Positions 1 through 41,025 of a DNA stretch of 41,025 nt are shown here, piece after piece (position 1 is the first letter of the stretch; each line of letters opens with the position of its first letter). Under the pieces are notes generated by a model. The model made no database searches and was not told the origin of the DNA. It saw only the letters and a list, made by a program, of their open reading frames with translations. This DNA comes from Caryophanales bacterium (GTDB taxonomy: Bacteria; Bacillota; Bacilli; Paenibacillales; CANHCR01). The stretch is taken from NCBI GenBank assembly GCA_947459205.1, contig CANHCR010000021.1, forward strand, positions 1 to 41,025, given 5' to 3'. A program made the position numbers and the translations under genes.

Positions 1-108
1 GATGGCGAAGGGGTTCCACGCGTACCCATCCCGAACACGACCGTTAAGCCCTTCAGCGCCGATGGTACTCGGACCGCAAGGTCCCGGAAGAGCAGGACGT
101 CGCCGGGC
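1..108 (+). rRNA. rrf: 5S ribosomal RNA, 3' part
   Basis: The window opens inside a 5S rRNA. The conserved segments CCGAACACG, GTTAAGCCCTTCAGCGCCGATGGTA and AGCAGGACGTCGCCGGGC are in the normal order, the last forming the 3' strand of the terminal helix. The 5' few bases lie left of the window. It is followed within 20 bp by a tRNA cluster, the usual arrangement at the end of a Bacilli rRNA operon. Confidence 0.93.
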
Positions 109-126
109 GAGGCATCCTTATCATAT

Positions 127-202
127 TCCCTGATAGCTCAGTTGGTAGAGCACTCGACTGTTAATCGAGTTGTCACAGGTTCGAGTCCTGTTCGGGGAGC
201 CA
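127..202 (+). tRNA. tRNA-Asn (GTT)
   Basis: Complete cloverleaf with a 7-bp acceptor (TCCCTGA with TCGGGGA), anticodon loop CTGTTAA giving GTT, and encoded CCA at 200-202. First tRNA of the cluster. Confidence 0.96.
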
Positions 203-203
203 T

Positions 204-276
204 GCTCCCATAGCTCAGTCGGCAGAGTGCTTCCATGGTAAGGAAGAGGTCACCGGTTCAATTCCGGTTGGGAGCT
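204..276 (+). tRNA. tRNA-Thr (GGT)
   Basis: Acceptor GCTCCCA pairs with TGGGAGC, and anticodon loop ATGGTAA gives GGT. CCA is not encoded (TCG follows the discriminator). It starts 2 nt after tRNA-Asn. Confidence 0.94.
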
Positions 277-290
277 TCGGAAAAAAATAA

Positions 291-362
291 GGCCCGTTGG
301 TCAAGGGGTTAAGACACCTCCCTTTCACGGAGGTAACAGGGGTTCGAATCCCCTACGGGTCA
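291..362 (+). tRNA. tRNA-Glu (TTC)
   Basis: Acceptor GGCCCGT pairs with ACGGGTC, and the anticodon loop CTTTCAC gives TTC. CCA is not encoded. Confidence 0.95.
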
Positions 363-369
363 TTTACTT

Positions 370-445
370 GGACGGTTAGCTCAGCCGGGAGAGCATCTGC
401 CTTACAAGCAGAGGGTCGGGGGTTCGATCCCCTCACCGTCCACCA
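370..445 (+). tRNA. tRNA-Val (TAC)
   Basis: Acceptor GGACGGT pairs with ACCGTCC, anticodon loop CTTACAA gives TAC, and CCA is encoded at 443-445. Confidence 0.96.
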
Positions 446-448
446 TAT

Positions 449-524
<76 letters not shown>

Positions 525-527
525 TGC

Positions 528-599
528 TGGGGATTAGCCAAGCGGTAAGGCAACGGACTTTGACTCCGTCATGCCTAGGTTCGAATCCTAGATCCCCAG
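528..599 (+). tRNA. tRNA-Gln (TTG)
   Basis: Acceptor TGGGGAT pairs with ATCCCCA, anticodon loop CTTTGAC gives TTG. CCA is not encoded. Confidence 0.95.
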
Positions 600-606
600 T
601 TTTTAT

Positions 607-682
607 GAGCCATTAGCTCAGTTGGTAGAGCACCTGACTTTTAATCAGGGTGTCGGAGGTTCGAGTCCTCCATGGCTCACCA
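607..682 (+). tRNA. tRNA-Lys (TTT)
   Basis: Acceptor GAGCCAT pairs with ATGGCTC, anticodon loop CTTTTAA gives TTT, CCA is encoded at 680-682. Confidence 0.96.
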
Positions 683-705
683 TTTTTTCTTGGTGGTTTT
701 AACGT

Positions 706-788
706 GCGCGTGTGGCGGAATTGGCAGACGCACCAGACTTAGGATCTGGCGGGCGACCGTGGGGGTTCAAGTCCCTCCACGCGCACCA
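706..788 (+). tRNA. tRNA-Leu (TAG)
   Basis: Acceptor GCGCGTG pairs with CACGCGC. It has the long variable arm expected of a class II tRNA, anticodon loop CTTAGGA giving TAG, and encoded CCA. Confidence 0.96.
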
Positions 789-800
789 TTTTTCAAAATT

Positions 801-875
801 GCGGAAGTGGCTCAGTGGTAGAGCATCGCCTTGCCAAGGCGAGGGTCGCGGGTTCGAGTCCCGTCTTCCGCTCCA
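801..875 (+). tRNA. tRNA-Gly (GCC)
   Basis: Acceptor GCGGAAG pairs with CTTCCGC, anticodon loop TTGCCAA gives GCC, CCA is encoded at 873-875. Confidence 0.96.
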
Positions 876-882
876 TATTTAA

Positions 883-959
883 GTGCCCTTAGCTCAGCCG
901 GATAGAGCGTTTGACTACGAATCAAAAGGTCGGGAGTTCGAATCTCTCAGGGCACGCCA
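883..959 (+). tRNA. tRNA-Arg (ACG)
   Basis: Acceptor GTGCCCT pairs with AGGGCAC. The anticodon is ACG, presumably edited to ICG by TadA (established for this isoacceptor). CCA is encoded. Confidence 0.96.
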
Positions 960-964
960 TTTTT

Positions 965-1041
965 CGGGACGTAGCTCAGCTTGGTAGAGCACCTGGTTTG
1001 GGACCAGGGGGTCGCATGTTCAAATCGTGTCGTCCCGACCA
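965..1041 (+). tRNA. tRNA-Pro (TGG)
   Basis: Acceptor CGGGACG pairs with CGTCCCG, anticodon loop TTTGGGA gives TGG, CCA is encoded. The T stem contains two wobble pairs but the T loop TTCAAAT is normal. Confidence 0.95.
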
Positions 1042-1045
1042 CCGT

Positions 1046-1116
1046 GCGGATGTAGTTCAATGGTAGAACTCCAGCCTTCCAAGCTGGTAGCGTGGGTTCG
1101 ATTCCCATCATCCGCT
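1046..1116 (+). tRNA. tRNA-Gly (TCC)
   Basis: Acceptor GCGGATG pairs with CATCCGC, anticodon loop CTTCCAA gives TCC, CCA is not encoded. Last of the twelve tRNAs before the terminator. Confidence 0.95.
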
Positions 1117-1127
1117 TATCTTTACTT

Positions 1128-1148
1128 GAGCCGCACGGCTCTTTTTTT
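1128..1148 (+). terminator. Terminator of rRNA-tRNA operon
   Basis: GAGCCG and CGGCTC pair across a 2-nt loop and are followed by a run of seven T. It closes the 5S-tRNA transcription unit. Confidence 0.85.
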
Positions 1149-1257
1149 GTATAAATAATCACTATAATGTCTATTTTTCAAAATTCAATCTATCGTTTAT
1201 ACTTGAGTAAATGTTTATAGACAAAAAATATCGAGTGACGAGATGGGAGTGTTTCCG

Positions 1258-4071
1258 ATGATTAGAGAGAATCAGACTGAATCGAGAGAGGCTAGCAAGA
1301 GTATGGACACCAAGCAATTGTTACGTCGCGAAGTGAATTTCCTCGGCAAACTACTTGGTGAGGTGCTCGTCAAGCAATGTGGCGAAGAAACGTTCCGTGT
1401 AGTTGAGGACATTCGCGAGCGCAGTAAGAATTTGCGCACTCAGTTTGACGCAAGTCAATTTTCGGACTACATGCTCATCGTTAAAAATATGGAACCGGAA
1501 ATTCGTCACAATGTCATTCGTGCGTTCGCCGTTTATTTTCAACTGGTCAATATTGCTGAACAAAATCATCGGATTCGCAGAAAGAAAGAGTACGATAATA
1601 CGTTCGGTCAAATGATTCAGCAAGGTTCGATCGAAAGTGTGATTAAGAAGTTTCGTGATGAGAATGTTGCTACATCAGACATTCAAAGCAGTATTGGACA
1701 AATCTCATTGCAATTGGTGATGACTGCACACCCTACGGAAGCGAGTCGACGCACGATTTTGGAGGCGCATCGTCGTCTTTCAGATTTGTTGTTGCAACAT
1801 GAAGAACATTTGCTTGATGCAACACCGGAGCAGGATGTGCAACGTTCGCGTCTTGAAAAACGTATTTTCAATGAAATTATGACGTTGTGGCAAACAGATG
1901 AAATTCGCGACCGTAAACCTACTGTTATCGACGAAGTGCGAAACGGTCTATTTTACTTTGACCAAACGTTATTTGACGTATTGCCGGACATTTATGCTGA
2001 GTTAGAGCGTTGTCTGAATAAATATTATCCTGAGGTAACTTGGGATGTGCCGTCATTTTTGAAGTTCGGATCTTGGATTGGCGGTGACCGTGACGGCAAT
2101 CCGAATGTGACTTCGAATTTCACTTGGGATACGCTTCATATGCATCGTAATTTGGCGCTCAAAAAGTATGAAGAGAGTTTGTCTGAGTTGGTCACGCTAT
2201 TCAGTTTTAGTACGAATTTGATTAAACCATCGTCGGAGTTGCTGCAGTCCATTTTTGTTGATAGCGAGCAGTCTGAGATGTCTCCTGATCTTGCGTGGCG
2301 AAACGAGAAAGAACCGTATCGTAAAAAGTTGACGTTTATGAAGGAAAAGTTGCGCAACGTTCGCAAAGAGGATAAGCATTTTAAATATGGCTCGCCTGAC
2401 GAGTTTTTGCTTGATTTGCAGGTGATTGAGCGCAGTCTGCGTACGCATGCAGCGGATCAACTGGCGGATATGTATTTAAAAAAACTGATTCGTCAAGTCG
2501 AGTTGTTCGGCTTTTATTTGGCTAAGTTGGATGTTCGCCAACATAGTAAAGTGCACGAGAATGCGCTGACCGAGATTTTTGCTGAAATCGGCATGCATGA
2601 AAATTATGGTGAACTTTCAGAAGAAGAGAAGATTCAGTTATTGGTGGCCTGCTTGGAAGATCCGCGCCCGCTTACGTCTACACATATCAGGTATTCGGAA
2701 AGTACATCTGAATGTTTGGCTGTATTTCGCACGATTCGTAATGCACAGCAAGAGTTCGGTAAACATTGCATCACAACGTACTTGATTAGTATGACGCAAG
2801 GGGTTAGTGATTTGCTTGAGGTGCTGGTCTTTGCTAAAGAGGTAGGCTTATATCGACGCGCGAAGGATGGCACGGTCAGTTGTTCACTGCAGTCGACGCC
2901 TTTGTTTGAGACGATTGACGATCTGCGAGCTGCGCCAGCAATCGTATCGACGTTGTTGTCGATTCCAAGTTATCGCAATAGTTTGCGTGACATGAATGAT
3001 GTCCAAGAAATCATGCTTGGCTATTCCGACAGTAATAAAGACGGCGGTGTGTTAACTGCCAATTGGGAGTTGCGTAAGGCGCTGCTCGATATTACGAGTG
3101 CCGCTGGTGCCCATCAAGTTTCGTTACGCTTTTTCCACGGACGAGGCGGAGCGCTCGGTCGCGGGGGGATGCCGCTACATCGCAGCATTCAGGCACAACC
3201 TCCACAAACCTTGGGTGCGGGGTTCAAAATTACCGAGCAAGGGGAAGTGCTCTCCTCACGTTATGCGATGAAGGAGATTGCGTATCGTAGCTTGGAGCAG
3301 GCGACTTCGGCGATTTTATCGCAGGCGTTGAAAGCGATTAGTGGTATCCGCTTGGAACAAGTGCAGACATGGGAGCCCGTGATGGAGCAAATTTCCGAGG
3401 ATGCTTTGGAGAAATACCAAGACCTCGTGTTTCGCGAAGATGATTTTATTGACTTTTTCCATGAATCGACGCCGCTTCTCGAAATCGGCGAGTTGAACAT
3501 TGGTTCTCGTCCGCCAAAACGTAAAGACAGCAAAAGTCTTGAGGATTTACGTGCGATTCCGTGGGTGTTCGCATGGACGCAAAGTCGCTATTTACTGCCG
3601 GCATGGTACGCGGCTGGAACTGCGCTACAAAACTTTTATGACGGAAAACCGGAGCACTTGGCGCGACTTAAGGAAATGTACGAAAAGTGGTCGTTTTTCC
3701 GTACACTTATCGATAATTTGCAAATGGCGCTGGCAAAAGCAGATTTGCTGATTGCGAAACAATATGTTGGTATGGTAAAAAGTGAGGAAGTTCGCGAGCG
3801 GATTTTTGGTGCGATTGAACGCGAGTATCAACTGACATCGCAACTCATGCTCGCAATTACCGGTCAAAAAGAAATTTTGGATAATGTGCTCGTCATTCAA
3901 GAGTCGATCCGATTGCGCAATCCATATGTCGATCCGTTGAGCTACCTTCAGGTGGAATTGTTGAAAGAGTTACGTGACATTCGTGAGCGTGGCGGCGACG
4001 ATCAGCATCTGTTGCGCGAAGTGTTGCTAACCATCAACGGTATTGCACTAGGCATGAGAAATACGGGGTGA
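1258..4071 (+). CDS. ppc: Phosphoenolpyruvate carboxylase
   Basis: Carboxylates PEP with bicarbonate to oxaloacetate, refilling the TCA cycle in the cytosol. The 937-residue product is full length for the bacterial family. The catalytic His motif TAHPTEASRR lies near residues 156-165, the glycine-rich loop FHGRGGALGRGG follows in the second half, and the protein ends with the canonical GMRNTG tail, so both ends are intact. Start: an ATG at 1243 exists in frame, but GGGAG at 1245-1249 stands 8 nt before the ATG at 1258, which is preferred. The stop overlaps the start of the next gene by one base, suggesting translational coupling with the transporter. A TATAAT at 1163-1168 is a possible -10 with no good -35. 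Confidence 0.96.
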   Translation: MIRENQTESREASKSMDTKQLLRREVNFLGKLLGEVLVKQCGEETFRVVEDIRERSKNLRTQFDASQFSDYMLIVKNMEPEIRHNVIRAFAVYFQLVNIAEQNHRIRRKKEYDNTFGQMIQQGSIESVIKKFRDENVATSDIQSSIGQISLQLVMTAHPTEASRRTILEAHRRLSDLLLQHEEHLLDATPEQDVQRSRLEKRIFNEIMTLWQTDEIRDRKPTVIDEVRNGLFYFDQTLFDVLPDIYAELERCLNKYYPEVTWDVPSFLKFGSWIGGDRDGNPNVTSNFTWDTLHMHRNLALKKYEESLSELVTLFSFSTNLIKPSSELLQSIFVDSEQSEMSPDLAWRNEKEPYRKKLTFMKEKLRNVRKEDKHFKYGSPDEFLLDLQVIERSLRTHAADQLADMYLKKLIRQVELFGFYLAKLDVRQHSKVHENALTEIFAEIGMHENYGELSEEEKIQLLVACLEDPRPLTSTHIRYSESTSECLAVFRTIRNAQQEFGKHCITTYLISMTQGVSDLLEVLVFAKEVGLYRRAKDGTVSCSLQSTPLFETIDDLRAAPAIVSTLLSIPSYRNSLRDMNDVQEIMLGYSDSNKDGGVLTANWELRKALLDITSAAGAHQVSLRFFHGRGGALGRGGMPLHRSIQAQPPQTLGAGFKITEQGEVLSSRYAMKEIAYRSLEQATSAILSQALKAISGIRLEQVQTWEPVMEQISEDALEKYQDLVFREDDFIDFFHESTPLLEIGELNIGSRPPKRKDSKSLEDLRAIPWVFAWTQSRYLLPAWYAAGTALQNFYDGKPEHLARLKEMYEKWSFFRTLIDNLQMALAKADLLIAKQYVGMVKSEEVRERIFGAIEREYQLTSQLMLAITGQKEILDNVLVIQESIRLRNPYVDPLSYLQVELLKELRDIRERGGDDQHLLREVLLTINGIALGMRNTG

Positions 4072-4952
4072 TGGGACTGCACGCAAAAAATACAGCGATA
4101 CTGCTTGTATTCATTGGCTCGGTGAGTTACGGCTTGTTATCTGTGCTCATCAAATGGGCCTATGACGGCTTTAGCATCGGTGAAGTGACGAGCGCGCAAG
4201 TGGTATGCGGTGCACTTATGCTTTGGCTAATCGTACTGGCGCGACCACAAAGTTGGTCGAATCCATTTAACGGTCCGTGGCTACAATTGATGGGAATTGG
4301 TGTTTTCGGACTGTTTGCGACAACTTATTTGTTTAACACATCCTTAAACTATTTGGATGCTTCGCTTGGCATTGTGCTGTTGTTTCAATTCACATGGATT
4401 ACACTGCTGATGGATTCGATTGTCCGCAAGCAATTTCCGACGCGCTATCAAGTAATCGGTATTGTCGTCATTATGGCGGGTACACTGCTAGCAGTGAACA
4501 TTGCGGGCGCCGATTTCTCGGAGTTGTCTCTATATGGACTGTTGTTTGGATTGGCGTCTTCTGTTACGTATGCGGCATTCATCTTTTTCACAGGTCGCAT
4601 TCGCTCGGAGATGGATTCGGTGATGAAGTCGGCGATGATGTGGACGGCTGCCGTACCGCTTGTACTGCTAATCTGGCCGCCTGTCTATGTGACGTCTGTT
4701 GATGTGACTTCCTTGTTGATATGGGGCGTCATTCTCGGAATGCTCGGTCAAGTTTTGCCGACAATTACGTTCAATATTGGGATTCCGCGGATTGGTAGTT
4801 CGTTGGCAGCGATGGTCGGTTCGATGGAGTTGCCGGCTGCTATCTTTTTTGCTTATCTGATTTTATCGGAAACCATTGGTGTGTGGCAGTGGGTTGGCGT
4901 TGGCTTGATCATTGCAGGCATTGTGGTGGCGGAACGAAATAACAAGAGTTAA
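4071..4952 (+). CDS. EamA/DMT-superfamily transporter
   Basis: Integral membrane protein of 293 residues with about ten hydrophobic segments arranged as two EamA repeats, the signature of the drug/metabolite transporter superfamily. The family exports or imports small metabolites; the substrate cannot be read from sequence. The ATG at 4071 shares its A with the ppc stop (TGATG overlap). A GTG at 4068 is the alternative start and would add only one residue. Co-transcription with ppc hints at, but does not show, a metabolite connected with oxaloacetate-derived amino acids. It ends 12 bp before sigW, whose own strong ribosome binding site is in the gap, so ppc, this gene and sigW may form one transcript. 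Confidence 0.88.
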   Translation: MGLHAKNTAILLVFIGSVSYGLLSVLIKWAYDGFSIGEVTSAQVVCGALMLWLIVLARPQSWSNPFNGPWLQLMGIGVFGLFATTYLFNTSLNYLDASLGIVLLFQFTWITLLMDSIVRKQFPTRYQVIGIVVIMAGTLLAVNIAGADFSELSLYGLLFGLASSVTYAAFIFFTGRIRSEMDSVMKSAMMWTAAVPLVLLIWPPVYVTSVDVTSLLIWGVILGMLGQVLPTITFNIGIPRIGSSLAAMVGSMELPAAIFFAYLILSETIGVWQWVGVGLIIAGIVVAERNNKS

Positions 4953-4964
4953 AAGGAGGATGTC

Positions 4965-5543
4965 ATGGTCGATGCGGACGAGTCGAGATTAGCTGCGTTG
5001 GCGCGAAATGGTGACCGCAAGGCGTTTGCGGAAATTGTTAAGCGTTACGAGAAGAAGATTATGAAACTTGGTTTTCGGATGCTCAATCAACGACAAGAGG
5101 CAGAAGACGTGGCGCAGGAAACCTTTTTGAAAGTGTATAACAACCTCAACCGCTACGATATGACACAAAAATTTTCAACCTGGATTTATCGAATTGCGAC
5201 GAATCTTTGCATCGATCATCTACGCAGGCGAAAGGAGCAGGTTTCGCTCGATGCGTTTAGTGCGGATCCAGCGAATGAGAGCAGTAATCGTGAGCTACAA
5301 GCGAAAATTGCGGATAAGTGGTCGACGCCGGAGAATCAAGTGATTTTGTCTGAACTGCAGGATCAGGTGCAAAAGGCTGTGCAGCAGCTCCCAGATAAGT
5401 ATCGTTTGGCGATTGTACTGCGCTACATGCAGGAACTTTCATTGCAGGAGATCGGTGAAATTTTGGAAATACCACTGTCGACGGTGAAGACGCGCATTCA
5501 TCGTGGGCGTGAGGTTTTACGCAAGAAATTGGAACATTTATAA
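4965..5543 (+). CDS. sigW: ECF RNA polymerase sigma factor SigW
   Basis: Group IV (ECF) sigma factor of 192 residues. Region 2 (about residues 15-90) contains the RMLNQRQEAEDVAQETFLKV and FSTWIYRIATNLCIDHLRR blocks. Region 4 (about 130-185) contains LPDKYRLAIVLRYMQELS and the helix-turn-helix IPLSTVKTRIHRGRE. Similarity to Bacillus SigW, and the RsiW-like gene immediately downstream followed by glmM, support the name. In Bacillus SigW drives a response to wall- and membrane-active compounds. The start is fixed by AAAGGAGG just upstream. A weak hairpin and a SigW-type promoter lie between it and its anti-sigma factor, so their ratio may be controlled separately. Confidence 0.93.
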   Translation: MVDADESRLAALARNGDRKAFAEIVKRYEKKIMKLGFRMLNQRQEAEDVAQETFLKVYNNLNRYDMTQKFSTWIYRIATNLCIDHLRRRKEQVSLDAFSADPANESSNRELQAKIADKWSTPENQVILSELQDQVQKAVQQLPDKYRLAIVLRYMQELSLQEIGEILEIPLSTVKTRIHRGREVLRKKLEHL

Positions 5544-5544
5544 T

Positions 5545-5571
5545 TGAAACCGTAGGCGCTTGCGATACGTA
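5545..5571 (+). promoter_or_regulatory. Candidate SigW-type (ECF) promoter before rsiW
   Basis: TGAAAC at 5545-5550 and CGTA at 5568-5571 are separated by 17 bp, matching the SigW consensus (TGAAAC, 16-17 bp, CGTA). It would transcribe rsiW and perhaps glmM under SigW itself, giving negative feedback through the anti-sigma factor. Inference from sequence only. Confidence 0.6.
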
Positions 5572-5590
5572 TTGTAGGTATCGATTTTTT
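5563..5590 (+). terminator. Weak terminator or attenuator between sigW and rsiW
   Basis: CGATAC (5563-5568) pairs with GTATCG (5578-5583) over a 9-nt loop, followed by ATTTTTT. The stem is only six pairs, so partial read-through is likely. It overlaps the -10 element of the putative ECF promoter. Confidence 0.45.
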
Positions 5591-5626
5591 ATGAAAGTGG
5601 TATAAAGGCTGGAGGTACGAAAGACA

Positions 5627-6238
5627 ATGTTATGCAATGAATCGAGGGAATTGATGCATCACCACTTGGATGGTGATTTGTCGGATGAACGAATGGCACA
5701 ACTGCAAATTCATTTGGACGGCTGTTCGGATTGCAGGGAGCGGTTCGCACAATTGCATAAAACATTGGCGTGTATCCAATATGCTCCGGACATGGATAGT
5801 TCAAGTGACTTATGTCAGCGAGTGATGCAACATTTGCCTAAGGTCAAACCGCTGAAGCGATTTATTTCTTGGTTTAAACTGTATCCAGGCAAGTCGTTTG
5901 CTTCGGTTTGCGGTCTCGTAGTGATGGGTGCATGGATGATGTCGTTCGATATGGATAAACGTCTCGTTGTGAACATTCCGAATGAAGATCGAGTCGTCAT
6001 CAATGGTGAGAAAGTACACGTACCACAACATGCGGTGATTCACGGCGATATTTACGTGGCGAACGGACAGATTCAACTAGATGGTGATGTCGAGGGTGAT
6101 TTGATTGTGATGGATGGACAATATTCGATGTCACCGAGCGGGTCAGTATCCGGGGATGTTTATGAAATTAGTTATTCGTATGAGCGATGGATTTTGCAGA
6201 TGAAAAAGTGGTTTGATTCGTCACAAAGGAGAGAATAA
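5627..6238 (+). CDS. rsiW: RsiW-like anti-sigma factor with zinc finger and bactofilin-like C-terminus
   Basis: Membrane-bound anti-sigma factor of 203 residues. The N-terminus carries the zinc anti-sigma motif H29-x3-C33-x2-C36 (zf-HC2), expected to hold SigW inactive in the cytosol until RsiW is cleaved at the membrane. One transmembrane helix spans about residues 90-107. The extracytoplasmic part has glycine- and valine-rich strands (GDIYVANGQIQLDGDVEGDL, about 139-158) resembling the short beta-helical repeats of polymer-forming or bactofilin-like proteins, which Bacillus RsiW is not known for. The gene lies 83 bp after sigW, with GGAGG upstream, and only 6 bp before glmM. Confidence 0.85.
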   Translation: MLCNESRELMHHHLDGDLSDERMAQLQIHLDGCSDCRERFAQLHKTLACIQYAPDMDSSSDLCQRVMQHLPKVKPLKRFISWFKLYPGKSFASVCGLVVMGAWMMSFDMDKRLVVNIPNEDRVVINGEKVHVPQHAVIHGDIYVANGQIQLDGDVEGDLIVMDGQYSMSPSGSVSGDVYEISYSYERWILQMKKWFDSSQRRE

Positions 6239-6244
6239 GGCCAG

Positions 6245-7585
6245 ATGGGGAAATATTTTGGTACGGATGGAATTCGCGGAGTTGCCAATGAAGCGTTGAC
6301 TCCTGAGTTGGCGTTTAAAATCGGGCGATGTGGCGGCTATGCGCTAACAAAGCAGGTCAGTAAGCCGAAGGTGTTTATCGGCCGAGATACTCGTATTTCT
6401 GGGGAAATGCTGGAAGCGGCGCTTGTGGCTGGTTTGCTTTCGATTGGTGCGGAGGTGGTTCGGCTCGGTGTCATTTCGACGCCGGGGGTCGCCTATCTCA
6501 CGAAGACGGAAGGCGCACAAGCAGGCGTGATGATTTCCGCTTCGCACAATCCAGTGGAGGATAACGGCATTAAGTTTTTCGGGCAGGACGGCTTCAAATT
6601 GCTAGATGAGGTCGAGGCAGAAATCGAACAGTTACTTGACGAGCCTGAGGATCGGTTGCCGCGTCCAACCGGCGCTGATGTTGGCAAAGTGACCGATTGG
6701 CCGGAAGCACCGTCACGCTATAGCCAGTATGTGCAGACGACGATTGAGGGCGATTTATCGGGTTTGAAAATCGTGCTCGACTGTGCTAATGGTGCCGCTT
6801 CGCCGGTTGCTGCAGAAGTGTTCGAAGGTTTGGGTGCTAGTGTTGTGCTCATTCACGCGACACCTGATGGTCTGAACATCAATGAGCATTGTGGCTCGAC
6901 ACATACTGAAGATTTGCGTGATGAGGTCGTAAAACATGGTGCGCACTTGGGGCTGGCGTTTGATGGTGACGCTGATCGCTGCATCGCGGTGGACGATCGC
7001 GGAGAGGAAGTCGACGGCGATTACATGCTTTGCATTTGTGCAGATGCGTTGCGTGTAGCAGGCAAACTGGCGAGTGAAACGGTAGTCTCGACGGTGATGA
7101 GCAATCTTGGATTTTATAAGGCTGTGGAGGCGTTGAAACTATCAACCGTGCAGACGGCTGTCGGTGATCGCTATGTGATGGAAGCGATGCGTAAACACGG
7201 TTATAATTTAGGCGGAGAACAATCCGGTCACGTGATTTTTCTCGATTACAATACAACGGGCGATGGGATTTTGACAGGTGTGCAGTTGGCGAGTGTACTG
7301 AAAAAATCGGAGAAACCACTGAGTGAACTGAAACATATGATGCGTAAGTATCCGCAGAAATTGGTCAACGTTCGCGTCGCGGATAAAACGAAATGGGCCG
7401 AGAATGAGGCGATTGCAGCGGAAATTGCAGACGTCGAGCGGCAGTTGGATGGTAATGGCAGAGTGTTGGTGAGACCGTCTGGCACAGAATCGCTGATTCG
7501 TGTAATGGTCGAAGGTCCGGATGAGCAGACGGTGGAACAGTTGACCGCGCAAATCGTACGTACCGTCGAGGCACAATTGACGTAG
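6245..7585 (+). CDS. glmM: Phosphoglucosamine mutase
   Basis: Converts glucosamine-6-phosphate to glucosamine-1-phosphate on the route to UDP-GlcNAc for peptidoglycan. The 446 residues include the N-terminal YFGTDGIRG motif, the catalytic phosphoserine loop SASHNP with Ser100, the metal-binding DGDADR near residue 240, the sugar-binding GEQSGH and the phosphate-binding RPSGTES near the C-terminus. All four domains are complete. It follows rsiW directly. In most Firmicutes the diadenylate cyclase cdaA and its regulator cdaR are placed immediately before glmM; both are missing here. glmS, the previous pathway step, follows after a terminator. Confidence 0.97.
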
Positions 7586-7608
7586 TTTTCAACAATTTTC
7601 AAAAAAAC

Positions 7609-7648
7609 AATGAACTTTTTCATGGAATATGAAAAAAGTTCATTTTTC
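7609..7648 (+). terminator. Terminator after glmM
   Basis: AATGAACTTTTTCAT (7609-7623) pairs with ATGAAAAAAGTTCATT (7629-7644) over a short loop, followed by TTTTT. AT-rich but long stem. Confidence 0.7.
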
Positions 7649-7661
7649 TTATCAAAAAAAG

Positions 7662-7689
7662 TTGCATCAGTAGATGATTTTGTCATAAG
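7662..7689 (+). promoter_or_regulatory. Candidate SigA promoter for glmS
   Basis: TTGCAT at 7662-7667 is followed after 16 bp by CATAAG at 7684-7689. Both boxes are imperfect. It lies between the glmM terminator and glmS, where glmS needs its own promoter. Confidence 0.35.
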
Positions 7690-7756
7690 ATGTTAGTGGC
7701 AATCAAATGTTACAGTTAGATTACAAGAACGTTAACTTGAAGGCGGAGGAAGTCAC

Positions 7757-9586
7757 ATGTGTGGAATTGTCGGTTATATAGGAGATCGTAATACGCAATC
7801 CGTGTTGATCGAAGGTTTAAAAAAGCTGGAGTATCGCGGGTACGATTCGGCTGGCGTAGCGATTTATACAGAAGAAGGGTTAGAAGTGAAGAAAGCGAAG
7901 GGCAGGCTTTCGATTCTTGAGGGAGAATTGTCGAATCGTCCGTTGGTCGGATCAATCGGAATCGGCCATACGCGCTGGGCGACACATGGTGAACCTTCTG
8001 ATGTTAACTCGCATCCGCACATTGACAATAGCTCTAAGTTTTCTGTTGTACATAATGGCATTATCGAAAATTACATTGAATTGAAGGAGCAATTGTCGGC
8101 GAAAGGGCATCGCTTCGTCTCGGAAACGGACACGGAAGTGATTGCACACTTAATTGCCGATGTTTATGATGGCGATATTGTGAAAGCCGTGCAAACAGCG
8201 GTGAAAAGTATGCGCGGTGCGTTTGCTTTAGGTGTTCTGACAGAGTATGAGCCGGACCGTTTGGTTGCGGTTCGACAGGCAAGTCCGCTCATCATCGGGA
8301 TTGGTGAGAATGAAAACTTTATCGGTTCGGATATTCCGGCGATTTTGGAGTACACGCGTAACGTATATATTTTAAATGATGGTGAAATGGCACTTTTGAC
8401 AAAAGATGCGATTCAATTGATGACGTTGGAAGGCAACTTTATCACCAAAGAAGTGTTTCGTGTTGACTGGGACATCGTGACGGCAGAGAAGGCCGGTTTT
8501 GACCATTTCATGTTGAAAGAAATTTATGAGCAACCAAAGGCTTATCGTGATACGATGGGCAGTCGTATTTCGGAAGATGCAAATGAAGTAGTGTTGCCAG
8601 AGTTAAATTTGACTGCAGAACAATTGATGAACGTCACGAACATTCATATCGTTGCATGTGGTACTGCATATCATGCGGGTTTGGTCGGTAAACATGTCAT
8701 TGAAAAGTTGACACGGATCCCGGTCGATGTTGATGTTGCTTCTGAATATCGATACAGAGCGCCAATTATTTTGCCGAGCACGTTGGTCATTGTCGTTAGT
8801 CAGTCCGGCGAGACGGCAGATACGCTTGCTGCTTTGCGTGAAGCAAAGCGCAACGGCGCACATGTGTTGGCGATTACGAATGTCGTCGGAAGTTCTGTGG
8901 CACGTGAGGCTGACGATGTGATTGTGACTTGGGCGGGTCCGGAAATTGCGGTTGCTTCGACGAAAGCCTATACTTCACAGTTGATTGCATTCTTCTTGTT
9001 CGGCGTATTTTATGCACAAACGTTAGGTAAGACGGATGCTACGGAAGTGGCAACGGTGATTGAAGATTTGCAACAGTTGTCTAGTCAAGTGGAGCAAATG
9101 TTACATCAATCGGCCCGCATCAAGACGTATGCAGAAGAAATCAGTGCGCATGATCATCTGTTTTTTATCGGTCGCGGACTTGATTATGCCGTTGCACTCG
9201 AAGGTTCCTTGAAGTTGAAGGAAATTTCCTATATTCATTCCGAAGCGTATCCTGCAGGGGAATTGAAACATGGCACGCTTGCACTGATTGAACCTGGGAT
9301 TCCGGTAATCGCGCTCGCAACACAAGAGGAGTTGCTCGAGAAGACAATCAGTAACATTAAGGAAGTAAAGGCACGTGGCGCCAAAGTGTTGGCGATTGCG
9401 ATGGAAGGGAATGCAGAAATCGGTAAAGCGGTGGATGAGGTATTCTATATCCCTCGGACACGAGCAGTCCTTAGCGCCGCGTTGTCGGTCATTCCGCTGC
9501 AGTTACTCGCATACTACGCATCTTTGGCACGAGGAAACGATGTCGACAAACCGCGAAATTTGGCGAAAAGTGTGACGGTGGAGTAA
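7757..9586 (+). CDS. glmS: Glutamine--fructose-6-phosphate aminotransferase (isomerizing)
   Basis: Makes glucosamine-6-phosphate from fructose-6-phosphate and glutamine, the entry step to amino sugars and wall precursors. The 609-residue protein begins MCGIVGYIG with the catalytic Cys2 of the Ntn glutaminase domain (about 1-220). Two SIS sugar-isomerase domains follow (SQSGETADT in the first, SEAYPAGELKHG in the second), and the C-terminus ends LAKSVTVE as in the family. GGAGGAAG upstream fixes the start. The 170-bp leader contains no recognisable glmS ribozyme core although many Firmicutes control this gene by it. Confidence 0.97.
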   Translation: MCGIVGYIGDRNTQSVLIEGLKKLEYRGYDSAGVAIYTEEGLEVKKAKGRLSILEGELSNRPLVGSIGIGHTRWATHGEPSDVNSHPHIDNSSKFSVVHNGIIENYIELKEQLSAKGHRFVSETDTEVIAHLIADVYDGDIVKAVQTAVKSMRGAFALGVLTEYEPDRLVAVRQASPLIIGIGENENFIGSDIPAILEYTRNVYILNDGEMALLTKDAIQLMTLEGNFITKEVFRVDWDIVTAEKAGFDHFMLKEIYEQPKAYRDTMGSRISEDANEVVLPELNLTAEQLMNVTNIHIVACGTAYHAGLVGKHVIEKLTRIPVDVDVASEYRYRAPIILPSTLVIVVSQSGETADTLAALREAKRNGAHVLAITNVVGSSVAREADDVIVTWAGPEIAVASTKAYTSQLIAFFLFGVFYAQTLGKTDATEVATVIEDLQQLSSQVEQMLHQSARIKTYAEEISAHDHLFFIGRGLDYAVALEGSLKLKEISYIHSEAYPAGELKHGTLALIEPGIPVIALATQEELLEKTISNIKEVKARGAKVLAIAMEGNAEIGKAVDEVFYIPRTRAVLSAALSVIPLQLLAYYASLARGNDVDKPRNLAKSVTVE

Positions 9587-9620
9587 ACCGAATCAGTCGG
9601 TTTGCTGCCAATTCGACTGA

Positions 9621-9657
9621 AAAGCGGGTCAGCGTTTGTGCTGCACCCGCTTTTTTT
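9621..9657 (+). terminator. Terminator after glmS
   Basis: AGCGGGT with an inner AGC pairs with GCT and ACCCGCT, followed by seven T (9651-9657). Strong stem. Confidence 0.88.
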
Positions 9658-9688
9658 ATGAAACGCGGCCCTCGGTCGACAAAATTCT

Positions 9689-9721
9689 GAACATTTATCG
9701 TATGAATTTTGAAAAATGTTC
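9689..9721 (+). promoter_or_regulatory. Inverted repeat overlapping gltB -35 box
   Basis: GAACATTT (9689-9696) and AAATGTTC (9714-9721) are perfect 8-bp arms separated by 17 bp. The right arm abuts the -35 hexamer, the position of a repressor or activator operator. It does not match the TnrA site (TGTNAN7TNACA). The regulator is unknown. Confidence 0.45.
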
Positions 9722-9736
9722 GTTTTTCGCTATAAT
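9709..9736 (+). promoter_or_regulatory. SigA promoter for gltBD
   Basis: TTGAAA at 9709-9714 and a perfect TATAAT at 9731-9736, 16 bp apart. The expected transcription start near 9743 gives a leader of about 90 nt before gltB. Confidence 0.7.
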
Positions 9737-9834
9737 GTTTGTGTGAAACTTGTAGAAGCGATAGATTTATCTTAAAATATATTCTATTGATATTCGACGA
9801 GAATACTGACTACACGAAAGAAAGGTTGCAAATC

Positions 9835-12800
9835 ATGAAACTGAATGGGTTACCTCCAAAACAAGGATTGTACGATCCGGCTTTTGAACGCGACGCTTGT
9901 GGAATGGGTTTTGTCGCGCATATTAAGGGACAACCTTCGCATACGATTGTTGCAGAAGCGCTCTCTTTGTTGTGCAACATGGAACACCGCGGCGGTCAAG
10001 GTTGTGAGACGAGCACCGGCGATGGTGCCGGTATTTTATTGCAAATTCCTCATGGATTTTTGCAAAGAGAGTGTGCGAAAATCAACATTACGTTGCCTGC
10101 TGTAGGTGAGTACGGCGTCGGCATGGTGTTTTTGTCTCCGGATGAGCAAGTTCGTCAACAAAACGAACAAGCTTTTGAAGAGATTGTTCGCGCAGAGGGA
10201 CAAGTGTTCCTCGGTTGGCGTACGGTGCCGACTAATAATTCTAGTTTGGGTGAGACGTCGAAATCGGTGCAACCAGTGATTCGTCAGGCGTTCATCGGTC
10301 GCGGTACGTTGAAGGCGAATGATGCTTTGGCGTTCGAACGGAAACTATATGTCATTCGTAAATTGGCAGAGAAAGCGTTGCGCTACGACAAATCGGTAGC
10401 GGGCAGCGATTATTTCTATTTCCCTAGTTTGTCCAGCAAAACGCTTGTCTATAAAGGCATGTTGACAACCGAACAAGTCGGTAAATTTTATGTGGATTTG
10501 CAAGATGAAACGCTAGAGAGTGCGCTCGCGCTTGTTCACTCCCGTTTCAGTACGAATACGTTCCCGAGTTGGGACCGAGCGCATCCCTATCGCTATGTCA
10601 TTCACAATGGTGAGATTAATACGTTGCGCGGCAACGTGAACTGGATGCATGCGCGCCAAGCCGTTTGTGAATCGGAACTGTTTGCCGATGATTTGCAAAA
10701 ACTGTTGCCTGTTATTGATAACGGTGGTTCGGATACCGCGATGTTTGATAACACGCTCGAGTTTCTTGTGCTTTCCGGTCGTTCATTGCCGGAAGCAGTG
10801 ATGATGATGGTTCCAGAACCATGGTCGAACCACGAAAGCATGAGCGCCGAGAAAAAAGCGTTTTACGAGTTCAACAGTTGCATTATGGAGCCGTGGGACG
10901 GTCCTGCAGCGATGGGCTTTACGGACGGTCATATGATCGGAGCTTGTCTTGATCGTAACGGTCTCCGTCCTTCCCGTTACTATGTGACGAAAGATGACAA
11001 GATCATCCTTGCATCTGAGGTTGGCGTGATTCACGTTGAACCGGATAATATCGTGCTGAAAGAACGTCTTCGTCCAGGTAGAATGTTGCTTGTAGATACG
11101 GCTCAAGGTCGTATTATTTCTGACGAAGAATTGAAACAACAAATCGTTACGCAAAAGCCATACCAACAATGGTTGGATGAGCACTTGGTTGACTTGGAAG
11201 AATTGGATGATGCGCCAGAACTACCTGAACCGAAACATGAAACGGTCATGCAACGTCAAGTTGCTTTCGGTTATACGTTCGAAGAGTTGCGCAAAGTGTT
11301 CGAGCCGATGGCACAAAATGGCGTGGAGCCGATTGGTTCAATGGGTAACGATTCACCGTTAGCGATTTTGTCCGATCGTCCGCAACGCCTTTACAACTAT
11401 TTCAAACAATTGTTTGCACAAGTTACGAATCCGCCAATCGATGCGATTCGTGAAGAAATCATTACCGCTACGGGCACGACAATCGGCAGCGAGGGCAATC
11501 TCTTGCATCCGACGCCAGAGTCAGCGCGTCATATTCGTTTGAAAACGCCGGTGTTGTCGAATGAGGAATTTGCAAAAATCCGCCACATTCGCAGACCAGG
11601 ATTCAAGTCGATTACGATTCCGATTGTTTTCAAGGCAGCTGATGGCAGCCAAGGATTGGAGAGCGCATTGCAGGAAATGTGCGAAGCGGCCGATCGTTTG
11701 ATTGCCAAAGGATACACGATGCTGATTTTGTCGGACCGTGATACGGACCGTGAAAATGCTGCGCTTCCTTCTTTGCTTGCGGTCGCATGTTTGCACCATC
11801 ATTTGATTCGCCAAGGCACTCGTACGAAAGTAAGTTTGTTGGTTGAGTCTGGCGAAGCGCGTGAAGTACATCATTTCGCATTGTTGCTTGGTTATGGCTG
11901 TAATGCTGTGAATCCGTATCTTGCGTTTGAATCGTTGGACGACATGATTCGTCAAGGCATTCTCGTTAACATCACGCATGAAAAAGCTATCAAAAACTAT
12001 ATCAAAGCATCGACCAAAGGTGTCATTAAAGTTCTCTCCAAAATGGGGATTTCGACGATTCAAAGTTATCGCGGCGCACAAATTTTCGAAGCGATTGGCT
12101 TGAGATCTGAATTGGTCGATAAATATTTCACTTGGACGCCATCTCGTATCGGCGGCATCGGCATTGACGAAGTTGCGAAGGAGTTGCTCGTGCATCACGA
12201 AGCGGCGTTCTCAGAGCGTGAAGGTCGTGATCCGGTATTGGATGCTGGTGGTGACTATCAATGGCGTAAAGAGGGCGAGCGTCACCTTTATAGTCCGAAA
12301 ACGATTCACAACTTGCAACAGGCTTGCCGTAACAACGACTACAACTTGTTCAACAGTTATGCGCAAGATATCAACGACCAAAGCGAGAAACATTTCACGC
12401 TTCGTGGCTTGCTTGATTTCAAAAAAGTGAATGCCTCGGTTCCGATTGAAGAAGTAGAATCGGTTGATGAGATTTGCCGTCGCTTCAAAACAGGTGCGAT
12501 GTCTTATGGTTCAATCAGTAAAGAAGCGCATGAAAGTTTGGCGATTGCGATGAACCGTGTAGGCGGTAAGTCCAATACTGGTGAAGGCGGGGAAGACCCT
12601 GCACGTTTCACGCCAGATGCAAATGGTGATTCGCGTCGAAGTGCGATTAAACAGGTTGCATCCGGACGTTTTGGTGTAACGAGTAACTATCTCGTCAATG
12701 CGGACGAAATTCAAATTAAAATGGCCCAAGGTGCGAAACCAGGTGAAGGCGGTCAGCTTCCAGGTCGTAAAGTTTATCCTTGGATTGCAGAAGTGCGCGG

Positions 12801-14445
12801 TTCAACGCCTGGTGTAGGCTTGATTTCGCCGCCTCCGCATCATGATATTTATTCCATCGAAGATTTGGCAGAGTTGATTCATGACTTGAAGAACGCGAAT
12901 CCGCGTGCACGCATCAACGTCAAACTCGTGTCTGAAGTGGGCGTTGGTACGATTGCGGCGGGCGTAGCGAAAGGTCGCGCTGACGTAGTATTAATCAGTG
13001 GTTATGAAGGCGGAACAGGTGCTTCGCCACAAACGAGTATTCGCCACGCAGGTTTGCCGTGGGAACTCGGTTTGGCAGAGACGCATCAAACGCTTGTTTT
13101 GAATAAATTGCGTGACCGTATCGTTGTCGAAACAGACGGTAAATTGATGACGGGTCGCGACGTTGTGATTGCAGCATTACTTGGTGCTGAGGAGTATGGT
13201 TTCTCCACTGCTCCGTTGGTTGTCCTTGGTTGCGTCATGATGCGCGTATGTCATTTGGATACTTGTCCGGTAGGTGTTGCTACGCAAAACCCTGATCTTC
13301 GCAAGAAGTTCATGGGCGATCCAGGGCATGTTGTCAACTTCATGCGTTTCATCGCGACGCAAGTGCGTGAATTGATGGCTGAACTCGGGTTCCGTACGAT
13401 TGACGAAATGATTGGACGCACCGATTTGTTGGAGACGAGTAAAGCGGTATCGCATTGGAAAGCAAAAGGTGTCGATTTGGCGCCGTTGCTCTATCAACCA
13501 AATGTCGATGCATCGGTCGGACGCCGCTGCACGACTTCGCAAGATCATGGTCTTGAGTTGTCGCTCGACATGAAAGAGTTGCTCAAGGCTGCACAACCGG
13601 CGCTTGAGAACGGCACGAACGTAACGGGCACGTTCCCGATTTATAACATTAATCGCGTTGTCGGTACGATTCTCGGTAGCGAAGTGACGCGTAAATATGG
13701 CGCTAAAGGTTTGCCAGAAGATACAATCAACTTCCATTTCGTCGGTTCTGCTGGACAAAGTTTCGGTGCATTCGTACCGAAAGGAATGACGCTGACGTTG
13801 GAAGGCGACGCCAATGACTATGTGGGTAAAGGTTTGTCCGGCGGTAAAATTGCTGTGTATCCTTCAGCGAAGTCGACATTCGTTGCTGAGGAGAACATCA
13901 TTATCGGTAACGTTGCGTTCTACGGCGCGACGAATGGGGAAGCGTACATCCGCGGTGTTGCGGGCGAGCGTTTCTGCGTACGGAACAGCGGCGTGCACGT
14001 CGTTGTCGAAGGAGTAGGCGATCACGGTTGTGAGTACATGACTGGCGGTAAAGTGGTTGTGCTTGGTAAAACAGGCCGTAACTTTGCAGCGGGTATGTCT
14101 GGCGGTATCGCTTATGTGCTCGATAGCGATAACGATTTGGCGGTGCGCACGAACTTTGAAATGGTTACGCTTGAGCGTTTGTCCGAGCAAGATGCGGATG
14201 AAATTGCTGGCGTGAAAGAAATGATTGAGAAACAAGTGAAATACACAAACAGCTCGAATGCACAGAACATTTTGGACAACTGGAATGCTTATGTGACGAA
14301 ATTTGTGAAAGTCATTCCGAAGGATTATCAGCGCATGCTTGATGCCATCGACCGCGTGAAGAAATCTGGTTTGAGTGATGAAGAAGCGGCACTTGTTGCA
14401 TTTGAAGAAAATATGAAAGATTTGTCCCGTGTGGGCGGAAACTAA
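9835..14445 (+). CDS. gltB: Glutamate synthase large (alpha) subunit
   Basis: Transfers the amide nitrogen of glutamine to 2-oxoglutarate, giving two glutamates. With GltD it is the NADPH-dependent GOGAT. The 1536-residue chain has a 21-residue propeptide, then Cys22 in DACGMGF, the nucleophile of the class II glutamine amidotransferase domain (to about residue 420). The central and FMN-binding synthase domains follow, with the 3Fe-4S cysteine cluster in [15 protein letters not shown], and the C-terminal beta-helix domain rich in GG motifs. Upstream in-frame codons to 9739 exist, but the ATG at 9835 has AGAAAGG 10 nt before it and matches the family N-terminus. gltD follows 14 bp after. Confidence 0.97.
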
Positions 14446-14459
14446 GAGGAGGCAGAACG

Positions 14460-15944
14460 ATGGGTAGACCAACTGGATTCATGGAATATAAGCGCGAACT
14501 TCCAGGCGATCGCTCGCCTCTTGAGCGCATTAAAGATTGGGAAGAATTCCATCATCATTTCGATGAAGAGAAATTAAGAACGCAAGGTGCACGTTGTATG
14601 GATTGCGGCATTCCGTTCTGCCATAGCGGCACATTGATTAACGGTATGGCGTCAGGTTGTCCGGTGAATAACCTGATTCCAGAATGGAACGATTTGGTGT
14701 ACCGTGGGTTGTGGCGCGAGGCGCTTGACCGTTTGATGCGTACAAACAATTTCCCTGAGTTTACTGGTCGTGTATGTCCAGCGCCGTGCGAAGGTTCTTG
14801 TACGGTAGGCTTGAACGGCGACCCAGTAACGATTAAAGAAATTGAACGTGAAATTATTGACCGCGGCTTCCGCGAGGGCTGGATTCGTCCAGAACCTCCA
14901 GAGACTCGTACGGGCAAAAAAGTCGCTGTTGTTGGTTCTGGACCAGCAGGTTTGGCAGCGGCAAGCCAATTGAACAAGGCAGGCCATACAGTAACTGTTT
15001 ATGAGCGTGCGGATCGCATTGGTGGTTTGTTAATGTACGGTATTCCGAATATGAAGTTGGATAAAAATTATGTCCAACGTCGTGTAGACTTGATGACGTC
15101 TGAAGGCGTAACATTTGTGACGAACACAGAAGTCGGCAAAGACATTTCCGCAAAACAACTGATTGCCGATAATGATGCAGTCATTTTGGCGGGCGGAGCG
15201 ACGAAACCTCGTGATTTACCAACTGAAGGTCGTAATTTGAAAGGTATTCATTTCGCGATGGAGTTTCTCCACAAAAACACGAAGAGTTTGCTTGATTCGC
15301 AACATGCAGACGGCGAGTACATCACTGCAAAAGGCAAAGATGTCATCGTTATCGGTGGCGGTGACACAGGTACAGACTGTGTCGGTACATCGCTTCGTCA
15401 TGGTTGCAACAGCGTGACTCAGTTTGAAATCATGGGTCGTCCATCTGACAACCGTTTGGCGAACAATCCGTGGCCACAATTCCCGCGCGTTTACAAGTTG
15501 GATTACGGTCAAGAAGAAGCGGCTGCTGTATACGGTAGCGACCCTCGGACGTATTCCATCATGACAAAACGATTTGTCGGTGATGAGAACGGTCATGTGA
15601 AGGAACTTCATACCGTTGAAATCGAATGGAAAAAAGATGAAAACGGACGTTTTGGTCCGGTTGAAGTGCCAGGTTCGGAAAAAGTTTGGCCTTGCCAACT
15701 TGTGATGCTTGCGATGGGCTTCCTTGGACCAGAAGAGACGGTTTTGAAAGAACTTGCCGTTGAGCAAGATGAGCGTTCGAATGCGAAAGCCGAATACGGT
15801 AAATATGCAACGAACATTGAAGGTGTGTTCGCAGCAGGTGATATGCGTCGCGGTCAAAGTTTGGTCGTTTGGGCGATTAACGAAGGTCGAGAAGCGGCAC
15901 GTGAGTGTGACCGTTACTTGATGGGAACGACACAATTACCATAA
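14460..15944 (+). CDS. gltD: Glutamate synthase small (beta) subunit
   Basis: Flavoprotein subunit that takes electrons from NADPH and passes them through FAD and iron-sulfur centres to GltB. The 494 residues begin [11 protein letters not shown]-terminal cysteine groups around [19 protein letters not shown] and [12 protein letters not shown] bind 4Fe-4S clusters. The FAD Rossmann motif [12 protein letters not shown] lies near residue 160 and the NADPH motif [11 protein letters not shown] near residue 300. GAGGAGG precedes the start, and the 14-bp gap from gltB implies a two-gene operon. Confidence 0.97.
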
Positions 15945-15956
15945 GTGGAATGATGG

Positions 15957-15992
15957 AATGCAGATCGGTTCGTGCAACTGGTCTGCATTTTT
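15957..15992 (+). terminator. Terminator after gltD
   Basis: AATGCAGA (15957-15964) pairs with TCTGCATT (15982-15989), the stem extendable by a T-G and a C-G pair, followed by a T run. Confidence 0.82.
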
Positions 15993-16014
15993 GTCTGAAT
16001 GGGGTTGAATAGAT

Positions 16015-16917
16015 GTGAAGAAATTGGCGTATGAGCAGCTGATTCAGCAATTGCAGCCGTTTTTGAAAAGTGAACTGTCTGCAGTAGAGAAGCAGCAACT
16101 TGATCGTATGTTGATGCAATGGAACGATCATCCGTCTGATACGGAAAGTTTGAAAAACTGGCTGCAAGCGATGACACGAACCCCCCATGCTAACCTACCG
16201 TTGCCGATTTTCAAAGCACCGTTGTTTCCGCTAGGTGAAAATGTGGTAGCCGTATTATTTTCTGTTCAGGACAGCTCGCGAACGGAAGGGACCCAACAAC
16301 TGGAAGTTTTGTTGCGAGCCTATTTTGCTTGTGAGTTACTCGTATTGGAACTGTCTCAGAACGAATGGTTGTTGCTGTTGCCAGCGCCAACGATGTATTC
16401 AGACGGTAAGGGAATGATTGCTGGCTTACATAGTATCCTCGAAAGTGAATGGCTTGGCGGCGTGCGAATGTCAGTTAGCGAGACGTTTTTCGCTGCTGAA
16501 CGTTTGCCTGATATGGTGAATCGCTTGCGTCAAACCTTACACGCTGGCGCACTGTTCGCACCGCAAGTATTTGTCTATTTTGCCGGTGAATATGAACTTG
16601 AATTATGGGTCATGCAACTTAGTGAGGAGCAACGAAATCGCCTGCCAGGGTTTGTCGAATGGTTGCAAATGGAAGCGGATGCTGAAATGGTGCTGACACT
16701 GCAACAGTTTTTGGCACATGGATGCAGCATGAGCGAGACGGCGAAAGCATTGCATATTCATCGCAACACGCTTGTGTATCGTTTGGACAAATTCAAACAA
16801 GATAGCGGATTTGATGTGCGCACGTTCGAACATGCGATGCATGTAAAGTTGCTATTGATTGCGCTGAAATTGCGCCAACATCGACAATTGGCACAACCAC
16901 CAAATTTGCAACGTTAA
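16015..16917 (+). CDS. PucR-type helix-turn-helix regulator
   Basis: Predicted cytosolic transcription regulator of 300 residues. The C-terminal 70 residues contain the PucR/CdaR-type helix-turn-helix (SMSETAKALHIHRNTLVYRL), and the preceding part resembles the GGDEF-like central domain of such regulators. The N-terminal region is unassigned. Translation starts at a GTG (16015) with GGGG ten nt upstream; no in-frame ATG fits better. The effector is unknown. It stands between gltBD and the MsmX/UgpC-type ATPase upstream of hprK, suggesting a role in carbon source control (inference). Confidence 0.8.
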   Translation: MKKLAYEQLIQQLQPFLKSELSAVEKQQLDRMLMQWNDHPSDTESLKNWLQAMTRTPHANLPLPIFKAPLFPLGENVVAVLFSVQDSSRTEGTQQLEVLLRAYFACELLVLELSQNEWLLLLPAPTMYSDGKGMIAGLHSILESEWLGGVRMSVSETFFAAERLPDMVNRLRQTLHAGALFAPQVFVYFAGEYELELWVMQLSEEQRNRLPGFVEWLQMEADAEMVLTLQQFLAHGCSMSETAKALHIHRNTLVYRLDKFKQDSGFDVRTFEHAMHVKLLLIALKLRQHRQLAQPPNLQR

Positions 16918-16953
16918 TTTTGTCAATTTTGCTTATTTTCAACGGCGTGATTT

Positions 16954-16962
16954 TGCTATAAA
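16954..16962 (+). promoter_or_regulatory. Extended -10 promoter for the ABC ATPase gene
   Basis: TGCTATAAA fits the TGnTATAAT extended -10 form. No convincing -35 is present at the right distance. The ribosome binding site GGAGG lies about 30 bp downstream. Confidence 0.5.
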
Positions 16963-17001
16963 ATAAAAGAAGTTTGATCACTAACTTTTGGAGGCTGGAA
17001 C

Positions 17002-18138
17002 ATGTCTGGTTTGCGTTTGAATCATATTTACAAAAAATACGGCGAGAACAACATTGCCGTTAAGGATTTTCACTTGGATATTGAGGAGAAGGAATTTCTC
17101 GTGTTGGTCGGTCCGTCTGGTTGCGGTAAGTCAACAACGTTGCGGATGATCGCTGGTTTGGAGGACATTTCTGAAGGTGAGTTGTGGATTGGCGACCGTT
17201 TGGTGAACGACATTCCGCCAAAGGATCGCGACATTGCGATGGTATTCCAGTCTTATGCTTTGTACCCGCATATGAACGTATATGAGAATATGGCGTTCGG
17301 ATTGAAATTGCGTAAGTTTCCAAAAGCAGAAATCGATGAGCGCGTGAAAGAAGCGGCGCGTATTCTTGATATCGAGCATTTGTTGGATCGTAAGCCGAAG
17401 GCATTGTCCGGTGGTCAGCGCCAACGTGTGGCGCTCGGTCGTGCGATTGTCCGTAACGCGAAAGTCTTTTTGATGGATGAGCCGCTTTCCAACTTGGATG
17501 CAAAACTTCGCGTGCAAATGCGCGCAGAAATCAGCAAATTGCACAAAAAATTAGAGACGACAGTCATTTACGTCACGCATGACCAGACGGAAGCGATGAC
17601 GATGGGCGATCGCATTGTTGTCATGAAACTCGGTGAAGTGCAACAGGCGGATACACCGGATGCGCTTTACAACAATCCAATCAACATGTTCGTTGCAGGC
17701 TTTATCGGTTCGCCAGCGATGAACTTTATCGAAGGTAGCTTGTCTGAAAAAGCGGGCGAAGTCGTATTCAGTGCCCAAAACATGGAGTTAGTGATCCCTG
17801 CTGAACGCGCACAAGTTTTGAAAAGCAAAGGCTACATCGGCAAACAAGTATCGCTCGGTATTCGTCCAGAAGATATCCATGACGAGCCAGCATTCATCGA
17901 AGCATCGCCGAAAAGTTTGGTCAAAGTTGTCGTCGAAGTTGCTGAGAACCTTGGCTCCGAAATGTACCTCTACCTTGAAGGCATCGGTGACCAAACCATC
18001 ATAGCCCGTGTCAGCGGCCGCTCTGGCATCAAAGAAAACGAGACCATCCAACTTGCGCTCGATATGAACAAAATTCATATGTTTGACAAAGAGACGGAGA
18101 GTTCCATTTTCTTCAACGAAAACTACGTATCGAAATAA
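17002..18138 (+). CDS. ugpC: Carbohydrate ABC transporter ATP-binding protein (UgpC/MsmX type)
   Basis: ATPase that energises sugar importers. The MsmX type is shared by several carbohydrate transporters whose membrane and binding proteins are coded elsewhere. The 378 residues contain Walker A GPSGCGKST near 37-45, a Q-loop in MVFQSYALYPHM, the signature LSGGQRQR, Walker B VFLMDEPLSNLD and the switch histidine in YVTHDQTEA. A MalK-like C-terminal OB/TOBE region starts near residue 240. No permease genes are adjacent, which fits a stand-alone MsmX-like role. TTTTGGAGG precedes the ATG, and a strong terminator separates the gene from hprK. Confidence 0.93.
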   Translation: MSGLRLNHIYKKYGENNIAVKDFHLDIEEKEFLVLVGPSGCGKSTTLRMIAGLEDISEGELWIGDRLVNDIPPKDRDIAMVFQSYALYPHMNVYENMAFGLKLRKFPKAEIDERVKEAARILDIEHLLDRKPKALSGGQRQRVALGRAIVRNAKVFLMDEPLSNLDAKLRVQMRAEISKLHKKLETTVIYVTHDQTEAMTMGDRIVVMKLGEVQQADTPDALYNNPINMFVAGFIGSPAMNFIEGSLSEKAGEVVFSAQNMELVIPAERAQVLKSKGYIGKQVSLGIRPEDIHDEPAFIEASPKSLVKVVVEVAENLGSEMYLYLEGIGDQTIIARVSGRSGIKENETIQLALDMNKIHMFDKETESSIFFNENYVSK

Positions 18139-18159
18139 GTTTGATTGATTTACCTTGAA

Positions 18160-18193
18160 AACCTTTTGTCTTCTTCGGACAGAAGGTTTTTTT
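18160..18193 (+). terminator. Terminator between ugpC and hprK
   Basis: An 11-bp stem, AACCTTTTGTC with GACAGAAGGTT, a 7-nt loop, then seven T. Confidence 0.9.
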
Positions 18194-18217
18194 CAAAGCA
18201 ACTGGAGGAACGCGCAT

Positions 18218-19162
18218 ATGCCGAAAACGATAAGCGTCAAAGATTTGACGGAGCATTTTCAGTTGGAAATTGTCACTGGACACGCCGGGTTAAAACGCGA
18301 GATTACGGTCGTCGATTTGTATCGGCCAGGTTTGGAGATGGCCGGTTATTTCACCTACCATCCTTACGAACGCGTGCAATTACTGGGCAAGACAGAGATT
18401 AGTTTTTACGAGAAATTGGATGAAAAAGCGCGCATTGATCGTGCGCAGAAGTTGTGTCTGGCGGAGACGCCGTGTGTCATCGTCACACGCGGGTTGGATG
18501 TGCCCGACCAATTGATGCAAGTCGCTACCGAGCGAGATTTTCCCATTTTGCGCAGTCAGTCGGGGACGACGGCGCTGTTCAGTAAAATTACCGACTACTT
18601 GGAGCGCAGGCTCGCACCGACGACTACGATTCATGGCGTATTGGTCGATGTGTATAGTGTCGGTATGCTGATTATCGGCAGCAGCGGCATCGGTAAGAGT
18701 GAGACAGCGCTCGAGCTAGTGAAGCGCGGGCATCGCTTGATTGCTGATGACGCCGTCGAAATTACGCAGACGCCTGATTTGACACTGATCGGTCAGCCGC
18801 CCAAACTGATTAAACACTTGCTCGAAATCCGCGGCGTAGGCATCATTAACGTGATGACTTTGTTTGGCGTTGGTGCCGTGAAAAATTACGCGAAAATTTC
18901 ACTTTGCGTGAAGTTGGAGACTTGGCAACAAGAGAAAGTGTACGATCGCCTTGGCCTTGAGGAAGAGCGCATGCAAATTCTCGACACATCGATTCCGTTC
19001 GTCACGGTACCAGTCAAGCCTGGGCGCAACTTGGCCGTCATCATTGAGGTGGCGGCGATGAATTATCGTTTGAAAAAAATGGGCTACAATGCGGCACTGC
19101 AGTTCACCACGCAATTGTCGCAAACGATTATGGAAGATATGGAAGATCACGACGAAACGTAA
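18218..19162 (+). CDS. hprK: HPr kinase/phosphorylase
   Basis: Phosphorylates HPr (and Crh if present) on Ser46 when glycolytic intermediates are high, and removes the phosphate with inorganic phosphate, releasing pyrophosphate. It is the sensor of CcpA-dependent carbon catabolite repression. The 314-residue protein has the N-terminal HprK domain and a kinase domain with Walker A GSSGIGKS near 153-160. The family signature [16 protein letters not shown] follows. In-frame codons continue upstream to 18155 inside the terminator, but GGAGG at 18204-18208 places the start at 18218. lgt and ppaX follow in the same operon. Confidence 0.96.
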
Positions 19163-19174
19163 AGGAGCCTGCTT

Positions 19175-20062
19175 ATGCAGTGGTTTGCTTATCTTGATCC
19201 GTATGCTTTCAGTTTCGGCCCGCTCACAGTCCGCTGGTATGGCGTATTGATTGCGCTCGGCATTCTCATCGGCTTGTGGATGGCGGTGCGCGAGGGGAAA
19301 AAGCACAACATTGCCCCCGAATTTTTTATGGACTTGTTGCTCATCGGTCTGCCATCAGCGCTGATCGGTGCGCGCCTCTACTATGTAGCGTTTCACTGGG
19401 ATTACTACAGCAAAAATCTCGGTAGCATTTTTTCGATATGGGAGGGTGGCATCGCAATTCTCGGTGCGTTGATTGGCGCGCTGATCGGCGGCGGCATTTA
19501 CATTCGTCGCAAAGGCTATTCATTTTGGCGAATAGCCGATATCGCTGCACCTTCTTTGCTAGTCGGACAAATCGTCGGGCGTTGGGGCAATTTTTTCAAC
19601 CGCGAGGCGTATGGCGGTCCGGTCGATCAGGCGTTTCTTGAATCGACCTTGATGTTGCCTGATTGGATTGTCAAGCAGATGTATATTGATGGTGTCTATC
19701 ACCATCCGACGTTCCTCTATGAATCCATGTGGAATGTGCTCGGCTTGGCGTTGCTGCTCTATTTGCGTCGCCGACCGTTTATTCGCACTGGTGAGATGAT
19801 CATCGGATACTTCCTTTGGTATGGGTTCGGGCGTTTCTTTATCGAAGGGCTACGTGAAGACAGTCTGACTTTCAATGCGTTTGACTGGTTAGCTGCGATG
19901 CTGAACGGACTCTGGGCGCCGATGACGTGGCTTGGTTTTGAGCAAGGTTCGATGTTGGCGTCCGGTGGTGATGTTCGCGCTTCGCAGTTGCTCAGTTTAC
20001 TGATTGTGATTACGGCGATCGCACTGCTGATTTGGCGTCGGAAAAAGTTGCAAAAGGAGTGA
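19175..20062 (+). CDS. lgt: Prolipoprotein diacylglyceryl transferase
   Basis: Integral membrane enzyme that moves diacylglycerol from phosphatidylglycerol to the lipobox cysteine of prelipoproteins. The 295 residues show about seven hydrophobic helices. The Lgt signature GRWGNFFNREAYGG is at residues 135-148, and the conserved GARLYYV is near 65-71. AAAGGAG is 8 nt before the ATG. The order hprK-lgt-ppaX is the one known from Bacillus. The gene ends 7 bp before ppaX. Confidence 0.96.
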   Translation: MQWFAYLDPYAFSFGPLTVRWYGVLIALGILIGLWMAVREGKKHNIAPEFFMDLLLIGLPSALIGARLYYVAFHWDYYSKNLGSIFSIWEGGIAILGALIGALIGGGIYIRRKGYSFWRIADIAAPSLLVGQIVGRWGNFFNREAYGGPVDQAFLESTLMLPDWIVKQMYIDGVYHHPTFLYESMWNVLGLALLLYLRRRPFIRTGEMIIGYFLWYGFGRFFIEGLREDSLTFNAFDWLAAMLNGLWAPMTWLGFEQGSMLASGGDVRASQLLSLLIVITAIALLIWRRKKLQKE

Positions 20063-20069
20063 CTAGCAC

Positions 20070-20702
20070 ATGTACGATACGGTGCTGTTTGATTTGGACG
20101 GCACGTTGATTGATACGAACGAGTTGATTATCCAGTCGTTTTTTCATGCGTTAGCAGACGTTCGCAGCGATTTGACGCGTGAGGAAATCATCCCGCAAAT
20201 GGGAAAAACGCTGAATGAACAGTTGCGGATTTTGAGCGGGCGGACGGATGTCGATAATCTACTGAAGGCGTACCGCGAATATAACGTCGCTCATCACAAC
20301 CAGATGGTGCGACTGTTCCCTAATGTCCACGAATGTTTGCAACAACTTCGCGAGCAGGGCGTGAAACTCGGGGTGGTGACGACCAAAATGCGCGCATCAA
20401 CGGAGCGCAGCTTGCGATTCTTTCATCTGCTGGAACTCTTTGACTGCATTGTGACAGTGGAAGATGTCGAGCACCCCAAACCCCACCCTGAACCTGTGCT
20501 TCAAGCGTTGCAGTTGTTGGGCGCGGATGCAAACCAGTCGGTCATGGTTGGCGACAGTGCATTCGACTTGTTGGCGGCTCAAGCAGCCGGTGTGAAAGCG
20601 CTCGGCGTCGCCTGGTCGCTAAAAGGTGCCGATCACCTGCAGCAATTTCAACCGGTGACCATCATCGACGATATGTTACAAATTCCGGCGTTACTTCGGT
20701 AG
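20070..20702 (+). CDS. ppaX: Pyrophosphatase PpaX (HAD family)
   Basis: HAD hydrolase of 210 residues that splits inorganic pyrophosphate. In Bacillus it removes the pyrophosphate made when HprK/P dephosphorylates HPr, which explains its place in this operon. Motif I DLDGTLIDTN is at residues 8-17 with the nucleophile Asp8. The motif II threonine is in GVVTTKMRAS, lysine motif III in HPKPHPEP, and motif IV in MVGDSAFDLLAA. AAGGAG precedes the ATG. The last codons and the stop form the left half of the operon terminator. Confidence 0.92.
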   Translation: MYDTVLFDLDGTLIDTNELIIQSFFHALADVRSDLTREEIIPQMGKTLNEQLRILSGRTDVDNLLKAYREYNVAHHNQMVRLFPNVHECLQQLREQGVKLGVVTTKMRASTERSLRFFHLLELFDCIVTVEDVEHPKPHPEPVLQALQLLGADANQSVMVGDSAFDLLAAQAAGVKALGVAWSLKGADHLQQFQPVTIIDDMLQIPALLR

Positions 20703-20715
20703 CGTCGGTTTTTTT
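20685..20715 (+). terminator. Terminator overlapping the ppaX stop
   Basis: CCGGCGTTAC pairs over a TTCG tetraloop with GTAGCGTCGG (ten pairs, two G-T), then seven T. The left arm is ppaX coding sequence. Confidence 0.9.
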
Positions 20716-20766
20716 ATGAAAATTTGGCGCTATGAGAATCTGCAGTGCGCAAAAGGCTGTGCGTTG

Positions 20767-20775
20767 CATATGATA
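20767..20775 (+). promoter_or_regulatory. Possible mother-cell (SigK/SigE-like) -10 element
   Basis: CATATGATA matches the CATANNNTA -10 form of SigK promoters. No convincing -35 is seen. It sits about 35 bp before the cysteine-rich operon, directly after the ppaX terminator, where this operon must have a promoter. Weak evidence for sporulation control. Confidence 0.3.
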
Positions 20776-20809
20776 TCGCGACTCCATGTTAGAAAGAGGT
20801 TGATGAGAG

Positions 20810-21364
20810 ATGGGACAGCAAGATCCATGTGCGAAACTATTCATTTCCGCAGACGATTGCGAAACGTTGTGTCCGCCATGCCCGACAGATTCGCTGCGTG
20901 ACGGCAAAACGTTTCAAGTGCAACTTGAGAATTTGCCTTCGAGTTGTACGGTTGAGTTCACGCAAGATATATTTGACGTCGTGCAATGTAATGAAGAAGT
21001 AGATGTTTTGTATGACAGTTGCGAACAACCGGTCGACATCACGCTTTGCGAGGGAACTTCCTCGGAGCAGACGATTTCCTGTTGTTTGACGCTCGATTAT
21101 TTGCAACTGAAGGGCGATCTCGAACTGTTGTTCAATATTGGCGGAATTTGTGCTTCAGATTGTCTGGTCGAACCGAAAGTACTGTTTTTTCATGCCGTCG
21201 CAAAAGTGAACGTTGACGAACTGTGCTACTACTGTGTCGGTACGCGTCCGACGATCACCAACGGCGACTTGTGCGATTACTTTTCCATCGTCATCGACAG
21301 TGTCAGTCTTACTGGTTTAGTGACCTATACCGTACAATTTTTAGGATGCCCGGCACCGTTATGA
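20810..21364 (+). CDS. Cysteine-rich protein, paralogue of the 21978-22880 C-terminal domain
   Basis: Not a family I recognise. The 184-residue acidic protein has 16 cysteines (positions 7, 17, 21, 24, 46, 60, 71, 80, 91, 92, 114, 118, 139, 142, 155, 180), no signal peptide and alternating hydrophobic residues typical of beta strands. It aligns along most of its length with the C-terminal half of the protein at 21978-22880. Shared blocks are CPPCPxDSxRxG, SEQxxxCxLxLDYxQLxGxL, VDExCYxCxGxRP and a terminal TYxVxFxGC. No signal peptide but many cysteines is the pattern of spore coat or appendage proteins, so a spore-surface role is plausible but unproven. First gene of a four-gene operon; its stop overlaps the next start by 4 nt. 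Confidence 0.75.
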   Translation: MGQQDPCAKLFISADDCETLCPPCPTDSLRDGKTFQVQLENLPSSCTVEFTQDIFDVVQCNEEVDVLYDSCEQPVDITLCEGTSSEQTISCCLTLDYLQLKGDLELLFNIGGICASDCLVEPKVLFFHAVAKVNVDELCYYCVGTRPTITNGDLCDYFSIVIDSVSLTGLVTYTVQFLGCPAPL

Positions 21365-21645
21365 GTGAAGTGAGCAACGGACGTCATGTTGCGCGACCAA
21401 GACGAAGCGGTTGTGGTTGCGGGGGTGCACGCAAGCGCCAAGTAGAGCAAGTGACGATAGAAAATGTGCCGACGACCGAGTCGACGCATACGGCAGAGGT
21501 TTTGCCAGTGAACGGCGAATCAGTTGAAAAACCGAGCAGCGAGCAGAGCAGTCGGAATTTGCGCACCTCTGCGAGTGGCGACAGGCCGCTCACCAAGTCT
21601 GTTCCTCGCAATCGGTTCACTCGCCGCAACAAAGGCAAACGATGA
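21361..21645 (+). CDS. Small basic, probably disordered protein in the cysteine-rich operon
   Basis: Unrecognised 94-residue protein. The N-terminus has a basic cluster with RRSGCGCGGARKR. The middle is low complexity, rich in Ser, Thr, Glu and Val, and the C-terminus is again basic (RNRFTRRNKGKR). It has no membrane segment or signal peptide. Its ATG overlaps the previous stop (ATGA) and its own stop overlaps the next start (ATGA), so it is translated in a coupled series. The open frame extends upstream to 21223, but that part lies inside the preceding gene. The composition resembles linkers found in spore coat proteins; no function is assigned. Confidence 0.65.
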   Translation: MSEVSNGRHVARPRRSGCGCGGARKRQVEQVTIENVPTTESTHTAEVLPVNGESVEKPSSEQSSRNLRTSASGDRPLTKSVPRNRFTRRNKGKR

Positions 21646-21962
21646 CCAGTTCCTTATCAATCGTAGAGTGGTTGGTGCTCGCACTCGCCGTCTTCCGTTT
21701 GGTACGATTGATGCTGTTTGACACAATCACGCGCCCAGTACGCTCCTATTTTTTGCAGGAAAACGATGAGGAAGTAATTATCAGTGGGAGCGGCTGGCGC
21801 TTCCTCATCGGCTACTTGCTAACCTGCCATTGGTGCGCCGGTATTTGGTGCGGCTCAATCGTTGCTACAATTTATCTGCTCGCACCGTGGACATTTCCAC
21901 TTTGGCTCGGGTTGTCTTTAGCGAGCATTTCATCGCTGTTACACGAGTGGTTAGAAACATAG
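21642..21962 (+). CDS. DUF1360 (YngL-like) membrane protein
   Basis: Short 106-residue membrane protein with an N-terminal helix (about residues 7-27), a central polar stretch and two further hydrophobic segments from about 46 to 98. The CHWCAGIWCG motif near residues 57-66 is the conserved cysteine/tryptophan core I associate with DUF1360. The family is common in spore-forming Bacilli and its function is not established. The ATGA overlap with the upstream gene and the 15-bp gap to the next place it firmly in the cysteine-rich operon. Confidence 0.8.
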   Translation: MTSSLSIVEWLVLALAVFRLVRLMLFDTITRPVRSYFLQENDEEVIISGSGWRFLIGYLLTCHWCAGIWCGSIVATIYLLAPWTFPLWLGLSLASISSLLHEWLET

Positions 21963-21977
21963 AGGGGGGCTTTGGAA

Positions 21978-22880
21978 ATGGCGACCAATCAGGTCGTGAT
22001 CGGCGGTTTTACGATTACATTTGACGGCGTAACACCTGTCAGTGGCGGCTATCAGTGGTCCTACACGATTGTCAATGACGGTTCCGAGAAAGACCTTAGC
22101 AATTGGGTGCTGGAGTTGCGGGATTGCAAAAACTTGCCGCCCAAAGTGTCTTGTTCGCTCGGTATGTGTGAGTTGACGGAGCAAACTTGTCCGCCGAAGA
22201 CAGTGAGCGAAGATGAAAAATGCGGGACATTTTTCGGCATTAAGTTCGATGACTTGCCTTCGGATACGTTGAAACAGACGTTCACTTTTGTGATGCCGCA
22301 ATTTGCAATACCCGAAGATGGCTGTTTCTATTTGAAATTCGGTCAAAATAGGGTGTGCGGCAACATTGCGGTACCGAAATGTGTCGATGACCCGCCATGT
22401 CCGCCATGTCCAAAAGACTCGATGCGCGAAGGTCGAAAAGTAACCGAGCAATTGCAGCTTCCGCGGATTGATTGTGCGTTGAAGTTGGTTGATGAAAAGC
22501 CGAGTGGTTCCTTGTGTGTCGGTGGCATTGAAATTTTGCCAGGCAAGTGTGACGAGCTCGTCGAGTTGACATTGTGCGGGCAAACCGCGTCGGAGCAACA
22601 ACTGAACTGTTTGTTGCCGCTTGACTATGTGCAACTGAGCGGAAACTTGCAAATCGTCTGGCAAATTCGCACCGTTCTCGAAACGGTGTGTGAGCCAGAG
22701 CCTGTAGAACTGACTTTTATGGCAGTCAGCACATTGTCGGTCGATGAAATATGCTACTTTTGCTTCGGGCAAAGACCAGATGTGACGCCAGAGGATCTGT
22801 GTAACTGGTTTGACATTGAGATTGTTGAATCAACGCCGAGCGGGCAATTGACGTACATCGTCACGTTCGCTGGTTGCTAA
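21978..22880 (+). CDS. Two-domain cysteine-rich protein
   Basis: Unrecognised 300-residue protein. Residues 1-130 look like a separate beta-sandwich-like module (ITFDGVTPVSGGYQWSYTIV, then NWVLELRDC) with its own cysteine pairs. From CPPCPKDSMREG near residue 141 to the end it is a paralogue of the 20810-21364 protein, keeping the same order of cysteine blocks and the final TYIVTFAGC. No signal peptide is seen. The ATG at 21978 has GGGGGG nine nt upstream; a TTG six bases earlier is an unlikely alternative. Last gene of the operon, closed by a bidirectional terminator. Probably a structural partner of the first protein (inference). Confidence 0.75.
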   Translation: MATNQVVIGGFTITFDGVTPVSGGYQWSYTIVNDGSEKDLSNWVLELRDCKNLPPKVSCSLGMCELTEQTCPPKTVSEDEKCGTFFGIKFDDLPSDTLKQTFTFVMPQFAIPEDGCFYLKFGQNRVCGNIAVPKCVDDPPCPPCPKDSMREGRKVTEQLQLPRIDCALKLVDEKPSGSLCVGGIEILPGKCDELVELTLCGQTASEQQLNCLLPLDYVQLSGNLQIVWQIRTVLETVCEPEPVELTFMAVSTLSVDEICYFCFGQRPDVTPEDLCNWFDIEIVESTPSGQLTYIVTFAGC

Positions 22881-22882
22881 TA

Positions 22883-22938
22883 AAAACGGGGTGTCCCAAG
22901 GTCATGAATAATGACTTCGGGACGCCCCATTATTTTTT
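22883..22938. terminator. Bidirectional terminator
   Basis: GGGGTGTCCC (22888-22897) pairs with GGGACGCCCC (22919-22928), with an inner GTCAT/ATGAC stem. T runs follow on both strands (TTTTTT at 22933-22938 on plus, TTTTTA from 22887 on minus). It serves the cysteine-rich operon and the convergent nuclease gene. Confidence 0.92.
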
Positions 22939-24000
22939 CGATTTGCGGAAGCCAGCATTGAGCGCTTCCTGTTCGTTACAAAACAGTTGCTCCGGTTTTG
23001 TGATATTGTAGTAGTCTCCGCCAGGAACGTGGTATATTTTTTCCTTTTTGCTATTGATGTTCCCCTTAATCAGCGGATTTGCACAACCACTTTTCGCATT
23101 GTAATTGGATGGCATCGTACGGTCGGGCACTGTCACTACCTCACTTGGCAGTCCCCAAAGTCCGCGTGCCTGCGTTCGTGCACTCGTTTGCAACGCTCGA
23201 AACAAATCCACCCAGCGAACATTCGGCGGATAGGTCATCATTTGTGCATACCCTTGGTTCATCAGCGAAGCGTTAAAAAATGTGCCGTCAGTAAAGTACA
23301 AATAGCCAAGCAAACGGCCGTACTTGTCACGCGGTTCGACATCGAGCTCAATCAGCACTTGTTTGCCCGTGAGTTGAGATTTGCTGAAATTCGACGCTTC
23401 ACGACCGTACGGTTCCTCGCCGATACGCGGGTGCACCGTCTCTGGAGTGTCGACACCGATCAAACGGATCCGCTCATTGCGATTGTTCCAGCGAATTTCC
23501 AAAGTATCTCCGTCTATGACTTTCATCACTTGTGTACGTACCATCTGCTGTGTGCTCACGGTAATGATTTGTGCATGTGCTTGCCAACCGGTTGTAGCGC
23601 CCATCGCTTGCGCTAGCGGACGGAGAGGTACGAGGGACTGGCCATTCGCTTGTTGACAAGTTGTTGGAAGGCGACTTGTGTTGCCATTGATGACGGCGCG
23701 AGCCTCGCCGACCTTGCAGGAGAAACGTAGTTTCCCGCGCTGCACCGAAATCGTTTTCGTACTGCGATTGTATGTGAACCTGGCATTCAGGGCTGCGGCG
23801 AACGGTGCACTCGAGACGAGCCAATGCCCGCCTTGACCTGCCTGCGCTTTCGTTGTTAACAGATTGCCGTTTACATAAATGTCTGCAACACCGGCAGGAG
23901 ATTGTGCTGCTTTCAATGGATATGTGAAAAAAGTGGCGACAATCAGCGCGACGATGACGACAATCAGCAGCAGTATTTGATAGTGTATGTTTCGCAACAT
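22930..24000 (-). CDS. Secreted or membrane-anchored thermonuclease with N-terminal stalk-like and C-terminal sunset-like motif
   Basis: Staphylococcal-nuclease-type enzyme of 356 residues, predicted to degrade DNA and RNA outside the cell with calcium. Residues 8-27 form a signal peptide or membrane anchor. Residues 38-150 resemble the copper amine oxidase N-terminal (stalk) domain, with YVNG, GTTGW-like and LVPLRPLAQAMGA segments. The nuclease domain follows: D163 in VIDGDT, R179, D184 and E187 in RLIGVDTPE, R229 in DKYGR, all catalytic positions kept. The C-terminal 45 residues (GNINSKKEKIYHVPGGDYY) match the sunset motif. GAAAGGGGCG precedes the start on the minus strand. Confidence 0.9.
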   Translation of the reverse strand: MLRNIHYQILLLIVVIVALIVATFFTYPLKAAQSPAGVADIYVNGNLLTTKAQAGQGGHWLVSSAPFAAALNARFTYNRSTKTISVQRGKLRFSCKVGEARAVINGNTSRLPTTCQQANGQSLVPLRPLAQAMGATTGWQAHAQIITVSTQQMVRTQVMKVIDGDTLEIRWNNRNERIRLIGVDTPETVHPRIGEEPYGREASNFSKSQLTGKQVLIELDVEPRDKYGRLLGYLYFTDGTFFNASLMNQGYAQMMTYPPNVRWVDLFRALQTSARTQARGLWGLPSEVVTVPDRTMPSNYNAKSGCANPLIKGNINSKKEKIYHVPGGDYYNITKPEQLFCNEQEALNAGFRKSKK

Positions 24001-24066
24001 CTACATTCGCCCCTTTCGCAAAAATAGTCTTCGTAGTCTCGTTACAGTATTTTTATCCGTGTATAC

Positions 24067-24072
24067 ATTATA
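24067..24072 (-). promoter_or_regulatory. Candidate -10 box for the nuclease gene
   Basis: TATAAT on the minus strand about 65 bp before the start codon. The -35 region is not convincing. Confidence 0.35.
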
Positions 24073-24174
24073 CGATTTTTTTTGCTCGTTGCATCCATAT
24101 TCCGGGGCTCCGAAAGTGATTCTACGGGTAACGCAACAAAAAAATGAGTTGTACACAAAATAGAATAGTAGTAA

Positions 24175-24180
24175 TATAAT
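24175..24180 (+). promoter_or_regulatory. Candidate -10 box for the 24203 gene
   Basis: Perfect TATAAT. A TTGTAC at 24149-24154 lies 20 bp upstream, longer than the usual spacer, so the -35 is uncertain. The gene starts 23 bp downstream. Confidence 0.4.
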
Positions 24181-24202
24181 GTTAAATAAGGAGTGAGCTC
24201 TT

Positions 24203-25072
24203 ATGTGTAATCAGTCAACCATTTCAAGAAGCCTAATCATTTCCCTAGTTTTTCTCCTTGCCTTTGTATCCGTTTCTGCGCAAACTGCAGTCGTTGCGGC
24301 ACCTAGCAAATCCCGGCCAGCGGTCGCGTTGCTCAAACTGAACATGAATGGACAATTTGCCCAACTTGCTGATCAACCGATTTTACGAAACGGACAATCC
24401 ATGATACCGGCCGCGGCCCTGCGTTCGTTGCAAATGAATGTAATGTGGATGAGTCAAACGAAAACCGTCACGATTAACAAAGGTTCAAGATGGCTCTCTC
24501 TGGCACTCGGAGAGCAGAATACGTTCATCCAAAATGACAAAGTATTCGTTCCCGCTCATTCCCTCCGAACATTTAGCGAGCTAATCGTAGAGTATGAGGC
24601 GTTGCGGAATATTGTTTTTCTACGTGACCGCTCCTATAAGCCTGACATGACCGTGTTGAATCAGGGGAACTTGGTCGATGCCCGCAGGGCCGTGATTAGT
24701 TTGCCAATTAACATAGGCAGTTTTAAACCTTGGCAAGGCGTGTTACTAAATGAACATGGATATGCCTTTAAAAAAGGTGAAGCGTTACGTTATACATTCA
24801 ACGCCTACTTGGCATCTGCACCGTTTCAGTCGATCAAAACGATTGTCGAAGTGAAAAATGGAAAAGCTTATGTTGTTTATCAGGAAGAGAATCACGCAAT
24901 GGATTATGAAGGGGACATTAAAGACTTAGGCGATCGTAAAATCGCAAGTGAATTTAACGAATATGCGAACGAATTTAGTGTGTTTCTAGTCAAAGAAAAC
25001 AAACAAATCGTCAAACAATACGAGCAACATATTCAGTCGGTTACCAATGAGTTGCGTACAGATCGGAAATAA
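24203..25072 (+). CDS. Secreted protein with copper amine oxidase N-terminal-like domain
   Basis: Protein of 289 residues with a clear signal peptide (hydrophobic core about 10-28, cleavage likely near VVAA-APS). Residues about 40-140 resemble the copper amine oxidase N-domain fold: GQFAQLADQPILRNGQSMIP, MWMSQTKTVTIN and KVFVPAHSLR are typical strands. This domain acts as a wall or polymer interaction module and has no catalysis of its own. The remaining part is polar and unassigned. GGAGTG is upstream. It is divergent from the nuclease, which has a related N-terminal domain, so the two may share a location at the cell surface (inference). Confidence 0.75.
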   Translation: MCNQSTISRSLIISLVFLLAFVSVSAQTAVVAAPSKSRPAVALLKLNMNGQFAQLADQPILRNGQSMIPAAALRSLQMNVMWMSQTKTVTINKGSRWLSLALGEQNTFIQNDKVFVPAHSLRTFSELIVEYEALRNIVFLRDRSYKPDMTVLNQGNLVDARRAVISLPINIGSFKPWQGVLLNEHGYAFKKGEALRYTFNAYLASAPFQSIKTIVEVKNGKAYVVYQEENHAMDYEGDIKDLGDRKIASEFNEYANEFSVFLVKENKQIVKQYEQHIQSVTNELRTDRK

Positions 25073-25081
25073 CAGATAATA

Positions 25082-25098
25082 TGGACAAATAGTGTCCA
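25082..25098. repeat. Short inverted repeat before the 25138 gene
   Basis: TGGACA and TGTCCA are perfect 6-bp arms with a 5-nt spacer, 40 bp before the start of the acidic protein gene. Operator-like, but there is no T run. Confidence 0.4.
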
Positions 25099-25137
25099 CA
25101 CCTGCTTGTTATGCTTTCTTCACAAGGAGGTGATACC

Positions 25138-25416
25138 ATGTTCGACAAACAATGGTTTTCCGCAATAGAACAAGCTGTGCAAGAAGCTTTGGTGTTGCAT
25201 GAAACGGAAAAAGCTGCCGGTGGCGAGGAAGATGAAGGTAAATGGGCGGAATTAACGACCCGTGCAGAACAGCACATGAACGTCATTGACGCAAAACTTG
25301 CTGAGAAAGATGCCGAATTCGATGCAATCGAGCGAGAATTGGATGAAGCATTGGAGAGTGGTGACGCAACGCAAATGGGCGCTGTCGTCGCGAAAATGTT
25401 TCAATTTTGGAACTAA
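25138..25416 (+). CDS. Small acidic hypothetical protein
   Basis: Unrecognised cytosolic protein of 92 residues, strongly acidic and mainly helical. Heptad-like Ala/Leu/Glu patterns (AKLAEKDAEFDAIERELDEAL) suggest a coiled coil near residues 54-80. No signal peptide, cysteine or known motif is visible. The start is fixed by an exceptional ribosome binding site, AAGGAGGTGAT ending 3 nt before the ATG, complementary to the 16S rRNA tail over many bases. The same site precedes the CMALHC protein at 27686, so both are probably well translated. A terminator follows, making it monocistronic. Confidence 0.65.
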   Translation: MFDKQWFSAIEQAVQEALVLHETEKAAGGEEDEGKWAELTTRAEQHMNVIDAKLAEKDAEFDAIERELDEALESGDATQMGAVVAKMFQFWN

Positions 25417-25454
25417 CTCTTTGTGATTAAAAATCGATCGTACTACGCTATGTT

Positions 25455-25486
25455 GCGACTTATCCAGCGGATGGTCGCTTTTTTTT
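25455..25486 (+). terminator. Terminator after the acidic protein gene
   Basis: GCGACT with ATCC pairs with GGAT and GGTCGC, one bulged T, then eight T. Confidence 0.82.
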
Positions 25487-25504
25487 GAAAACGCAACATT
25501 TTCC

Positions 25505-25523
25505 AACGTTAGCACGTTATAAT
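25505..25523 (+). promoter_or_regulatory. Candidate -10 with adjoining inverted repeat
   Basis: TATAAT at 25518-25523 is preceded by AACGT-TAGC-ACGTT (25505-25518), whose right arm shares the first T of the -10. No clear -35 is present, so activation or an alternative sigma factor is possible. Confidence 0.4.
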
Positions 25524-25548
25524 AGTAACCAAGAAAGGGATGATGATT

Positions 25549-26739
25549 ATGTTTGCAAAAACAGCTGTTAAGAAGATGGCCGTAAAAATAGCGGCAATTA
25601 CCTTGTTATTATTTGTATTCTCCGCAACAGCCGTCGTATTGGCGAGTGACTCAAACGTTCAACCGCAACCAGCGCTCCCATCCGTCGATGTGATGAATCG
25701 CGCAATCGAAATCAAAAACAAAATTCATGCATTGCATCAAGAAATCGACAAGTTGCATAAGGAATTGGATAGTCTATACGCTTCAATGCCTAAAATTCCT
25801 GAACCGCCGATTGTAGTCGAGCCAAACCCGAATCAATCGCAGATTGAGCAATTGATGAAAGCGATTGAAAAGTGGAATGCGGTTCTTAATGATTCTGCGG
25901 CTTCCGAAACAGAGAAAAAACGCGCGTACGAAGAGATTGTGGCGCTCAAGCAGTCGATTGCGAAACTGCAAGACGATGGCCGTACGATTGGAATTTACCC
26001 GCCACCGCCACCACCGCTACCTTGCTTAGGCGCTTATTTAGATGCGAGCGGACAACTTCGAAACGCTTGCGGTGAAAACAATGTGAAACCACTGCCAGTA
26101 CCAAATGATGATGTCGTCGTTTGTATGGCACTGCATTGTCCAAAACCATCGCCGAATCAGCAGCAGATTGATCAGTTGATGAAAGCGATCGAGAAGTGGT
26201 ATGTATTAATTAACGATTCGAAAACAGCTGAAGCCGAGAAAAAACGTGCTTATGAAGAAATTGCAAATCTCAAGCAATCGATTGCGAAGTTGCAAGATGA
26301 TGGTCGTGCGATTGGGATTTTCCCGCCGCCACCGCCAAAACCACCGGTGAAACCGCCAGTTGCAGAAAAACAAGTTACCACATCTTCGAACGGTGCGAAG
26401 AACGAATTGGCTTGCATGGCGCTCAACTGTCCGAAGCCGGCAGCGGCGAAACCGGCACCAGTCAAACCTGAGCCGATTAAGCCGCAGCCAGTGAAGCCAC
26501 AACCAGTAAAACCACAACCGGTAAAGCCACAACCGGTAAAGCCACAACCGGTGAAACCGACGCCAGTGAGACCTGCACCTGTAAAGCCAACGCCGGTGAA
26601 ACCGCAGCCAGTGAAACCACAACCAGTGAGACTTGAACCTGTAAAGCCGGCGCCAGTTAAACCTGAACCGGTGAAACCGCAACCGATAAAACCTGCTCCG
26701 GCAAAATCTCAGTTGAGCCAACCGGTCATAAAAAGATAG
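25549..26739 (+). CDS. Secreted proline-rich repeat protein with CMALxC motifs
   Basis: Unrecognised protein of 396 residues. A signal peptide occupies residues 1-32. A helical segment about 47-78 is followed by two copies of a 61-residue helical module (about 94-154 and 202-262) that share QLMKAIEKW, EKKRAYEEI and LKQSIAKLQDDGR, each ending in a run of prolines (GI[YF]PPPPP). Motifs CMALHC (192-197) and CMALNC (289-294) follow the modules. The C-terminal 100 residues are PVKPQ/PVKPA pentapeptides like wall-spanning stalks. No LPXTG or other anchor is present. Start: ATGs at 25540 and 25543 are too close to AAAGGG, so 25549 is chosen. CMALxC is shared with the 27686 protein. Role unknown; surface or spore structure is possible. 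Confidence 0.75.
   Translation: MFAKTAVKKMAVKIAAITLLLFVFSATAVVLASDSNVQPQPALPSVDVMNRAIEIKNKIHALHQEIDKLHKELDSLYASMPKIPEPPIVVEPNPNQSQIEQLMKAIEKWNAVLNDSAASETEKKRAYEEIVALKQSIAKLQDDGRTIGIYPPPPPPLPCLGAYLDASGQLRNACGENNVKPLPVPNDDVVVCMALHCPKPSPNQQQIDQLMKAIEKWYVLINDSKTAEAEKKRAYEEIANLKQSIAKLQDDGRAIGIFPPPPPKPPVKPPVAEKQVTTSSNGAKNELACMALNCPKPAAAKPAPVKPEPIKPQPVKPQPVKPQPVKPQPVKPQPVKPTPVRPAPVKPTPVKPQPVKPQPVRLEPVKPAPVKPEPVKPQPIKPAPAKSQLSQPVIKR
26455..26720 (+). repeat. Coding PVKPx pentapeptide repeat tract
   Basis: 15-nt units coding for PVKPQ, PVKPT, PVRPA and similar. Third-position variation (CCA/CCG, GTA/GTG) makes the copies less alike than in the 27686 gene, so this tract looks older. Confidence 0.8.
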
Positions 26740-26790
26740 CACCATCGGTTGAAGTGAATTCTTCAAATATTACCAATAGCATCGTTTCTC

Positions 26791-26822
26791 AAAATGCCGA
26801 CCGAATTGTTGTCGGCATTTTT
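26791..26822 (+). terminator. Terminator after the 25549 gene
   Basis: AAATGCCGAC pairs with GTCGGCATTT over a 9-nt loop, followed by TT. The stem resembles that of the terminator at 28420 after the other CMALxC gene. Confidence 0.85.
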
Positions 26823-26829
26823 GATGGGC

Positions 26830-26856
26830 ACATTTTCAACAAAATGTAGGTATAAT
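26830..26856 (+). promoter_or_regulatory. Palindrome and -10 box before the DIP1984-family gene
   Basis: ACATTTT-CAAC-AAAATGT (26830-26847) is a perfect 7-bp inverted repeat directly before TATAAT at 26851-26856, with no recognisable -35. It covers the -35 position, so it could be an operator. Confidence 0.45.
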
Positions 26857-26890
26857 AACCCCGATGAAAGTTTACGAGGAGTGGGTCGAA

Positions 26891-27349
26891 ATGAAGTTGG
26901 CAGAAGCTTTAGTTTTGAGGTCTGACGGACAGCGAAAAATTGAACAATTGAAACATCGCTTGGAGCAGGTCGTGAAAGTTCAGGAAGATGATACGCCTGG
27001 TGAAGACCCGCATGAACTTTTTCAGGAGTTAGCGCGCACGGTGGATGAGGTATATGTGCTCATTCGCAAAATTAACAAAACGAATGCACAAACTTGGTTC
27101 GATGAGCAGCGCACACTTGCCGATGTGTTGACGGAGCGGGACCGCATTTTGACGAAGCGTCGCGTACTATCTGAAACGTTGCAGCATGCTACGACCAGAT
27201 TGGACCGCTACACTCGAATGGAAGTCAAATATTATCGGACCATTGATGTTGCCGCTTTGCAACGTGAAGTGGACGAGTTATCGAAAACGTACCGCGAGCT
27301 CGATTTGCGCGTGCAAGAAAAAAACTGGACGGTCGAGTTGCTCGACTAG
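26891..27349 (+). CDS. DIP1984-family protein
   Basis: Cytosolic, almost wholly helical protein of 152 residues. The opening MKLAEALVLRSDGQRKIEQL, the central INKTNAQTWFDE segment and the ending YRELDLRVQEKNWTVELLD fit the DIP1984 family, sometimes annotated as septicolysin-like. The molecular function of that family is not established. In-frame ATG at 26864 is rejected because GAGGAG at 26876-26881 stands 9 nt before the ATG at 26891 and family members start MKLAEAL. It lies between the two CMALxC genes, but no shared function can be shown. Confidence 0.85.
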   Translation: MKLAEALVLRSDGQRKIEQLKHRLEQVVKVQEDDTPGEDPHELFQELARTVDEVYVLIRKINKTNAQTWFDEQRTLADVLTERDRILTKRRVLSETLQHATTRLDRYTRMEVKYYRTIDVAALQREVDELSKTYRELDLRVQEKNWTVELLD

Positions 27350-27685
27350 TTCATGACGCGCGACAGTTGGTAGTCGATATTCAAGGCGAGCACAACCCGC
27401 TAACGGGAAGTTGGCAACTTATCAGAGCGGACGCCGGGCCAAGTCCGAAACCACTGACAACGGATGCCCAGAACTGTTACAGAAGTGTGTTGCACGGATG
27501 TACAAGTGTATGTTTTTTAACCTTTATTACCATGTGCTGATTGAATCGTCGACGAGGGTGGGTTCGGGGATTGTCGTGCTCAAATTAATCGTTACTCTGA
27601 ATGTCCTACGATTATTTTGGTTAACTTGCAACTTTATCCTTTTTCAGAACGTTAATAAAATATCAAACAAAAGGAGGTGATACGA
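27350..27685. other. 336-bp intergenic stretch with RNA-like hairpins in its first half
   Basis: No convincing gene. Bases 27396-27447 form three consecutive perfect hairpins: CCCG-CTAA-CGGG, AAGTT-GGC-AACTT and CGGAC/GTCCG. An alternative TCCG/CGGA pairing (27444-27447 with 27461-27464) and a possible GGGC/GCCC pairing (27436-27439 with 27466-27469) are also present. This part is GC-richer than the AT-rich second half leading to the next gene. It may be a leader RNA, an ncRNA or a decayed element; I cannot assign it to a known family. A short open frame crosses it without a ribosome binding site. Confidence 0.45.
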
Positions 27686-28393
27686 ATGGCTGAAATGACT
27701 TTGAAAAGAACGTTGGCACAAGCTTTGCTATTTACTGCGTTGATGTTTGCCATTATAGTCGGCATGAGCGCAAACGCCTCCGACTCAAGTGATGGTAGCA
27801 AAGTGCCTCGTGATGCTATTGGTAATGATATCGTCACTTGTATGGCGTTGCATTGCCGACCAGAGTGGCAACCGAAACCGGATCCGACAAGACCGGAGCC
27901 TGTCAAACCGCTACCAATCGCTCCAGAAGTGGTCAAACCATTACCTGGTCCAAAAGATGATATCGTCACTTGTATGGCGTTGCATTGCCGTCCAGAATGG
28001 CAACCGAAACCGGATCCGACAAGACCGGATCTAACAAGACCGGCACCAGTAAAACCGCTCCCGGTGGCAACTGGAGTGGTACAACCACAACCGGTTAAAC
28101 CAGCGCCAGTGAGACCAGCGCCAGTAAACCCACAACCGGTTAAACCAGCGCCAGTGAGACCAGCGCCGGTGAAACCGCAACCGGTTAAGCCAGCGCCAGT
28201 AAAACCAGCGCCAGTAAAACCAGCGCCGGTAAAACCAGCGCCGGTAAAACCAGCGCCGGTAAAACCAGCGCCGGTAAAACCAGCGCCAGTAAAACCAGCG
28301 CCAGTAAAACCAGCGCCAGTAAACCCGCAGCCGGTTAAGCCGGATCCTGCGAAGTCTCAACCTACAACAAAGAACGTATCAGTTAAAAAATAA
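27686..28393 (+). CDS. Secreted proline-rich repeat protein with duplicated CMALHC block
   Basis: Unrecognised protein of 235 residues. The signal peptide spans about 1-31. An identical 23-residue block containing IVTCMALHCRPEWQPKPD occurs at residues 48-70 and 92-114, and the DNA copies (27827 and 27959) differ at very few bases, so the 132-nt duplication is recent. The rest is proline-rich, ending with nine consecutive VKPAP pentapeptides. Only four cysteines occur, all in the two CMALHC motifs. There is no wall anchor. AAGGAGGTGAT ends 4 nt before the ATG at 27686; a GTG at 27677 lies inside that site and is rejected. It shares motif and design with the 25549 protein. Confidence 0.75.
   Translation: MAEMTLKRTLAQALLFTALMFAIIVGMSANASDSSDGSKVPRDAIGNDIVTCMALHCRPEWQPKPDPTRPEPVKPLPIAPEVVKPLPGPKDDIVTCMALHCRPEWQPKPDPTRPDLTRPAPVKPLPVATGVVQPQPVKPAPVRPAPVNPQPVKPAPVRPAPVKPQPVKPAPVKPAPVKPAPVKPAPVKPAPVKPAPVKPAPVKPAPVKPAPVNPQPVKPDPAKSQPTTKNVSVKK
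28184..28325 (+). repeat. 15-bp tandem repeat, nine VKPAP units
   Basis: Eight near-identical GTAAAACCAGCGCCR units follow one GTTAAGCCAGCGCCA unit. Only the last base of the proline codon alternates between A and G. The array stays in frame and should vary in length by slippage. Confidence 0.88.
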
Positions 28394-28419
28394 ATACCTT
28401 CTTGCAGCGAATTTATATG

Positions 28420-28449
28420 ATGCCGACCTAATAAAGGTTGGCATTTTTT
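28420..28449 (+). terminator. Terminator after the 27686 gene
   Basis: ATGCCGACCT pairs with AGGTTGGCAT over a 5-nt loop, then six T. Confidence 0.88.
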
Positions 28450-28562
28450 ATCTCTATAATTAGATTGATGATTACAGTCGAATAATAATTGGATTCCTCA
28501 AAATGGCGATTCTTTTTTTTTTTCGTTATTATGTATTTATCACAAATAAGGGGTGCGCTTGC

Positions 28563-29432
28563 TTGGCTTGGTATGAACATAGTTTTGGCGAAGATTATTT
28601 GATTGTCTATAAACATCGCGACATGCAAGGTGCGGCTCTTGAAGTGAGCGGCATGCTCAGCAAGTTGGCGTTACAACCTAGCGCCGAGGTGCTCGATCTG
28701 TGCTGTGGCATGGGGCGGCATGCGTTGACGATTGCGGAGCATGGATTCGCTGTCACTGGCTTGGATTTGTCAGACGTGTTGTTGCAGCAAGCGCTTGCAT
28801 TTGACGTAGCGCAAAATGTACGCTGGCTGAACGGAGACATGCGCGAGTTGCCATTTGCGGATCGTTCGTTTGATGCTGTCGTCAACTTCTTCACTTCATT
28901 CGGTTACTTTTCTGACGATGCACAAAACAAGCAGGTGTTGCTTGAAATCGAGCGGGTGCTGCGAGACGAAGGTGCATTTCTCATCGACTTCCTCAATCCG
29001 CATTACGTTCAGCGCAACTTGGTGCCATTTTCCGAACGTACGGAAGGGGAACTGGCGATTCGTGAGTACCGCACGATCGAAGACGGGTTCGTCAAAAAGA
29101 ACATCGTGCTTGCCGATGCGCGTGGTGAGCGCCGGTACGAAGAATGTGTGCGTCTATATGAGGCTGCTGATTTTCGGCGACTGCTCAGTGATACCTCATT
29201 AACGATAGAGGCGATTTATGGTGATAGTACGGGTGTGCCGTACGAGCCGCAAGCGTCAAAGCGAATGATACTAGTGGGTCAAAAACGGGCAAGCATGCCC
29301 GTTTGTCGGCCAACCACTGACAGAAATGAAAGTGACAACGTGCCAAATGATTTCATTTCTGTCGACCAAGGGCCAAACTGTAATGATAAAACGGGCAAGG
29401 GGGTAGCGGACAACAATGGATGCATTCACTGA
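28563..29432 (+). CDS. Class I SAM-dependent methyltransferase (TTG start)
   Basis: Predicted small-molecule methyltransferase of 289 residues, about 243 of them family core. The SAM-binding motif I VLDLCCGMGRHA is at residues 43-54, the acidic strand-2 motif VTGLDLS follows, then NGDMRELPF and the VVNFFTSFGYF motif. The opening MAWYEHSFGEDYLIVY and an internal TAAGGGG ribosome binding site nine nt upstream place the start at the TTG at 28563 rather than the ATG at 28503. The last 46 residues, after VGQKR, are unlike the family and come from a 106-bp segment flanked by 12-bp direct repeats. Removing it would end the protein four residues later at TAG 29404. The substrate is unknown. Confidence 0.85.
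   Translation: MAWYEHSFGEDYLIVYKHRDMQGAALEVSGMLSKLALQPSAEVLDLCCGMGRHALTIAEHGFAVTGLDLSDVLLQQALAFDVAQNVRWLNGDMRELPFADRSFDAVVNFFTSFGYFSDDAQNKQVLLEIERVLRDEGAFLIDFLNPHYVQRNLVPFSERTEGELAIREYRTIEDGFVKKNIVLADARGERRYEECVRLYEAADFRRLLSDTSLTIEAIYGDSTGVPYEPQASKRMILVGQKRASMPVCRPTTDRNESDNVPNDFISVDQGPNCNDKTGKGVADNNGCIH
29282..29399 (+). repeat. 106-bp segment between 12-bp direct repeats, with inner inverted repeat
   Basis: AAAACGGGCAAG occurs at 29282-29293 and 29388-29399. Between them lie GACAGAAATGAAA (29319-29331) and its exact 13-bp reverse complement (29351-29363), flanked by GGCC on both sides. A second hairpin, ACGGGC/GCCCGT, overlaps the first repeat. The shape suggests a small non-autonomous insertion or a duplication with a hairpin core. 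Confidence 0.7.
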
Positions 29433-30399
29433 ACGAGAACAAGGCGTCATCCAAGTGCGAGCGCCTTTGCCGTTCCCGCTACGCTGGATCAACGGTTACT
29501 TGATCCCGGATAACAAAGGGTGGTTGCTCATCGACCCCGGACTTCATACGGCGGAGGCGGAGCAACACTGGCAAGCGGTGTTCGCCGAACTTTCAATCAG
29601 ACCGCAGGATGTACATTCGATTGTATTGACGCATCATCACCCAGACCACTATGGATTGGCCGGCTGGATGCAACAAATGACGAGTGCGCCGGTCTTGATG
29701 GCCGAAAAAGGGTATGCACAAACGCAGCGCATGTGGGGTGCGGGGCATCGTGAGAATGCAGGTGCCATGCTCGATTTCTACAGCGGACATGGCTTGCCGG
29801 CATCTTTGGAAGCGGACATGAGCGGACATTTGCTCGGATTTGTCGAGTTGGTTTCGCCGCAACCTGAAGTGCGGTATATACAACCGGGTGAATCGCTTGA
29901 GCTAGGCGGAGAGACCTATCAAATACTGGAAGCGAGCGGGCATGCGTACGGACATCTGCTGTTTTATCGAGCGGCGAGCGGCGTCATCTTTTGCGGAGAC
30001 CATGTCATGCCGCACATTTCGCCGAACGTCTCATACTTGCCAGGCGTCGATGAAAATCCGCTTGATTCTTTTTTGAAGAGTCTGGAGCAACTGCAATCGC
30101 TGTCAGTCCGTGTCGCATATCCGGGCCATCGCGATCCATTTATCAATTGGTCGGAACGAATTGGCCAGTTGCTGCACCACCATCAGCAGCGTTTGCAATG
30201 GTTCGAAGAGCGGTTGCTTGAACCGATGTCAGCGTACGAAAGTTGCCGCGCCTTATTCGGTGACCGATTGTCGATTCACCAATTGCGATTCGCCTTATCG
30301 GAGACGTTGGCGCATTTGATTTTTCTCGAAAAAAGTCGCAAAATAAAGAGGTGTGGTGAAACATACATTCAGTATCAGCGACAGGGGGAGACACCATGA
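29416..30399 (+). CDS. MBL-fold metallo-hydrolase
   Basis: Metallo-beta-lactamase-fold hydrolase of 327 residues. The zinc motif HHHPDHYG has H73, H75, D77 and H78. Further metal ligands are H177 in SGHAYGH, D in CGDHVM and H in YPGHRDP. The C-terminal helical part (from about residue 235) resembles that of the glyoxalase II-like or MBL-fold hydrolases acting on thioesters or lactones. The substrate is not known. AAGGGGG 12 nt upstream serves as ribosome binding site and lies just beyond the direct repeat. It overlaps the extended methyltransferase frame by 17 nt and the next gene by 4 nt. Confidence 0.87.
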   Translation: MDAFTEREQGVIQVRAPLPFPLRWINGYLIPDNKGWLLIDPGLHTAEAEQHWQAVFAELSIRPQDVHSIVLTHHHPDHYGLAGWMQQMTSAPVLMAEKGYAQTQRMWGAGHRENAGAMLDFYSGHGLPASLEADMSGHLLGFVELVSPQPEVRYIQPGESLELGGETYQILEASGHAYGHLLFYRAASGVIFCGDHVMPHISPNVSYLPGVDENPLDSFLKSLEQLQSLSVRVAYPGHRDPFINWSERIGQLLHHHQQRLQWFEERLLEPMSAYESCRALFGDRLSIHQLRFALSETLAHLIFLEKSRKIKRCGETYIQYQRQGETP

Positions 30400-31166
30400 C
30401 CGTTTCAACCATTAGTGGATTTGAAGATGTACGTGAGCAACTATTGCAACACCCGATTTACAAGCATTTGAACACCGCCGACCGTGTGCGCGTGTTGATG
30501 AAACACCATTCGTTTGCCGTCTGGGATTTTATGAGTTTGCTGAAAAAATTACAGCAACAGGTGACTTGTGTGACGGTGCCGTGGATTCCCGTTCAGCACG
30601 CCGATTATGCACGTTTCATCAATGAGATTGTGCTCGGCGAAGAGACTGACGAGGATGTGGACGGCGGCTATATCAGTCATTTCGAATTGTACTTGCGCGC
30701 GATGGACGAGGTCGGCGCTGACACAGAACTCATTCGTTCGTTTGTCGCCAAATTGATCGAGGGCATCGACCCTAATGTGGCATTGCAAAGCGATGCGCGG
30801 ATTCCGCAGTCGGTTCACCAATTCGTCAGCAACACGTTAGAACTGGCGCTGAACGGCGCGCCGCATGAAGTGGCTTCGGCGTTTTTCTTCGGGCGTGAAG
30901 ATTTGATTCCTGATATGTTCCAATTGTTAGTCGACGAAGTCGAGGCAAGTGGCTTGCCGGCAGACGGTTTGAAGTACTACTTGCGTCGCCACATCGAGTT
31001 GGACGGTGACGAGCATGGACCTCTGGCGGAACGATTGCTAATGTCTCTGTGTGAAGGGGACCCACACAAACTCGAGCAGGCACAAGCCGTCGCACGTAAA
31101 TCGCTACAGGCGCGCATCGCTCTATGGGACGGTGTGCTGGCGGAAATCACTGCAAAAGGATTATAA
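30396..31166 (+). CDS. DUF3050 family protein
   Basis: Cytosolic, largely helical protein of 256 residues. The segments [28 protein letters not shown] and [18 protein letters not shown] carry the conserved histidines of DUF3050, which is thought to have a heme-oxygenase-like fold. The conserved His/Glu pattern (H in [19 protein letters not shown]) suggests a metal or diiron site, as known for other members of that fold (inference). No reaction is established. Its ATG overlaps the MBL-hydrolase stop (ATGA), so the two are translationally coupled. A modest terminator follows. Confidence 0.82.
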
Positions 31167-31174
31167 CGTTTACT

Positions 31175-31213
31175 TACCTCGTGTTCGGTCAGGTGCCGGA
31201 TGCGAGGTATTTT
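31175..31213 (+). terminator. Modest terminator after the DUF3050 gene
   Basis: TACCTCG pairs with CGAGGTA, with inner CGG/CCG pairs, followed by only four T. May be leaky. Confidence 0.45.
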
Positions 31214-31270
31214 GCAAATCGTCTACATTGGCATATTATGAGTCTCGCCGTCATAAATATAGAGATAATG

Positions 31271-31279
31271 TGTTATACT
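31271..31279 (+). promoter_or_regulatory. Extended -10 promoter for rph
   Basis: TGTTATACT fits the TGnTATAAT extended -10 with one mismatch. The -35 is poor. It would start transcription about 40 bp before rph. Confidence 0.45.
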
Positions 31280-31330
31280 GTTTGCAGCAAGATTGCGAGT
31301 CAGATTGATGAAAAGGAAGAGGATTCGATA

Positions 31331-32089
31331 ATGAGAAGTGACGGTAGAACTGCCGATCAACTGCGTGACATCCGCATCACGACGAACGTGAACATCCATG
31401 CTGAAGGGTCGGCGTTGATTGAAGTTGGGAATACGAAAGTCATCTGTACGGCAACGGTTGAGGAGAAGGTGCCGGTCTTCATGCGTGGCCAAGGTCGCGG
31501 TTGGGTGAATGCCGAATATTCGATGTTGCCGCGGGCGACGCATGAGCGGAATCAGCGCGAGGCGGCGAAAGGCAAACAGAGCGGGCGAACGATGGAGATT
31601 CAACGACTGATTGCGCGTTCGCTGCGTTCGGTAGTCGATTTGAAAGTGCTCGGTGAGCGAATGATTACGATTGATTGCGACGTTATTCAAGCAGACGGCG
31701 GTACACGTACAGCGGCAATTACTGGCGGTTTTGTCGCGTTGGCGCTTGCGATTGAAGGTCTTATGAAAAAACAAGTGCTCACGACGATGCCGATTACCGA
31801 CTTTCTCGCTTCCATTAGTATTGGCATGATTGGAGGCGTTGCGCTACTCGATTTAAATTACAAAGAGGATTCGAATGCGATTGTCGATATGAATGTCGTG
31901 ATGACCGGTCAGGGCGCGTTCGTCGAACTGCAAGGGACTGGCGAGCAGACGCCGTTTACGAAGTTGCAACTGCAACAAATGCTTGATTTGGCGGAAACGG
32001 GCATTCGCCAATGTATCGACCAACAAAAACAAGCGCTCGGAGAGATTGCGCACAAAATTGGAGGTAGCACGCATGCCGGTGCCCTTTAA
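31331..32089 (+). CDS. rph: Ribonuclease PH
   Basis: Phosphorolytic 3'-5' exoribonuclease that trims tRNA precursors and other RNAs. The 252 residues are the standard length. The opening [36 protein letters not shown] and the catalytic region around [16 protein letters not shown] are typical. The open frame continues upstream to 31124, but AGGAAGAGG immediately upstream and the family N-terminus fix the ATG at 31331. The rdgB start lies inside its last codons (17-nt overlap), the conserved rph-rdgB arrangement of Bacilli. Confidence 0.96.
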
Positions 32090-32711
32090 AACATTATTGA
32101 TTGCTACAAAAAACAAAGGGAAGCTGAACGAGTTCGCTTCCCTTTTTGCTGCGTTTGGCGTGGACGTGCTGTCGCTCCATGATCGGCCTGAACTGGGCGA
32201 TGTGGAGGAGGCGGGGACGACGTTTGCTGAAAATGCGTTGCTGAAGGCACGTACGATTGCGGAGCGGACGAGCCTGCCAGTACTCGCCGATGACTCAGGG
32301 CTTTGTGTGACGGCGCTCGGCGATGCACCTGGCGTTTATTCGGCGCGCTATGCGGGCGAGCATGGCAATGATGCCAAAAATAACGAAAAATTACTGAGCG
32401 AATTGCGGCGTGTCGTCGACGGTCCGTTGGCGCGCGCACAGGATGGTGCGGAATATTTGAGCGAGGCACGGTTTGTTTGTGCGCTGGCGCTTTATTTGCC
32501 TGAGACGGGCGAAGCGATTCAGGTGGAGGGTGTCTGTCACGGCGTAATATTGGCGGAACTGCGCGGCACCGGCGGATTCGGTTATGATCCGCTATTTTAC
32601 TTGCCGACTCTGCAAAAAACGATGGCCGAATTGACGGTAGCCGAAAAAAATGAGCTGAGTCATCGCAGTCAGGCGTTACGTACGCTCCGTCAAACGAAAC
32701 TGACTTTATAG
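32073..32711 (+). CDS. rdgB: dITP/XTP pyrophosphatase (RdgB/Ham1)
   Basis: House-cleaning nucleotide pyrophosphatase that hydrolyses ITP, dITP and XTP to the monophosphate, keeping them out of DNA and RNA. The 212 residues include the N-terminal [14 protein letters not shown], the active-site [20 protein letters not shown] near residues 70-90 and the C-terminal GGFGYDPLF and SHRSQA motifs. Start ATG 32073 has GGAGG eight nt upstream and overlaps rph by 17 nt. Its 3' end overlaps the convergent asnB by 22 nt, so no intergenic terminator is possible. Confidence 0.95.
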
Positions 32712-34543
32712 TCGCGCAACCAGGTGTTCATTTGCAACAGATATGCTAAAAATTGCGGGCCACTCATCAATTGTCCGAACCAGGGTGAATGGCTCGAAAC
32801 GTCCTCGGATGCTGCGAATTGGCGCACGACCGCCGTGTCAATCCACGGTAGTATCGGTGCATTGCGATCGGCGAGCATTTCAAGCGTTGCTTGTTTTACT
32901 AGCGTGGTGTAAAGCGGATGGTGAGTTTTCGGATAGGGGCTCTTTTTGCGCCATAGCACATCATCGGGTAACACGCCTTTCAATGCTGCCCGGAGCAAAC
33001 CCTTTTCGCGTCCGCCATGTTGTTTGAGGCTCCACGGGATGTTGAATACATACTCGACCAATTCGTGGTCGCAAAAGGGGACACGTACTTCAAGGCCACA
33101 CGCCATGCTCATGCGATCTTTGCGCTCGAGTAAAACGGGCATGAAGCGTGTAATATTCAAATAAGTAAGGGCGCGCATGCGAGTGTCTTCCGCTGAGTCA
33201 TTTGATCCGTGCGGATGTGGAACGGGAACCTCTGCCAACGCCTCGCTATAGCGCCTTGCAACATAGGCTTTCAGTTGCAGTCGCTCACGAGCCTCGGTTG
33301 ACAAAATCCGTTCACGAAAATCTACGGCTGGCGCCCATGGGAACGTTGACAGTTCAGCGATGCTCGTTCGAAACCATGGGTAACCACCAAATATTTCATC
33401 GGCCGCTTCACCCGAAATCGCGACTGTCGCGATTTTTTTAATTTCTCTACAAAACAGCATCAACGATGCATCGATATCGGCCATCCCTGGCAAGTCGCGC
33501 GCATGGACGGCATCGCTTAATGCCTCGAATAAACGCTCATTCGATAGTTCGATCATGTGGTGCTCCGTGTTCAAAAAATCGCGCATTTTGGCGATGTAAG
33601 CGGCGTCGCTGTCCGGTTGAAATGCGTGGGCACTAAAAAATCGCGCCTGCTCCTCATAGTCGACCGAGCAGGTTCGCAGTCGTTCCTCGATTGAACCCGC
33701 TTTACTCGCAGCTGCAAGCGCCGTCAAGGCACTGGAGTCGAGTCCGCCTGATAAAAACATACATAAAGGTACATCCGCAATCAGTTGCTTTCGTGCCGCT
33801 GCTTGTAACAACGCGCCGACGTGGGCGATCGTCGTCGCCTCATCATCTGTGTGCTCGGAATATTGCAAGTCCCAGTAACTTCCTTCGCGGACGCCTTGCC
33901 GTGAGAACTCCAGCCATCTCCCAGGGCGCAACTCTTTAATTTGTCGAAAAATCCCATGTCCAGGCGTGCGCGCAGGACCTAATCCCCAGATTTCTGCCAT
34001 CCCATCAGCGCTCACTTCTGCTTTAATCGCAGGGTGCAAGAGCAACGCTTTCAATTCCGAGGCGAACACGAGGCCATCCGTCAACTCTGCATAAAACAAC
34101 GGCTTAACTCCTAAACGATCGCGCGCAATCCAGGCTTTTTGCTCGCCGTCATCCCAATAGGCGAAGGCAAAAATGCCGTTCAGTTTTGGCAGTGCTTGCT
34201 TGCCCCATTCGATACAAGCGTGAAGCAATACTTCGGTGTCGCAATTCGTCTGAAACCGGTGTCCGAGATTTTCTAACTCGCGACGCAATTCACCCGCGTT
34301 GTACAACTCACCGTTATACGTAATCACATACGTGCGCTCGCCCTGGCGGAACACCATCGGTTGCGCACCGTTCGCTGGGTCGATGACACTCAAGCGACGA
34401 TGTCCGAAGGCGCAACGTGGCGATAACCACACCCCTGATCCGTCTGGACCTCGTGCAGTTAAGGCATCGCTCATTTGCTCAATAATCAAGGCCTTTTCAA
34501 GCATATTTTGTTGCCAATCTAACCAACCTGTAATTCCGCACAT
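32690..34543 (-). CDS. asnB: Asparagine synthetase (glutamine-hydrolysing)
   Basis: Makes asparagine from aspartate, glutamine and ATP, or amidates a related carboxylate in some paralogues. The 617 residues begin MCGITGWLD, with Cys2 as glutaminase nucleophile. The synthetase domain has the PP-loop SGGLDSSAL near residue 257 and the downstream ISGEAADEIFGGYPWF, RKDRMSMACGLEVRVPF and WRKKSPYPKT motifs. Upstream in-frame codons to 34576 are rejected because GGAGG stands before the Met-Cys start. It is divergent from the CarH-like regulator and shares a 194-bp control region containing tandem operator-like repeats. Confidence 0.93.
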   Translation of the reverse strand: MCGITGWLDWQQNMLEKALIIEQMSDALTARGPDGSGVWLSPRCAFGHRRLSVIDPANGAQPMVFRQGERTYVITYNGELYNAGELRRELENLGHRFQTNCDTEVLLHACIEWGKQALPKLNGIFAFAYWDDGEQKAWIARDRLGVKPLFYAELTDGLVFASELKALLLHPAIKAEVSADGMAEIWGLGPARTPGHGIFRQIKELRPGRWLEFSRQGVREGSYWDLQYSEHTDDEATTIAHVGALLQAAARKQLIADVPLCMFLSGGLDSSALTALAAASKAGSIEERLRTCSVDYEEQARFFSAHAFQPDSDAAYIAKMRDFLNTEHHMIELSNERLFEALSDAVHARDLPGMADIDASLMLFCREIKKIATVAISGEAADEIFGGYPWFRTSIAELSTFPWAPAVDFRERILSTEARERLQLKAYVARRYSEALAEVPVPHPHGSNDSAEDTRMRALTYLNITRFMPVLLERKDRMSMACGLEVRVPFCDHELVEYVFNIPWSLKQHGGREKGLLRAALKGVLPDDVLWRKKSPYPKTHHPLYTTLVKQATLEMLADRNAPILPWIDTAVVRQFAASEDVSSHSPWFGQLMSGPQFLAYLLQMNTWLRDYKVSFV

Positions 34544-34648
34544 GATAGGTGGCCTCCGATCAAATTCAAGTCGCAATCATTTCACTATATGCACGTGCGG
34601 ACGATTAATCGCATCTAAAAAATATTTTTTGAAGTACCGAAATAAATC

Positions 34649-34690
34649 TATACAAGGTTGTATAATTATTGTATAGTTATTGTACAACCT
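34649..34690. promoter_or_regulatory. Three tandem 11-bp operator-like repeats (CarH/LitR type)
   Basis: TTGTATAATTA (34658-34668), TTGTATAGTTA (34669-34679) and TTGTACAACCT (34680-34690) follow each other with exact 11-bp spacing. An inverted TATACAA (34649-34655) precedes them. CarH of Thermus is known to bind three tandem 11-bp repeats with a TTGTA-like core. The array lies in the asnB/regulator divergent region. Confidence 0.7.
34659..34687 (-). promoter_or_regulatory. Candidate asnB promoter on the minus strand
   Basis: Read on the minus strand, TTGTAC (34682-34687) and TATACA (34659-34664) are 17 bp apart. It lies wholly within the CarH-like tandem repeats, so binding there should block it. 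Confidence 0.55.
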
Positions 34691-34737
34691 ACCATTCAAT
34701 CCTGTTCAGAAGCCCGTATAGAAAAAGAGGGATCAAC

Positions 34738-35658
34738 ATGTTTACCATCAACACGATTGCCAAAAGGCTAGGAATTCCCGCGGTGACGTTGCGCGCCTGG
34801 GAATTTCGCTATGGCGTTGTCGCCCCTGCACGAACCGGTGGCGGACACCGGATATACACCGAAGAAGATTTTCAAACATTGCTTTGGTTGAAAGAGCAAG
34901 TTGTCGATCGCGGCATTCCAATCAGTCAGGCGGCCAAGTTACTCAAACAAAGACAAGAAGAAGTGAGCAAGACGAATAAACCGTTGACATCGAACGTCAG
35001 TTACGAAGAGATGGCTGCAAATTTGTATGATGCATTGCTTGCCTACGATAACGTTCGTGCGCATGCGTACATCGACTTGTCCTTTTCGCTTTTTCATTTT
35101 GAAGATGTATTTCATCACATCCTCGTGCCTATACTGAAAAGAGTAGGTGAGGAATGGCATGACGGCAAGGTGTTGATTGCACAAGAACATTTCGTCAGCA
35201 GTTTTGCCAAACAGCGAATACTCGAATTTGTTCGCCTATTCCCTGTCGACCGGACGATGCCCAAGTGTATCGCGTTTTGTCCGCCGACCGAAACCCATCA
35301 TATCGGTTTGTTGTTGTTCACAATGTTCATGCAGAAAAAAGGTCATGAAGTCATCTACCTAGGTCCCAGCACTACATACACCCATTTATTCGAAATTATT
35401 ACAGAAACGCAGGCTGAATTGATCTTCATGTCGTTGACCGATCCGCGCTATTTGAAGCCGGCACAACATTGGTTGGACGAAGCGCTTGAGCATTTTCCAC
35501 ACTTAAAAATTGTGCTCGGTGGACTCGCTTTTGACCAAGTAGATGAACCTCTAAAAAGCAAGGTCCTCAAAGGCAACATCGAGGATTGGGAGCGTTGGTA
35601 TACGAATGTCATGCGAAACAAGAAAAACCCTTCTCTCAAAGATCAAGAAAAGGGTTAA
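34738..35658 (+). CDS. CarH/LitR-like MerR-family B12-dependent photoreceptor regulator
   Basis: Transcription regulator of 306 residues. The N-terminal MerR helix-turn-helix (residues 3-70) has IAKRLGIPAVTLRAWEFRYG and GGGHRIYTEEDF. A four-helix bundle follows with the W-x9-EH light-sensing motif (W140, E150, H151). The cobalamin domain begins near 178 with E185-x-H187-x-x-G190, the lower-ligand motif. In CarH adenosylcobalamin makes a DNA-binding tetramer in the dark, and light breaks the Co-C bond and releases DNA. All these residues are present. The ATG at 34738 has AAAGAGGGA before it. It is divergent from asnB rather than from carotenoid genes, which is unusual. Confidence 0.85.
   Translation: MFTINTIAKRLGIPAVTLRAWEFRYGVVAPARTGGGHRIYTEEDFQTLLWLKEQVVDRGIPISQAAKLLKQRQEEVSKTNKPLTSNVSYEEMAANLYDALLAYDNVRAHAYIDLSFSLFHFEDVFHHILVPILKRVGEEWHDGKVLIAQEHFVSSFAKQRILEFVRLFPVDRTMPKCIAFCPPTETHHIGLLLFTMFMQKKGHEVIYLGPSTTYTHLFEIITETQAELIFMSLTDPRYLKPAQHWLDEALEHFPHLKIVLGGLAFDQVDEPLKSKVLKGNIEDWERWYTNVMRNKKNPSLKDQEKG
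35623..35656 (-). terminator. Terminator of the minus-strand tRNA-Arg, inside the regulator 3' end
   Basis: Read on the minus strand, AACCCTT pairs with AAGGGTT with a few inner pairs, and the stem is followed by TTTTT. The arms code for the last residues of the plus-strand regulator. Confidence 0.55.
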
Positions 35659-35676
35659 ATGTTTGCTGTGAAAAAG

Positions 35677-35750
<74 letters not shown>

Positions 35751-35770
35751 ACATCGTGACAACATAAAAT

Positions 35771-35799
35771 ATATTATCACATGCCATTATCATTTGCAA
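35771..35799 (-). promoter_or_regulatory. Candidate promoter of tRNA-Arg
   Basis: On the minus strand TTGCAA (35794-35799) and TAATAT (35771-35776) are 17 bp apart, about 20 bp before the tRNA. Confidence 0.45.
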
Positions 35800-35851
35800 A
35801 GTGTTTTTCTACAGTGGCATTGATTTTCTAAGCCGGAAAAGGGCGGTGCTA

Positions 35852-36733
35852 ATGATGGCAAACGCAAAGCAATTGAAGGAAAAAATCATACTGTTTCCAA
35901 CGGCAATCGATCGTTACCAAGTTCAATTGATCTCCTATCTGGAACAAGAACGGTACGGCGACGCGCTGTCGCTTTTGACCTTTCTGCAGAACTTCTCTGT
36001 CGATGAGCAAACGTCCAAAGAGTGGCACGTGCTAATGACATGGTTGCGCGGCAGCATCGATGAACCGCACGATTCTGACGATGAGGAATGGACTGAGGAA
36101 AAATTTCACCGTCAACGCGTGCAAGACCGAATCGAACAAGAAGAGCAGTTTGCCGACAAAGTGCTAGACACGCTGACACAGACGTCGAAAATGGAAAAAC
36201 AATTGCTTGCGCTGGAACAATTATCTGTCGTCAACCATCCGCAAATTAACGGCAAAATCACCGAATGGCTAGAAAACAAGCAAATACATCCGCTCGTTCA
36301 GTTCAAAGCGCTGCAAGTTTTGCGCGGTCGCAATGCCAAAGGGACGGTGCGTCTTCATAAAAATGGTCAGGTGCTCCAATGCAACATTGAGGCGACTCCC
36401 TTGCAACTCACGCAATTTCCCGTGGCAATGCGCCGTGTGCTGAATCTTGTGATTGAGGCGAGTGAGCAAAGGTATGCTTCGATTGGATTTTTTGCAGAGG
36501 AAATTTGGTGTGATTTTATTTCTTATATTTACGGGACTCCGTTGTACATCAACATGTCTAACGAATCGGGACTAGGGATTGCCGCATGGGCATCTGTGCT
36601 TCATCAAATTGTATTGGAGTCTTTGCAAATGTCGATTGACTACGAAGATTTGAAACTGTTGTACGCCGTCGATCCTGTTGCTGATGAGCAACGTCGCAAG
36701 GCTTATATTCTCCTCAAAAATTATGCGCAATAG
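35852..36733 (+). CDS. YsoA-like hypothetical protein upstream of trigger factor
   Basis: Cytosolic, mostly helical protein of about 293 residues. The N-terminal part (GDALSLLTFLQNFSVDEQTSKEW) looks like TPR-type helical repeats. An acidic region about residues 68-110 follows, then a globular C-terminal part with IGFFAEEIWCDFISYIYGTP. In Bacillus the gene before tig is ysoA, a TPR-repeat protein, and position plus architecture suggest this is its counterpart; sequence identity cannot be judged here. Start at ATG 35852 or the next codon 35855; AAAAGGGCGG is just upstream and favours one of these over the ATG at 35801. Confidence 0.65.
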   Translation: MMANAKQLKEKIILFPTAIDRYQVQLISYLEQERYGDALSLLTFLQNFSVDEQTSKEWHVLMTWLRGSIDEPHDSDDEEWTEEKFHRQRVQDRIEQEEQFADKVLDTLTQTSKMEKQLLALEQLSVVNHPQINGKITEWLENKQIHPLVQFKALQVLRGRNAKGTVRLHKNGQVLQCNIEATPLQLTQFPVAMRRVLNLVIEASEQRYASIGFFAEEIWCDFISYIYGTPLYINMSNESGLGIAAWASVLHQIVLESLQMSIDYEDLKLLYAVDPVADEQRRKAYILLKNYAQ

Positions 36734-36742
36734 GTTGAGTCT

Positions 36743-36780
36743 GCAAGCCCGGCACAATCTTTTTGTGCATTGCTTTTTTT
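36743..36780 (+). terminator. Terminator before tig
   Basis: GCACAA pairs with TTGTGC, with an outer GCAA/TTGC pair set, followed by seven T. The right arm TTGTGC also serves as a possible -35 of the tig promoter. Confidence 0.7.
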
Positions 36781-36791
36781 CATGGTATACT
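36763..36791 (+). promoter_or_regulatory. Promoter for tig
   Basis: TTGTGC (36763-36768) and the extended -10 TGGTATACT (box TATACT at 36786-36791) are separated by 17 bp. Confidence 0.6.
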
Positions 36792-36828
36792 ATTAAGGTT
36801 AACAATGTTTGAGAGGGGAAAACGTTTA

Positions 36829-38148
36829 ATGAAAGTTAGTTCTGAAGTATTAGAAACAAATGTTGTACAACTAGAAGTAGAAGTGGATGCGGCACAAGTC
36901 GATCAAGCGCTTGATCAGGCTTTTAAGACCGTTTCGATGAAAGTGAATGTGCCTGGATTCCGTAAAGGGAAAGTACCGCGTGCCATTTTTGAAAGCAAAT
37001 TTGGTGTTGAAAGCCTTTATAATGATGCGATGGAAAAACTTTTGCCGGTCGCGTACCGTCAAGCGATTGACGAGGCGGGTATCGTTCCTGTCGATCAACC
37101 GGATGTTGACGTGATCCAATTTGGTAAAGGTCAAACCTTGATTTTTAAAGCGAAAGTGGTTGTCAAACCAGAAGTGAAACTAGGGACTTACAAAGGTTTA
37201 GATGTCGAAGTTCCTGCGGCTGCAGTGAGTGAAGAAGAACTGACTGAGGAATTGACGCGTTTGCAAAATCGTCATGCAGAATTGAGCGTAGTGGAAGATG
37301 GCGCTGTTGCTCAAGGAGATTTTGCGATTATTGATTTTGAAGGATTCATTGATGATGTGCCATTCCCAGGTGGTAAAGGTGAAAAACACTCACTTGAGAT
37401 TGGTTCCAACTCGTTCATTCCAGGCTTTGAAGATCAAGTCGTCGGAATGGCCAAAGATGAAGAGCGTGACATTAAGGTTACATTCCCTGAATCATACCAT
37501 TCTGATGAAGTAGCTGGTAAAGATGCGCTTTTCAAAGTGAAATTGCACGAAATCAAGCGCAAAATGTTGCCTGCACTAGATGATGAGTTCGCAAAAGATG
37601 TAAGTGATTTTGAAACGATTGCAGAATTCAAATCCGATTTGCAAACTCGTATGCTCCAATCGAAAACGAAACAAGTGGAAAACGAGTTGGAGTCGAAAAT
37701 CGTTGAGAAAGCAGCGGCTAACGCACAAGTCGAAATCCCTGCTGTCATGATTGAACAGGAAATTGACAATATGTATGCTGGCTTTGAGCGTCGTTTGTCA
37801 CAACAAAACTTGAATGCGGAGTTGTATTTCCAATTTACAGGCCAAACAGAACAGTCTGTGCGTGAGCAGATGAAAGAAAATGCGGATCAAGCGGTATTGC
37901 ATCGTTTAGTGCTCGAGGCGATTGCAAAAGCAGAAGAAATCGTTGCGAACGAAGAGGAAATTTCGGAAGAAATTGAGAAATTGGCGCAACAACATAACAT
38001 GACAATTGACGATGTGCGCAAAGCGCTCGTTGAAAATGGCAGTTTAATTTCTTTGGCGCAAGACATTGTGTTCAGCAAAACAATCAAACTTTTGATTGAC
38101 AATAACAAACAGAAAAAATCGAGAAAAAAGGCTGCAACCGCTGAATAA
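36829..38148 (+). CDS. tig: Trigger factor (ribosome-bound chaperone, PPIase)
   Basis: Holds nascent chains at the ribosome exit tunnel and has peptidyl-prolyl isomerase activity. The 439 residues have the N-terminal ribosome-binding domain with GFRKGKVPR near residues 43-51, the FKBP-type PPIase domain about 150-240 (GDFAIIDFEGFIDDVPFPGG) and the helical C-terminal chaperone domain. The open frame extends upstream to 36763, but GAGGGG twelve nt before the ATG at 36829 and the family N-terminus MKVSSEVLE define the start. A strong terminator follows, separating it from clpP. Confidence 0.96.
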   Translation: MKVSSEVLETNVVQLEVEVDAAQVDQALDQAFKTVSMKVNVPGFRKGKVPRAIFESKFGVESLYNDAMEKLLPVAYRQAIDEAGIVPVDQPDVDVIQFGKGQTLIFKAKVVVKPEVKLGTYKGLDVEVPAAAVSEEELTEELTRLQNRHAELSVVEDGAVAQGDFAIIDFEGFIDDVPFPGGKGEKHSLEIGSNSFIPGFEDQVVGMAKDEERDIKVTFPESYHSDEVAGKDALFKVKLHEIKRKMLPALDDEFAKDVSDFETIAEFKSDLQTRMLQSKTKQVENELESKIVEKAAANAQVEIPAVMIEQEIDNMYAGFERRLSQQNLNAELYFQFTGQTEQSVREQMKENADQAVLHRLVLEAIAKAEEIVANEEEISEEIEKLAQQHNMTIDDVRKALVENGSLISLAQDIVFSKTIKLLIDNNKQKKSRKKAATAE

Positions 38149-38172
38149 TTTCTTGATTGTAATGAAAATGAC

Positions 38173-38199
38173 AAAGGCACGCGAAAATCGTGCCTTTTT
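38173..38199 (+). terminator. Terminator after tig
   Basis: AAAGGCACG pairs with CGTGCCTTT over a 7-nt loop, then five T. Confidence 0.9.
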
Positions 38200-38225
38200 G
38201 CACCCTTGTTATTCTAAAAATCAGG

Positions 38226-38240
38226 TATAATGAATATAAT
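38226..38240 (+). promoter_or_regulatory. Candidate -10 boxes before clpP
   Basis: Two TATAAT hexamers, 38226-38231 and 38235-38240, stand 20-35 bp before clpP. Neither has a clear -35 at the right distance, and no CtsR-type direct repeat was seen. Confidence 0.4.
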
Positions 38241-38260
38241 GCTAATGAGTGGAGGATACG

Positions 38261-38854
38261 ATGAATCTGGTACCTATTGTAATTGAACAAACCAATCGCG
38301 GGGAACGCTCCTATGATATCTACTCACGTTTATTGAAAGACCGCATTATTTTCCTTGGAAGTGCAATTGACGATGACGTTGCCAATGCCATTGTCGCGCA
38401 GTTGCTTTTTTTGGCAGCTGATGACCCTGAGAAGGATATTAGTTTGTACATTCACTCTCCTGGTGGATCAGTAACAGCAGGGCTTGCGATATACGATACG
38501 ATGCAATATATTAAGCCTGATGTGTCAACAATATGTATTGGCTTGGCAGCCAGTATGGGTTCCCTTTTGTTGGCGGCAGGTGCTCCAGGCAAACGATTTG
38601 CCTTGCCCAACAGCGAGGTGATGATTCATCAACCGCTCGGTGGCGTAGGTGGTCAAGCCTCCGATATCCGGATTCACGCTGATTGGATGTTGAAAACGAA
38701 ACAACGCTTGTACGATATCTATGTGAAGCATACGGGCAAGTCGTTCGAACAAATTGAGAAAGACGCAGACCGTGATAATTTTATGAGCGCTGATGATGCG
38801 CAACAATACGGCTTGATTGACAAGGTGATTTTGCCTGCCGATTTAAAAGCCTAA
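38261..38854 (+). CDS. clpP: ATP-dependent Clp protease proteolytic subunit
   Basis: Serine protease that forms a double heptamer and degrades unfolded protein fed by ClpX or other Clp ATPases. The 197-residue protein has the catalytic triad S98 (GLAASMGS), H123 (MIHQPLGG) and D171 (DRDN). A short propeptide [11 protein letters not shown] begins the chain. GGAGG six nt before the ATG at 38261 decides against the in-frame GTG at 38249. clpX follows 17 bp after the stop, so the pair is likely co-transcribed. The tig-clpP-clpX order differs from the tig-clpX order of Bacillus subtilis. Confidence 0.97.
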
Positions 38855-38871
38855 TAAAGAGGTGAGTACTC

Positions 38872-40137
38872 TTGTTTAAATTTAATGACGAGAAAGGGCA
38901 ATTGAAATGCTCTTTCTGTGGCAAATCGCAAGATCAAGTACGCAAATTGGTTGCTGGACCGGGCGTTTATATTTGCGATGAGTGTATCGAACTTTGCACG
39001 GAGATTGTAGAGGAAGAACTCGGTCATGAAGAGGAACTTGATCTGACTGAAATCCCTAAACCGCTTGAGATTAAGGGGATTCTTGACCAATACGTGATTG
39101 GTCAAGACGAAGCGAAAAAATCGCTTTCCGTTGCTGTTTACAATCACTACAAACGAATTAATACGCATAATCGCCAATCGGATGTTGAGTTACAAAAAAG
39201 TAACATTATGTTGATCGGTCCGACGGGTAGCGGTAAAACGTTGCTTGCTCAGCGACTGGCGAAAATTTTGAACGTGCCGTTTGCTATCGCTGATGCGACT
39301 GCTCTTACAGAGGCTGGTTATGTTGGTGAGGACGTCGAGAACATTTTGTTAAAATTGATTCAAGCAGCGGATTATGATGTTGAGAAGGCGGAGCGTGGCA
39401 TTATCTACATCGATGAGATTGATAAAATTGCGCGTAAATCGGAAAACGTTTCGATCACGCGTGACGTCTCTGGTGAAGGTGTTCAGCAAGCTTTGCTGAA
39501 AATTCTTGAAGGCACGGTTGCCTCTGTACCTCCTCAAGGCGGTCGCAAACATCCGCATCAAGAGTTTATTCAAGTCGACACAACCAACATTTTGTTTATA
39601 TGCGGTGGCGCTTTTGATGGTTTGGAAGAAATTGTGCAACGACGGATTGGTAAAAAGTTAATCGGTTTCGGTTCTGACCCGACCAAAGTCGAGTTGAAAA
39701 AAGGTGAATATTTGTCATTGGCACTGCCTGAAGATTTACTTACATTCGGGCTCATTCCTGAATTCGTCGGTCGTTTGCCCGTTATTTCTTCGCTTCAACC
39801 TTTGGACGAAGAGACCTTGGTCCGTATCTTGAGCGAACCGAAAAACGCTGTGATTAAGCAATACCAAGTGTTGCTCAACATGGATAATGTGCAGTTGGAA
39901 TTTGAGAAAGAGGCTCTACAGGCAATCGCCTCAGAGGCCATCAAACGCAACACAGGTGCACGTGGACTTCGTGCAATTATCGAAAGTGTGATGCTCGATA
40001 TTATGTTCGAAGCACCATCACGACCTGACGGTGCCAAGGTAATCATCACGAAAGACGCGATTTTAAACAAAATCAAACCGGAATTCGTGAAGAAGGATCC
40101 AGAGAAAACATCGAAGAAAAAAGAAGAGAGCGCGTAA
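38872..40137 (+). CDS. clpX: ATP-dependent Clp protease ATP-binding subunit ClpX (TTG start)
   Basis: AAA+ unfoldase that feeds substrates to ClpP. The 421 residues have a C4 zinc-binding domain (C13, C16, C35, C38), Walker A GPTGSGKT near 114-121, the pore loop GYVGED, Walker [11 protein letters not shown], the RKH loop and a C-terminal sensor-2 GARGLRAI. Translation starts at a TTG: AAAGAGGTGAG lies 6-14 nt before it and the protein opens [18 protein letters not shown] as in Bacillus ClpX. The upstream gene is clpP, and ispG starts 13 bp after the stop. Confidence 0.97.
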
Positions 40138-40150
40138 CGGGAGAGAGATT

Positions 40151-41025
40151 ATGTATCATCGTACAGAGACGATTCCAGTTAAAGTCGGTAATTTGACGAT
40201 TGGTGGTAGCAACGAAGTTACGATCCAAAGCATGTGTACGACGAAAACAGCTGATGTGAAAGCGACGGTGGCAGAAATCCATCGTTTGGAAGAAGCCGGC
40301 TGTCAAATCGTGCGCGTGACGGTTAACAATAAGGAAGCTGCCGACGCGATCAAAGAAATTAAGAAGCAAATCACGATTCCTTTAGTAGCGGACATTCATT
40401 TTGATCACCGTTTAGCATTGATGGCGATTGAGAATGGCATCGACAAAGTCCGGATCAATCCGGGTAACATCGGGCGTCGTGAGAAAGTCGAAGCTGTTGT
40501 TAAAGCTTGTAAAGAACGTGGCATTCCGATTCGGATCGGTGTCAATGCTGGTTCATTGGAAAAACATTTGATTGATAAATATGGATATCCGACACCTGAT
40601 GCGATGGTGGAGAGTGCTCTTTTTCACATTAATATCTTAGAAGAGTTGGATTTTCGTGACATTATTGTCTCGCTAAAAGCATCCGATGTTCCAATGGCGA
40701 TTGCTGCATACACGAAAGCAGCATCCGCATTCCGTTATCCTTTGCACCTCGGTATAACGGAGGCGGGGACATTGTTTGCTGGTACTGTGAAAAGTGCGGC
40801 TGGATTGGGAGCGATGCTCTCGATGGGACTTGGCTCAACCGTGCGTATTTCGTTGAGCGCAGATCCGGTCGAGGAAGTAAAAGCGGCCCGAGAACTTTTG
40901 AAAACGTTTGGTTTAATATCGAATGCGGCTACATTGATTTCATGTCCAACGTGCGGTCGCCTCGATTTTGATTTGTTCAACGTAGCGAACGAAATTGAAG
41001 AGTATATCGCCAAAATCAAAGCACC
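40151..41025 (+). CDS. ispG: (E)-4-hydroxy-3-methylbut-2-enyl-diphosphate synthase, 5' part
   Basis: Iron-sulfur enzyme of the MEP pathway to isoprenoids, reducing MEcPP to HMBPP. About 291 codons are seen and the frame is still open at the right edge, so the C-terminal end is missing from the window. Motifs include the N-terminal [10 protein letters not shown] and [11 protein letters not shown], the TIM-barrel DIHFDH and [15 protein letters not shown], and the first cluster cysteines in SCPTCGR. GGGAGAG precedes the ATG. The gene follows clpX after 13 bp and may be co-transcribed. Confidence 0.95.

Follow-up and report, generated by a model that had tools for sequence, protein, structure and literature searches.

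A four-gene operon encoding a narrowly distributed cysteine-rich protein family with a possible role at the spore surface

Layout of the operon

The window, that is, the whole stretch of 41,025 nucleotides analysed here, carries four open reading frames on its forward strand between positions 20810 and 22880, in the order gene A, gene B, a DUF1360 gene and gene C. Gene A (20810–21364, +) encodes a protein of 184 amino acids with one copy of a new cysteine domain, gene B (21361–21645, +) a basic, low-complexity protein of 94 amino acids, the DUF1360 gene (PF07098; 21642–21962, +) a small membrane protein of 106 amino acids, and gene C (21978–22880, +) a protein of 300 amino acids. The mechanically called reading frame of gene C begins at a TTG at 21972, and the ATG at 21978 was taken as its start. 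The first-pass annotation had described an overlapping four-gene operon with two ATGA junctions. Each of the four reading frames is indeed present, and the ATGA overlaps join A to B and B to the DUF1360 gene; gene C itself lies 15 bases downstream of the DUF1360 gene and possesses its own AGGGGGG-type ribosome site. The ribosome-binding region of A, AGAAAGAGGTTGATG (20791–20805, +), is kept in the second genome that carries the operon (G011, below).

On the 5′ side, a terminator-like hairpin located 3′ of ppaX (20685–20708, +), composed of a 10-pair stem followed by a T-run, sets the operon apart from the hprK-lgt-ppaX genes. On the 3′ side, direct reading of the sequence revealed a terminator-like inverted repeat, GGGGTGTCCC...GGGACGCCCC, with a T-run (22888–22938, no strand assigned), which is situated between the operon and a convergent SNase gene and is absent from the list produced by the hairpin scan. 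In the product of this convergent neighbour (22930–24000, −), a thermonuclease-like SNase is joined to a copper amine oxidase N-terminal domain (Cu_amine_oxidN1) and, at the C-terminus, to a ‘sunset’ domain (NF051437).

A cysteine domain shared by A and C

Protein A and the C-terminal half of protein C align without a gap, with 58 of 154 positions identical (38%, E=4e-35), bearing out the ordered cysteine pattern that had been claimed for the pair. Ten cysteine columns are common to the aligned block, which holds 12 cysteines in A and 10 in C, all 10 of the latter being aligned. This coincidence of cysteines was reached by 0 of 200,000 permutations, and 48 of 142 positions remain identical once the cysteine columns are set aside; the match therefore exceeds what mere cysteine composition would give. 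The three motif blocks named in the first-pass annotation occur without deviation in both proteins of the window and in a looser form in the second genome (CLPCPINTLKEG, SEQTLTCCLALDYLKL, IDELCYYCDGTAP), and 12 cysteines are invariant across all four domains, those of A and C in both genomes. In protein C, the domain homologous to A occupies 22386–22880 (+) and is proposed below to serve as the docking domain of an adaptor. It is preceded by a different N-terminal module of about 136 amino acids with 8 cysteines (21978–22385, +).

Both proteins are acidic. Protein A contains 16 cysteines (8.7%) and has a pI of 4.1, and protein C contains 6.7% cysteine and has a pI of 4.3, such that the earlier figure of 8–9 percent holds for A and is too high for C. 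A hydrophobic segment resembling a signal peptide was looked for in A, B and C and none was seen, as the first reading had it; a search for membrane segments in A and C likewise returned none. Coat proteins and ENA proteins usually lack signal peptides.

Distribution of the operon

Among 399 genomes of the order, A and C occur together only in the window genome and in one other, the metagenome-assembled Paenibacillaceae RE-23may17-333 (G011; contig CANHGK010000001.1), leaving 397 of 399 without them. This second carrier, which belongs to another family of the order, has all four genes, arranged as in the window. Across 400 genomes of the class no further A or C was found; the single match (G543, E=0.008), interrupted by four internal stops, is of the level expected by chance and was rejected. 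When about 85,000 species genomes were scanned, one contig matched, again CANHGK010000001.1, with the qualification that the scan used two short conserved patterns, which diverged relatives could escape. Viral, phage and plasmid collections yielded no relatives.

Between the two carriers, A is 49%, C 39% and the DUF1360 protein 51% identical. B has diverged further, to 24% identity, with little kept beyond its basic character and CxCG start. The flanking genes differ: hprK-lgt-ppaX and the SNase gene in the window, and TetR-like and cold-shock-like genes on one side and an amylase gene on the other in the second genome (L006). Since the gene order is the same in both genomes despite these different flanks, the four genes hold together as a unit.

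Searches for related families and folds

The two cysteine proteins had been put forward as a novel family, with a sensitive profile search, fold prediction and a neighbourhood survey named as checks. The profile search matched A and C to no described family. Specifically, A, B and C have no family match in Pfam and NCBIfam, and A and C returned nothing from the sequences of the PDB. Known cysteine-rich or fibre-forming spore families were compared in turn. Neither A nor C matched the ENA pilins (PF13157, DUF3992) at E<=10, with a hhalign probability of 0.4%; the CotZ/ExsY family (PF10612) gave no Pfam match to either protein and no hhalign similarity to A; the BMQ_0737 family (NF052457) gave no match to either and a hhalign probability of 0.2% for A; and F-ENA DUF4183 (PF13799) gave no Pfam match at E<=10. 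Three candidate identities for A were weighed in this way. A visual likeness to BMQ_0737 proteins (ILCAPEGT..CHISFFECD..LVC against C.VEF....VVQC) did not survive profile comparison, which also rejected homology to CotZ, and homology to the ENA pilins is unsupported.

Fold prediction was moderately successful for A and poor for C. The AlphaFold model of A, built from only four sequences, is all-beta with long strands (pLDDT 78, pTM 0.67), while that of C reaches a pLDDT of 53. Against the folds of the PDB, the A model has no match at E<=0.001, and the matches listed have TM-scores of <=0.2. As for a jelly-roll likeness to Ena1B, the model is all-beta and without a significant PDB match. Taken together, the sequence and structure searches support the view that A and C constitute a previously unrecognised, narrowly distributed cysteine-rich family, with no profile link to CotZ, BMQ_0737 or ENA.

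The N-terminal module of C shows a weak similarity to a cysteine-rich protein from a genome of the same phylum (L083, G912; hhalign E=6e-5, probability 65%), which spans a C..F.GIK...TFxxP...K.G core. This is the one lead kept of three weak matches in the phylum, and a single match among 349 genomes is about what chance would produce. The locus in question (L083, 54–1962) encodes two adjacent cysteine-containing proteins, one of which bears a carboxypeptidase-regulatory-like domain; the second, weakly like the C module, belongs to no curated family.

A promoter-like motif shared with an ENA gene

The window genome encodes sigma-K (322 bits against a NCBIfam cut-off of 299). A possible sigma-K-like −10 element had been noted at 20767, and this element, CATATGATA (20767–20775, +), precedes the start of A by 43 bp. 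It fits the sigma-K −10 consensus, CATANNNTA, at the usual distance before the operon. By itself the consensus is not enriched in the window, being found 9 times where 9.3 are expected; 2 of the 31 main gene starts have some CATANNNTA within 70 bp. Because the motif is not rare, its match before A counts only alongside comparative evidence. The −35 region is unconvincing as well, with a best match of 4/6 positions on direct reading for a GKMACM-like element about 15–17 bp upstream of the −10 at A.

The identical 9-mer CATATGATA also precedes the genome’s ENA gene, at a distance of 41 bp; neither the rest of the 41-kb window nor 30.7 kb of other loci from that genome contains a further copy. 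In the second carrier, the aligned site before A reads CATATCGTA, and CATACATTA lies 46 bp before one of its ENA genes. The common −10-like 9-mer is suggestive of shared control of the operon and the ENA gene. Elsewhere in the window, at 35763–35771, CATAAAATA lies 38 bp before a gene at 35801–36733 that has no NCBIfam match, and is possibly another sporulation promoter.

Both carriers possess ENA genes, and in both the operon is far from them or on a different contig. The window genome has at least one ENA pilin (PF13157), followed by a second ENA-like gene that scores 18.9 bits, just under the cut-off. Their locus (L014, 1403–2379; contig C6, about 5.7–6.7 kb) encodes a 138-aa pilin, and the second ENA-like protein has a basic, cysteine-containing N-terminal arm. 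The CotZ (PF10612) and BMQ_0737 families were searched for in both carrier genomes and not found.

Protein B and the DUF1360 membrane protein

Protein B (94 amino acids, pI 11.3) is of low complexity and carries RRSGCGCGGARKR in its N-terminal part. It resembles short, basic CGCG-KK proteins encoded next to DUF1360 in Bacillaceae-type genomes. In 8 of the 30 DUF1360 loci examined, which are the best-scoring ones and not a random sample, there is within 400 bp, on the same strand, a gene for a short basic protein whose sequence ends in (K/R)n-CGCG-(K/R)n; in 117 kb of comparison DNA this pattern turned up once, as a stray match.

The DUF1360 membrane protein reported between A and C is a genuine member of PF07098 (70.6 bits against a gathering cut-off of 21, E=1.2e-19), and a divergent one, since the best-scoring members reach 120–130 bits. 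It retains the C-x-W-C-x-G-x-W and FRLxxL motifs, with the CxWC adjoining a hydrophobic segment. C-x-W-C-x-G-x-W is kept in 32 distinct aligned members (L023–L052, L006 and the window), a count biased upward by their collection with a pattern that contains these motifs. Conceivably, the CxWC is a thiol-active or metal-binding site. The family is present in 63 of 301 genomes of the class and rare in the window’s own order (9 of 151); among 14 control genomes it was found in B. subtilis only, where we take YjcA to be the DUF1360 protein. The yjcA gene is under sigma-E control (PMC517825) and adjoins cotV (PMC11708026).

The neighbourhood survey placed DUF1360 beside coat and ENA genes, and also beside RecT. 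In the Bacillaceae-type loci among the best-scoring 30, neighbours include CotZ (PF10612) and BMQ_0737-family (NF052457) genes, the latter in several genera. On B. megaterium spores, the BMQ_0737 and CotX proteins are outermost (PMC4656864). Closer to the window, a genome of the same order (G030) has a DUF1360 gene whose operon also encodes a 102-aa cysteine-rich protein and an ENA pilin with a K/R/C-rich arm, and this operon is adjoined by a second, divergent ENA gene (L078, 3813–5100, and L090; C1, 2768.3–2770.2 kb). In two further genomes (L068 and L069; G117 and G101) DUF1360 adjoins RecT recombinase genes, which suggests a prophage or mobile-element version. Because of these RecT neighbours, DUF1360 is not exclusive to sporulation and is, on its own, no proof of a spore role.

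A proposed spore-surface assembly system

The reading we prefer, at a probability of roughly 55%, is that the operon specifies a spore-surface assembly system, in which A supplies building blocks linked by disulfides, C serves as adaptor to the spore, and B and the membrane protein assist. The operon would be expressed late in the mother cell. Protein A would be the repeated unit, its beta-rich, cysteine-rich domain assembling and then being locked by disulfides; such a polymer is proposed for a protein whose model is moderate and matches no fold. Protein C would act as adaptor, its C-terminal A-type domain docking onto or capping the A polymer and its N-terminal module tying it to another spore layer. 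This division of labour is proposed from the single-domain and two-domain layout of Ena3A/ExsL and F-ENA/F-Anchor. Protein B, small and basic, may be a partner that binds A and C, whose pI is about 4, or the coat material, and the DUF1360 protein, with its conserved CxWC, may act at the membrane during assembly, perhaps through thiol chemistry. We infer a surface location for the products, in line with the original suggestion of a spore-surface or appendage system; this is favoured by sigma-K, the ENA gene, the shared 9-mer, the coat and ENA neighbours of DUF1360 and the CGCG protein, and the structure formed may be an appendage or a coat or exosporium sheet.

The sheet is the best of the alternatives, on balance a doubtful one. 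Given that CotZ and BMQ_0737 were not found in either carrier, A and C may themselves form an outer sheet, a lineage-specific basal layer or crust that replaces CotZ/ExsY, without fibre or anchor and with C as a second, larger subunit. That these very families are the neighbours of DUF1360 in Bacillaceae-type genomes speaks for such a replacement, and the cysteine content and missing signal peptides fit ExsY/CotZ-like sheets. However, A has no profile similarity to CotZ or BMQ_0737, and the domain and adaptor layout, along with the ENA link in G030, suits an anchored polymer at least equally.

It is improbable that A and C are instead accessory proteins, such as a ring, tip or tether, of the ENA fibres encoded elsewhere in the genome. 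The 9-mer common to A and the ENA gene, the ENA operon of G030 that includes DUF1360, and the ENA genes of both carriers would all accommodate such a role, but G030 has ENA genes without A or C, A and C are missing from all but two of the genomes searched in the order, and in neither carrier does the operon adjoin the ENA genes. Highly improbable is an operon unrelated to sporulation, a cytoplasmic metal or redox cassette or mobile-element cargo: the RecT genes beside DUF1360 in two genomes, the sporadic distribution of the operon and the potential of its CPPCP and CYxC motifs to bind metal are countered by the sporulation-type promoter motif, by the coat and ENA neighbourhoods of DUF1360, by the lack of recognisable phage-like genes adjoining the operon in either genome, and by the lack of a match to C in the phage collection and to A in the plasmid collection.

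The spore-surface assembly system, if real, would add a new structural protein family to the outer spore layers, built on the subunit-plus-adaptor plan of L-ENA and F-ENA. The widespread and uncharacterised DUF1360 would gain a testable role as the membrane partner of cysteine-rich spore-surface proteins, a role proposed because CotZ, BMQ_0737 and ENA genes are its neighbours in different lineages. A bolder form of the idea, unlikely in our estimation, would have A polymerise into a disulfide-locked spore fibre of a new class, one without sequence kinship to S-, L- or F-ENA and served by an adaptor of its own, C. In this form DUF1360 would be a membrane factor of general use, possibly thiol-active via its CxWC, in the assembly of cysteine-rich spore-surface polymers of the CotZ, BMQ_0737, ENA and new types.

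Comparison with known systems

The closest parallel in design is the L-ENA system of the B. cereus group. ExsL tethers L-ENA through a CotZ part that enters the ExsY sheet and an ENA domain in common with the fibre subunits (PMC12921279). Like Ena3A and ExsL, A and C pair a one-domain subunit with an adaptor that has another domain at its N-terminus and the subunit domain at its C-terminus. Synthesis of the S- and L-ENA subunits takes place late in the mother cell and is probably controlled by sigma-K (PMC12921279); the same timing is proposed for the present operon. Unlike the ENA domain, the A/C domain is unrelated to PF13157 by sequence or profile, and C has no CotZ domain.

In the F-ENA system, F-Anchor has its domain in common with F-ENA (PMC11952670), a recurrence of the subunit domain in the anchor protein that resembles the arrangement of A and C. 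F-Anchor, however, combines collagen with DUF4183, whereas A and C have no DUF4183 match, and the M-P-x-x-x-P hook motif of F-ENA is absent from A.

Resemblance to the sheet-forming and coat proteins lies in composition and neighbourhood. CotZ, CotY and ExsY (PF10612) are cysteine-rich outer-layer proteins whose genes adjoin DUF1360 in Bacillaceae-type genomes, and the BMQ_0737 morphogenetic coat protein (NF052457) is similarly cysteine-rich, outer-layer and encoded near DUF1360; A differs from both in the profile comparisons given above. The DUF1360 protein of the window, by contrast, is a true member of its family, above the cut-off and with the CxWC in place, and is set apart from other members by its divergence and by the operon in which it resides.
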